Assembly (NCBI GenBank): GCA_914767715.1
Contig: OU612066.1
Coordinates: 2,301,001-2,365,000, forward strand
Length of the DNA stretch: 64,000 nucleotides
Direction: 5' to 3'
DNA from: Membranipora membranacea
Lineage: Eukaryota; Bryozoa; Gymnolaemata; Cheilostomatida; Membraniporidae
Below are positions 1 through 64,000 of this stretch, piece after piece (position 1 is the first letter of the stretch; each line of letters opens with the position of its first letter). The translations under genes were made by a program, and so were the position numbers. The notes under the pieces are model-generated. The model searched no databases and was not told where the DNA came from. It saw only the letters and a program-made list of their open reading frames with translations.

Positions 1-707
1 GATCAAGTGTCTTTACGCCTCGCCACCAGTTAGCAGAACCTGCCTTTAGGCTGTTATCTTTGTAGTAAATGATAACTCATTTCAGATCTGGCAATTAGAC
101 GTTCAAGGGTTGAGCGTAGATAGATATAAGTGGGTTTTCCCCAGCTATAAAACAGGCAAAAAATGTTGTTATCTTCTGAACACAACTAGGCAAGGTCAAG
201 TTTAGAACCAATAATTATACTTTTATGGGCAACCAAAGTCATCTCATTAGAAATGTTTTGCACTCAGTGCAAATGAATGCCAATGAAACTCAGAGCCAAT
301 GAAGTACTCATATTCAAGATTCTTCGACAGTAAGATCACGTTTTACATGAAAACACTATTTTTGGCATGCACATTTGTTGGAATGAGAGCTGCTTCCCCT
401 GTCAAGAGAGAAGACAACCTGGACTAATCCCATGTGAAATAACTAATAACCATTTTGTAAGAAATGGATTTTCCAGATTGAAATTGTTTGTGTATTTATG
501 AGTTAGCTTCTCATGGTTAATGAGGCTTTCCTCCCAGCTTGGTTGTTGAAGCAACTCTGAATTCTGATTGGCTGAACATCAGGATATTTAATGTTGGGCA
601 AAGGTCATTAGCTTTCCTTTCCTTTCTTTGCTTCAGACAGGGTAGCACTGTACTCTTGAGTTTAGAGACCAACGCTTATACAGATTATAGACCGATCATC
701 CTCACGA
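1..707. other. No gene seen
   Basis: AT-rich non-coding DNA. I see no convincing exon, RNA gene or repeat before the retrotransposon fragment that starts near 708. Confidence 0.4.
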
Positions 708-1113
708 TCTGCTGACAAGCAACGCCTGTGTAAAATTTTCAAGGACGCTATTAAGTTAGGCATTGAACATCCCGATATTTATACCATGATGGACAATCAG
801 ACACGAACACTGGCCTTACGCTATATTCACGATGAGGATCATTTCATCAATGATTTGTTGAGTAAATGTCCATCTGGCAGATACCGTACAGTAAAACATA
901 GAAGCTCACTGGGGAGAGACTGTTTTCTGCGTCATATCACTCTTATTTTAAACGAAATACTTTTTTAGACAGAGATTTGATTTTTTATTCCAAGTGTCTT
1001 CGCTTTTTCTTGCTGATTCAAAGTGCCAGCAATTACACTGTATTTCGCGACTCATTTTTTCTTTTAATAATGCTGTCAGTGATAGTAATAAAATCCATCC
1101 ATCCATCCATCCA
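708..1113 (+). mobile_element. 5'-truncated non-LTR retrotransposon copy (CR1/L2/jockey-like)
   Basis: From about 708 the sequence matches the reverse complement of the 3' end of the larger element at 48,342-50,285. The last 60 codons (786-968) are the same as the C-terminus of that element's ORF, and both copies share the 3' UTR and end in a short (ATCC)n run at 1,091-1,111. The upstream part of the ORF, the RT domain and the endonuclease are absent, as expected from 5' truncation during target-primed reverse transcription. The near identity of the two copies suggests recent activity of the family. I found no clear target-site duplication. The ORF here is a fragment and not a gene. Confidence 0.85.
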
Positions 1114-2099
1114 TCTGTTTGTGTTTGGAGACTAATCTTGGAGCGTGTGACTAACAATCACCGGAAATTCAAACGGTCACAGCTGGGGTGAATCGGCATT
1201 CACCAACCTGTCGGCGTCCTATTCTGCGCCAAAACTTATATTGCCATGAATGAAATTTGTTCTTTATACCAGAAGTCTATTTCACACATTGCGTAAATAA
1301 AAGTATAAACCAATTTTTAAAGTTGCAGCCATTGGATTGTGTAGCAATAATTGACATGAGAAAAAATAATTTTTCTTGAAAATGGAGAAATATCAAATTA
1401 AGTTTAATTTGTATTGTTATATTAGTATTAATAACATCGACCTCAAAGGATGCTGGGGACTAGAACTACCAAAATGGTGGTTTGAACAAGCAAGCTATAA
1501 AGCATTCCCTAGTCGAAGTCAAATTGATGACTTATGGCCTTGCAGCAAGTATCAGTAAATCGGAGCTATCAGACCTTACAAGGTCAATTGCTGGGACTCT
1601 GGTGATAGCGTTTACCGCTCTGGTAGGCGTAAACAGAACCCTATGTGTCTAACCCATTTTCAGGCGACAGCACAATTATGTTTAATATCTAAAAACCAAC
1701 AGGGTTCAAACAGATTTCGAGTTTGAAAACTGTTATGTGATAGATTCAATAGCTTGTTGTCATCAATTTACTTTTTTGATCGTAGCTCATGTAGAATTGG
1801 GGCAAAAGAAAATTAAAGACTGTGTACAAACTGAGCATATTAAAAGATGATTCATTTATTCATTTAATCCGGACACTCCTGTTTTATCTTTATTAACTGG
1901 CTATGCACAAAATATATACTGTCCATTTCTGCCCATTCAGCTCAGCAAGAATTACATGGACTGAAGGGCAACAGTCAAGGATGGATGGGAACATGATGTA
2001 GAAAAGGTATTAGCTAGCCAACTACGTTTTTATTTGGTAAATTTTTATATAATCGACAGCCAGTTCGGATTTCATGAAAAGCGGAATACAACATCTGCT
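1114..2099. other. No gene seen
   Basis: AT-rich sequence with no ORF or repeat that I can assign. Confidence 0.35.
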
Positions 2100-2790
2100 A
2101 TATCTAGACTAACAGGGAACACTGATGGGACTAATGTTTTGGTTTCTGTATGTTGACACCCTCAACCTACCCTATGATATGACAAAAATATGCAGATGAC
2201 CTCACCTTGATTGGGCATCCAACTATACATCTAGACCTAGAGGATCCCCACTGCCTATAATCTGCTATTGATGACATAGCTCTATGTTGCTCTGATCAAA
2301 ACATGGTTGCAAATTTGAAGCAACCTGCACTGTACGTTCCATCAACAAGCATGCCCTATCAGATACATCAACTGCTCCACCAGTCACACTCAACAGCGAA
2401 CAGAAATCAGCACAGTACCTCACCTCACCTCACCTCGCCTCGCCTCGCCTCGCCTCGCCTCGCCTCACCTCACCTCACCTCAGATTAACAATCGACTTTA
2501 ACCGGACATTTAGTCAACACATCAATATTGTGGGAGAAAAAGTGAGACCGCTAACTTATGTGCTCACCAATCTCAAGCACTCAGGGCTGCCAAAAGATCT
2601 CCTAGTGCGATTCTACACAGGCTGCATTAGACCTAAAATGACATATGGCTGCCCTGCGTGATACCCTATGCTCAGTTCAATATCAAAAGAGCAGCTTTTA
2701 TCGCTTGAGAAATTGGCACTCAAAATAATCAGTCCGGCATCAGGTGATTACCATGACATAGTATCCGTCTAGGAACTCACATTACTGGAT
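2100..2790 (+). pseudogene. Decayed reverse transcriptase of a non-LTR retrotransposon
   Basis: Translation in shifting frames gives RT landmarks: QGT-x-x-G followed by an LYVD segment near 2,105-2,160, then KYADDLTLIG around 2,185-2,215 (catalytic YADD box). After 2,490 comes the thumb/C-terminal pattern of jockey/CR1-like elements (FNRTFSQHI, LTNLKHSGLPKDLL, SLEKLALKII). Several frameshifts and stops are present, and a pentanucleotide array (2,417-2,484) sits between the palm and the C-terminal part. No endonuclease is seen. It is an old, inactive fragment. Confidence 0.75.
2417..2484. repeat. Pentanucleotide array (CCTCA/CCTCG)n
   Basis: About 13 units of 5 bp. The array begins and ends with CCTCA units and has a central block of CCTCG units. 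It lies within the decayed RT at 2,100-2,790 and interrupts its coding frame. Confidence 0.9.
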
Positions 2791-3795
2791 GACTATATCG
2801 ACCAGCAATGCAGGGGGTACATAGACAATATCAAAATGCCTGATCCTTCCTTGCATAAGCTGCTACCCAAACCGCAATACGAATCTCGCTTTGACCCCAA
2901 AAAGCCATTCAGAACATGGCCATAAATTATAATATTGAAAAAATGTCTACTGATTGTTTGATATGTTAGATTGACAAACACCAGACCTGGCAGTGATACC
3001 AGTACCAAATGGCCCATCACTGTTGGCTGATGAAATTTTGTTCTCTGCATGAGCAATGAGCCTTGTTCATGGTTGCCCTCATGCTTTTTGTAGTATTATC
3101 ATCTTTCTGAGGCTTTTTCAGATTGCAGATTTAACACTGCACCATGCATAATTTTTCCAATATGTCAAAATAATTCCACATGTCTGATGATTTAGAGGGC
3201 ATGATAGATAACCAATATATTCTTCAACTCTAACTGCATAGTTACAGTATTTATGTCTTGTATCTTTCTGATGCTGAGGTCAATGATGCAGCACCATCGA
3301 AATAGGCAAAGACCCTATTCTATGAATACAAACTGACAATATCATCCCGAAACACAAACAAGTTTTAGCAAGATTAGCAATGACTATGAGAATTTATAAT
3401 CTTTGAGATTAGTTAGCAAGTGAATTGAAGTGTGATAAGGTATTGTGTGAATGAGAAGAGGAATCGTAAAAACCGTATGTCGGGTCATAGTAACTGGGCC
3501 AACCATTACACATGAATTGATTATGTGCAATCGACTTCAGCTGTCACCTTATTAAATCGCGATTATGAGGTGTGATTGATTAGGTATTCCCGATACACAT
3601 CGAATCGTGACGGCGCTACTGTCACATGCTAACCAGGACATCATATCTGACAAACAATAGACTTTTCATTCTTTTAAAAATTATATTTACCGAATTTTTA
3701 AAACACGATATTTTTTTATTTGTTTATATTTATGTAACATGACTTTTAAAGGTTTAACACTCTGTGTGAAAATCAATAGTCAGAATAAAGATAAT
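2791..3795. other. No gene seen
   Basis: Unassigned AT-rich DNA between two RT fragments. It ends in a short (AATA)-like run at about 3,785-3,802. Confidence 0.35.
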
Positions 3796-3799
3796 AATA

Positions 3800-4290
3800 A
3801 TAATGGAGCACCTGCATGACAGTTTTAATAACAGTAAAATTATTCAAGGAATATTCTTAGACTTCAGCAAGGCTTCTGACACCATCAACCATGATAATTT
3901 AATTAAAAAGTTGCCTTTTTATAATTTTACAAATGATGTATGTGACATGCTGAAATCTTATTTAGAAAATGGAAAAAAATTTGTCAAAATCACCGATCAT
4001 TCCAGTACAATAAAAAAGGTCGATATAGGAGTTCCTCAGGGATCCGTATAAGGTCCAATTTTATATCTAATATTTATCAATGATTTGGTTATATCCGTGC
4101 CAATGTTAAAATATGTTCTCTTTGCCGACGACACAAATATATTACATTTTCCAATGATAACAAAATTAAAAAAAACCATAAAATTAAACAATGGTTCTTG
4201 AGTAATAAATCGATTTTAAACTATTCATAAACATTCCAGGTAATTTTTAAATCTAAGAATAAACAAATTTTAGATCCTGAACAGTACCAT
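3800..4290 (+). pseudogene. Decayed reverse transcriptase of a non-LTR retrotransposon
   Basis: An open stretch to 4,051 carries the RT palm signature GIFLDFSKASDTINHDNL (FLDFSKAFDT-like) and ends in VPQGSV followed by a stop. Past the stop the frame continues with GPILYLIFINDL and the catalytic FADDTN near 4,120. The rest is rich in stops. The order (FLDFSKA, PQGS, FADD) is that of jockey/CR1-type elements. Only the palm is left, with no endonuclease and no clear 3' tail, so the fragment is dead. It differs in sequence from the RT at 48.3-50.3 kb and is probably another family. Confidence 0.8.
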
Positions 4291-4436
4291 ATTAAACTTG
4301 ATAATTATAATTATTGGTAACAATCAATAATATAAGTGCTGATTTTGTGTGCACAAAACCATCCCTACAGTTGAGCCGGTACGCATTCCTTACAATCATC
4401 ATGAATTCTTTTTTGGAACGAATATTTGTATGCCTT

Positions 4437-4710
4437 AATTGGCAATTGGAGTTGACCAAATGTTATTGGCAAATTGTGATTGACAAAAAGAAATTGGCAA
4501 AATGAGATTGGCAAAATGTCTTTGACAAAATATGATGGGCAAAATGAGATTGGCAAAATGAAATTGGCGAAATGTCTTTGGCAAAATGAGATTGGCAAAA
4601 CATCTTTGGCAAAATGTGATTGGAAAAATGAGACTGGTGAAATTTTCTTTCGCAAAATTTGATTGGCGAATTGTGGTTGGCAAGACATAGCATTGGTGAA
4701 ATGTAGCGGA
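4437..4710. repeat. 14-bp tandem repeat array
   Basis: About 19 degenerate units of 14 bp with consensus TTGGCAAAATGAGA. Variation is mainly in the last three bases of each unit (AGA, TCT, TGA, AAA). As 14 is not a multiple of 3, the array opens overlapping ORFs in several frames on both strands. Those low-complexity ORFs (for example 4,365-4,751 minus) are by-products and not genes. Confidence 0.9.
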
Positions 4711-7700
4711 TTCGTAGGTATGGTAGGTATTTCTGCATGAGATATTGCCATTTATATGATTATATTATATTTTATCATTCCAATGCATTAATTTATACAT
4801 CAAATTACATACTTATGAGCATTCCAAACCGGTCTGGTTTGAACTGAGATTGACAAAACAAGTCGCTGATCTACCATTGCATTTTTGAACCATGGGTAGG
4901 GTTCACCGAAAATAGCCTGCTGTCAGGCAGAGAACTCAAACAAGCAACAAAAAGCATGATGCGACAACTCAGCTCGATCTAGACTGAATGGAGATATGGT
5001 GGCTGTTTTTTGCAGTTGGCCAGTGTTTAATTTATTTTGTTAAAATCCTTGTGTGGATAATAGATTGAGGAATGAAGTGATGATTAGCTGGCTACTAAGG
5101 GTAGAAGGCTGAGTGGGATCATGCTTTTAATACTCAAATTAAAGTAGTTCACTCCCTGCAGGGTCAAAAATCAAAGTGAATCTGAGATAGATCTAGTATT
5201 GCACACATAGGCTTAAAAACCTTTGCCCTTGCATAAAAGGTAGGCAGAGCAAGATAGGAGATAGTAGTCAACCCACTGGCTGTATCCAAAAACCTTTGTT
5301 TTGTTTGATTTTATAGCAGCTTTATTGAACCAGTTGAAACCTTACCATATATATCTATGATCAATTACATATTTCTCAACATCGACCTCCGATGAGAGAC
5401 ATTTATACACTCAAAACCTACTAAAAATAATTTTTTTGACAACACCGTAATTGTTTCCACATCAAAATCTGAGATCTTTAGAGAAATCTTTTTTTCTTAA
5501 CAAAATGCTTTTTGACCACTACATACAGACTTTCTTGCACTTTCTTATTATATTTCATTCGTGTTTCTTTTCCAGTATTTTCCAATTAAATCAGAGCATT
5601 GTTGAAATGAATTGATGTCAATAAAAGCATTAAGAACTGTTATAAGCCGTTCAGGCAATTTGTTTAAGAGATAATTTCTGAATTTGCTGAAGATTTATGG
5701 AAGCATGGAATAAATAGTAAATCAATTTGTCTGAATGTAATCTTTTTTTGTATTAGGTTTCTGCAATAATAACTAAATGATATTGATAAAATTATTTCAA
5801 TAATGATAAAAAAAAAGATAGCGGTGTAGTATGTTAGTCTATGCATGAGAACCAACACTATATTGGCGACCACCTGATGGAAGGAATTAATTGGTTGCCC
5901 AGAAAACCAAAGGGGAACCCAAACCACCGATGCCACCTACTCGCCACGCTCCCACAATTTCCCCGCCAGCCGAACATGCAGACGGGAAGGCTCACCCCCT
6001 CCTACTCCATAAGTTAGCTGTCATACGCCCTCTTCCATGATATATGTGCGTAGCACTATCAGGACTTGATTAAGTCTAAATGTGTTTCTATCAAGGCTCA
6101 TTAATCCGACAATGAATGACGAAGTGTGCTCTCAGCCAGGTCCTCGGCGCACTTGAGATCTTGCGATTCCAGCATTCAAGCTTTTCTAGGGCTGGAGGTC
6201 GGTCATACACTTCATCAACTAAAAACCTGACTTTTGTGGTTCCATCAGCCACATATCTGCCCATTTGAGCTAGCGATGCTCAAAAGACTCTCAACAAGTT
6301 TGCCTGCCTTGTTGGTCATGATCAAAAGCTTGTGTTTAGTGGTGCTCCTCCTCAATCTTTGACACTATGACATCCATCTCCCGTCTAACCTTTGGGCTTT
6401 CTTTCTAGCCAATACCATGACGCGCGGTTGTCCCAAAATCTCACTGATTCAAAGTCCAGATGTTGCCAGTGTCTGTGACAAGCCACATTTGACCAGTATC
6501 AAGTGTTGGAGCCTGATCCTTAACCATCTGGTTCGGTCATCCAGTCTCGTTCTGACATTTTGCACTCTTCCTCAAGTAGTTTCATAGGCATTGAAGGAGT
6601 GGGCTAACCTGCATACCGTGGTCTAGCATTTAACCACCACAAAATTCTAGTTGTTAATGCAAAGCTATGAGAATTTAGGTTTTGTATTAACCAGACAGAC
6701 CGCTATTTATACAGACCCAGCCCTTAATAAGTTGTGTTCCAGCTAGCTTCTACGAAACCTGTTTGTGATTGGCAAATTGTACCATCTACCATGGATGCTC
6801 ATACCAAAGCCAGGGCAAGTAATTGAACTTTCATTGAAAAGCTGTAGTTAACATCCCAAAGATTATAATGAATCTCAATCACTAAATTAGCAAGTTTCTC
6901 CTCCATTTGATATTAAGCAAATTACTCAAAATTGTTTCGTATTCCTGGCCCTTAAAGACACTGGTTTAACTTACTTCATCTTTTCAATATGTTATGATGT
7001 ATATATTGTGTGAAAATGATCTGACCTTTTTATTTAATTCAATCAAACTTTTCTCAAATGATCTTTGATAAGATATACAAAACAAAGTGTTTAATCCTCA
7101 TACAGTAGTTGACTTTTAGTTGTCAGTTCCCTAAGAGCTGATGCAGCTCTGATCTTCAGCGCTTTTAAAGCAGCTATATCATGTCAGCAGATTGACGTTT
7201 TTTTGCGTTATTACCACAGACCATAACAAAACTGTGCATCCTTTTTTCAGAAAAAGATTACATTCTGCGCATGCTCAGCTCTGGGCATGAGCTGATCTCT
7301 GCAAAATTGAGCCTCGGAATTCCGAAGCCATCTGATTGGCTACCTGCTCTGGTGGTATGCTCTTCAATGCGTGCGGAATTAATATTGATAGTTATTCTCT
7401 CTTGTAACTATTAGCTAATTTTGATTGGCAGTTCATGCAGGGGCTATCCCATTCTCCCTGACCAAATTTTCTCTCAGAACCTAGACTAAACTCATTGTTC
7501 TTGCACATGCGCAATTTAAAGTCACGCATGATTTATACTTAGCCTTACGACATCTACTTTGTGGTAACTACAGCCTAGTTTATCAGTGATCTACATGCCC
7601 AGTCAGATCACGAGAGTCAGTATGAAAAGATTATACAATAAATTGCAATGAGAATCAGGTGAACAAATCAGATGTCTTAGTTACCAAAGAAACCATAGGA

Positions 7701-7722
7701 TAATGTATGAGTTTTGCTGTCT
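4711..7722. other. No gene recognised
   Basis: About 3 kb without a convincing exon. The part from 5,920 to 6,720 is richer in G+C than its surroundings and may be an old insertion. Its minus strand has short open stretches that I cannot assign. Confidence 0.35.
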
Positions 7723-8544
7723 CATAGTTATAGTGATGGCAAATTGTCAGATTTTGGCGAGACGGGACGAGACCGAGACAGCAAGAAAATTCGGGACGAG
7801 ACCGGGACGAGACCGGGACGACACCGAGACATATATCGACAAAACATTCTTCAGATATCACAATTTAAAAGAATGGTGGATATTCATTCACTATCACTAG
7901 TGCAATCAGCTTATAGTACATTTGATTCAAGTTGTAACTTATCATCTATAGCAATGAGGAATTATGTTGAGACCAAGTTTCATCAAATTCTGTCAAGTAT
8001 TTATTACAAATTTCCACTAATTCTTGCTAATTAAATTTCCTAACATCAGCCTGCCACACATGATTGTCATTGCCCAAACTCGTACTCATGATTTATGGGT
8101 GTAATCCTACTGTATCCTCCTCAGCCAATCTAAACCATAGGCCTATAGTGATAACTAAATACTATTACTAAATAGTTAAACCAAGGAGAAGCTGCTTCTT
8201 CTTGTTTATTATACCAACCAGTCCAGTGATTCAGCTTCTGGATATGCTTAGGCTCAACTATCTCCTCTTATTTATACAATTTGATACCCCATTAGTCATT
8301 GTATCTCTTCTCCCTCTTGCCCCAGGTCCGAATCAATGTGAAAGCTCGACATTGATCATCCATTCCATCTTTTTAACTGAAGTTGTTTACATAGATATGG
8401 CCTTATCAATCAAAACAGACAGCCAATCAATCAAATCTGACAGCCAATCAGATAACATTTCCGTTTAATAATCACAGCAAAAGCATGACTAATAACTATC
8501 TTTCCATCATATCAAAGTCTGAATTTCCTCTGACATCATATAAT

Positions 8545-8612
8545 AACTGTGGCGTAAGAGCGTGGACTGCTGATCCCTAGGTCACTGGTTCGAGTCTGGG
8601 TGAAGATAATCA
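8545..8612 (+). repeat. tRNA-derived (SINE-like) module inside the hAT element
   Basis: A box-A-like TGGCGTAAGAGCG at about 8,550 is followed about 40 bp later by GGTTCGAGTCT, a good box B. The flanking bases do not form an acceptor stem, so this is a tRNA-derived repeat and not a tRNA gene. Confidence 0.5.
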
Positions 8613-9158
8613 CAGGCAAAAAAGGTCTATATGTATTTTTTTCAAAATTTCCTTTTCTTTGTTATTCAAATTAAGCTATTTTTTGGCTTTCTAACGCTAT
8701 CAAAAACTCTCTGAAACTCCTACCAGAAATTGGAAAAAAACCTGTTTGAAATTTCTTTTGTCTACAAATAGCCTGAAAGCTTCGAGCAAAAACGGTCTAT
8801 AAGTTTTTTTTTTCTCAATGACAATGAAAGCCATGCTCAATTGACCGTGAATGCATTCATTTGAACAATGCAATTACGATTCTTATGACTGCGCTTGCTA
8901 ACAATGACTCGTTTTGAATGACAATTGATGCTGATAGACCGTTTTTGCCCGAAGAAATAGCCAAATCTGAATTTTGTTGCGATATCTTTTGAACCGCTTG
9001 TTTGATCATTAATTAATTAACGCCAAATGAATCGTCTTAATTTTTCACATATAAAAGTATATTTGTAATAATTTTAATGTTAATTAGAAAATTAGAAATT
9101 TGGAAAACGTGTTTTACCAGGAATATTTTAATCTGCAGATAGCCCGTTTTTGCCTGTG
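8612..9158. repeat. Nested inverted repeats with (C)GGTCTAT ... ATAGACCG motif
   Basis: Four related sites occur in two orientations: CAGGCAAAAAAGGTCTAT near 8,613 and GAGCAAAAACGGTCTAT near 8,783 face their complements ATAGACCGTTTTTGCCCG near 8,935 and ATAGCCCGTTTTTGCCTG near 9,139. The outer pair spans about 545 bp and could be the ends of a MITE inserted in the hAT element. I could not find a target-site duplication. Confidence 0.6.
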
Positions 9159-9316
9159 AAAAAAAAACATGTTGACCAGCTACCACCATTTACAATGCAA
9201 ATAGTCCCGACCTGTAATAAGAGTTGTCTGTCTCGACGGGACGAGATACTGTCCCGAGGAGACAAGTCCCGCGAGACCGGGAATTGTCCCGTCTCGTTGC
9301 CATCACTACATAGTTA

Positions 9317-10312
9317 TCTCATTCATTGCTGCAGCGGATGTCAGCAATTTAGACAATTTCCATCCTTTGTAAAATGCCCCTCAGACAATTTAGTGGTCAA
9401 GATCAAAGTTCCGTCAGGAGCTGATTTAGATTTTACCCTATCACATAGAACACTTGCGACAACCAGCAAATCAAAATTGATTTTGCTATCCATTATTGCG
9501 CAATCTTTAACCTCTCTCTCCATCCTTCAAAACAAGCTTGATTAACCTGTACCTCTAAAACCTATAAACTATTATCACTTTGTAAAATCTATCTGTTTGT
9601 AGCGCGAGAAGGAGCTGAAGTTGAATGAGTTTGAGATTTTTGTCACTTTGTGGTTACATCAAATACTAAATTGAGCAACTTATAAACGACTTCAGCTCTC
9701 CTTCCCTCTTGGAACTCTCAAAGAGGACCAGGGAGCTTTGGGATCCATTTGTTCTTGTCAATTAGGTTTTGCACTTCTCGGGTGAGCATAACTAAATCTA
9801 AATTTGAAGAGGTGGACTACTGTTTTTATATTACACTGGAAATAGTACAGGATGATATTTGTTCTGTGATTAGCCTACCTGATCCTAATTCAGGTGTAGA
9901 TTGTAACTCAACTTATATTTATACCAATATGATGAGAAGAATAATATACGGTTGGATAAGGTCAGGAAGCTGTTTGCAGCAAAGATGATTGAGCTAAAGT
10001 CCAAGTGTGATGAGGAGACAAAACTTAAGTTTTGTAAAACAGTCCACTTTGAAGAACTAGAGCAGATCACAGTGAACAGACAAGTAGAGGAGCTGAAAAA
10101 GATGACCAATATCAAGTCAAAATGGATGAAATATCATCGTCGATACTGGGTGTATTTTATTGTTCACATAAATTATTGTTTAATTAAAATTGGTTCAGAT
10201 TCAGGAAAAGGAAGGATAAAATAACAGTTTTAATAAGAGAAAACACAACAAGTGAGACACTCAATACGCTGCAAGTGCAGACATAATATGTTACTTGCAG
10301 ATACAAATGGAC
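9317..10312. other. No gene recognised
   Basis: The plus-strand open stretch at 9,952-10,224 is lysine- and glutamate-rich, without a recognisable domain. It may be chance or an exon scrap. Confidence 0.3.
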
Positions 10313-10765
10313 TCACGGCATGCATATCTCATCATACTTTTGCATTGTGCTTCTTATATTGTGCAGTTGAGGTCTATTAAGGTGGACTGATAGGCTCCTC
10401 ATTTGTCTGAACTTCTGTATTAGGAGCTGAAACTTGTTTGGGCGAGTTGTACTGGATGAGAGTTCCTGTGACTTCAATTCTTGTATACAAAGAGCAGACA
10501 ACTTTGAGCCTATTCTGGCCCCTTCATCTGAAAAGTCTACATACCTTAATTTTAAACATTGCGCTGTAATAAGAAACCCAGTGTAGGATCTATTGACTAA
10601 GAACACCGTGTCAGCCAAATCTGCTGCAAATAATTTTAATAGATACGAAAAAAAGACAAGATGCTCGATAGTTGATGGAAAAAGTTCTGCTGTGATAGTG
10701 AACTGGTGGGTTTTGTGAGATATTTTGGTTGACACTCCTTGACTAGTATTATGATTCATTGACAT
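10313..10765 (-). CDS. Unrecognised ORF, about 150 residues
   Basis: Apart from the recognised genes and repeats, this is one of the longest unbroken ORFs in the window. The first ATG is at 10,765 and the stop at 10,313. The predicted protein has a moderately hydrophobic middle (about residues 35-60) and no signal peptide or motif that I recognise. No neighbouring exon, poly-A signal or splice site supports it clearly. It could be a terminal exon, a transposon remnant or a chance ORF. Confidence 0.25.
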   Translation of the reverse strand: MSMNHNTSQGVSTKISHKTHQFTITAELFPSTIEHLVFFSYLLKLFAADLADTVFLVNRSYTGFLITAQCLKLRYVDFSDEGARIGSKLSALCIQELKSQELSSSTTRPNKFQLLIQKFRQMRSLSVHLNRPQLHNIRSTMQKYDEICMP

Positions 10766-11494
10766 CAAAAAGCAGTGAATTTTTAATAAGAACCCATCAA
10801 GTTTTTGTTTTTAAGGTTGCCTTTCTGATATTATTTTTCCTTATGATGCTATACACATAAATGAATCAGACGCGGGGGAGCAGAGATCGTCTTACTGGAT
10901 AATGTAATTTGTTCCCAGGAAATTATGATTGCTGGAAATGTACCTTTACTTTGGTGTGGTGGGGTGGGGTTTCTGTTGATAGCGTTGTATTTCTTCTGTT
11001 TCAATATTGCCAATATTTTTAACAACATTTTGGTTAATCAAAATTTAATTGCATAGTAGGACATATATTATATGCATCAGTACTCATTATTAAATTCATC
11101 AAACAATAAAATATTGGCTCAAGTATCCCCAAAGCACACCGATGATTCGGAGTCATATACTCAGTTGGTACATAACTGTCTCTTACTAAAGTATCATTAC
11201 CTCTCAAAACAAAAAAGGTGTCAACAAGTTCTGGTGATAGTTACACCTTGTTTACAAACTGTTATAAGGTATAATCATCTGCAAGAATATCCCACATTAC
11301 AAATATCCAAGGCAAGTGACAACCCCCTCAGTCGGGTTATGCCATTTAAAAAAAAACACATATTGACAAACTCTTTGGGATAAACCATCTTAAACATGAC
11401 CCAAGGCATTAACAACCTATTGCAAGGTTATGCCTCTTTTGAAAGCCATACAAGGCATTAAAAATTCTCCAATTTGAGAATACGACAATCTACC

Positions 11495-11680
11495 AGAGGT
11501 GCGGCGGACGGGATTCCCGTCCATTCGTGTCCGTCCCTTTTTGGAGACAGTTGGACAGACTGGATGGACAGTTTTGCTGGATGGGCATGGATGGACGGAC
11601 AAATATTTTGATGGACAGGCAGAAAGATTCTGGACGAACAATTTCTGCCGGTTGGGCATGGACGGACGGACAATTCATTC
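11495..11680. repeat. GGAC/GTCC-rich block
   Basis: Dense repeats of GGACGGACA and ATGGACGG, preceded by a small inverted unit GACGGGATTCCCGTC near 11,508. A related block lies at 12,836-13,000. ORFs on both strands here follow from the repeat. Confidence 0.75.
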
Positions 11681-12204
11681 AGTTCAATCAGAAGCCTTTA
11701 CCAACTGGCTCTTAGTGAGCTTACATTGTTGTAAGCATGGCGACTAGTTGACATTATGCCTTATATATAATATATAGGATTATGATAACCCAACACCTGA
11801 CAACATTCATCAATAATTGGTGCATACACATTCTGTTGCATAGCCAGTCAGCTGGTATATGTATGGTTGATTAGGCAATATAAGATGTTAATTTTTACTT
11901 ATTGAGTGAATTTCATAGCATTTGATAATGTCAGTGGTCACAATAGCACAATCCACATTGAAATATTTCCCCCTGGGTTTGAAGATTTTACCCAGCACAT
12001 ACAATCGTTTAGCTTAATCAAAGAAGAGATATGCTCAGTGATGCACTGTATGGATGGTATGGATGATTTTAGTATCAGCAGTCAAAACAATAAACCTTTA
12101 GTTGATGAAATATGATATAATATAATGAGGTTGAGGTGGGTTATTGTATTTGGGGAATTAAGCTTGAAAGATTTATGACACTGGCAGACAGGACTGTGTG
12201 TGTT

Positions 12205-12234
12205 CAATGAACTCCCTCTTCAGGGAGTTCATTG
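12205..12234. repeat. Perfect 13-bp hairpin
   Basis: CAATGAACTCCCT, loop CTTC, then AGGGAGTTCATTG. The stem is perfect with a four-base loop. I see no promoter or gene context that explains it. Confidence 0.8.
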
Positions 12235-12835
12235 GTGTGTTTCTCATACAAAATTCTTCTAATCTCATTTATAAACACAATTTTACTTGTGGCTTACAGT
12301 GGTAGGATTACTTACTGTTTAAGCCTTGATAATTGGTTTGAGTGAGCATTTAAAGGCAGGGCCACTGTGATAATGTCAAAGACCATAGAAGAACTAGAAA
12401 CACAGACCTGGGGACACTGGCAGCATTATTTTAAAATTATAATAATTAATCCTCTCATAAAAAAACAGAGATATTTACAGGTATAAGCGGCCAACATGAG
12501 AACAAAACTGAGACTTCCGCAGCAACAGAGAGCAAGGCTATTCAGAAAATATCAAGAGTAGCGCCCCATATTTATCTTGAATGTCTTAAAGCATAAGCCA
12601 TAGATCAATAAACTCACGTAATAATTCATAGCACATATATTTCAATAAAAAATCTGAGATGAATAATCTCCCAACCTTACATGTTTCAGTTTCAGCATAT
12701 TTTAAATAGAAGACTGATTGCCGTAGAGTGATCGTTGGACAGATAGTTTGAGTAAGAAAATCAATCAATTTCCAAAATGGAATACAAATTGATAGGCCTG
12801 TAAATCAAATATAAATTAAATGGTATTGACACATA

Positions 12836-13000
12836 TTGAGGGACAAAGGACAAATCTTGAGGGACATTGGACAATGTGGACGGACAAAGAACAAACGGAC
12901 AAAAAATGGACGGACATTGGATGGACAAAATCAAAAGATGGACAGGAATAGGCATGAAAATTTGCCCAATTTTGCCCATTGGACAAGCATGGATAGACAC
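12836..13000. repeat. GGAC-rich block related to 11,495-11,680
   Basis: Repeats of GGACAAA, ATGGACGGACA and GGGACATTGGACAA. It is about 1.3 kb from the first block and may form the other end of the same element, but I found neither matching termini nor a target duplication. Confidence 0.65.
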
Positions 13001-14949
13001 TCAGTGACTTATACTTCTCCCCAACTTTCCTTATTATCTCCCCCTACTTCAAACTTAATTTGCCTTCAACTCTTCAAAGACTCACGTAGCTTCCTATAAA
13101 CCTGCAACTATATATCTTTTGGTTATATCGTGTTATATCCCAAAACGTATAACACCAAAGTCTAATTTAGTTGTGCACTTGCACCCTGAGTGCGCTCGCA
13201 GCTTTGGTATGCGTGTTACGACTTGCGCAATCAGTGCAATGCGGTGGTGTAAGCAACCGAAGTATCTCAGACATCCATTGCATGTGTGCTGCAGTGATCC
13301 TTGCACAGGTTCGCCTGCGAAAACCTTTTACAACTTAGAAGCGGTCAAGCTCGTATCACGCTCTGCTCGCAACACCTAAGTATAAAGAGCAAGAACAAGT
13401 TCCCTGCCAGCTGATATCTCATGAGTACAATGAATTCCTCAGTGACTGAGAATAATTGAAATCTCTGATCTATTGCGCGCTTGCTGTTCAACGGATGGCC
13501 GCCGCTGTCAAGTGAGGGTCTTACATATTGATGCAAAAAGTGTACAAGCGGATGGGCTCCGAGCATCTGAGAGCTGAGCTGAGAGCTGAGAGCCCCTTGT
13601 TTCAGAAGCAGGCAGTCACGGTGACTTATGTCAATGTTGTCTATTTAGCAGGCAAAACTCTTGTTCGTTATTTGAATTAAACCAGGCAGATCGCGCCATA
13701 AACTAGGAAGGTACATACGCCAGGCCACCAACCACTGAATTAAGAAAGAGCTCTCAACCCGTCTGTCATAACAGTGATCCTACGGGGTGAGGTTTCCCGT
13801 ATTGGGTCAAATTAAGCCGCAGGCTCCACTCCTAGTGATGCCCTGCCGTCACTTCCTCAAAGTGTCAGCTTGGCATACTCCCCCTGGAGCCAAGCCTTTT
13901 TCCCATGTTGAATACTGCTGGCTAAGACAGCCAAATTGCCAAATTGTCAGTCCGCATTGTTTACGGTCAAAACTGACTGCGGCATCTAAGTGCCTTTGCA
14001 CCTCTTACTTTTGTTCTTAATTAATGCAAACAATTTTGGCAACACTTTCGCAGTGGAACATTTGCAGGCCTCCCTTGAATCTAACCTCTGCCTCTACCTG
14101 CCGCAGAGTGCAAATGCCTCCGGCAGTCTCCGTAATCATTGGCTCAAAATCCCCAAAACCGACAAAATGAGTACACGCCCATGTTCCATCATACCATGCT
14201 CAGCTGTTAACGCTGCTCACCCGTTCTGAGCAGTTCCATTTCCTCAGTTCAATTTTCTGCGATCACGTGGTAAGGTGCAACCAACGCACGGAGGCCGGAT
14301 GAAAAGTGACCGGTGCAGCCGTTTGTCTTTCTGTGTCTGCACTTCAACCTACAACCTTGCCACTAATTAAGAAAATCTGTCTGAGCCGTATGAACTTATT
14401 CAACATGTCTAAGCAGTTTCTTTTGTAGTAATATGTAAAAAACATCCTTCAAACTGAAAACTCTCAGGTTACAGCCAAGAGCCTTGTACAGTTGCAGAAT
14501 GGATACAAAGTCAGCAGTTTGTACTGTCTGCTAATCTTCATGGCGGATCGGTCAGTAGATACCGAACACATTTATAGTGGGTTGTCACCCTAAGTGACGG
14601 TGCAGCCGCTCTCCACCTTTGCTTATGTAGCACGGCCAGCACAGGGCGCACCAAGTGTGAGGTTGATGCTTATTGTTCTTATATGGTTCTGCTATATATG
14701 TTCCTAACTAGATTAGATACTCAAGTTGGTTTGCAGTGATTAATCCTTAAGAGTCTTAACTTAAGCAAAAAACGTACCCAATAAAAAGTATTTAATCTAG
14801 TAATAAAAATGGTCTATTCAGTCAAGTCAAAATGATAATTTGATAAGCTACAGCCTATATTGTTATTAAAAAGATGAAGGATTACGGAGTTAGTTGTAAT
14901 ATTTAGTCATACTTAGTAGTATTTTAGAGCGGAGGAAGCAATGTGTATA
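13001..14949. other. No gene recognised; G+C-richer stretch
   Basis: From about 13,170 to 14,640 the base composition is more balanced than nearby. Short ORFs at 13,787-14,020 and 13,990-14,229 (plus) are cysteine-rich by chance and match no family I know. Possibly an old transposon insertion. Confidence 0.3.
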
Positions 14950-15190
14950 AGTGAATGGCACTTTTTTCTGATTTTATTGATATTAGTGTAGGAGCTCAAC
15001 AAGGAACGAAACTGGGACCACTCCTGTGGCTTTATTATGTAAATGATGTTTTTGTTAATGATTTTAAAGTCGTAAAATATGCTGACGACACTACCTTTTA
15101 AAAGATAGGTGATGTGGCACCAGCTATAAATGCTGCAATTAATTGGGCTGAAAAAAAACCACATGAATCTAAATGCCGAAAAAAACAGAG
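14950..15190 (+). pseudogene. Scrap of non-LTR reverse transcriptase
   Basis: The plus strand reads ISVGAQQGTKLGPLLWLYYVNDV and then VVKYADDTTF at about 14,975-15,100: the PQGT-x-L-x-P motif followed by the catalytic YADD. The frame then hits a stop. The QGTKL-P-LWL-YVN pattern matches the fragment at 56,352-57,000 better than the other RTs here, so the two may be one family. Confidence 0.75.
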
Positions 15191-15533
15191 ATTATAAATG
15201 TTTTGATCAATCACCAGAGAGGATGTTGTAAATAGGTAGAGTAGAGTTCATTATTTTTGTGAACTTGAGATGATATTCAGCATTGGTTGAGATAAATTCA
15301 TGTTGCCTTTAGATTTGATCATTTGCGCTGCCCTTCGTCAAAGAGGCAATTGGGTTAAAGTTCGTAATTGGTTTTTTGTCAAAAAATGATAATGAAGGCA
15401 AATAAAATTTTGATCGTAATTTTTTATTTTGTTTTTATCTGGATCATGATGATACCTGGCGAGTAGAGAGTTGGGATTCCCAAGGTACCCCTGAAAATAG
15501 ATTATTCAATTTGGATCACTCTACGCCAAAGTT

Positions 15534-15604
15534 AGCACGGACTTAAACCGAAATGCCTTTTAATTTGCATTTTTTAAAAGGCATTTCTGTTAAAGTTCGT
15601 GGAC
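15534..15604. repeat. Imperfect palindrome with ~28-bp arms
   Basis: One arm reads CACGGACTTAAACCGAAATG and continues CCTTTTAA. The other is the complement of CACGAACTTTAACAGAAATG continuing CCTTTTAA. About 12 bp separate the arms. It resembles the tip of a foldback element or a short MITE. Confidence 0.65.
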
Positions 15605-16337
15605 TTTAACCAAAATGCTCTTCAAAATGACCGACCGTAATTAAACCTCACTGTTGTGCTGTCATAACGAATCTTAATTCAGAGGCGCCAAGGCTGTGGC
15701 AATTGATTAATAACAAACTCACTGCCTAGCACCCCTGGGCAAAGATTCTGGCGTTGGAAGAGAACACCCCACACTCTCCTGAGTGTGTATTTCCGGTTCT
15801 ATCAAGATGAGACGATTGTTGATTATTGATGTTTTTTAGATTCCTGTATTGTATCGCTCTAAAAATTGGGCAAAGCCGCCCCGAAAATGAATAAATCATT
15901 CAAAAATATGGCAAAATCCGCCGAAAAAAGGAAAATAAATAGGACAAAAAGGGAAATAAATAGGGAAAAAGGGAAAGATTTCTGCACGTCTGTGCAAAAA
16001 AAATGGCAAAACCGCCCACGAAAAAGAGGCAAAACAAGCAACAACACAGCAGAACTTTTACATGTGTCGTCCCCAGATCTCGGCGAACTTCATCTCATAT
16101 CTTGGACAAAGGTGACACCGCATCGCTACACTGCAACAAAACCGGAGTTTCAGTCGGGATTGACTTACAGTGTCAATCCAGAAGCCCCGGCCTGTTCATC
16201 ATTAGCTGGCGCCTGAGGTGTGCTAGGGACCAAGGTACTGACGTACCTGAAGTACAGCTCAGCGTTGCTCCTGTTACGGAGCAACGGTACGAGGGAAGAA
16301 CTATCTAGATAAGTCTTCCGGTCCAGGCTGAGCTGAT

Positions 16338-18975
16338 TCAGGTACGCCCTGGGGGTTTACCCAAGCTGTACTGGCCACCAACACACCGCCAGTCAACCTG
16401 CCTCAGGGGACCAAGGCAACCTTCACTCCACTGCAACTCAACAGCCCCACCTACATTCACAGCTCTGATGCAGTGCATTGATGAAATCCCTTTAAGGCTG
16501 TTCGTCTTAAAAGCACTAGTTGCTACCTGCTTCCAGTCTGAAAAGTCTCTGAAGCTCAGCTCATCAACGATGTACTGGGCCCCAGATTTCTTTGCAGACT
16601 GGAAGACCTGGACCCAATCACCTGGCGTGCCGATCTCTGCATGCACATCCATGGGACTGTGCCCAGTCTCGAAAAATTTCAACTCTACTATCTAGCCAGG
16701 TCGGCTGTTGTGGGCAAGATGGATCAAAGCAGCCACAACAGCTCTGTTTTTATTTTGACCTGGACAGCCATCACTGTAGAAAACTACGTGACGACTGTCT
16801 GCCAGAAAGGTCGAGAATAATTTCTTCAAGCTGGTAGCAATCTCGTTGCTACCTCTTCCGCCTTCGACCTGGCTCCAACACATGCAGTAGCCCTGCTGTG
16901 TGTTCTTCACAAAAAAACAAAGATTGTAAAGCACCATTCGAGACTTGTAAAATGTTTGCTTGCTGGACCTCAGCTTAGGGAATGGTACATTTGCTGTAGG
17001 TCGAAGCTTACCACTGTCTTTGGGTCATCTACAACATCCAGCTGCCTGCTGAGGTAAGCCTTGTCCCTACTTATAATGTGTGCTTTGTATTTACTCGTCT
17101 CCTCCTCACTTGGGTCCCTTTGGTTGATGTACATTACACACTGGTCACAGCTGGAAGAAGCAATAACAAAGTTCAGTTATCTGGAAGGAAAGAACCATGA
17201 ACACTCAAAGTCTTCAATTGGATAACCAACACAAAACATGGAACGCAAAATAATCTAGGAGGGTTGCCAAGCAATGGAAGATGTTCAACTCACTTTTTGG
17301 CTTGTGGGTACCGAGATTGTAATTGGTTCCACAGAAAGTATAAAACCAGGTGTGGCTGGGCTTCTTTTCATCTTCAGACACACTCTTCAAAAACTCTCTA
17401 TAGAGGTCCGCCAGGTGAACTCCAGCAGGGAGATATTGCCTTCTGCTGGAAGTGCGGCAGTAATGGCTCCGAATCACCTGGCTTGCCTCTATCACCAGCC
17501 GGGCCTTGTCCTCAACGTCTGTCTCTGTTAACTTGTTGCTGGGAGTGCCCCTGTAAACTCGCTTCTCCTTCACCCCATTCACACTTCTTCTTTTGCTATT
17601 AAGATAAAATAAAATCGAATTGAATGCAGTGATAGTGAACAAACAGACAGGAAGTCATGAACCATTACCCTTCTATCAAAAACTAAATGGCACAAATCTC
17701 GGTTAGAGAGAGTTATTATTAAATCAAACTCACTGTCTTGTAGTTGAGGGCCAGGGTGCCGCACCACATCTCAACACACAACCGCACATCCTGGCTCCCA
17801 TCCAGAGGGGGGTAGTAGCGCGCACTCTTTGTGCGAGTGCGTCTCTTCTCCTCTGGGACACCAGGCCTTTTCCGATATCGTTTCACTTCATCCTGAAATA
17901 GAATGTGAAAGGTGAAAGTTACAACCAATACCTTTATGGCCACAGTAAACACAATTTGTCATTTTTAAGGCAATAGTAGAAAGCAAGCAATGCAGCACAG
18001 CATGAGAGTCAATCTAGATCAATAACAATAACTTACTTCCTTGATATTGCTGGCATACCAGTTCCACCTGCGCAGCTCAGAGCTGATGTCATTCCTGACA
18101 GTCTTGAAGATGGCCTGTCTTTGCTCCTGGGAGAGTAGGTAGCATTGGAAGAATCCACTGTCTGCGGTGTGTTGGCACCTGTCACCAATGAGGACACCAG
18201 CTGCTGTCTGGTGCCTCACACTCCTCTTCGTCCTCTGCCTATCCGGAACGTTCCTCAAGTTGAGGCGGGAACTATGGCCTCCATCAGTGTCTACAGCAAA
18301 AATGGTACACAGTTTTCAATCACAGTAAGCAGTACTTCAGCTATTAGTGGAACATAGTAGAAGATCAGTCAAGACAAAGGCCAACCAATAATGCATTGCT
18401 AGAGAAGTCATTGGTTGACACTCACCTCCAAGAGTTTCCATGGCTGGATCTGGAATTTCACTGATTTCGGCCAGGTCCCCGTCATCCTCATCAGCCTCAA
18501 GTAGAGCCTACTCCAGGTCAAAATGAGGGTCATCATCAGTATCATCAGAGTCATCTAGGAACAACAAAATGAGGGATATTGACAAATTATAACAGCAAGT
18601 ACCGGGTAGAATAATCAATCCTGGTAAACGATACAACAGAAATATGTCAATCAAGAGCTTACTTACCAGTGCCTTGATTTCTCTGGAGACGCACCACGAG
18701 CTCGTCTCTGGGCGTACTAAATCTGGGTGGAATGGCTTGTTCTTGGGTAGTTTCTTGGGACTGAGTCTGTCTGCCCCAGGCTCCTGATGACGATGAAACA
18801 GCTTCTAAAACACACATGCATCGAACATCATTAACACCAGCAACTTAAAAGCTCCACGTGCACTCATCAAATTCACAGATTTGCATTCAACATAGTACTG
18901 AAGGAATCAACTTACTATTTCGGCGTCGTCTCAGCCCACAAGTGCACCTTCTTTGCATGCAAAAGCACCCATTTT
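16338..18975 (-). pseudogene. Multi-exon DUF7869-like gene, decayed
   Basis: Exons read by splice signals and phase: ~18,970-18,916 (Cys/Arg-rich, CFCMQRRCTCGLRRRR), 18,804-18,667, 18,554-18,426 (acidic), 18,290-18,037, 17,892-17,734, then 17,590-17,290, 17,160-16,690 and 16,682-16,338. Phases agree across the first five. The core has the landmarks of the DUF7869 group, whose function is unknown: SCDQC; DLQQ followed by a FYKS-R-LYN segment; FYSDGCPGQNKN; then FETGHSPMDVH and DWVQVFQSAKK. Such proteins are widespread in invertebrates and may derive from transposons. Damage: an in-frame TAG at 18,508-18,510, a frameshift between DLQQ and the FYKS segment (~16,970-17,010), and a phase misfit before 17,590. 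I therefore call it a pseudogene, although sequencing error could account for one of these. Confidence 0.65.
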
Positions 18976-18998
18976 TATTACAATAAGATTAGCACACA

Positions 18999-19901
18999 GT
19001 GAATACAAAGTATAACAATAAAACTCGTAGTACAGAGAAGACGTTGAAGAAGGATGACTCGTGGGCTAGGATATACTCGGAGCAGATAGCGGATATGGTA
19101 AGTAGAAAGGTTGCGCGGAAGCTAACTCATGAGGAGATCGAATCTTGGAAAGGACCAGTCTTCTACATCTCACATCTGGCAGTACAGAATCCAAAGTCCA
19201 GTTCTACACCAGTAAGGATTGTCTTCAATTCAAGTCAGCTGTTTAAGGGTGTATCACTTAACTCTTTCTTGGCCAAAGGACCAGATTCCTACTTGAAAGA
19301 CTTACTAGGTGTTCTACTTAGATGGAGAGAAGGTTCTCAGGTGCTAGTGGGAGATATAAAGAAAATGTACATCTCAATCTTCATAGAACCAACTGAACAA
19401 CACTGTCATCGTTTTTTGTGGCGTGACATAGAAGACAGAGATCCGGACGTCTACATCATTCAACGGGTGAACATGGGTGATAGACCAGCGGCAGCAATTA
19501 GCTCTGAAGCGATTTATAAGACTGCCGATATGTGTCAAGATGATATGCTAGAGGTTTCCAAACTTCTAAAGCATTCCACCTATGTAGATGATATTGTACA
19601 CTCGGTAAATTCTGCAGAGGAAGCAAGAAACCTAGCCCGCCAGACTACAAATGTACTGAAAGATGCAGGATTTACTATCAAACACTGGCTCTTCATTGGA
19701 GAATCCTCCCCTAGGGTGGACCTGGATACTCCTCCACCTATAAGCCACTCTTCAAAACTTCAGATACTGGGCATAACTTGGTGCTCCATAACAGATAATA
19801 TCACTTTCTCTCCTAAGATTAACTTTTCTACAAAGAAGAAAGGAATCTACACTCAACCCAACCTGACTAAGGAACAGATACCTAGACTGAAGGCGAATTA
19901 A
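18999..19901 (+). pseudogene. BEL/Pao LTR-retrotransposon reverse transcriptase fragment
   Basis: A 300-codon open stretch has RT features of the BEL/Pao superfamily: a VYYISH-like segment (VFYISHLAV), PVRIVFNSS, a VGDIKKMY segment where the first catalytic Asp is expected, MGDRPAA and the catalytic YVDDI near residue 190. It starts within the RT upstream region and stops soon after the palm. Gag, protease, RNase H and integrase are missing and no LTRs are seen. It lies directly upstream of the DUF7869-like gene in opposite orientation. It is a remnant, not an active element. Confidence 0.85.
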
Positions 19902-20169
19902 TAGCAAATAAAGAGGCAATAAATAGGGAATAAATAAGGGCGTATAAGGAGAATAAATAGGAGGAATGTAAATATCACAGAGTTGCACAAATATCACAGT
20001 AAGGTTGTAAATGAAATATTAAAGGTAAATTTTTGGCTTTTTACGTTACGTCATACTTACCTTTGCCAGGTGTGTTTTCCCATTTGCCGCGTAATTGATT
20101 AATTAATCAATAAGTAATTGATTGGACAGATGACATAGAGTTAACAACACATCATCATGCTGAGTACAG

Positions 20170-20745
20170 ACATTCCAATAATGATTCTGCTGGAACTCTG
20201 ACCTCAAATTACATTTGGGGGAAACAACTCCCCCTACATATCTCCCCATTCAATAATCTATAATAAGACTGCATCAGAAGTGGCGTAGCGTCAACAAAAA
20301 AGCAGTGGCTGGAAGTTTTAAATGGGCTAGCATCGTTTAAAAGGGAATTTGGTTAAAGTCCAATGACTTTCTATGTGTCCAATCTTGATTCTGCTGGAAC
20401 TCCGACCTAAAATTACATTCGGGGGAGATAGCTCCCACTACATGTCTTTCCATTCAATAATCTATAATTAGACTGCATGAGAAGTGGCGTAGCGTCAACA
20501 AAAAAGCAGTGGCTGGAAGTTTTAAATGGGCTACGCATTGTTTAAAAGGGAATTTGGTTAAAGTCCAATGACTTTCTATGTGTCCAATCTTGATTCTGCT
20601 GGAACTCCGACCTAAAATTACATTCGGGGGAGATAGCTCCCACTACATGTCTTTCCATTCAATAATCTATAATTAGACTGCATGAGAAGTGGCGTAGCGT
20701 CAACAAAAAAGCAGTGGCTGGAAGTTTTAAATGGGCTACATTCGG
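20170..20745. repeat. Tandem repeat, ~204-bp unit, 2.8 copies
   Basis: The landmark CTGCTGGAACTC recurs at 20,188, 20,391 and 20,596. Copies 2 and 3 are almost identical and copy 1 is more diverged. Each unit holds GTGGCGTAGCGTCAAC and CCAATGACTTTCTATGTG. No coding potential is seen. Confidence 0.9.
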
Positions 20746-20799
20746 GCTAAAAAATAATCATGATGATGATTATTTGATAGGTTAACATGTCCGGTGTAG

Positions 20800-20935
20800 A
20801 GTTTAGGTTAGGTTTAGATTTAGGCTTTGATTTAGGTATTGATTTAGGTATTGATTTAGGTTTTGATTTAGGTTTTGATTTAGGTTTTGATTTTGATTTA
20901 GGTTTTGATATAGGTTTTGATTTAATTTAGGATTG
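20800..20935. repeat. 12-bp tandem repeat (GATTTAGGTTTT)n
   Basis: About ten imperfect 12-bp units of GATTTAGGTTTT with 6-bp slippage variants. Confidence 0.9.
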
Positions 20936-21452
20936 TTGTTAATGCCTCATAAATAATGTTCGTTTTTTTTGTGGTGTGATTATTTTGATTAGTCGGTCAA
21001 GATACAATTGAATGTTTGAATTAGATCTGACAGTAAAGAAAATTTAATAAATTATATAGTTTCATAGTAATAGAGATAGTAATTAAGTGTAATGCGGCAA
21101 CACAAATTACGCAGTACAATGGTTGAGTGTAGATTAAAGTTTCCTAGCTTGCTCCTATGTTAAACAACAGGTCTTTGAGTTTATTTTTAAGGTGTGGACA
21201 GAGTAATTAGTTAATGTATGTAAATGTTAGTATAATAATGCATTTGGAAGTGTGTCACAATTCCGGTGTTGTCTTGTATTATGAGGGTTACTTACCCTTT
21301 GTTGCCAGGCCCATAAGCTGCGTCGTAAAGGCTCAAAACTTTTAGAGATTTTATAAGAAATAGGGGCTCCGGTGCAGTGCCTGTGAAACAATACACAAAA
21401 AAACAAGCAAATGGAGAATTATCCCTAATTTTCGTCATTAGGGCTAGGCAAA

Positions 21453-21890
21453 GTTCAGATTTAGGCAAATTTTTTTGAGTTTAACGATGGATTGGCTTTA
21501 TGCACTTTTCCTGGCGAAGTGATGGTTGTGGAGATGATGATATGAAAACAATTAATTAAAGAAGTGCAGCTTCGGTTGTCAGTGCTAGACGGAGTTCAAA
21601 TTTAGGCAGTTATGTATATGTTGCTGACTTTGACAATGCGTTGGCTTTATGCACTTTCCCCGGCGAAATGATGGTGGATGATGATTTGGAAATAATTGAT
21701 TGAAGAAGTGCACAACTTGTCGTAAGCGCCAGGCAGCGTTCAAATTTAGGCAGTTTTGCTAAAGTTAACAATGCAGTGGTTGAGGGGGCTTTGTCCCTGC
21801 AAGCTTTAGTTGAGGAAATGATTGTATGGAAGATAAGTATTTAAAAAGCGCCCCATCTTTTTGGAGTTGTCCTCTCATTTTGGAAGCCGC
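21453..21890. repeat. Degenerate tandem repeat, ~143-bp unit, three copies
   Basis: GTTCA(G/A)ATTTAGGCA recurs at 21,453, 21,594 and 21,738. Each is followed by an ACAATG-x-x-x-TGG segment, and the first two share GGCTTTATGCACTTT, an AATTGATT block and GAAGTGCA. Copies 1 and 2 are closest, and copy 3 diverges after the first 50 bp. Confidence 0.8.
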
Positions 21891-22370
21891 AAAAAATATT
21901 TGCTCTGAAAGAAAATTCAAAATTGTTAAAAAATTTCTGCTTAAATCTTGTCTCATCTTGCCAATTCTAATTGATCAGTTGAGTCAGGATAGTCAGTATT
22001 ATCCACATTGAGCTCTTAATAGTCATCATTTATCATGTCGTATATCCCTTCCTCTGCAGCTAAACCTGATCGTATTTGATGCTTATTCTCATGTTCTTTT
22101 GATGCACTTCCTGAAAGTGTAAATTTAATCACCTTATAGTAACATATAGTTGTAGAACACTTGAAGGGGCTCATTCACTAAATTTGATCTAACATTCAAA
22201 CTGTCCATGCCGTGTAGACTATCTATAATTGGCCTTGAATTGCATACTGTATCTTCCTCTTCAATACATCTGGGATAGAAGTGTACCCCACAAGAGTGGA
22301 ATATGTGAAGGAAATCAGCCATGGTAATATGGCAGATGTTTAGACAAGGATATGAGCCCAGATGATCACC

Positions 22371-22625
22371 AGGAGTAGGAGGTAGCTCAGTTGGTTAGAG
22401 CGCCGTCCCTTCAGCATGCAAATGTTGAAGGTCGTGGGTTCGAATCCCACTGAAGTCTACTGACTGCTGGGGCTTGGTTGGACCCCCAGGTGTGCTCCGA
22501 CCTGCCTGCAAACTGAGAGCAAATGGGCGCAGATATTGCAGCCTAGCCCCTAAGGCAACTAGTATTTCGCCGCCCATGCTTCGGGATGTGGCGTGTGATA
22601 TGTCATCTGATTTTTTTTAATCAAC
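22371..22625 (+). mobile_element. tRNA-derived SINE
   Basis: The head at 22,377-22,455 is tRNA-like: box A TAGCTCAGTTGG, a plausible anticodon-arm region, and a canonical box B GGTTCGAATCC at about 22,437. The 5' and 3' arms do not pair as an acceptor stem, so it is not a tRNA gene. A 150-bp unrelated body follows and ends in a run of T and TTTTAATC. The architecture (Pol III head, unique body, simple tail) is that of a SINE. An ORF on the opposite strand here is incidental. Confidence 0.75.
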
Positions 22626-23591
22626 CTGATTGAAGAGTAATAGTTCTTTTTAACAAAGCATACAATAAGTGTCATCGTGATGTTTAACAGGGAAACAAAT
22701 TTGAGATCATCTGAAGCTTGGTTTTGAAATTACCTCCCAGTTCACCTGCACCTACAGGTATAAAAATAGATGGAAGGAAGCTTGTGGCGTTCAGAGAATT
22801 TTAATACACAACTTCTGTGTCAAATGAGCAGGTGGTTGTTAGTCTCATACAGCTGTTTAGTTAATTATGGAATTAAAAATAATATCTAGACAGGGATTAT
22901 ATCTTCAGCTACACTGAGCTACCTTTTTCGAATTGAAGTACGAGTATGTTTCTATTCATATGCGCAAAACTTGATTGTTTATAAATAATTTGTACGATCG
23001 AAGATGATCCGTTATTCAAACTTCTCTATGCTGGGATTTAGAACAAGTTTACAGATTTCTGAAAACGACCGATTAATAGATTAAATTTAATGTTGAATAA
23101 TTATCAAAATCATTTAAGTATGGTTCAGCACACAAATTATATGCAGGAGGTTTAATTGTTAGCAACATTTTTTATACATTTGGAAGGTAATCTATTATGC
23201 GAAATAGTAAATTTTCTTCTTTTGTGATATATCACTGGTGTTGTGGGTGAAGACTTCTAGGCTTGGGGGGGGGGTTCAAATTTACCTCAATTTTAATGAC
23301 AGTTCAAGGAATAAAATCTTATGAGTTCCTACCACTTTCTGGAGTATTTGGGAGAACTCTATCGCTTTGTCTCATTGTTGAATGTTCTCTTTTTCTGTAT
23401 TTTCTGTGAACAAAAATGATTCTGATTGGTGGGTTTGAATGACATAGATAATTTTGACAGACTGGTTTGGAACCTGGAATATGAAGTGCAAGCTTTTTAC
23501 TTTTAAAACTGAAGGTTGTAACGTGCAGCTCAGGTTTTATTTATATATTAAAATCAAAATTACACAAAGCATAATTATACAAATACTGTTG
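22626..23591. other. No gene seen
   Basis: Non-coding AT-rich DNA with a run of G at about 23,265-23,275. Confidence 0.35.
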
Positions 23592-25620
23592 CTAAAGTAG
23601 AAAACATGGCCAAACATACCTTATAATCCTAACTGAAATGCCGATTGCAGCTGACAGAACGATCCCAGCAGCTAGGAGGCCCAGTGGCACGACCCGGTAG
23701 AGCATCAGATCTGGGTCTGTGGCATCACCAGCCAAACTTTGGTTAGATAAAGTAAAAGCTGAATTCTCTTCTTTATCTAATTGCAAAATAAGAATAACGA
23801 TTAAGGTATGTCGTAAAACATCAAATAACAAATATTTCATGCTTCGTTTTGTTTGAGGTCATATCTATCTCTTTTATTTTGGGTATTATCAGGTCATTCT
23901 GGAAAACGCGGTAAGGCCGAAAATTTGTTCATAGCAGAAAATCGATGGGGGCAAACATTTTTCGGGTTGTCCAGAAAAGGCGGATAATGGATTTTGACTT
24001 GAAGCAATGATGAAATTTAAAAATACCATTGGAAAGACATTTAGAATATGACTTTTCCAAATTATTTCTACCAAAAAAGTCATACAGTATGTGAATGTGT
24101 TTCCAATGGTTTTTTATATGTCATCAAATTCAATCCATGATCCTGTCTTCTCTGGAAATCCTGGAAAATTTCTTCTACTTTTTCCCAAAGTGAAAAGACC
24201 CGAATTTTGGGGTGTTAAAACATGGTGATAATTCGTTGATGGGTTTTAGTTCATTTTCTATGCGTTAAAATCAATTTTTGAGGCAACTAATATTTTTGCT
24301 CTTTCCAAAAATAAAGATTTTTTCCAAACAATTTAGACCAAAGACATTCATTTATACAGGTAGTAATGTCCTATTGTGTTCCCAATAGTCTTTTAAACGT
24401 CATCATCAAACTCAAGGTGAAAAACCAGTTTCCGCCTTTTCTGAAAAACCCGATTTTCGACAATGAACCAAATTTTCTACCTTTCTGTGATTTCCAGAAC
24501 CCGCGTATTTTACCTGTACTTGACTAACAAAGCACATTGTTTCGCGATGTTAAGGGGCATTATACATTGATAGGTTGATATTGTTTAAGTAATTGTTAAC
24601 TCACAATTCAGTGTCATCTCAAGGATAGTACTATCCCTTGAGTTTCTGGATGCAATATAGCAATATACCTTGTTCTTGATAAGTGAAATAGCTGTTAGAT
24701 CAGCGAGAGAGCATGTTCTCAGTGTTCCTTCTCTGAACTCATAAATCCTATTGCAAATTTCAACTCGATCAGTAGTATTCATCAGTGCCAGTCCATGTTA
24801 ATCTTTCAGGAGAAATGTCGACTCACTGATTAAAACAAATAAGTCTGGGTCGAACACCCCATAAGCATTCGATGGAATATCAACTTGAAACGAAGTAAAA
24901 TTGGAATTTAATTCTCCTTCCTTAACTTTCGGTACCCGTAACATTATAAGAGGATCTAAAGAGTTCCCGTCAAATATATAGAAATAGATATTGTCTCGGC
25001 TTTGAGAGAGATAATGATCATGTTCAGTCCTCTTTGGAAAGATTGGTGTGTAAGGTGTCAATAGCGTCTGGAATCCCTTCGCAATGTCTTTCAAGTTTAT
25101 GATTGACAAAGTATTATTTGCATTTTGTTCAGTAGATTTGTATTCGAGTTGTCCACAAGAAAGCTTGTGGTTGCTTGTTCAGTACTTCGTACACAATCAT
25201 CAAGCATCGATATCACACCAGTGATTCTATCAAGATGGGCCAGACAGCCCGAAGATGTCAGCATGAGAGCATCGATTGATACTATAAATCTGTAGTCAGT
25301 TGTGACATTCGCAATCTCAATAATAGCACTGCTAGCAGAAACTTGGCAGAACTTATGTATTGCTTGTGGCCACTGGAGCTTAACAGTAACAGCCTGAGCT
25401 GGGTTATCTTTCAAATCTGATACAGTTTTGTTCTTGTTATCTGGGTTTCTCTTGCTAGTAATTGGTGATTGGTATTTCGACCTGTTGTAATCAAGTAACT
25501 TGTTTGGTTTTCTTGAATATAATTGAATAAAATATTCCCTGGGACTAGTAGGTCCTCCTCCATATGTAAAATCCGTATGTAGTCATCTTTGGGATCTTCA
25601 TACCACAGCTTAATGTTGCC
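23592..25620 (-). pseudogene. Broken gene for a single-pass membrane protein
   Basis: The most 3' exon, about 23,780-23,600, is bounded by a good acceptor (TTTGCAATTAG) and donor (GTATGT). It encodes a short extracellular stretch with an N-glycosylation site, then a hydrophobic membrane segment (VVPLGLLAAGIVLSAAIGI) and basic residues. Further upstream in the gene, 24,585-25,400 encodes an extracellular-looking region with several Asn-x-Ser/Thr sites and paired cysteines. It is interrupted by an in-frame TAA at 24,798-24,800 and needs a frame change near 25,110-25,150. A further exon near 25,440-25,620 also changes frame. The DPDLFVLISES segment faintly recalls GAIN/REJ-type ectodomains, but I cannot assign a family. 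Either the gene is dead or the model misses short introns. Confidence 0.45.
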
Positions 25621-28299
25621 AGAAGTCTTCCTTGAAACAAAACATAATTTAATAAGATGTATATTTTTTATGGCACATGTTGCAGATGCTTCATGCCAGA
25701 AGATACAAATTTTATGTCTTATTCAAATCTTCAGGACAGTGACTATATGCTGATATTCAAATGCCTTACTATAATCTACCCGTCCTTCAGCTTTAGCCTG
25801 GAAATTTGATTACTTTCCATACTAATCTGTGTATTGGAATAAGTAAATCAAATTATATCCCAATCCTTAACGCTGTAATGTAATCACTTCTATCATCATG
25901 GTTATATTGCATTCGGGTTTTGAGTGATCTAGTAATTTTGTTGATTTTGGATATGCACATATTGTTGGCTTCTATTAATAATAACTAATTCAAGCGTACT
26001 GCAAAATAACACCTCTTTGATAGATTCTCATACATCATATTATTCATAATGAATGAGCAGAAATTGATGTTTTGCACGATAAATTTATTAGTCTCTAGTA
26101 TTATTTCTCTAAAAATACATCTTTACATTGTAATACTCACTAAATATCGATGCCTGAAGATGTCAGAACCAAATGTATGCATATCCATAGACATAAAAGC
26201 AACCTCACATCCAAATCATCTTAGATGAAGGTAGCGAGATGAGAACTGACAGCTGCTCGAGTAAAATAAATTACACTCTTCACACAAATTAAAAAGTTTG
26301 GACAGGAGCGATTAAATCTTCCTACTGCCTCCGACACTTATTCTAAACTATTTCATCACCAGTTGAAAGTGTATTTTGTTTCGAAACTTTTTTTTACAAT
26401 AATGATTGATAGGGCATGTGTCAGATTAAGGGCTCATCACTGCATGATACATTCAACATTTTTTATAAGCATCATATACGCATATGTCATGCTAGTGCGC
26501 TGGCTCTTATCTGTTTTGGATAGTAGTTTCAGCGCCTCACCGCCGATACCGGGAGTCTGCTCATGTTCGATTTGGTTTAGCTTATATTCCATGTAAATAA
26601 TACACAGTTAAATAAAGTTTATTGTTACATTTCCTTCGATAACAGGGCCATGACTGGACTACAATACTTATGGCAGATGCTTCAAACTGTCCGTATCATG
26701 TAAATCCATTTCCTTACATGAAGTTTAATTTTAAATTCTTTGCTCAAAATCCACAACCTATTTATTCGGTTTTATGAACCAATTTTACATAACTTTCCCA
26801 AGAAAATGGCGAGCAGCAGGGTATTGGGCACATGGCAGCTTGCCAGACCCCACATTTGCGTACTGCATCTATGCTAGGTGTACATGGCATAATGTTGAGA
26901 TTTAAACTACACTGCAATTTGGTGTATCGTGTACAGGTGACATAAAGGTCCGGCTTGTTCTTTGATAAAATCTAAGGATTTTAGAATCAGCAAGCACTCC
27001 ATGGAAAATATGCGCCCTGAAATAATTACTTTTTCTTGATAATATTTGAATGTCTTGTCAATTTATTTGAGTAATATTAAAACTCTGCATAATTGAAGTA
27101 CCAGGAGTATCAAGCAGATCAATTTTTATCACATTTGATATTTTTTTGCATTGCCACATGAGTTGGCCCCTAGATTTAGATTACAAATCAATTATTTGCC
27201 TACTGAGTCATATTAACCTTGTGGGATTTTATGCCCTTGCTCTCTCAACCCAGTAGCAACGTGGAAGTCATAAATTAAGTCATGTGCGAGCAGAAGTTTG
27301 AGAAGTTCTCCTACTTCTTGCTTTCATTTTTGATGAAGTAGAATCTCAATAAAGCAAAAAACACATTGCCGGTTCCAACAGTTACCAGTTACTTGCAAGG
27401 CAATATAGCTCAATTATATTTGAAAAATTCAGATTCAGATCAGGTATAAGGAATCAATTGGTAGGGCATTATTACTTAAAAGTTTTACTTTTAGGATGAA
27501 CAACTTTCAGTTGAATCAACAGTATCTAAAAATTCAGGTTATAAAGGTTATAGGTTATATATTTTTATTGTCATCTCATTTATACCCCCTAATCAAGGTA
27601 TTCAAGGGCAATTATCACAGTATAGTGTTTTATTGTTTTATCTCTTTTTATATTGGGCTCTTGTCTAGTGTGGTTTCTTAGTTGGTCCTTTGACTCATTT
27701 TTGAACGCATTCTTCAGAATGATTATGGTTACAAACGAATGTAATTGAAATAACCCTACTGGAATAAATTGGCTCAATGTGTGCAACACAGTGTAGCATG
27801 ACCAACAACTGATGCATATTAATAAAAATTTTTTTGCCTTAATGCTCTTTATGCTGACATAATCAATCAATATTCTCAGATGCAAAAAATGTCATATCCA
27901 ACAGACACTGATGTGGAGTCATATTAGATGTTTATTATTATTTTTTGTAGCGCCCCGCCTACCACATTATGATGTATTTATCTAAGGCGGTAGAGATGTT
28001 TGTTGTTGTATAGAGATGGTTTCGACATCTTCAACAATTGATCTTGAGTGAGGAGCCTAATGCTGTGTAGAATAAAAATAGATTTCCTATCAACATGTAA
28101 ACTTGAACACTAGACTAGACACAGAGCAACCTAAAGTGTCCTAAATCGCTGCATATTTGGTGACGCTACGTCATTTCACAGTCGATGACGCATGTAAATG
28201 CATGTGTTTACACATTGCAGTTCCCCTAATTTATCTTTCATCTAGATCTTTCCAATGGATAATAAGCTTTTGTAATCTGTTTGACAGCCAACCATGCTA
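25621..28299. other. No gene recognised
   Basis: Upstream exons of the membrane-protein gene may hide here, but I see none with both splice signals and a convincing frame. Mostly AT-rich non-coding DNA. Confidence 0.3.
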
Positions 28300-30110
28300 A
28301 ATATTTCAGAAGCAGCTATAGCATAAGTTGTTATGGCACTGACAATATTTGATGGCAGGATATTGATCACGTTTTATACTTCATTGGTGTATGTTCTGTA
28401 AAATTCACTGGGTGTACCCAGTTGTAGTGGTCATATTTAGAAATTAAAAGGTGTTTTGTTGTGGCATTATATGTGTGGGGAAATAACTTCTATTCTGTGT
28501 AATCTAACTAATCTCATCATCAGGGAATTCCAGGTTGAAATTGCATTGTGGGATTTGTTGACATGGCAATTAATTCATGAAGTAAACTTGTAGAGAAGTC
28601 TGCTCGTATCAGACCAGCACAAATTGAAAAATTTCAATTGAATTATGTCAAACTTCTTATGAGACTAGTATGATATTGTATGGTCTTAAGACCACTGTCT
28701 TGGGGCAATTACCAACAACATTTTTGATGTTCCAATTGCCTCTTATCATTTTTCGGCTGGATATCTTTTGCATAACACATGAGCAAAGAGTTCAATGAGT
28801 GCCTCACTTTTCAGCAAAGAAACCCAACTGTCAGAGTCTGAAAAACTTAGATATGCCAGCTTCGCATACTTCCCTAACATGCTAATGACATGATATGGGG
28901 ATATGCGGTGGCGCTGTCTCTCACCAACCACCTCATGCAATGATAAAACATATACAATGTAGAACCCAGGACTAAAGTCTTGACTTGTGTCAACTGCATC
29001 AAACTCTTGACTTCCCACTAATCACATATCGATAGTGTGAATATTTGGGATATGCAGTAGTGCTGCGGCTGCCCTCTTCAACTGGGTACACACTTTTTTC
29101 CTACATCAAATTTTTCTCATGTCTAGGCTGCTTTTTGTCTTGTTCTCATTGAGATGTAGTGCTGTCGCTGACCACCTTTTAAAATGATGTGATAGAATAT
29201 CTTGTTAAAATCATACATATAGTCGTGTTTCCTGCTGACCATATTAATCACTTAACATTTCACTTACCTAACCGATTGTGAAGAAAATTGCAGGTATGCT
29301 GCCGCGCTGCCGCTGACATGATTGCTACAACCAGGTACACTCTCAGTTTTAGATTGTTTAAAACTCGTAACATTTCACTTATTATAAGCGATTTTGAGAA
29401 AAATTGCGTTATGCTGCCGCGCTGCCGATCTTCCGCTGACATGATTGCTACGACTGAGTACACTAGACCAAGTTTGGTCCATTTGCCTGCATTCCGAGTG
29501 GCTTCCAATTCACTGGTCACGCCGCGCAGTGGATCGGGAGCAACAGGCATGAGGGCAATTGGATCAAACTTGTTCTAGGTTACACCCTTATTTCTTTATA
29601 TTCAGCACGTTATTATACCCTTGAAACACCTTTTATTTAAACTCTTAATATTTCACTCATTAAAAGCAATTTTTAGAGGAAATGAGGATATGCTGCCGCG
29701 CTGCCGCTGACATGGGTACACCCTTAATATTGGATTCAGTACGTTGTTCCAACCTAGAAACACCTTTTGTTGAATTCTTAACATTTCAATTATTATATGC
29801 AATTTTGAGAAATATTGCGGATATGCTGCCGCAAGGCAGTATCATACTAACCTCATTAAGGTCTTACATAAAACTTATTGAAAATTTTAAATGAAGATTA
29901 GATTAGTAATATTACACAGAATAGGAGTTATGTCCCCACACATATAATGCAAAAACAAAACACCTCTTAATTTCTAAATATGACCACTACAACTGGGTAC
30001 ACCCGGTGAATTTTACAGAAGAAATATCAATGAAGTATAATATGCGATCAGTTTCCTGCCATCAAAAATTGTCCATGCAATTTTTTTATAGAGCAGTTAC
30101 AGCTAGGCTG
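28300..30110. mobile_element. Foldback-type element with long inverted arms
   Basis: The segment at about 28,300-28,690 returns in reverse complement at about 29,840-30,110. Shared blocks include TTCACTGGGTGTACCCAGTT / AACTGGGTACACCCGGTGAA, the stretch around CATATTTAGAAATTAAAAGG, CACACATATAATG and TGATGGCAGGATATTGATC. Identity over the core arm of about 170 bp is roughly 85% by eye, and the left arm carries about 150 bp extra. The ~1.1-kb centre holds GC-rich repeats (28,880-29,840) and no transposase, so it is a non-autonomous foldback or long-TIR element. Exact ends and target duplication are not resolved. Confidence 0.75.
28880..29840. repeat. GC-rich direct repeats around CTGCCGCGCTGCCG
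   Basis: The motif GATATGCTGCCGCGCTGCCG or a variant occurs at about 28,900, 29,050, 29,155, 29,296, 29,412, 29,690 and 29,823. It is often followed by CTGACATG and a GGTACAC stretch. Spacings are 105-280 bp. The later copies share an upstream (T/C)AACATTTCA(C/A)TTATT block. It forms the centre of the foldback element. Confidence 0.75.
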
Positions 30111-30239
30111 CTTCTGGCCTAAAAAATGTATGCAAACTTAAAAACTCCATATTTTGTGATGCAAACGCCCTTGTTTAGCTCATATATGCATTCAAAATTG
30201 AAACTGTGCATCTCCATCAGATGAAAAAACAACTGTGAT

Positions 30240-30690
30240 AGGTTCTTTTGAAGCAATATAGTACAATCTCTTGTTGGAGATGCACAACTTCAGTTTTGAA
30301 TGCATTATTTGAACAGAAGAAGGACTTGGCATTACAGAATAAGGAGTTTGTGTATGTATAATATACATTACAGTGCTTTTTTGGCTGTCAGATAGAAATC
30401 AGAAGTTTATTATCTCTCTAATTAACTTTTCATTCGTCTACTAATTTTATGGTCAGTTAATATGTTCTTCTGAAGTAATAAATAGTCTAATCTCTACTAG
30501 TTGGAGATGCACAACTTCAGTTTTGAATGCATATTTGAACAGAAGAAGGACTGTTGCGTTACAGTATAAGGAGTTTGTGTATGTATATACATTACAGTGC
30601 TTTTTTTGCTGTCAGATTGAAATCAGAAGATTATTAATCTCTCTAATTAACTTTTCATTCGTCTACTAATTTTATGGTCAGCTAATAGGA
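30240..30690. repeat. Tandem duplication, ~225-bp unit
   Basis: Two adjacent copies (about 30,240-30,464 and 30,465-30,690) share GTTCTT(T/C)TGAAG, GGAGATGCACAACTTCAG, GGAGTTTGTGTATGTATA and TTTTCATTCGTCTACTAA. A reverse-complement copy of the GGAGATGCAC...TTTTGAATGCA block lies just upstream at about 30,187-30,217. Confidence 0.85.
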
Positions 30691-30744
30691 AGAAAATTAT
30701 AGCTACAGTACATAGTATTAATAAGCTTAGTAGGTCAATACAAT

Positions 30745-31060
30745 CACTGCGTTTCCATGTTAATTTTGAGGTCGAGCTGAAGCTAATTGAGAGGCTCCTC
30801 GAGCTATGGAAATGCCTCCCAGTCAGCGCTGAGCTCAAAGTTTCAGCATGCACTTAGTTGCATGCACTATAGCGAGATGGCTTGGCCGAGCCGAGCGGTT
30901 AGCATCAAAGACTCTGACGCAGGGGGGCTGGGTTCAACCTCCGGCGGCGGCTTATTTTTTGGTGTTTTTTTCTCAGCTCTATCATGGAAATGTCTGCATA
31001 TTTTGAGATCGAGCCAAGAGGTGACAACTCAGCTCAATATAGGCCGACATCAAAATTTAC
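30745..31060 (+). repeat. tRNA-like (SINE-like) module with flanking repeats
   Basis: At 30,880-30,960, a box-A-like TGGCCGAGCCGAGCGG and a box-B-like GGTTCAACCTC are separated by about 45 bp, recalling tRNA-Ser/Leu. No closed acceptor stem is seen. Related flanks CCATG(T)TAATTTTGAGGTCGAG and CATATTTTGAGATCGAGCC lie on either side. It is more likely a SINE than a functional tRNA. Confidence 0.5.
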
Positions 31061-32620
31061 ATGAAAACATGGTGATCCAGTATCTGGAAAACATGGTGAC
31101 ATGGTTACTGGTATCTATTGAACCAGTTAGGTAGAATTTTGGTAAAATGATTGGCCGGACAACAGCTTCTGTCCTACTTCAAAGCTTCTGTTGCAACATA
31201 TGGCATTGAAACCGGGCATTTGCAATCATTTGGTATATTTAACCTAAAAATATAGTGTAAACTGCAACATGTCGTCAAGTTTTTGTTTTGAATGAATACA
31301 GAGTCTGCTAAATCAATCACCCATTTATTATTCAGCTGATCAGCAGTGCACCTACAGACAATTACTCATCAACTCTAACTATCCCAAGACTAGGTTTAGC
31401 TGCAGCTGTAAAGAATGTTTTAAACTAGTTAGGTGGTTTGTCCGCAAAGATAATGCTGATGATTTGGTACCAACAAGATGGGGTGGCCCCGTTGAGAAGA
31501 GCAAGTGTTTGGTATGGGCGGAAATATTTTGACCCTATGCGAAATAGGCTTTGTTTTGAAAAGCTGTCGGACAAGATGATAGTCAAATGTTACATGGTGT
31601 GTTGGAACATGAAGACATTTGGAAGAAGGTGTTGGTTGATCGAATCTCTCATTTGAATGATAAAAAAATGTCATACACTGGAAATGGTATCAGTGAGGAA
31701 AAGGAATATTGATGTTACTGGTGGAAATAAAATATAGAGTGTCGTTTGCCAATATATTTCATAGCGATTAACTTCATGTCTAATAATTTCGCTGACGTAG
31801 TTTTCTATTGGATTTAATGTTCCTACTATTGGAATGCCAAATTTGCCAACCCTGGGGGAGAGTTCTGTGCAGGGTACCAGGGTACTTTGATTTTTGCCGT
31901 AAAGGAATACATTAAATTCATACGAAAGAAATTTACCAATATCTCAAAATTTTTCTTCAGCTATGAAATTCTAAAATATTGCATGTAAAAACTGCAACTG
32001 GTTATAAATCCTTGTGAATTGAACAATACATCGGTAAATCAAACAGAGAATGAGTTGCTTCGGCACACATTTCTGGGTCTCTTTTACAGATTTGACTTGA
32101 TTGGGTATGATTTTGAATCGTGCAAGGAGCTTACTGCCCTACCAAGACAGATAACTCATTAATAGGAATTCATACATGTAAGAACACTACATGGAAGAAC
32201 AAATCGTTGGGGGCTCCAGCAGATCATATCAATTGCTAAGCGACATCATTTTCAAGATTTGGGATTTTATTGTTAAACCCGTAAAAAACTAACTTGTGAC
32301 TTTTTGATGGGATCTTTAATCATTTCTGTTTATTGTTTATAGTATTGCCAAGCCTACTTATTGAAACCAGCCAAATCCGCCAAAACGTTCCCTCGTAGCT
32401 TTGAATATTTAAATACGATGTCCCTACTCTGTTGCTTAGATGAGGAACTGTGCAAAAATAATTTCCGCACGGAAATAAAACCCTAAGTGAGAGAAAGAAC
32501 AGATCTTTTCCCATAAGATATTTATCCTTGATTGGATTTTAGCTTACATCTTTTATTGATTATTCCTCCTCATTGAGATAGAGCCATGTGTGTTAGAATC
32601 TGCTACATGCATGAAATCAT
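31061..32620. other. No gene recognised
   Basis: Unassigned AT-rich DNA. No exon with splice support is seen. Confidence 0.3.
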
Positions 32621-32958
32621 AAGTTTTAATCAATATCATGACAAGTGTATCTATGTACAGTAATGTCATTCATGTCTAAATATAATATTAAAAAGCAAAA
32701 GACCTATCCAAATATTGATGTGAATGAAAAGAGTTGTATTGTGGAGTTTCATAAGGAACAATAATAATCAATATTCGGTTAAGAGCTTTTTGTTGCCTGA
32801 ACATTCTCTGAAAGATAGTTTTAATTAAATATTTGCTGACACTTCTTTTTAATTATCCAAAATGATGAGAAAAAAACCAATATCTCTAATATAATTAATA
32901 CATTTATATTTTGCAGCAACCAAAATTCAATCTGACATTGAGTAGTCTACTTCCCAAG

Positions 32959-34913
32959 ATGGAGGGAGGAAATTTGTCACAAGCAATTCTCTTAGCTTTG
33001 CTGGTCATCACTTTAGTTTTCAAGGTCCATGGAGGTGAATAAATTTTTTGTACAATTCATCATTATTTTCTTCTTTTTGAATGTAAATCCCGTTTCTCTC
33101 CAGCCTTGATATTTTGGCCATATCTTTTTTATGTGTGAATATTCTCTTTGTTTCAGGCAAAGATATATCCTCTACATTCTATCGTATCAGTATATCAGAA
33201 GGTGCTGAACTGATAGATCCAATAAATACCTCGGCAAAACGTCTGATAGAATGCAGTAGCGTGTGTTTATATTACCACATTTACAATGGTGAAAAGTGTT
33301 ACTCCTTTTATTATGAGATCACCAGCTTTCAATGCAACATCTCCGAACAGATTGGATTTAGACGAGGCAGCAGAGGGTCTAGTGAGCCAATCATATTTTC
33401 ATTGATCAATAGTGAATTGGTTTACTCTGATAACCTCGCTATAGGTAAGTTTTTCTGGTTTATGAAATATCAAATTTGCTCGCAACAAAACTAGTAAATA
33501 TGGTGTGTTATGTAAATTGACCTGGTTTGAGGGTTCACCAGCAGTGTGCCACATAAATACAGTGTCCTTGCCAAATTTGATTTCAAATTTGTGAAGGACT
33601 TAAAATTTGAAACCCGTACCCATTTCAAAGCCCTGACAGGATTCAATAATACTTGAATACATTGTAGAATGACGTACTCAACATGTTATCAAGCTGACTG
33701 GGATCATAATTCCTTTGTATCTCTTTCCATTGATCAGGGAAAATTGCCAGCGTATCCAGTGTTGGATACACCCTTGATGGATCACAAGCTATAGATGGGG
33801 ATATTAATACACACATGCAGACAGCTGATTCTGGTGATCCTTACCCATGGTTGAAAATAGATATGGCAGCTGAGCAGCTGGTTCTGTCCGTCTCAGTTCT
33901 AACCAGACCTGTTTGGAATACTTGTAAGTCTAGAACTCCATCAATATTCAAGATTCTTTTATTTAATAAAGAAAAGTCTATTTAGTAAACATAAAATATA
34001 CATTAAAAGATATAAATAGACATAAAATATTCATGATATCTTAAAAGGCTCAAACTGATAAGCCGGGCTTAGGCCTATTAAGGTATTCTCGTTGCTAAAA
34101 TTTCAGTTTGGAATATTTTATACTAATGTACCTGTTCCCTTTTATGCTATAATGAAAGAAGCATATTTAAATTATGTCTGAGTAAAAAAAGTTATGCTGT
34201 ACCAAAGATTTGAAAAACGTATCGAAATTGTACAGAGTCTATAAAATGTGTATTGAAATAATCAGTCATGCTCCATGTCATATTTGTAGTCAACAGTCCA
34301 AGCTTTTCGATCAGATTTTTGGTCTGATATTCGCTTAACATTCAGCAGCTTCACTGATCAGTTTCATTGGGTGATTTATTAAGAAAGGCTTGAAATGAAA
34401 ATCGTGAAACGCCTGGTATATTGACTGCAAGACGCAATGGAACCTTAATGCTTATACCCAATATAATCCTTATGATTTTTTGTACAGGAATAAACTCCTT
34501 GCACAGTAATGGCAGATTGGCTGGATATACAGAGTGCCATCAAAGCAGTTTATTTTATTGACTCCTCTTTCATTGGTGGAATGACACTGTCTAATGATAG
34601 ATACTACTTTCCTATAATTTCAGCTGAGGATATAGTGAACCAACGTTTCCGTAATGTTGCGTTCTACATCGGTGCACAAAGCCAAACATCCTCACTAGCA
34701 CAGGCTTCTAACCTGTGTTACTATCAGGTGGATGTTGTTGAAGCTGGTACTCTGACAGAATTTGAGTGTACTTCTTCTGGTTTGAAGCTTTATAACTACA
34801 GCAGCTCACGATGGGAATACTATCAGAGAGGGCGCTACCTTATGTTACAGCTCAATTATAGTTATCCCGTCCTGCAGATGAGCGAAGTCTACATAGTGGG
34901 TTACTCATTATAG
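32959..34913 (+). CDS. Secreted PAN-like + F-type-lectin-like (F5/8C fold) protein, four exons
   Basis: Exons 32,959-33,034, 33,157-33,444, 33,738-33,923 and 34,624-34,913 join in phase 1 throughout and give 279 residues. Residues 1-25 are a signal peptide (hydrophobic AILLALLVITLVF). Residues 27-121 are a cysteine-containing domain with the feel of a PAN/apple domain. From about 122 to the end the pattern is that of fucolectin/F5-8 type C domains: AIDGDINTHM, PYPWLKIDM, ERF-like QRFRNVAFYIG, FECTSS, GRYLMLQL and a closing EVYIVGY. The RGDCC sugar-binding motif of eel fucolectin is not conserved, so fucose binding is doubtful. The protein is probably secreted and may act in recognition or adhesion (inference). 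I start exon 4 at the acceptor TATAATTTCAG because it restores phase and matches the inverted paralogue at 44.8-47.0 kb. Confidence 0.85.
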
Positions 34914-36261
34914 GCAACCAATTTAAAATAACAAAAAAATAAATAATGTGAAACATGTTTTATAGATCCTCGCTAAAGCTTCAGTGTTTCAACATGCGAA
35001 ACATACTGAAGAGAAGAAATTGTGGTATTGTACGTTAGAAAGGCTGCAGCTATGGACTTTCTATTAAGATCCAAATCACATTCAACACACAACACCCCCT
35101 TCTTCCTTCTTCTTCGACTTTATTCTCAGCTAAATTCATCTCAAGAATTCTAGACTGATTCTTGCAGACTTCATGGATTTTGTAATTGAATGAATATTAA
35201 TTTGAATTCGGTTGAAATTTTCACTATATTTTATAATGTTTTGATTGTCGCAAACACAAGGGATGGAGTGACTATAAACATATTTATTTTGTTAGGACCG
35301 AAGCTGCTCTCGACAAAATTTTGTGAAATTCTCTCTTACAGCTGTTTAAGCTCATATATTGGATGTTTATGTTATAAACTTTTTTTTCTACTTCTTTGAT
35401 GGAATGAAAGAATTCCTATCTCAAAGGCATTTTAATTAATGCTGTGTTAAAGACTTCCTAAATACCAACGCAGGTTATAGTCAGGCTGCTACTTGTGATG
35501 ATGTCAGATTCGCATTTGCATTTCAATGTGACATCATAGTCCAGGAAATGAGAGTCACCCTCTCTATAGGTAGCACTCTTTCCACCATCAGAAATTCATG
35601 CCTATATAGTATAGCATTAAAAATTTCAGTGTGCATCTGACATGACTTTATCATGAACATTATGATACGTCATAGATAATCATATTATCTGAATCAAGAA
35701 AATAAGAAGAATGCTATAAAATGTTATAAAATATTATAAGCTACATTCTAATCAGTAAATTGTGATATAATTATAGGGAAGCTTGGCAGTAAGTTAAATG
35801 CTGTAGACAGATTGCTTTAAAAAGCCATGCTAGTTTAATATTCTACTACTATGTTGTCCAGCATAGGTTTGGATATTGTACTCATATCTACATTCTATTG
35901 TTCATTATTTCAAGAAAAAATTTTTTTGCTTAAAATAAGCATGATAAATTTTTCTGTAGAATTTAATAGGCCTACAACATTTTTTACAATAAAAGAACAG
36001 AAAACAAACCATTATTTTATTTCTTAAACTTGAACTACCCTTATCTGATCTTCATAAAACTGATTGAGCCTTGAGTTTAACCAGAAAAGCTTTCAAAATA
36101 AACCTCCGCAGGCACCAACCAATCATTGCACCAGTACCAAATAAAAAATGTGAAAAAAAACAATTATTGTACCAATAGCCCATAAAAGGGTTTTTTCCAT
36201 CTTTGCTGATGAGGATGATGTGAAGATTGCTGTGTTGGTAGATAGGGAATCAAAAAATACA
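34914..36261. other. No gene recognised
   Basis: Non-coding DNA downstream of the lectin-like gene. Nothing assignable. Confidence 0.35.
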
Positions 36262-36485
36262 GTCAAAATCTCTTGAAAATTAATTGAGGAACTATTTAAA
36301 AAGATGAGGAAATCGATTACTGCTCTCAAAAATAGATTAGAGTTAGAAAGCAGAGATAGCATGTTGAGTTAGATTAGAAAAACCAACTGCACTAATCATC
36401 ATTCCAGTAACACAATACAGGGCATTTTTATCACAGCATCGTTCTTGAAACTAGATGGTGTTTTGAAGTGTGATGATCTTCGCAA
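36262..36485. repeat. Repeat copy without MITE (empty site)
   Basis: A direct copy of 40,038-40,665 with about 95% identity by eye. Here the sequence around 36,335 (TTAGAGTTAGAAAG) is uninterrupted, whereas the second copy has a 404-bp insert at the same point. Related, more diverged segments lie at about 36,590-36,690 and 39,700-39,800. Confidence 0.85.
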
Positions 36486-39400
36486 GCTGTTATGAATTGT
36501 GCAGATAATTAAATATATGACTGAGAAATCCATAACTGTCCTTCAAAAATTGAAAGCTCAGATCAAATTTGAACTCTGCGGTTGGGAAATGATTGTTTTT
36601 CAAAAAAGGATATTTCATCTTGGCAACGTTCTTGTTGAAGTCTTAATGCAGTATTGAGGTGTGATGCTTGCTGTGTCAGTACAAAAATATTGGAAACTAA
36701 ATTGTTTGATCAAATCTCAGAGCTGCAATTTCCTGTTTCTGCAGCTAGCTTCCCTGAGCTATGAACCGATGATAAATTTGTTCTCAGAGTGTTAAATCCT
36801 ATATGATTTGAAGATATACCTACCTAATTTATATTCTAGATAAAATTTGATCCAGCTTGCATGCAATCTGGTTTTCTCCCTTTTACTCAAGTGACTACAA
36901 TTTCGAATGCAGGCAGACTGTACCAAACTTGGTTTATTGATAATCAGCTATACCTATGTTTACATAAACCTAAAGTTTGTTTGTTCAAATGTGTAACGTT
37001 CAAGCTAGGATACTATGACTATGAATTATATTGAATCACAAAATGGGCCAAATTGTTACGTTTTGCTAGTTGAAATACTTCAGTACATAGAAATTTCCTA
37101 AATCAGTATTGATATGATATAACTCAATTTTATAATCATGAAAACTCATAATATATGAATCCTAGCACAAATTGACAAACAACTTTTGTATAACTTGTAA
37201 AATTTGTCACCCTTTCATGCTGATACTTCGTTGCATCATTGTTAAACTCAAACCAAGAAGTTGTCTCTTCCTCCTTGTTCAGACATTTTCTGCAGTATTC
37301 CAGGATTTTCAAACCAGCCTTATTAACTGAAATGTGACAAGCAAAGGCAGAGTTTTCTACTATCGTATTTAGCCTAGTACATTAGTTTTTAGTTGACGAG
37401 TAAACCACTCTGATCTAAAACATTAATGCTAAGATATATGTGAGGGTAATAGTAACCTGAACTTTTCTATCAGTTATGTCCCTAGTCCCTTGTATTAATG
37501 TATATTTGAATATTTTATAATCAAATACAATTATACCATTCAGCACCTCCTTGAATTTTCTCATCTATTGAAATGATGAGACAACTTCAATGAAGCTTTT
37601 TTGTTTTCTTGGAAGGCTGATTTTGTAAAACATTCTCATCCAATGAAAATTATGCCAATAAAGTTAAAAAAAAAAAACTCCGCATTTTAGACACCCAGCC
37701 TTTTTTTTAAACAATGTGATGTCCCTCAAATTAACAAAATGTTTCATGCAAGAGTTTAGAGTGCTTGATCTTCTGAGGTTTAGCAACAGAGGTGTTTTTT
37801 TTTATTACCTAGAAGAATATTGTGACAAATGGCTGATCAGGGAACTTACTTTGATTGCTTGATAATCTTTCTAATCACTAAATCAAATGGTTTTTACTTT
37901 AACTGTGACATTATGCGTCATGAAATAATTCAGCGGTCGGCAACGAGGAACATTTTACCAGACCTATGTTATGTAAAAAAGCTGGAGTTATAAAATCTAT
38001 CCTAATTACATGATTTTATTGTTGACTAGAGCAAGAGTCATTTTGTAAAAATAGCTGATAATCGAACACACTCTCTTTGTATTTGTATTTGTATTTTCAG
38101 AAATGAATGTAGGACATCTTCTCGCTGCAAAACTATTTTCAGAAACTATGTAGGTATCAAAAACGTGCCAACTCCTTGTAAGAATCTCCGCTCTTTAATT
38201 CTAACCTTTGTAAGCATTCAATTTTATCAATACCATGATATTGGATGCAAAAACTAAACTATAACTAAACTAAACAAGTTGATCATAGATTATAGAAGTC
38301 TAGTAGCTTATCTTTAGGGATTCTGTAAATAGATTTAGTAATATATAGAAGTTTTTATTTCTTTTTATATCTTCGATCCCCCAAATTTTAGACAGAGAGA
38401 ACTGGAATAATTTCAGGGATATGGGAGATTGTGAAATACATAAACTGTTCGATACAGATTACATCATGATGAAGTTAAATCCAAATTTTTTACAAGTTGC
38501 ATTCAGACAAATTGGTTTATTATTTTTCACCATGCTACCTTTGGCAAACTCAGAAACAATCTTTTAAAGTGTCAGTTCTACTGGGCCATTTTTTGTGCGG
38601 TTTTAAATATCTCAGGCTGAAATGTCATTAGGGGATAAGAAAGCCTGTGAACCTATTAGCAGTAAAACTACTGGAAAGTCTGAAAATTGGGATAGTGGAT
38701 TATAGTGATGTATTGCCTTCACCTGACCACTGTGAACCCCTATGATCCTCGCTATTACATTTATAAAAAAAAGAGCTTTTATCCACATTTTTTTGATTTA
38801 TTTGCCCTATGAACTCACAATGTTCCATTTACAGAGGTGATATATCCATTTCTAATAAGAATGACCCTTTAAACAAATTTCCCGAATGACTAATCACACT
38901 TCTTAATGCGTTTATTGACATCAATTCATTTTAACAATGATCCTCCAATTGTTTTAATTTGAAAACATTGGATAAAGAAATTGATAAAATATAAGGAGAA
39001 AGTGAAAAGAAAGTTTATATCTAGTGGTTAAAAGACATTTTTAACGACAAAAGATTTATTTAAAGATCTCAGGTGTTGTGGTGGGTTGATGGAAACAATA
39101 ATGATGTTGTTGAGAAAATTATAATTAGGAGGTTTGAGAGTATGAATGTCTCACATCAGAGGACGATGCAAAATAATAAATCAATACAATATAATCTGGT
39201 TCAATTAAGCTGCCATATAATCATCCAAACTAAAAACAAACTTGCTTGCGCTACAGCAAGCCAGCTGAGTGTGATCTCCAATCTTGCTCTGCCTACCTTT
39301 TATGCCAAGTATTGCAATATTTTAGATCTAACTCACTCTGATTTTCACCCTGTAGAGATCAAACTACTTTAATTTGAGTAATAAAGGCATGACCCCTACT

Positions 39401-40037
39401 CAGCCTTCTACCCGAGTAGTAGAATTAAATGCTGCCAATTCCACAAAACAAAGCTAAGAGTAGGTAGTTAAGCGACTTGTTTTGTCCATCACTTTTAATA
39501 AATATATGTGATGAATCTTCTTCGAAATCATAACTACCTTGGATATTTAAACAAATAGGAAATTGAATGAGGGGCTGTGAACAATCTATATTAGAACGTG
39601 AAAGTTTATAGCTTGCTGAGTTCAAATTGATGACATTTTCTTTAGAAAAATGTTATTAAAAACAAAAACTCTGCTGTTGGCAATAATCATTCCAGAAGCA
39701 TATGAAAGTGAATTTTTCATCTGTGCATTGTCGTTGTTGAGGTTTTGATGCGTTTCAGAAGTGTGAAGGTTGCCGTGTTGGTAGTGCAAGATACAAAAGC
39801 GTAGGCTTTTGACAAAATCTCAAAGCCGCAATATCCTTTTGATGCAAATTGGCACCTGGGCTTTATCAATCTAACAAAGATTAATACTTGTGCTCAAAAA
39901 TCTGTGACTGCTCCTTAGAAATATAGAAGAAAGCAGATATATTGTTGGTTATAATAGGAAAAAGCGTTATTAAAAAAAAATTTAGATTTTGTATATAGTT
40001 ATCAGGTTACAAATCCAAATGCAGGAAAAAATGTAAT
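36486..40037. other. No gene recognised
   Basis: Long AT-rich stretch. The plus-strand ORF at 39,073-39,372 is unsupported by splice sites or a recognisable motif. Confidence 0.3.
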
Positions 40038-40665
40038 CAAAATCTCTTGAAAATTAATTGAGGAACTATTTAAAAAGATGAGAAAATTGATAACTGCTCT
40101 CAAAAATATATTAGATTAATGGCTGGTGCACATTGTCCCAGACGACCATCCCAGATAGCCATCCCAGTCAATTTGAACATGAAAATGACACAATCCCAGA
40201 TTGTCTGGGTCCGTCTGGGATAGTATCTGGAAAGTTCGTAATCGTCAAACTTTCCTGATGCTATCCCTGACGGACCCAGACTCATTTTGCATCTGGGTGC
40301 TATGTGAACCAGACATTTGGATGATCTGGGATCATCTGGGACGATCTGGGACTATCTGGGGCGATCCTTAACAATGTGAACATCATCCCAGCACTATCCC
40401 AGACAAAAACCTAACTTTTAGTCTGGGATGAATTTCATAATGTGAACATAAGACTGGGACCGTCTGGGATAAGGATCTGGGATGGCATCCCAATGCCATC
40501 TGGGACAATGTGAACCAGCCATTAGAAAGTTGAGATAGCATGTTGAGTTAGATTAGAAAAACCAACTGCACTTATCATCATTCCAGTAGCACAATACAGG
40601 GCATTTTTATCACAGCATCGTTCTTGACACTAGATGGTGTTTTGAAGTGTGATGATCTTGACAAA
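40038..40665. repeat. Repeat copy split by the MITE
   Basis: Matches 36,262-36,485 on both sides of the insert: 40,038-40,118 and 40,523-40,665. The matching blocks include AAATCTCTTGAAAATTAATT and CAGGGCATTTTTATCACAGC. Confidence 0.85.
40119..40522. mobile_element. 404-bp MITE with TA target-site duplication
   Basis: Terminal inverted repeats begin ATGGCTGGT(G/T)CACATTG and continue with TCCCAGA (24 bp, one mismatch). TA flanks both sides (40,117-40,118 and 40,523-40,524), and the duplicated locus at 36,335 shows the empty site. The whole element is rich in TCCCAGA/TCTGGGA in both orientations, so the transcript would fold into a long hairpin. The TA duplication points to the Tc1/mariner (IS630) group. 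No coding capacity is present. Confidence 0.9.
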
Positions 40666-43600
40666 GTGGATTAAACTTGATCTAGTGATCACTAAACATT
40701 CATTTGGTATAAGCAAAGGAAGGAGGCTATCATAATCTCTTCAGTTTATCTAGTAGAAATAAATTTAACAATAATGCCAAAAATCAATCTGCCATCACAA
40801 ATGACATATTCCTAAGAGAAGATCTTTTCCTGGTTGCTAGCTTACAGACAGTAGTTGGATAACAGGACAGTAAGACAAAGTATTCTTACATGGCAATGCC
40901 TTCAGGTTTCATCTGGTTGTCCTAGTCTTCTACATGCTGCTCTTAGTATATCACAGTGAGGATTGCATTAGGACAATTCAACGATTAATATATATCAAGT
41001 ATAATCAAAAAATTGGCAATATCTTATACAGAAATACTTACCTATTAACAGCTATATATATCTCTACATTTAACCAAAAGACTGATATGTTCAACTGTCA
41101 TACCTTCAAACCATATATTTGTCATTTGGTGCTAGGATACAAAGGCTATACATTACCTGAGTTTAAAATGAGATATTGATATATGAGTAATAATTGAAAG
41201 GCTTCAGTACACAGACATTTCACAGATTTTCATCATAGAGTCACACTTCGAAGTCAACACAAGCGTACAGTATTGTTACATGACCTACTTTGAGCAGCAT
41301 TTTAAAATGATGAGTTTTCCAAAAAGTAACCCAAAACCTTTTACCTCCGACTAGCGCATCATTTTTTATTTTATTAAGATTAAAAAGGACTCGGTGAGAA
41401 ATTACCTGCCATGTTATTATCTAGCCTTCAAAAAAATGTATGAACGCGTGTTAGGTGAAATATCACGTATTACCAGGTTATGCAGCCATATAAAGATGAT
41501 CCACGCAACAAGGTTTGGGCCGTTTGAAAACTGTAACAATAATTTGGATGTTTGTACTGCCGCTATAAATTCTTCTATACTTAAAAAAAGTGAGGTGAGA
41601 GCATTTTGGATTAAATAAGAAGGCACTCATTGATTAAATGTAGAATCATAAATGATCTCTATAGCCGTGGCGCTGCTTATTCTCTTTGTTGCAGTTTTAT
41701 TGGCAAGCAACCAGACAATGAATGGCATTGAATGGCACTGTTTCCCATTTTCTCTCTGGTTACAAAGTAGTCTATGCACTTTGCAGGATATGCGTGGATT
41801 TTTCATCTCATTACTTCTACATTAAAGGGCAACCAAGGTTTCAAACAACTTCTCATTGATGGCCATTGATTAATAGCAGATTGCACCTTCTGCATGGGGA
41901 AAAAGACAAAATATAATTCGGATGATTATTCAGCCAGAATTCTTGTGAAACATTTCTTCCATCAGGTACTCAAACTCAGCTCAAAGAGAATACCACATAG
42001 CAGTTTCCTGTTCCTGTTATTATTTAGCCTGTGCTCTATAATTATTACAGCAAAGTCTTGGAACCTCCCCTAAACTGAAGTGTTACCCAGCTTAGAGTCA
42101 GCAACTACTTTGAGTTTTGCATCGCGTAATGCACAAAGCTGATGCTGCCCAGCACATTATTTGCTACCCATTAATGCATTGCTGCGAAACCTTGGATGCC
42201 CTTTAATCTTACTTCATATAGCCTAGGGTCCAATAATACACATTATATGACCTTTTGTCAATGTCATGAATGACCGCCCTTATTCAAAATGAAAGAAATT
42301 CTGGCTGACATTTTCTTCACTACTTGGCAGTGAATATCTCTGCTCATGGGTATTTCCCAAACATGAGGCTACTTTTCCCAGAGTCTGACTGGAAAACTCT
42401 CATACCTGGAGCAATATAGTAGGTGGCATGAATAGAAATCAATAGATATTGCACTTCTAGTGCTCCCCTTGATTAACTTATAATACTCAAGGGCAGACAA
42501 CTCCAGCAAGATCCTGCATTGTTCTCAGACTTTCTCTCGCCCGGGGGGCCGTCGGACGAGGGGCAAAAGTCTTGGGGGCTCAGACTAGTTACAAAGTAAT
42601 TATGGAAAGGGATGACTTACTATTGAGCTGAGAATATTGGAAAAGTTGTAAACGGACCTAGAGAATAAATACTAATCAATATTTTTAGCTGGTATCGGCT
42701 CCCATGTGTATGTCTCCCAATTTCCCTGATGATATGTGTTGCCTCATACCGGCAAAAGATTTACGTTTGTATGCAGCATGGCAAAGCGACGTATATTTAC
42801 CGTCTATGCAATCAATTGTCTTGAAACTTCCTCAAAAACTAGTCAGTTTTAGCAATCCATACAGATTATTGATTTAGTTTTCAAAATTTGTGAAAAGCCT
42901 TCTGCAAAACATCCAGGAGTTCAACAAAGACAGAGAGTTGTTGATAGAGTGAGCAATGAAAATCTTTTGCCAGGTCCTAAACAAACACTTTTTTATTTAG
43001 AGATCACCGATAACGATGTAGGTGTTCGGAGAATCGGATAAGATTTTCTCATTATTTTACTCAACAAGCTATCAGCTTTCTATCTCCTCTCAATCCTTTG
43101 AAGAACAGTGATGGATCTTCTCATTTATCAAAAACTTTGCTCGATCAAATAGTCCAGATACAAATGTCTGTCAATAGGAAATGGCAGCTTTGAGTTTTTT
43201 TAAATAGCCTATGTTTTCACTTAGACATGGCCTGATGCAAGAAGAAAGACCTGGTCAAATTCTCCTATCATGTACTACTAGAATAATAATTTTCATAAAA
43301 ACTAAAATATCATTTTTTCATAATTTGCTCATAAAGCTATCAGCTTTCTCGCTCCTCCTCTTTCGCTGACTTTCGATGAAATGAGCCTTTGTACCAAATT
43401 GCATCAACAGGAAATTGCAGCCTTGAATCGTAAGAAAACAATTTAAAGCTCAACACTGTATTCACTATTCTAACAAGTGGACCAACATGATGATGTATGT
43501 CTTGCCTTTGGCAGCCTAACAAAGCGCTTTGCAAATTATGTAAAAAGAATGTCCGCAGTAAGTTGTCAGTGCCTTCTGATATTGTATTGTCAGACTAATT

Positions 43601-44754
43601 GTTTATTGTTGAGAACATTTATTTTAGTGCTTTATAGTATTGAATTCCAGTACATACACTAGTTGATATAAGTACCAACCACACATTGACCTGGATGACT
43701 TAGGTACCAATAGAACATCCAATGTATCCAAGTACATTTGTGATCATAATATGCACAAATGTAATATCAATTCCTGATTATCAATTTGTTATACACACTC
43801 TGAAGCTCAACACAGAAGTTTAAGTAAGTACTTTGAAAACATGCATATTATTTTCTTGATGTACGAGTTTAAGAGAATATGATAATATCCAATAGTATGA
43901 TTAAAGAACAATATGAAGAGAGCATATAATATAATATAAAAGCAAACCGGATGACCAATATGTATTCAACTACATGAGGACTGTGAATATCAACACAAAA
44001 AGTTGGCATGAGTAATTTGAAGACGCCCATATATTAACACATCATTACGCCACCAATCTACTGTTTTAGTACGTATAGCATCTTAACCTCAAGCTTTTGC
44101 CGAGTTTGAATAGCATAATTTTTGGCATTTAAACTCTCATTTCCAGACGAGACAGAAGCTAATTCACACACTGTTGCAGCCTTTTTAAAAGGAGCTCATT
44201 AAAACAACCGAAGACTTAATTTCCTGGCCTCTCTCTTATCTCTCCTATCATCAAGATTAATTGAAACCTTGATGAGCTCCTTATAAGAGTGTTGACACTT
44301 ATTACCTTTACATTCCTCTGTCCTTATCAAGCTAGTTGTCAAATAAGTAATTGAATATTATACGCAGCAAAGATGATTTTCTTAAAAATAATGTAATAGT
44401 ATGGCGCAAGAGAGATTTTGAGGCATTCTACCATAATAACCATTAAGTTTGATAGCAAAATGACACCTAATCAAGAACAACAAAAAATGAATTATATGTT
44501 TATAGGCTTTTCCTCCAGCATTAAAATAACAGACATGGAGGATTCTCAACCAAATCAGAGAATCCATGGTCAGAACTTTAAGAGAATCTTGAATTCAAAT
44601 GAGGGTAGGAGGTATGAGTTGTCTTTTGAATATAAGTTGAATCTCTATAGAAATTGGAGGAAGCTGTACCAATCATTACAATTTTCCAGTCAAACTGATC
44701 CCCTAGCTGTAGCCTATCAAATTCTATTTCATCTATTCTATATATCTATTCGTT
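40666..44754. other. No gene recognised
   Basis: AT-rich non-coding DNA. Short ORFs at 40,934-41,179, 41,394-41,618 and 44,418-44,834 have no recognisable motif or splice context. The last overlaps the 3' end of the minus-strand lectin-like gene. Confidence 0.3.
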
Positions 44755-46997
44755 TTAATATGTTTCGGCAGATGTGTATCCCGCTATGTAAACTTCACTC
44801 ATTTGTAGGATTGCAAAACTTCCAGTATAATTGAGCTGTATCATAAGATAACGCCCTCTCTGATAATATTCCCATTGTGAGCTGCTGTAGTTATAGAGTT
44901 TTCTGTCTGAAGATGTACACTCAAATTCTGTCAGAGAACCAGCTTCAACAACATCCACCTGATAGTAACACAGGTTAGAGGCCTGTGCAAGTGAGGATGC
45001 CTGGCTGTGTGCACCGACGTAGAACGCAACATCATGGAACCGCTCATTGACCTCAACTAAAAATACAGGAAAGTAGATTGCTATGGACTGGGATAGGGTA
45101 AGCATTTTCCGCGTTTTCCAAAAAAAACACTCCAAATTAAACTTCTAGTAGTGTCAATCATCTTTAGCCTTAGCCTTAAAGTATTTCAAATTGTTTCACT
45201 GCTGTCATTTCTGACAAGCCAAGCAGAACATACTGCCGGACTATGAAATGCTTTGGTCTGTGGGTATCTTTCAAAAGGTTATGCAATGTTACCATTTTAT
45301 GCAGAATTATTTTACTATTGTTATTATAGTGCTACACAAATGGATGGTGCATATAGAAATTCATGAAAGTTGTAGAATAGCTCAAGATTAGTTTCCTTAG
45401 CTATCTTTATCGCTACCGAAAGCTATTATCACAACAGACAATACTTTCATCAGACTGAAATAACGTTACGTTGTGACAAGTCATGTGACCTGCAGGGAGC
45501 CACCAAAACAAGCAAATAAACAGAATCGAGAGGAGCTTTTTATCTGGCTATATCTCAGGAAATTATGTGCATCCATCCTCAAAACTTTACAAGATGTAAT
45601 CTGAGACATTAATGAACATAATGAGAAACTAATAAGGTTATTGACCAATTAGCCTAGAAGTTATGAGTGAAAAACCATACAGAGAAGCATGATGGTTCTA
45701 CAGTAGTAACTTGGTTGGGCCATTAGCATAATTTATGAAAACAGATTATCAGCTACCAGAGTGTTACCCTTATTTATACCAGAATTTAATTTAATATTAT
45801 TTGGTGTTAATTTGTTCAGTAGGCCTAATGATACATTTCAATTTGCTTCTCTACTGTGACGACTTCAATGCACAATAAATAACAGCCTCATTCATGAAAA
45901 TTTGAACTTACGACTTCCATTCCAAAACGCTCTTGTTTGAACAGAAACAGACAAAACCAGTTGCTCAGCTTCCATGTCTAATTTGAACCATGGGTAAGGA
46001 TCGCCAGAATCAGCTGTATGCATGAATGTATTGATATCTCCGTCTATGGCTTTAGACCCGTTACGATTGTAGCCAACACTAGATACGTCAGTGACCTTCC
46101 CTGATCAATGTAAAAGAGTCACATCCATGAACGATGATAGCACTCAATTTGAGTGCCATGGTGACTGATTCATTCTAAACTTTGACTTATTATTGAGAGT
46201 GTACTGACACAGCTCTGATATAGGTGTGAGGTGTAGCGTGGGCCTCGACCTTCACATTCTAACGGTTCATATGGCGAGGCTGAGGTGCGTGTATGAGATG
46301 AGGGCAAATATGTAAAAAATTGCAATTTTTCAACTGAGTATCCAAATAACACCGAACTTGATTATTCATTTACAAACATTTATAATCGAAATAATATTGT
46401 TATAAATATTCTTTAATAATTGATATATTTCTGTGGCATCTTCAATTCAGAGAACAGCATATTTCTTTGCAATATTTGTTGTAACTAAATTGAATTTTTT
46501 CCATCAGAGAAACACATACCTAGAGCAAGGTCATCAGAGTAAACCAAATCATGATCAACCAGCGAAAAGATGATCGGCTCACTAGAAGACCCACTGCTGC
46601 CTCGTCTAAATCCAATCTGTTGGGATATGTTGCATTGTAAGCTGGTAGACTCATAATGAAACGAGTAACACTTTTCACCATTATAAATTGGGTAATATAA
46701 ACAAATACTCCCACATTCGATCAGTCTTCTTGCTGAGGTACGTATTGGATTAAACAGTTCAACCCCTTCTGATATACTGATCCGATAGAATCTAGCAGAT
46801 AGATCCTTGTCTGAAAACAAGAAATTAAGATTTACTCATAAATAAGATAATAGCCCAAACATCAAAGCTGGGGAAAAATGGTATTTACATGAATCATAGT
46901 ATTATACCAAATTTATCTCACCTCCATGGACCTCAGAAGCTACGGTGACGGCCAGCACAGCTATGAGAAGTACTTGTGATAAATTTCCTCCCTCCAT
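44755..46997 (-). CDS. Secreted PAN-like + F-type-lectin-like protein, inverted paralogue, four exons
   Basis: Exons 46,997-46,922, 46,810-46,520, 46,100-45,912 and 45,056-44,755 join in phase 1 and give 285 residues. Exon 1 has exactly the length of exon 1 in the plus-strand gene at 33 kb, and all introns are at the same positions. The signal peptide, the PAN-like cysteine domain (CGSICLYY, GEKCYSF) and the lectin-like domain (AIDGDINTFM, PYPWFKLDM, NERFHDVAFYVG, FECTSS, GRYLMIQL, EVYIAGY) are all kept with no stops. Homology to the other locus continues about 350 bp upstream of the ATG, so the promoter was duplicated too. The RGDCC motif is missing here as well. A secreted recognition protein is the likeliest role, by inference only. 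Confidence 0.85.
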
Positions 46998-47355
46998 CTT
47001 TGGGAGCAGTCTACTCAATGACAGCTAGATTGAATTCTGTATGTTGCAAAATGCATATGGAATATTATTATTAAGGATATTGGTTTTTTTCTCATCATTT
47101 TGAATAATTAAAAAGAGGTGTCAGCAAATATTTCATTAAAACTGAATAGCTTTCAGAGGATGCACAGGCAACAAATGGTTCTCTTACTCAATGCAAACTT
47201 TGATAATTACTTTCATGGTGAAAAACCCCAATGCAATACTCTTTTAGGATGTTCACAAGAATTTTGCTTTTTAATATTTTTTCTCGACATGAATAACATT
47301 ATTGTACATGAATACACTTGTCATAAAAAGGATTAAAGCTTGATGACTTTTCTGA
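46998..47355 (-). promoter_or_regulatory. Duplicated upstream region shared with the plus-strand paralogue
   Basis: In reverse complement this matches 32,620-32,958: blocks ATGAGAAAAAAACCAATATC, ATATTTGCTGACAC and AATATTAAAAAGCAAAA occur in the same order relative to the ATG. Conservation of this flank suggests that the core promoter was copied with the gene. No specific factor site is claimed. Confidence 0.5.
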
Positions 47356-47523
47356 GTATATTACAATCTCTCATTGTCATATATAACAAATTCTATTTTT
47401 TCATACAGCAAAAAAACAAAGCTTGGGGATGGAAGGAGACATTCACAGGATACACTGATCTTTTCATGCTCATCAACTACATAATCATTTAGACAACATA
47501 GTGTTTTTTCCCCCAACCAATCT

Positions 47524-47910
47524 TGTTACACCCACAAGTGTAATAATTTTCAAAACTTGTAATAACACCCACAAATGTAATAATCTCTTCCCTCAAATGT
47601 AATAACCAACCACAAGTGTAATTACTTCTTCCCTCAAGTGTAATAAAATGCTTCATCCACAAGTGTAATAATCTGTTCCCTAAAATGTAATAAAAAAAAA
47701 ATCACCCACAAGTGTAATAATCTCTTCCCTCAAATGTAATAATTTTATTCGGGTTAATTGTATTGGAGAATAGAGAGGTTAGATCATCTGACAGCGCTAT
47801 TACTGTGTTATATGCGCCTTTTGGTGTTTTTTTTGCACTCCAAATTGTCATAATAGGGCTTTAAATCATATGAAAATCAATCCGTTTGAGTTGTATAGGG
47901 GAGACAACGT
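47524..47910. repeat. Left terminal inverted repeat of the Ginger-like element
   Basis: Begins TGTTACACCC. The outer ~220 bp is an array alternating CACAAGTGTAATAA and CTCAAATGTAATAA separated by TCTCTTCC-type spacers. The inner part is unique (GACAGCGCTATTACTGTG; CACTCCAAATTGTCATAATA) and runs to GGGGAGACAAC. Confidence 0.95.
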
Positions 47911-48341
47911 AATTGTAAATGGCTAAAAATTTGAATCCTATGAAAATCAATCCATCATTCATCCATCCATGTAATCATTTTTCACCATACCTATTCTGCA
48001 GCTAGCGGGCCATTTTTCTTTCCTAACTTTCAATAAAACTCCTAAATTTGACTGCAGTGGAGCACACCTAGTTAGTAGCACCGCAATGGACTGGAGGAAA
48101 AGGTTATGAGTTAGAGGCCTAACTCATTCTAGTTATAAACCTATTGATTTGTATCATCAGCCGGTGTGAAAAAAACCAGATTTGTTTGGAATGTGTTGGA
48201 ATAGCATGGGCATAGGCTTAGTGCAAGGAAGACAAAGCTGATAAAAATTACACTACCTACTGTCAGTGGATGAAGCACAACTTGAGTTTTAGTGATCAGA
48301 TAATATGCCAACAATTTTTTATCAAAGGCTGCGCCGGAACC
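47911..48341. other. Subterminal non-coding DNA of the Ginger-like element
   Basis: Contains a short direct repeat CCTATGAAAATCAATCC and an ATCCATCCAT run at about 47,958. No gene. Confidence 0.5.
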
Positions 48342-50285
48342 CAGTCATGGATGGATGGATGGATGGATGGATTTTATTACTATCACTGACAGCATTATTA
48401 AAAGAAAAAAATGAGTCGCGAAATACAGTGTAATTGCTGGCACTTAGAATCAGCAAGAAAAAAGCGAAGACACTTGGAATAAAAAATCAAATCTCTGTCT
48501 AAAAAAGTATTTCGTTTAAAATAAGAGTGATATGACGCAGAAAACAGTCTCTCCCCAGTGAGCTTCTATGTTTTACTGTACGGTATCTGCCAGATGGACA
48601 TTTACTCAACAAATCATTGATGAAATGATCCTCATCGTGAATATAGCGTAAGGCCAGTGTTCGTGTCTGATTGTCCATCATGGTATAAATATCGGGATGT
48701 TCAATGCCTAACTTAATAGCGTCCTTGAAAATTTTACACAGGCGTTGCTTGTCAGCAGAATACAAGCTTTTAAAAATAATGGGTAAGCAATAGGAGATTC
48801 GTGATACAATAAAACTTTTAAAAAGCATATTTGATAATGATTTAGAGTTTAAAAATACAAAATTCCTGACTACATACATCCTTTGAGAGGCGGTTGAAAC
48901 TATACCATGCACATGATCATTAAAACGCAGCTTATCGTCAACTAATACACCAAGATATTTAACTTTATCACTAAAAGCAATAGCAGTATCATTTAAAACA
49001 AGTGTAGGGGTAGAAGGTTTAACATATTGGGTGGATAGCATCATTTCCTGGGTCTTAGTAGGGTTTAATAAAAGATTTAAATCAGCACATTGTTTAGCAA
49101 TTCTATGGATTTCATGAAAATAGGAGTTGAGATCTGATTGATTAGCTATGCAGCCTATGATGCAAGTGTCATCTGCGTACTTAATTATTGTAACATTACT
49201 CAGGTTTGAGGTAATCCGGTTTGTATATATGGAGAACAAAAGGGGAGACAGACAGCAGCCCTGGGGGTGCCAGTGTTCGTTATAATAGCATTTGAAGTTT
49301 TACCATCAACAACAGTTCTTTGCACTCTGTTAGATAAGAAGCTGTAGATCCACTCAGTGACATTGGAGTCAAGATGAGTAAGCTGCGAGATAAGATCAGG
49401 AACATGTATAGTGTTAAAGGCCGATGAAAAGTCTAAGAAGAGACATCTAGCATAGTGTGAAGCCTTCTGGTCAATAAAGCTGGTGACGGTCGAAGTTAGA
49501 CAGAGCAGGGCATCTTGTGTAGACCGATTAGCTTGATATGCGAACTGGTATCTATCCATAGGAGTATGAGCCATAATATAATGTTTTACAAGCCGCTCCA
49601 TCATCTTGCAGAGACAGCTAGTTAGCGCTATTGGTCGATATTGTTTAAGTTGAGCAGGGTCTTTGACTTTTGGTAGAGGTTTTATTATAGCCGATTTCCA
49701 TGAAGCAGGTGTAGTTTTAGAGTTGATAGAGGAGCTGAACAGTCTAGTGATGATAGACGCCAGCTGGTTGGAGCATAGCTTTAAAACTTTGGGAATAAGG
49801 CCATCTGGTCCGGGGCCTTTCCTAGGGTTAAGTCCACTGAGCTGTTTGAGGACTATGTCTTCTTTTATTTCTAGTGGTGGTGCTGTAGTGTTAGAATTGT
49901 TTATCACAGGCGGGACGGGTATAGGTTTCTCATATCTGGTGAAGAAGGTATTCAGGTCATCTGGGGCAAATAGGTTCTGCTTAGGAGTTGTGTTGGTGCT
50001 AGTAGGTAGCCCACTAATTTTCTTGATATCTGTCCATGCTTTTGCAGGTTGTTTGACTAGTTGTTGTTGAATTTTGGTAGAGTAGCTTTTCTTAGCGATA
50101 ATTATTGCCTTGGTTATATCACGCTTAAGTTTGTTATACAGTTTACGATTGCCAGTTTCATGAGCAGTTTGTTTTTGTTCCAACATCTCTGATTTATGCT
50201 TGTTCATCCACGGTTTTTGGTTGGTACACATCCTGAAACTTTTAGTGGTCGTAGTAAGGCAAAAAGTCTCCACAGTACTTTTTTA
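48342..50285 (-). mobile_element. 5'-truncated CR1/L2/jockey-like non-LTR retrotransposon
   Basis: Minus-strand coding runs from 50,273 to about 49,240 and continues in another frame to the stop at 48,499. Visible RT features in order: NQKPWMNKHK, a conserved segment between endonuclease and RT in this group; RKGPGPDGL; LKQYRPIAL; FLDFSSAFNTI; TGTP then QGC-LSPLLF; YADDTCIIG; and the C-terminal region LGVLVDDKLRFNDH. The endonuclease domain is missing (5' truncation). A single-base change in a run of C at about 49,264, just before QGC, shifts the frame, so no intact RT is made. The 3' end is a short UTR with an (ATCC)n tail at 48,342-48,372. A nearly identical 3' fragment is at 708-1,113. It is nested inside the Ginger-like element. 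Confidence 0.9.
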
Positions 50286-50862
50286 TATACTGCTCATTAC
50301 CAATAACATTAATTTTGCGAATGCTTGCAATAGTTTTTAATCAAGTAATAAAAAAAAAACCTATACATTTCCTAGCTATCTCTGCGCATGTCCTTGGTGT
50401 CAAGGGTAAGTGGTGACAAACCTGATGATTCAGAAATAGAATGAACATTATGTGCTGGCAGCCCACCAGACAGCCCTACCCAAGACTATAAATAGACTAT
50501 AAATTCATCTAATATTTTATATATATATGCATATGTACATTGTACCTTTATTGACATAAGACTGCTGCTTATAAAGTACAGGAATATAGCAGAGTAGGTG
50601 ATGGACAGGCCAGTACAGAAATTTAAGACATAATTTTTTATTATGGAACGGTAATAAGAGTATGAAAATAAATGCTACATGATGTATGAGACCTATGACC
50701 TGACTTCTATTTTAAAAGATGAACAGAAAGTCAGTACTACTGATAACTAATCTACAGTTTAATACACACAAGCACACAACATGATATAATGATTGAAGTA
50801 AGAAAGCTAAATGTATAGTATCGAATCAGGGAACAAACATACATCGGATTTAATTAGATTAA

Positions 50863-52095
50863 TCATTTCCAGTGTATGTCTATGACTCGATACCACCCGA
50901 ATCTTAGTTTCTCCAAAGTAATGTAACCGTTTATCCAGCCAGTGCCGTTGCCCTGCAAAATTTCTCGCAGTTCTATCGCCACTCCACTGCCTCTTCCACA
51001 ATGTAGCATGATCGTTCTAACACCGATCACTGGGTTTAGTTCCAACTTCAGCGCTCTATCATCCATTAGATTGAAATATACCTGTGGGCATGATTTATGG
51101 GATTCATACACACACACAGGAAATTGAGTTCCAAAGATGGTCTTTATATTGAGGAAATCATATATGCTGCCCGTGGCAGCATACCGGAATATGCGCTCAA
51201 TATCAGCACATTTCAAGTCGAAAAACTTGCAACAAGGCTTCCGGCGCATGTTGAGGGCTAAATCACGCCACAGCCGACACACACTCCGTATCCTTGTCAG
51301 ACATCTGAGATCGACGGAACATAGCTGAAGTAGGAGCATAATCACTAGTAGAGGCAGTTCATTGATATGAAGTGGGGATCTTTAAAATGTTAGACAGAAA
51401 AGATGAATCACACTTTCATATCATAATCAGATCGGTATAAATCTCCCTCCCAGTGAAACCCATTCTGATAACCCAAAATATGTCACTTCCTACTATATAT
51501 CTTCTTATTTCCCTGATGGTAATTTTAAAAGTAGCAAAATAACATCAAGTGGATTGGGTATAGATATTGTAAATGAATAGTGCCATTTACATACCGTTCC
51601 TCAGCTGACTCCTTTGATGATGGAGTTTCCCTATCACTGTCAGTGGTCTTTAGCAGACAGGTTGGTTCTCGCTTCACTTCTACAGTGCTGGTACTACAAT
51701 GGTAGAAATCAAAATACATGTTATCAAGAACGTAATACATCTTTGCCCTTGATCAAGAAACACGTATCGACAATATATAGGCAATGACGGTCAGAATAAA
51801 TAGTCTTTACTTTGCTCTTTGTCTTTGATAAGTATGTTTTCAGGGGCCCCGCAGCTTACCATATTTTCAAGCTCCTATACTGAGCTTGATGAATTTATTC
51901 ACAGTTATTCTGACTTGGCAAGGAACACCTACCAGATTTTGAACCTGGAAGCTGGAAGCGACAATAGGATTTATCCTTCATGTATTTAGGCCTTACCTGA
52001 TATTAAATGCTGAATTCTGTGCTTTAATGCGGCTGCTGTTAGACTCGATAATTGTATGATTGATGGGAATGTCTGTTGCTTCTGATGTACTGGCG
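50863..52095 (-). CDS. F-box protein exons of the Ginger-like element
   Basis: Three exons: 52,095-51,997 (99 nt), 51,693-51,595 (99 nt) and 51,379-50,863 with the stop. Acceptors (TGGTTGTAG, CCATTGTAG, TTTTAAAG) and donors (GTAAGG, GTATGT) agree in phase. The first two exons give a Ser/Thr-rich acidic linker. The third opens with an F-box: NELPLLVIMLLLQLCSVDLR continuing into the C-R-x-W segment. An unassigned ~120-residue domain follows, ending HIDIHWK-like. F-boxes bind Skp1 and recruit substrates to SCF ubiquitin ligases. The first exon needs an upstream exon ending in phase 2. The OTU ORF can supply it through a 47-nt intron (52,142-52,096; donor GTGATA), which would fuse F-box to OTU and integrase. 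A separate transcript is the alternative. Confidence 0.65.
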
Positions 52096-52138
52096 CTACA
52101 ACCATTGAAAGAAAAAGAAAATTTTATTATCGGTTCTA

Positions 52139-54846
52139 TCACTGCCCCGGTTTTCCCAGTCTTAATTTTGCAACATATTCATATAGGTGATTGAAGTTAT
52201 CTGTAAACCAGGAAGCTTTATTAAATGCTGTGCTTCCACTTGGTGTTAGTATTGTTGATCCATGTTGAATAGTAGAATCAATGAGTATCTGCACATGGAA
52301 GATTTCTTCAGCTACCTGGAGTGTTAGATGGTCGCCAAATTCTGCATTTTGGCTCATCCGTGTGATGTATTCGTATTCATCCTCCCCAATTGCTTCAGTC
52401 CACAACATGCTGTTTTGGATTCCGACATACCTGTTTCTCATGAGATATTCAATAACCTCACATCTGAGTGTGTCCGCCGAACGGTATATTCCTAACTGTT
52501 GAATAGCGTACGCTATGGCTGCAAATTGACAGTTCCCATCCGGTGCTGGGTTGAAAATGGTCGGCGATGCAAAGAGTTGAGAGCTGTTGCTTATCTGCAC
52601 GTCCAATCTGGTTTGCTGCATTCGTTTCTTTTGGAGACTAAGTGTACTGCCAGTCAGGTCCCTGACTGAAATCCATTTTGTTTTGGCATTGTTATTCACG
52701 TGATATTTTACTTTATACAAGTACAGGTTTTCATTTCTCTGGATTACATTTCCCATCACAACCTTTGCCTTGGATATTCTTTTGTTGCCTGTCCTTAGCC
52801 GTATCAGGACTCTGTCATTCATTTCATATGGCGGTGTTTTTAATGACTTGATTGAGCGTCTTATAACTCTCTCATTTTCCTTTTCACTGGTTATTCTTGC
52901 CTCACTTCGAATTCTCTCAGTTGTGTTCTCGGATGTTGTGAGGTACTTCTCCCGTCCGTAATACACATTTAGTGGACTCCACCAGGCTAGTTCTCCTCGT
53001 GGCATATCGTTCAACTGGAGTTCATATGTAGGAAGCTCATTTACCCAGTTTGTACCGTTGGGATTCGAGATGAGGTCGTACTGCATTTTGTACTTCAACG
53101 TACGGTGGGACTTCTCTACTTTCCCCTGCGACTCTGGGTGATATGGGCTGCTGAATATTTGTCAAATGTCTCTTGCCTTTAGCAGTCTGGACACATCCTG
53201 CTTAAATTCTGTACCTTGGTCATTCTGGACTATCTTTGGGTTACCAAACGTGTCAAATATCGCCTTCAGCTCCTTTGCCACATTTTTTGAAGATTTTCTT
53301 GTCAATATTCTTTACAATTATGATACGCCGGATTGTTGCGAAAGTCAACTAAGTCGATTTGTACTCGCCACATGACGGTCCTACAGCATATCGGTGTAAT
53401 GGGAGCCTTGTTGCTGAACCTAGCAGACAGTCTTTGCCGGGTGGTTGAGTGTTGTAACGCAGATGCAATAGTTGCCTCAGAGAACCCTACGTATGTGCCT
53501 TTCATTTTTAACTGCAAACGTCGTGGTCCAAGACCCTTCTCAAAATCAAAGTGTTTAGCAATCACCGGTGCCTTCTCGGATTGTCGTATCACTCATAATC
53601 CATCTGCAAAAAATCAGTAAAATATGGCATTACAGTCTGAGACATATTGACAATGTAGTATGCAGATGCTTTGTGTTGTGTGATTAAACACCTAGGGACT
53701 CCAATCAAAGGCATGAAGATATGTTCTTGTTCAAATTCACACCAAATGTCATACACCTGGAGTAGTCTTCTATGTATTTTGATATCAGTTGACTCCAACA
53801 AAAAGGGCAGACAACTCCAATATTCCACACAAACTACAAATTAGCTACTGCTATTTATATGAATGCAGTATGAATGAGTAAAGTCATAGTGTATGCACCA
53901 AGGTTATTTCAATTAAGTTTCATTGACATCTTCTTGTTTCATGAATGAGGATGTGGAGACAAGAAAATTCATCACAATTGACTGTACTTCAGCGTAATAG
54001 CCAATTAACACTAGGGGTGGAATGAGACAGTTTTTGAAAGTCAAAACAAGATGAGAAGGGACAGCACGAAGTAAGGACAAAGTAGGAACAATTTAATCAT
54101 TTTTTTCCCGCTTCGAAAATGAGAATGGGGAACTTATTTTTGTGTCAACGAGACTGCATCACCCCGCCTCGAAATCCATCTCGAAACGGAGGGGCGTCTC
54201 ATTCCTAATGAAGACAATTAATAGTCATGCAAAATAAACATTACCCGGAGAGACAGGTAATTCGAAAATGCTGTGCTACAAATTGGGCTGTGTGTAATGA
54301 AATATTCAATGAGTACATTGTGGATTAGGCTCTGCTTACCAAGGAGAAGAATCTGTTCTGAGTCTTTGATTTCCACGCTCCAACGTCCCATGTAGCGCCA
54401 GTGATGAACATATGCAGAACGCTCCAATTTACTGCGGTCCTTGACTGCGGATTTAAAGTTTCCACTCTCTATTTTCATAATCACATCATATATGCCATCA
54501 TTCATCACAGTAGGCTTTCTCTTTCCTCTAGCATACACACTGTCGCAGCATATGAATATCGAAAAGACAAGTAGTCAAATCACTCTGAAAAAGAATAAAC
54601 AGATTTCATTGATGACAATTCAAGTTATAGGTTTCATCAATGACTTAGATCATTGGTTTCATGTATAATACTATTATTTGTAGCCGAACCGCTTAACATC
54701 CGAAACCTGGTAACTATTGTCAGTTCCTTGCCAGGATTGATGATGGAATGCCAATGACAGGCAGTAACTTTAAAACGCTTGTAGAAACAATGAGATGAAA
54801 ATGAGATAGTGATTGTTTTTGCTCACCTGAGGAGTGAAGTTGACAT
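52139..54846 (-). pseudogene. Retroviral-type integrase with OTU cysteine-protease domain (transposase), broken
   Basis: Exon 1 is 54,846-54,827 (MSTSLL). Exon 2 is 54,539-54,340 (N-terminal MNDGIYDVIMKIESGNFKSA region, as in KRBA2-like integrase proteins). Exon 3 starts near 53,591; phases match. Exon 3 holds a DNA-binding-like N-terminus (LSARFSNKAPITP), the integrase core with the first Asp in RVQIDLVDF, the second in VQNDQGTEF and Glu in PESQGKVEKSH about 35 residues later, then a GPY/F-like region, and an OTU domain with the catalytic DGNCQF and a late His (FNHLYEY). OTU domains are deubiquitinase-type cysteine proteases. Defects: a deletion with frameshift near 53,300 removing the segment after the first Asp, and an in-frame TGA near 53,163. 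The OTU part itself (to 52,139) is open. Confidence 0.8.
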
Positions 54847-55437
54847 CTTGGTCGCTGCAATGAACAGCAATAACTGATGAAAAATTCTACTTTCTTTTAC
54901 ACTGTGATATATTGGGGTAATAATGTCCAGCTGAGTCTGTTTATTTTTGACTTTTGCTTTTGTTCAAGTTATGTAACATTATGATTGATATTTTGTGCCT
55001 AAAAAGAGAGGAAAAATTAACACGTATTTATTAATTGGTTGAATGTACAATAGAATTAGAACAATTAAAGTCAACTGTGACTATCCTATGCTACAACGTT
55101 TTCACACATAATCTTGTATATCTCTTTCATTACAACTATTTGAAACTCGCTCCGTAAAAATAGTTCACATGATTGTCCAAGTTTATGTAAATCCTAGCCA
55201 CCCTAAATGACGGCTCCAAAAAAATGGGCAGCATCAGTAATATCATAGTTTGCCCATTGTGAATCTTGATGTGCTCTGGCTGGCTTAATCAATACCATGA
55301 CTCTTCCTACTAGACATATAAAGTTTGGTAATATTGTAGAGTACAATGAGATTGATTGTTAATACCCGTATTAGATTTGTTAGAGATGATCTCTCTAAGT
55401 GGAAGATTCTTATCAGTTTCAAAGTTTATAATAAAGT
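54847..55437. other. 5' flank of the integrase gene inside the element
   Basis: Non-coding DNA between the first exon and the right TIR. It presumably holds the promoter of the transposase gene, but no defined site is visible. Confidence 0.35.
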
Positions 55438-55831
55438 TGTCTCCCCTACACAACTTAATGCCTTTGCATGGATTTTCATAGGACTTACGTTTAAAACCCT
55501 ATTATGACAATTTGGAGTGCAAAAAAAACACCATAGGCGCATATAACACAGTAATAGCGCTGTCAGATGATCTGATCTCTCTGTTCTCCAATACAATTGC
55601 CGGCAAGTAAAATTATTACGTTTGAGGGAAGAGATTATAACACTTGTAGGTGATTTATTTTTTATTACATTTGAGGGAAAAAGTTATTACAATTGTGGGT
55701 GAAGCATTTTATTACACTTGAGGGAAGAAGTTATTACACTTGTGGTTGGTTATTACATCTGAGGGAAGAGATTATTACATTTGTGGGTGTTATTACAAGT
55801 TTTGAAAATTATTACACTTGTGGGTGTAACA
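55438..55831. repeat. Right terminal inverted repeat of the Ginger-like element
   Basis: Reverse complement of the left TIR with only scattered differences. It ends GGGTGTAACA at 55,831 and is followed directly by the target duplication AATCT at 55,832-55,836. Confidence 0.95.
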
Positions 55832-57149
55832 AATCTACTTAAATTTTGAAGGGAAACATTTATTCTATTATTAGTGATCCCACTAAATGTTACACTCTAA
55901 TTAAAATGCTAACTTTGACACACTGAGAGGGATGAGTAAATCCTTAATTAATAACATGGTTACTTGGGAAATGCGCACTATTACAACCTCTGTGAAACCA
56001 CTTCATGTCCAGGAGATAAGCCTACTTGGTATGATACCTGAATTTTATCCAATCATGACCTTGACCTAATATGAATCTGTTATCCAAGAAATGAAATGGG
56101 GTAAAGCAATACTGACAGGCAACATAATCTTCTCAACATCACCTTCTAAGACCAAATGTTTTCCTTTTGTATTCTATTAGTCTACTTTAGGCAAAAGAAT
56201 ATGTAAAATTCCAGTTTTCCAACAGAATTATCATGATTGATGGTACCAAAAGCTATAAAACAATGTAAATACCGCACTAGATGATCCTATCAAAATCAAC
56301 CTATTAATTATGAGAAGATTGAAGTGATTAATCAATTGTGAGAGTGATTAATTGGAGTCATTTGTTCATGACAAAATAAACAACTGTCAATTTGCCTACC
56401 GTAAAAACCACAGCACCACAGATGCACTGTTGACAATGGTAAATGATTGGTGCTCAGCTCTGGATGATCAAAAAACCAACCATATCTCTGTCACTATGGT
56501 TGATATGACAAAAGCTTTCGACAGAATGCACCAAGACATATTAGTAGACGAGCTGCAACAGCTAGATATACCTGATTGACTGATACAACTCATCAACAGT
56601 TTTATGAGTGGTTGATCTTCTAGTGTAAAACCGGGATATCATGTTTCTTCAAACCGAGGAGTTAAAGAACCAAGGAGTCTTTAACTCCTTGTTCAAACAT
56701 GCCAGCCACAATAGTAGCACCTCAGGGAACCAAGCTGGCACCCTGGCTATGGCTGATATATGTGAACAATCTCGAACCTAAATCCAAAACCGTAAAATTT
56801 GCAGATGACATCACGATGTATAATATCATCAACAAATGTGACTTAGATGATGGTAGTCAACAACTGCAACAAGACCTCGACCCCGTTGTCTGACTGGGCG
56901 AGTACCAGCAATATGAAGCTAAACACCAGTAAAACACATCTAATAACGAGAAATGACGGATCATAAATGCCACAAAACTTCAGGGGTTTGGATGATATAC
57001 ACTGAGTTTATGATGGATGGCCAATTTGCGATGTCATTATAAGTGCAAATTAAAATGGCTGGCCTTTCCATGCCACCTATGAGGTAGACAGCCGGAGTAT
57101 CGTTGTCCTAACATGTGACAGAACTCCCCCCCCCACAATCATTTACAGT

Positions 57150-58040
57150 GATTATATAAAAACAAGGGCTCCTCCTTGCTTTTTTTAAATCTGGCCTCAC
57201 CGGAATTTGAACTTGGACTGAGATAAAAAACTCCCACCGCTCAGCCACGCTGGGCGGCTAAAGCTTGCAAAGCTCAGTGCGAAATAATCCAGTTGGTTAA
57301 ATTTAATGATGTAGTTGGTGTTAGTAGCAATAAATAGGTACCAAAACAAAACAAGTTAAACCACCAAGTAGTAAAAGAGATAATATGTAAATAAAATCTG
57401 TCTTCACCAGGATTTGAACTCTCGCGCAACAAGCATGTTTTAATTGTAGTATAATTGTACATTGTATATAATTGTATATAATTGTACATAATTGTATATA
57501 TTTGCATATGATAAATAATAGTATATAAAACATTATATAATTGTATATATTATATATCTGCATACAATATATAAGGGTATATAATATATAATTGTATATA
57601 TTATATAACTGTATATAATATATAATTGTATATATTATATAGAATATATACTTGAATAAAATATTTATTTGTATATATAATATAATTGTATATAACATAT
57701 TATTGTATATAATATTTGTATATAGGTGCCAATAGGGTATTAAAAACAAATCACAAATTCACGAAATGTACATTCAATCATTTTTTAATCATCTTTTTTT
57801 TTTATTTTTAATGGCACTTTTGGAAAACACTTTCTTGAAAATGATACAGGTGCCAATAGGGTAAAAAAAAATCCGTCTTCACTGGGATTCGAACCCGGGC
57901 CTCTCACAAGCATGTTATAATTGTGGTATATGAAAAAAAATTAGATTATCCACATTTACCTCTTTGCTTCTATTTTGGTCCCAACCGGGAATTGAACCTG
58001 GGCCACTAGCCACGCAGCCACCCAAGCGCTGAAGCTTCAA
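57150..58040 (-). repeat. Cluster of tRNA-like (SINE-like) modules
   Basis: Minus-strand box-B-like motifs occur at about 57,203 (GTTCAAATTCC), 57,412 (GTTCAAATCCT), 57,888 (GGTTCGAACCC/GGTTCGAATCCC) and 57,981 (GGTTCAATTCC). Two have an upstream box-A-like segment (TGGCTGAGCGG; TGGCTGCGTGGC). The second and third modules share CATGCTTGT and GTGAAGAC, and AGGTGCCAATAGGGTA occurs twice (57,723 and 57,848). None folds as a complete tRNA by eye. Confidence 0.6.
57430..57735. repeat. AT-rich array (TATAATTGTATA)n
   Basis: About 300 bp of imperfect TATAATTGTATATA units, accounting for tyrosine/isoleucine-rich ORFs on the minus strand that are not genes. Confidence 0.9.
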
Positions 58041-58826
58041 GATTTTCATTGATGTATGTTATAGATGTATGGGTAAAGTAAGCTGTTTTTAAATTTTTAA
58101 TTGCTTTCATGGCACGTATCAGACAAAAAATAAAAATAGCACACCCTCAACTGGTTATACTATACATATGTGGTAGAACACAGGACTGTAATTCAGCCGT
58201 TTCTTCATTTTTTTCCAAAACATTTTTTGAAAAAGTGATATGAGGCACTGGTTATTGTTTTCTATATAATCTCCCTACAAGAACTAACAAACACAGATAC
58301 ATATGAGATAAATGGGACTGAAATCATGGCGACAGAAATCGGCAAACTCCTCGGTGTCAACATTGATCCATACCTTAGTTTCAGCAGCCATGTAGACGAT
58401 AATGTAAAATGCAGAATGAGACATGTTTGATCACTTTCTTTAAAACTCATAAACATCATGTCATCACATATGCAACACCAGCATGGGCATCACTTATCAC
58501 GAATAGCAAAATGAAAGCACTTGAAAGGATCCAGAAGCATGCCCTTAAGATTCTCCCTCCAACCAACTGCTATGAGGAGAGTTTGTGGGAGTTTGCTGTA
58601 CCTTACATCTCTCTGCTTCTCCATGACAGAAGCTCTGTCTATTACCAGAAGATTTTTAGGGATGAGAAACATCCTCTAAACATTATAATCAAACGTAACA
58701 GCTCCACACAAACACTGCACAATAATCGACAGAGCTGTATATATATATATACTTTATTATTGCCGATCAAAGTCAAAGACAAATAAAGACCACGCATAAA
58801 TAAATAAATAAATAAAAACAAAGCAG

Positions 58827-59462
58827 TCAGGTGTATTTATGAAAAATATCATTGTCTATAAATGCTGTCCTATTTATAGAACGGTGATTTCGGGCATCCA
58901 GAAATATTTTGCACGGATGATTCTCATATTCTTTAACCTTTGCAATATATCGAAAACAAAGAATATCAAGATGTATTATTAGCTCTTCGAGCTTTAGTAA
59001 AGAAAGTCTCTCCTCATACTCTTCCTCATATGGAATCATAATTCTGGTGCAGAGCTTTTGAAATCTCTCGAGTTTATCCTCATCATTATAGGAGGTGTGT
59101 GGGAACCAGCACGGGGCTCCATACGATAAAATTCCAGCTTTGTAAAATAATATCAGTGAATGAGATCTCACACCAGCTTTTCTTAGCTTTATAAGACCAT
59201 GTAGAGAATGTTTTGTTTTGTCAATGATATGGTTTACATGGGAGTGAAACTTCAGGTGCTCATCAACTATCACACCAAGGAGCCTCACATTTGGGGTGTA
59301 GAGTATTTCAGAGTGATTGATGTCATAGGTGTCAATGGTGAGTTTTTTTTGCAAAGTGAAGTTTATGGAGAGAAGTGCCGCACTGCCAAGTATGCCAACA
59401 GCTTTTTTGTCAGATATGCTACGTAGTTTCTGTATCACACTACAATTTTGAAGGTTTTCCAT
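58827..59462 (-). pseudogene. C-terminal part of a non-LTR retrotransposon RT
   Basis: A 211-codon open stretch has the post-palm pattern of jockey/CR1-like RTs: VRLLGVIVDEHLKFHSHV, then LILFYKAGILSYGAPCW and LERFQKLCTRIMIP. The palm with YADD is absent, so it is 5' truncated. Its 3' end meets the (AATA)n tail of the plus-strand element at about 58,800, so the two lie tail to tail. The ORF is open, which suggests a fairly young insertion, but it has no catalytic domain. Confidence 0.8.
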
Positions 59463-60394
59463 TTTTCTTTTAACAACTACTCCATTATAAACCCCATAGT
59501 TTCTGAGAGAGTCTCAATAAAATCTTATTTAATCTTATCTTCAATAACACTCTAATTTGCATCAAGAGGAGTCTTACTGAAGCTTGTGATGTGAGTCGAT
59601 GAAGCTTAGTACACTCTTCGGTAAGTGTAGAATGGTCTATTTGCTGGTAATTTGACTTTTATGATAGGATTTCACCATCAAAAAGTTTCCAAAAACCCTC
59701 TTGACAATGTCTAATGGTAGCCTGCTTTGTTCGGTAGGGACAAAGCTTGTCAACTCTTGGGAACGAGCTATCAAGAAAAGAGTTGTCGACCCTCCCCAAC
59801 CGAACTTAGCTTGTCAGGACAGGCTAGTCTAACGGTAGATGCTGTGATAAAACATCACAAAGAATTGCAAATTTTGCAGCTTTTACACAAGTTATAAGTT
59901 ATCCTCTCGTGTCAATGGAGAAGACAGCCCTGAAATGAGTGATTTGAAGCTCGATGAGTAGTCAATCCAGGGAGAATTCTCCCTGGTCTAGCCTTGTCTG
60001 CTGTGTGCTTGAAGGGAACTCAGTTATTATGAACCAAGATCTCTCCCTAAATCTGAAACACCAAATATAAAGACTAGAACCTTGCATCAGACCAAGGGAA
60101 AAATATTGTGATATCATTTATTTCAAACTTAACAATTATAAAACATGGCCCTTTGTTCTTATATCGATAAACAATGCAGTTCTCTTATGATGTTTGACAT
60201 TATCAACCATTACCATGAAAAGCAGCTACTAGGTTTGCACAAGAACTACAAAAGCACTACTGATAGAACCAAAAAATATAATTGTAACGCAAATCATGGA
60301 AAACAAGGAAAACAGTTTGTCTTTTATCAGAATCTTTTGATGATTTTTTTACCAGGTCGATGATAAAATCATCTAAGATTTGATATAGAGATCA
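59463..60394. other. Intergenic DNA with palindromes
   Basis: Holds a perfect 20-bp palindrome CCAGGGAGAATTCTCCCTGG at 59,967-59,986 and a looser foldback region at about 59,710-59,850 (CCGAAC/GTTCGG and TTGTC/GACAA blocks in both orientations). No exon is seen. Confidence 0.6.
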
Positions 60395-62153
60395 TTATTG
60401 GCGTTGTCTTCTCATGCGTGGTAGAGTACTGTTGGTGATTTGTGTCATGATAACAAGAGCTAATACATCAATACAGGCGATACACCCGTACCAGGCTGGC
60501 CCTGTTATATTCTTCACAGCCCAGTTAGATCTCATCGCCAGGTTAAACACTATAGTAACCAGCGTATAATTGAAGAGACCGTAGACTGAGTGATAGATTT
60601 TAGCCTGAGCTAGAGACACAAATCGTTTGATGATCGATGGATAGATAAGTACGACCCCAGCTAGTGCCTGAGCGCAGCATGATATGACAGTTATAAGCCC
60701 GAGTAAGCCATGCCAGCTGGTATAATGTGGCTTTCCTCGCTCCTCCTTACTCAGATAGATAGCTAACAGACCACCCAGAGAGCAGACGATCATGAGCAGC
60801 TGTAGAATCCAGTGAGATCTGACCTGTAGCTTCCTGTCGCCTCGTACTACAGAACTCTGCTGTGAGAACATCAGTATTGCTTCAGTCAAAAACAGCGAAA
60901 ACTGTAATACAAAACATACAGCTATCAGTAATAATGGTAGTGACAATGTAGAGCGAAGGAACACTGTAACGGGGAGCCGACTACTCTGTGATACCTCTCT
61001 ACACGTTCAAATATCAGAATGTGAAACCATGAGGGTTTGGAATTCCTGCATGATATGCATCATCTTCTCCGTTCGGTAATCTATATTCAGTTCCGTCTAT
61101 TAATTCTTTGATTAGTTGAACCCGCTTTACCAATGATAAATGGGTTGAATAAATCCCTTAATTGGCCACAGTTGCTGGCATAGCTGATATCTAATAACTT
61201 TTGATCTGGATAGTCAGTAATATGATACCAGAAGTTGCCCAGGACAAAAATGTGATCTTGATTGATGCATGAAGCGTGACAAAGATATAATTAGACACCC
61301 AATGGCAGGTTCGGCAGACATGAACATTTTGTTAGAACAAGTACTTTAGGATGTCATTTTCCAACCTAAGATATCCGACATAAATGATTACTCAGTAACC
61401 CGCTAATTATTCAGTTAGGTACAGTAATGCATCCCATAGGAATAAAAAGTCAAACACACTGTTCATTATCCAAAGTGGATTTTCCTGCTGTGCTGTTTCC
61501 TGTGCGAATCGACAAACCAATGACTTTCTATTAGCTATCATTACAGCAACATCAAGAGAGACATACCCCTATGTTGCACATTTTCTGACAGAAACAAGCC
61601 ACAATGGATTTGTCACACAAATGATGATATAAAATGTAGCCATCAAAGCTACAAACTATCCTTATTTTAAAACACGACTCAAAATTCAAATATATTTGAC
61701 CGAGTTCTCACAATAGGCATTACAGTGCCTACTCTCAAGTCCCAATATTGATAAAAAATAAGGTAGTATCCTATACAAAAATTAGTTATAATAACTTACC
61801 GCCAATGTCATGAGGAATGGGTGCCATGAGAAGTAATCTACAATGCGAAACAATTGATTAAGCAAAAGGTCAATCACATAACAGCGTATCACACTAAACA
61901 ATAAAGTGCCTGACTGACCCTGAAATTTGCAGTTTAAAAAGCTTATGAAGACAAAATGTACATCGGTGTGATAATCAGAGAGAGATGACAGTACAGACTT
62001 ACTAGCTCCAGGTACGCAGGAGTATACCATGAAAGTAGTAAATAAGAACACAGCCAGGTGAGCCACCATGGTGATAAGGAATGTTCTCTGATTAGAATAC
62101 GAGGTTAAATCCCTCTTCTTCTTATCCTCCTGGTTCTCAATTTCATCCAGCAT
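60395..62153 (-). CDS. CYB561D2: Cytochrome b561 domain-containing protein 2-like transmembrane reductase, three exons
   Basis: Exons 62,153-62,003, 61,837-61,800 and 60,901-60,395 join with matching phases and give 231 residues, close to human CYB561D2 (about 222). The fold is six membrane segments binding two b-type hemes. All four heme-ligand histidines are present: His56 (FSWHPF), His93 (RSHWIL), His127 (SWHGLLG) and His167 (IYHSVYG). TEAILMFS also matches the family. Such proteins pass electrons from cytosolic ascorbate across a membrane to monodehydroascorbate or ferric iron. Donors are GTAAGT (both) and acceptors TTGTAG and TATTACAG. Introns are 165 and 898 nt. The N-terminus is charged and short, without a signal peptide. 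No defect is seen, and it is one of the clearest host genes in the window. Confidence 0.93.
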
Positions 62154-62549
62154 TAGTCACTTCTGTCTGTGAATATAATACAGAAAAGAGTAGAGTGATA
62201 CACTAAATTTCATAATTCATAAAAGAGAATTTTCCATGTAAATAATGAAAAGCATCAACTGTTTACCCAGATTAACTACACAGAGTGGGCCTGGGTTCCT
62301 GTAATGGGCACTCAATTATCATCTACATCTCACATTGTGATTAGGATGCGGTTGATAGCCTAATGGAATACATTAGCTGGAAATTTTGTATACAGATGCA
62401 ACCAACCAAATTCGACTCACTCATTATTTATATAATTTTTGATACATTCAATCAAGGGTTGGCAGTCTGTGCAATGATGAGTGATGAGATGAAGATTTAG
62501 ACATTCAGGGTCCAGTGGATCGTCAGACACCACACTCTGAACACTGAGG
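62154..62549. other. 5' flank of the CYB561D2-like gene
   Basis: Contains the 5' UTR and presumably the promoter. No TATA box or factor site stands out. Confidence 0.3.
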
Positions 62550-62726
62550 CGCAGATGATGCCCCTCATCCAATTGGCGGCATCATCTGCGTCACAAATGG
62601 AATTCTAAATAGAGTGTTTGAGATTTCCTGGAGCATCTGATCTTGATGCTCCAGGAAATCTCAAACACTCTGTTTAAGAATTAAATTTATCAGCATTATA
62701 CTTGGAGTGACTCCAGGTATAATGCT
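62550..62726. repeat. Three consecutive hairpins
   Basis: Hairpin 1: 62,550-62,562 with 62,578-62,590 (CGCAGATGATGCC, perfect). Hairpin 2: 62,611-62,637 with 62,645-62,671, a perfect 27-bp stem and 7-nt loop; allowing one wobble and one bulge the stem extends to 62,601-62,682. Hairpin 3: 62,692-62,707 with 62,711-62,726, one G-T mismatch and a 3-nt loop. AAATAGAGTGTTT from hairpin 2 recurs at 62,743. This may be a compact foldback repeat or a small-RNA precursor. Confidence 0.85.
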
Positions 62727-63855
62727 AACAAATGGAAAATTTAAATAGAGTGTTTCCCTTGGTTACTCGAGCGGGGATCTAAATTTCAGAATTACCCCAC
62801 CAAGCGAAGGACCTGTGGCCAGTTAACATTCTAGCTAGGCGAAGTATACGATATATGGTTCCGACAAATGAGCCTGACACAGAGCTGGAACCTTAAACTA
62901 AAAGAAGTAAGTAATAGATAGTAAGTGAGTACTAACAAGGAGTAACAGCTGAGTACTCCTTGGTACTAAGTATGTATCATGTACCAAAACACAGACAAAC
63001 AGGTTGTTAGTTGACTTTAACACAGGCCCACTGCAGTCTGTGCAAGCCCATTGATTTAGTAGCCCAGGTCTCATCCAATGGGGGATTTGACATCATTGGA
63101 CTGTGACAAACTGCAGTGGGAGTGCCCTATCTATGATTTTCAAGTCAACAACAAAGTGAAAGTCAATAACAAAATAAATTGTGATTGTTTGTATTGGCAA
63201 AGAAGGTGAGTAAAAGTCCTTGAAAACCCCAGGTACCGATGTCAAACAGCCAAACACAGACCAAAACACATCTGCTCAAAGACGTGGCTGACACTTCAGT
63301 GATACCAGCATTCTACCTGGGTTTCAATACTGAATATAACTACCTTCCAGTCCTTGAAGAGTGATCTCTGGGAAGAACGATCTCTGGGAAGAACTTGTTA
63401 GCCACATAGCAGGGTAGAAGGGGCGTGGCTTGTTTGATTATGAGAGTAAAGACAACTCCCTATTTTCTATATATATATATATATTGACACAAATTAATGT
63501 AATGTAATTTCAGATGTTTCGATGTTCTTTCATCACAGATTTGATGGTTTCAATGTAGGTATTGTTGCAAAGCTTAGAATTGAGCTGTACATGGATTGGA
63601 CATCTATTTGGTTGTGCTAGCTTTAAAACCCTAAGCTAACAAGTTTATTTATTATTAACTTATTAAACAAAGCATCTTCTTTGTTTAACATCTAATATAC
63701 AACTAACAAAAAGGATGCAGACGAATGATTAAAATAGGCCAATAAAAAGAGCCTTTACAATAATGAAATACCAATCAAGTAATAGATAACATAAAGGACT
63801 TTCACTTTACAAAGTGAAACTACTAAAGGATAATAACAAAACTGTAATACATAAC
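62727..63855. other. Intergenic DNA; probable LTR in the last part
   Basis: Includes a tandem 18-bp repeat (GATCTCTGGGAAGAAC) at 63,364-63,398 and an (AT)n run at 63,466-63,483. The last few hundred bases up to 63,855 probably belong to the 3' LTR of the gypsy-like element, but its outer end cannot be placed without the other LTR. Confidence 0.4.
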
Positions 63856-64000
63856 ATTCTCCCACGCTATATAAAATTACATCAACAATGATTCTAAACA
63901 GTCATATCGTAGTCTTTAAGGAAAGTCGGGGGGCGGCGTTGTCTGCGTGGTCTTATCTGTTGAGCTGGTGTGGCCGCTGGCACCTCAGTAGATTCCTGAC
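63856..64000 (-). mobile_element. 3' end of a Ty3/gypsy-like LTR retrotransposon
   Basis: On the minus strand the window enters an ORF that ends at 63,894. Its tail is proline- and arginine-rich (RPRRQRRPPTFLKDYD), a usual C-terminus for gypsy-type Pol. Downstream of the stop comes a purine-rich tract (GTGGGAGAA, 63,857-63,865) directly before TGTTATG, as expected for a polypurine tract and LTR start at 63,856. Only the last 34 codons are inside the window. Confidence 0.55.

Follow-up and report, generated by a model that had tools for sequence, protein, structure and literature searches.

The window, a 64,000-nucleotide stretch of Membranipora membranacea DNA (contig OU612066.1), contains a DNA transposon with long inverted ends, a minus-strand gene of five exons and a nested retrotransposon fragment. 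In window coordinates the features are:

47519..47523, no strand: target-site duplication AATCT, left (from the sequence)
47524..47919, no strand: left terminal inverted repeat (TIR), 396 bp aligned (further copies found)
47524-55831: the transposon in the Membranipora membranacea window
48351..50248, minus strand: nested non-LTR retrotransposon fragment (LINE), matching RVT_1 and lying outside the transposon proper
50863..51379, minus strand: exon 5, F-box-like region and conserved C-terminal domain (GSG...W...GWY), mapped from copy L011
51595..51693, minus strand: exon 4, Ser/Thr-rich linker
51997..52095, minus strand: exon 3, linker
52217..53603, minus strand: exon 2, integrase (DD34E in L011) and OTU, with stops in this copy
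54340..54580, minus strand: exon 1, hydrophobic signal-peptide-like leader and N-terminal conserved region, mapped from L011 and from homologs
55425..55831, no strand: right TIR, 407 bp aligned
55832..55836, no strand: target-site duplication AATCT, right (from the sequence)

The ends of the window copy read TGTTACACC...GGTGTAACA. The first-pass annotation had described near-identical inverted ends of ~390 bp; the ends are inverted, but the two TIRs share 89.5% identity over 409 alignment columns, and 95% identity was reached only in the outer 225 bp. Four direct repeats of ~45 bp lie inside the left TIR (47561-47742) and the right TIR also contains internal direct repeats (55613-55789). The perfect AATCT duplication which had been reported is present at 47519-47523 and 55832-55836, and the element is a genuine mobile DNA transposon. 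A Gypsy LTR retrotransposon was ruled out, as the ends are inverted rather than direct and the reverse transcriptase (RT) is that of the nested LINE.

The proposed search of the genome for further copies and an intact one was productive: at least 13 two-ended copies were identified in the 339-Mb assembly, and a copy other than that of the window, L011, carries an uninterrupted gene of five exons encoding 848 aa. Copy numbers are lower bounds, with 30, 78 of 526, and 40 genome-search candidates scored. The 5-bp duplication was perfect in 12 of the 13 two-ended copies, with a single mismatch in L016; fifteen loci were fetched, of which three stay outside this count: L021 is a remnant with deletions, L022 showed a single end and L023 showed neither. 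A second family in the same genome, with a TIR of 274 bp, had perfect 5-bp duplications in both of the copies read. The duplication consensus is the 5-bp RNSNY, its central base being G or C in 12/14 perfect sites, and none of the copies of either family had a CCGG-type duplication. The Gypsy/retroviral-type integrase and its fusion to OTU were also found between the TIRs of other copies. Two outcomes had been named as refuting the original reading, copies lacking the integrase throughout and loss of the 5-bp duplication at other insertions; neither was observed, since transposon type, integrase, OTU fusion and duplication all hold across copies.

The window copy itself is dead because of the nested LINE, the stops in its integrase and the deletion of its OTU histidine. 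The LINE (~1.9 kb) has RT in two frames and an ATGG repeat at its 3' end, and is missing at 48351-50248 from all 12 other aligned copies. RT ORFs do lie within the coordinates of the element (RVT_1, Pfam E 6.9e-15 and 1.5e-6), and the earlier statement that no RT was present was wrong as written, though these ORFs belong to the nested LINE. The integrase is broken by a 55-bp deletion, a 309-bp deletion and stops, and the pieces of its own ORF gave no rve match in Pfam. Exon 2 lacks 204 bases, among them the OTU catalytic His region, which was lost through the 309-bp deletion, while the reading frame of exon 5 is open. OTU was found in the 52139-53098 ORF (Pfam E 1.3e-8), as described; an intact integrase is not present here.

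The gene had been drawn too small, its five exons running from 54580 down to 50863. A 105-aa open frame (L011 sense, 1951-2265) was considered as a further exon and dropped, because a direct junction of exons 1 and 2 has the phase that homologs show. Our main reading, to which we give a probability of roughly 0.75 for anatomy and class jointly, is that the window element is a decayed copy of a multi-exon Ginger-like DNA transposon, whose single protein runs from a DD34E integrase through an OTU deubiquitinase and an F-box-like region to a conserved C-terminal domain, with a signal-peptide-like leader in front in many relatives. The ends, the 5-bp duplications, the further copies, the order of the domains and the conserved catalytic residues were seen directly. 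The lineage, with 5-bp RNSNY duplications and without H2C2 or GPY/F strings, may be new and is not Ginger1 as defined.

The OTU profile match was above cut-off. The catalytic residues in L011 are C457 and H578, and among aligned homologs the Cys was present in 23/24 and the His in 24/24; one relative, P0079, carries Ulp1. The integrase-OTU pairing is already known and is no discovery: Bao et al. described OTU in transposases of Ginger1 as early as 2010 (Table 1, PMC2836005), in keeping with the statement in the first-pass annotation that extra cysteine-protease domains have been reported in some Ginger elements, and other Ginger1 elements carry Ulp1 in place of OTU.

The C-terminal F-box-like region and conserved domain were found in 29 of 110 homologs, a count taken at E up to 1 in which the weakest member, P0046, matches over just 27 positions; 23 of the 29 were aligned in A2 (together with the window) and 22 in A4. 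The F-box profile gave 19.1 bits in L011, below the curated cut-off of 24.3, and F-box or F-box-like Pfam matches, also below cut-off, were obtained for 10/24 tails but for 1/7 full-length homologs. In the tail alignment the window's first F-box-like stretch was not aligned with the stretches of the homologs. When the tail model of the window copy was searched against PDB structures, no F-box stood among the matches listed, and neither the PDB nor the viral structure library gave a confident match for the domain that follows the F-box. A protein-database search with the tail, for which word seeding is weak, recovered only itself and one 87% identical protein, and in viral contigs there were four pattern matches, none confirmed as a relative. 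For none of the 29 tail-bearing homologs do the precomputed Pfam domains include an F-box, and domain look-ups therefore miss it. Its fusion to integrase-OTU may be new, no earlier description having been found in a limited literature search. We reject the view that the tail is a separate gene adjoining the transposase as highly improbable, for although it occupies its own exon in the L011 family, integrase, OTU and tail share one uninterrupted frame in the second family and occur together in single proteins among the homologs, the intron phases fit one gene, and L011 lacks the ATG found inside the F-box segment.

The N-terminus of L011 reads MLLLVFSIFICCDSVYA. Of the 29 homologs whose N-terminus looked complete (those of the 110 with the first catalytic region at residue 135-200, L011 excluded), 19 carry a hydrophobic leader, defined as a mean Kyte-Doolittle value of at least 2.0 over 11 residues within the first 30 residues; examples come from Lytechinus, Ptychodera, Acropora and Oculina. 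For 19/19 leader homologs the shuffled first 100 residues reached the same value in <5% of trials; many leaders have (-3,-1)-like sites, and hydropathy and position are retained although the residues themselves differ. Judged from these sequences, such a leader may be new for this kind of transposase, as a limited literature search found no earlier description. A true signal peptide or reverse signal anchor would take the transposase into the secretory pathway, from which it would reach DNA by retro-translocation or nuclear-membrane anchoring, or else act outside the cell; in that case the OTU would work in ERAD-type extraction, as with YOD1/OTU1. The frequency of the stretch beyond own-shuffle expectation, the (-3,-1)-like sites and the persistent hydropathy speak for this reading, which we nevertheless consider rather unlikely: 10/29 have no stretch in the first 30 residues (including P0044, P0059 and P0075), the stretch begins further in in P0037 and P0083, three groups of nearly identical sequences are counted among the 19, a leader scan of the second family found none, and a splice-acceptor-like site lies upstream of the L011 ATG. 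The broader claim of an old animal lineage, distinct from Ginger1 and Ginger2, with integrase, deubiquitinase and SCF adaptor in one chain that a conserved signal peptide sends through the ER, is less likely still. Were it true, a DNA transposition enzyme would pass through, be anchored in, or leave by the secretory pathway; a real leader would be hard to reconcile with known transposases.

Transposition is presumably cut-and-paste. The integrase would bind the motifs that recur within the long TIRs, cut the ends and insert them at RNSNY sites with a 5-bp stagger. We infer the roles of the ubiquitin modules as follows: the putative F-box, of SKP1-binding type, would bring host SCF ligase to the complex, while OTU would remove ubiquitin. 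OTU could protect the transposase and its DNA complex against premature disassembly. By recruiting SCF, the element could afterwards have the strand-transfer complex, which is very stable, or a host factor bound to it cleared away, so that the gaps could be repaired; ClpX acting on MuA and the Agrobacterium F-box protein VirF offer comparisons. Such timing is the function we think most likely for the OTU and F-box pair, and we advance it tentatively. It is also possible, though doubtful, that the F-box-like tail marks host silencing or repair proteins for degradation while OTU shields the proteins of the element. Substrate recruitment is the usual task of F-box adaptors, and F-box/ankyrin proteins were among the structure neighbours in the viral library, but the sequence that follows the F-box showed no substrate-binding repeat of a known kind and the C-terminal domain lacks a confident structural match. 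The earlier suggestion that the element may tamper with host ubiquitin signalling gains weight from the conserved OTU catalytic residues and from the F-box-like region, which the first-pass annotation had not noted. Bao et al. pointed out in 2010 (PMC2836005) that ubiquitin and SUMO proteases occur in transposases, and offered only guesses at the reason. The conserved joining of a ubiquitin-removing enzyme to an apparent ubiquitin-ligase adaptor makes this puzzle testable, and raises the question of whether an element uses the SCF system of its host to time when its DNA complex is put together and taken apart.

In the integrase tree the outgroups were Gypsy-type and others, and the lineage is set apart from Ginger1 by the published description (PMC2836005). 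Ginger1 elements with OTU (Ginger1-1_HM and others) share the Gypsy-like integrase and C-terminal OTU, and Ginger1, like this lineage, has TGTNR ends (here TGTTA and TGTAG), inverted repeats, introns and low copy number. The label Ginger-like was fair. The Bao et al. definition of Ginger1 does not fit, with 5-bp non-CCGG duplications and no H2C2 or GPY/F strings. Ginger1 duplications are 4-bp CCGG/CCGT, against 5-bp RNSNY here, and Ginger1 has an H2C2 finger, YPYY and GPY/F. In this lineage H-x3-5-H-x20-40-C-x2-C was found in 0/61 sequences with >=100 aa upstream, the 848-aa L011 model had no Pfam zinc-finger match, GP[YF] occurred in 0/69 sequences (at string level, the fold apart) and YPYY in 0/61, by contiguous string only. 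Ginger1 TIRs are 40-270 bp and those of this lineage 274-407 bp, the second family being just above the range. A word search of PMC2836005 returned neither 'F-box' nor 'signal peptide'. That this is an ordinary Ginger1 family with OTU and tail as passive baggage would agree with the published Ginger1 OTU, the TGTNR termini and the flat substitution pattern within the L011 family, whose within-family codon statistics carry no signal. It appears improbable, however, as the catalytic Cys and His are kept among proteins 28-39% identical to the alignment's first, the tail is kept in 29/110 homologs, and several Ginger1-defining features fail.

Ginger2/Tdd elements (TDD-4, TDD-5), as described in the available sources, are likewise integrase DNA transposons with TGTNR ends and no GPY/F, and the duplications of TDD-4/5 are 5 bp as here. 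Ginger2 differs in having H2C2 (0/61 in this lineage) and 4-5-bp duplications at an AT-rich RTATAY target, where this lineage has a central G or C in 12/14 perfect sites, and its descriptions leave OTU unmentioned, while this element has OTU. Two animal KRAB-A domain-containing protein 2-like proteins, P0070 and P0084, are relatives at 42-45% identity, their records listing the integrase domain only. PMC6431247, in whose text 'F-box' does not occur, describes further mobile elements which carry ubiquitin-related domains but have other transposition enzymes, namely Helentrons with OTU and the Burro giant Gypsy elements with ubiquitination/apoptosis domains.

The element was delimited by its inverted ends and a flanking duplication, AATCT being present on both sides. 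The left and right terminal inverted repeats (TIRs) of the window copy spanned 396 bp and 407 bp in the alignment, with 89.5% identity overall and 95% across the outermost 225 bp, and each contained four direct repeats of approximately 45 bp. When the left TIR was used as a DNA query against the assembly (339 Mb, 18 contigs) at least 31 matches were obtained, from which 15 stretches were fetched; counting the window copy, 13 copies had both ends. The 5-bp duplication was perfect in 12 of these 13 and carried one mismatch in L016, a count made without L021 (a deleted remnant), L022 (one end seen) and L023 (no end), and the further copies and recurrent duplications expected from the first-pass annotation were thus found. 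The copies were 95.1–98.9% identical and represent two or more subfamilies, with L009 and L010 grouping with the window copy. The short remnant L021 (C9:22526150-22527700), with pieces of both TIRs and little interior, resembles a non-autonomous derivative.

Features of the window copy, with exons mapped from the uninterrupted copy L011
47524-55831, transposon, bounded by inverted ends and flanking duplication
54340-54580, minus strand, exon 1
52217-53603, minus strand, exon 2
51997-52095, minus strand, exon 3
51595-51693, minus strand, exon 4
50863-51379, minus strand, exon 5
48351-50248, nested non-LTR retrotransposon fragment, reverse transcriptase (RT) in two frames, ATGG repeat at the 3' end

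In L011 a single uninterrupted frame of 848 codons was read across five exons without any sequence change, the four introns all being GT-AG (phases 1, 2, 2, 2) and the exon junctions agreeing with unspliced homologs, for example exon 1-exon 2 with Lytechinus P0013. The encoded protein comprises, in order, a hydrophobic leader, an N-terminal conserved region, an integrase (rve, E 2.9e-14; D164, D227 and E262, with 34 residues between the last two), an OTU domain (C457 and H578, E 5e-10), two linkers, an F-box-like region beginning at about residue 684 (Pfam matches below the curated cut-off) and a C-terminal domain. Such sub-threshold F-box matches came back in 10 of 24 tails and in one of seven full-length homologs, the latter figure counting against the F-box reading.

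The window copy itself is a dead element. Its exon 2 was hit by two deletions of 55 bp and 309 bp, the larger removing the OTU histidine region, and its integrase is broken by stops. The earlier statement that the unit has no RT is wrong as worded because an RT-bearing non-LTR fragment, missing from all 12 other aligned copies, is inserted at 48351-50248; it holds for the transposon proper. Elsewhere in the window were an RT fragment at 18999-19901 with a weak RVT_1 match and a BEL/Pao-like look, a cytochrome b561 domain ORF (60398-60964, minus strand, Pfam E 6.6e-25), and two similar ORFs on opposite strands (34509-34913 and 44755-45135, YYQVDVVEAG...FECTSS) with no Pfam match at E 0.01.

The genome contains a second family, 39–40% identical to the first. 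In the three copies read (739, 736 and 739 aa) a single frame runs through the integrase, the OTU, an F-box-like stretch (by eye, two of them) and the C-terminal domain, with no intron between OTU and F-box; the domain set is therefore independent of the splice model. These copies (L036-L038) were 98.5–99.6% identical to one another across long aligned pieces, one of the three (L038) having an altered OTU Cys motif, and a further copy, L041, was interrupted. The TIRs were 274 bp with TGTAG...CTACA termini, and the two copies with both flanks fetched had 5-bp duplications (ATCCC and GCCCT).

The integrase-OTU query returned 110 proteins, with sea urchins, corals, sea star, hemichordate, fish, molluscs and rotifers among the named sources. 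An HMM of the tail (F-box-like region plus C-terminal domain), built from 18 homolog tails and those of the window copy and L011, matched 29 of the 110, and 11 of these 29 lay outside the training set, some being near copies of its members. Used as a genome query with 40 candidates scored, the tail gave at least 28 matches, those listed being all to the window family or adjoining integrase/OTU matches of sister families, and no host F-box gene was among the 40. The tails of P0012 and L036 showed two F-box-like stretches in tandem, a layout that the window tail may share. The OTU cysteine was kept in 23 of 24 aligned proteins and the histidine in all 24, which argues for a working protease.

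Among the 29 homologs whose N-terminus looked complete, 19 had a hydrophobic stretch within their first 30 residues, a figure inflated by three sets of near-identical rows; in the other 10 none was found there. When the N-termini of the 19 were shuffled, each reached the same hydrophobicity in less than 5% of trials. The letters vary and position and hydropathy stay constant, as in signal peptides. Judged by hydropathy, the putative signal-peptide-like leader is a surprising observation, for which secretory routing of the transposase is one possible explanation; a scan of the second family found no leader.

Integrases of the DDE type insert the two ends at staggered positions, and the width of the stagger determines how long the duplication is. 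The 14 perfect duplication sites gave the consensus RNSNY, with a purine at position 1 in 10, G/C at the middle position in 12 and a pyrimidine at position 5 in all 14. The ends, duplications, domains and their conservation are the observed part of the mechanism. SCF recruitment together with OTU activity might control the lifetime of the transposase-DNA complex, or the choice of host proteins which stay on it; alternatively, the transposon protein could attack host factors.

OTU within a transposase, highlighted in the first-pass annotation, was already known: Ginger1 as described by Bao et al. 2010 (PMC2836005) carries C-terminal OTU or Ulp1, with CCGG-type 4-bp duplications, TIRs of about 40–270 bp, H2C2, YPYY and GPY/F. 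The relative P0079 has Ulp1 (Peptidase_C48) instead of OTU, mirroring the choice between the two in Ginger1. In an integrase-core FastTree, rooted on one Gypsy-type match and built without Ginger1 proteins, the lineage was separate from Gypsy-type matches and the Ulp1-bearing relative sat in a basal group whose own placement lacked strong support; nine Rotaria integrase proteins (P0072, P0076, P0078, P0081, P0082, P0086, P0087, P0089, P0093) formed their own well-supported clade. H2C2 was found in none of 61 sequences with at least 100 aa upstream, and the GPY/F string in none of 69; YPYY, looked for solely as an uninterrupted string, was seen in none of the 61. The lineage resembles Ginger1 in its OTU and TGTNR ends but differs in duplication type, TIR length, H2C2 and the GPY/F string, and it differs from Ginger2 in H2C2 and target site; it acts like a Ginger element, yet is therefore placed in neither group. 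The words 'F-box' and 'signal peptide' are absent from the text of Bao et al. 2010 (PMC2836005). What looks new beside the known elements is the addition of an F-box-like module and a putative leader, together with the altered duplication type.
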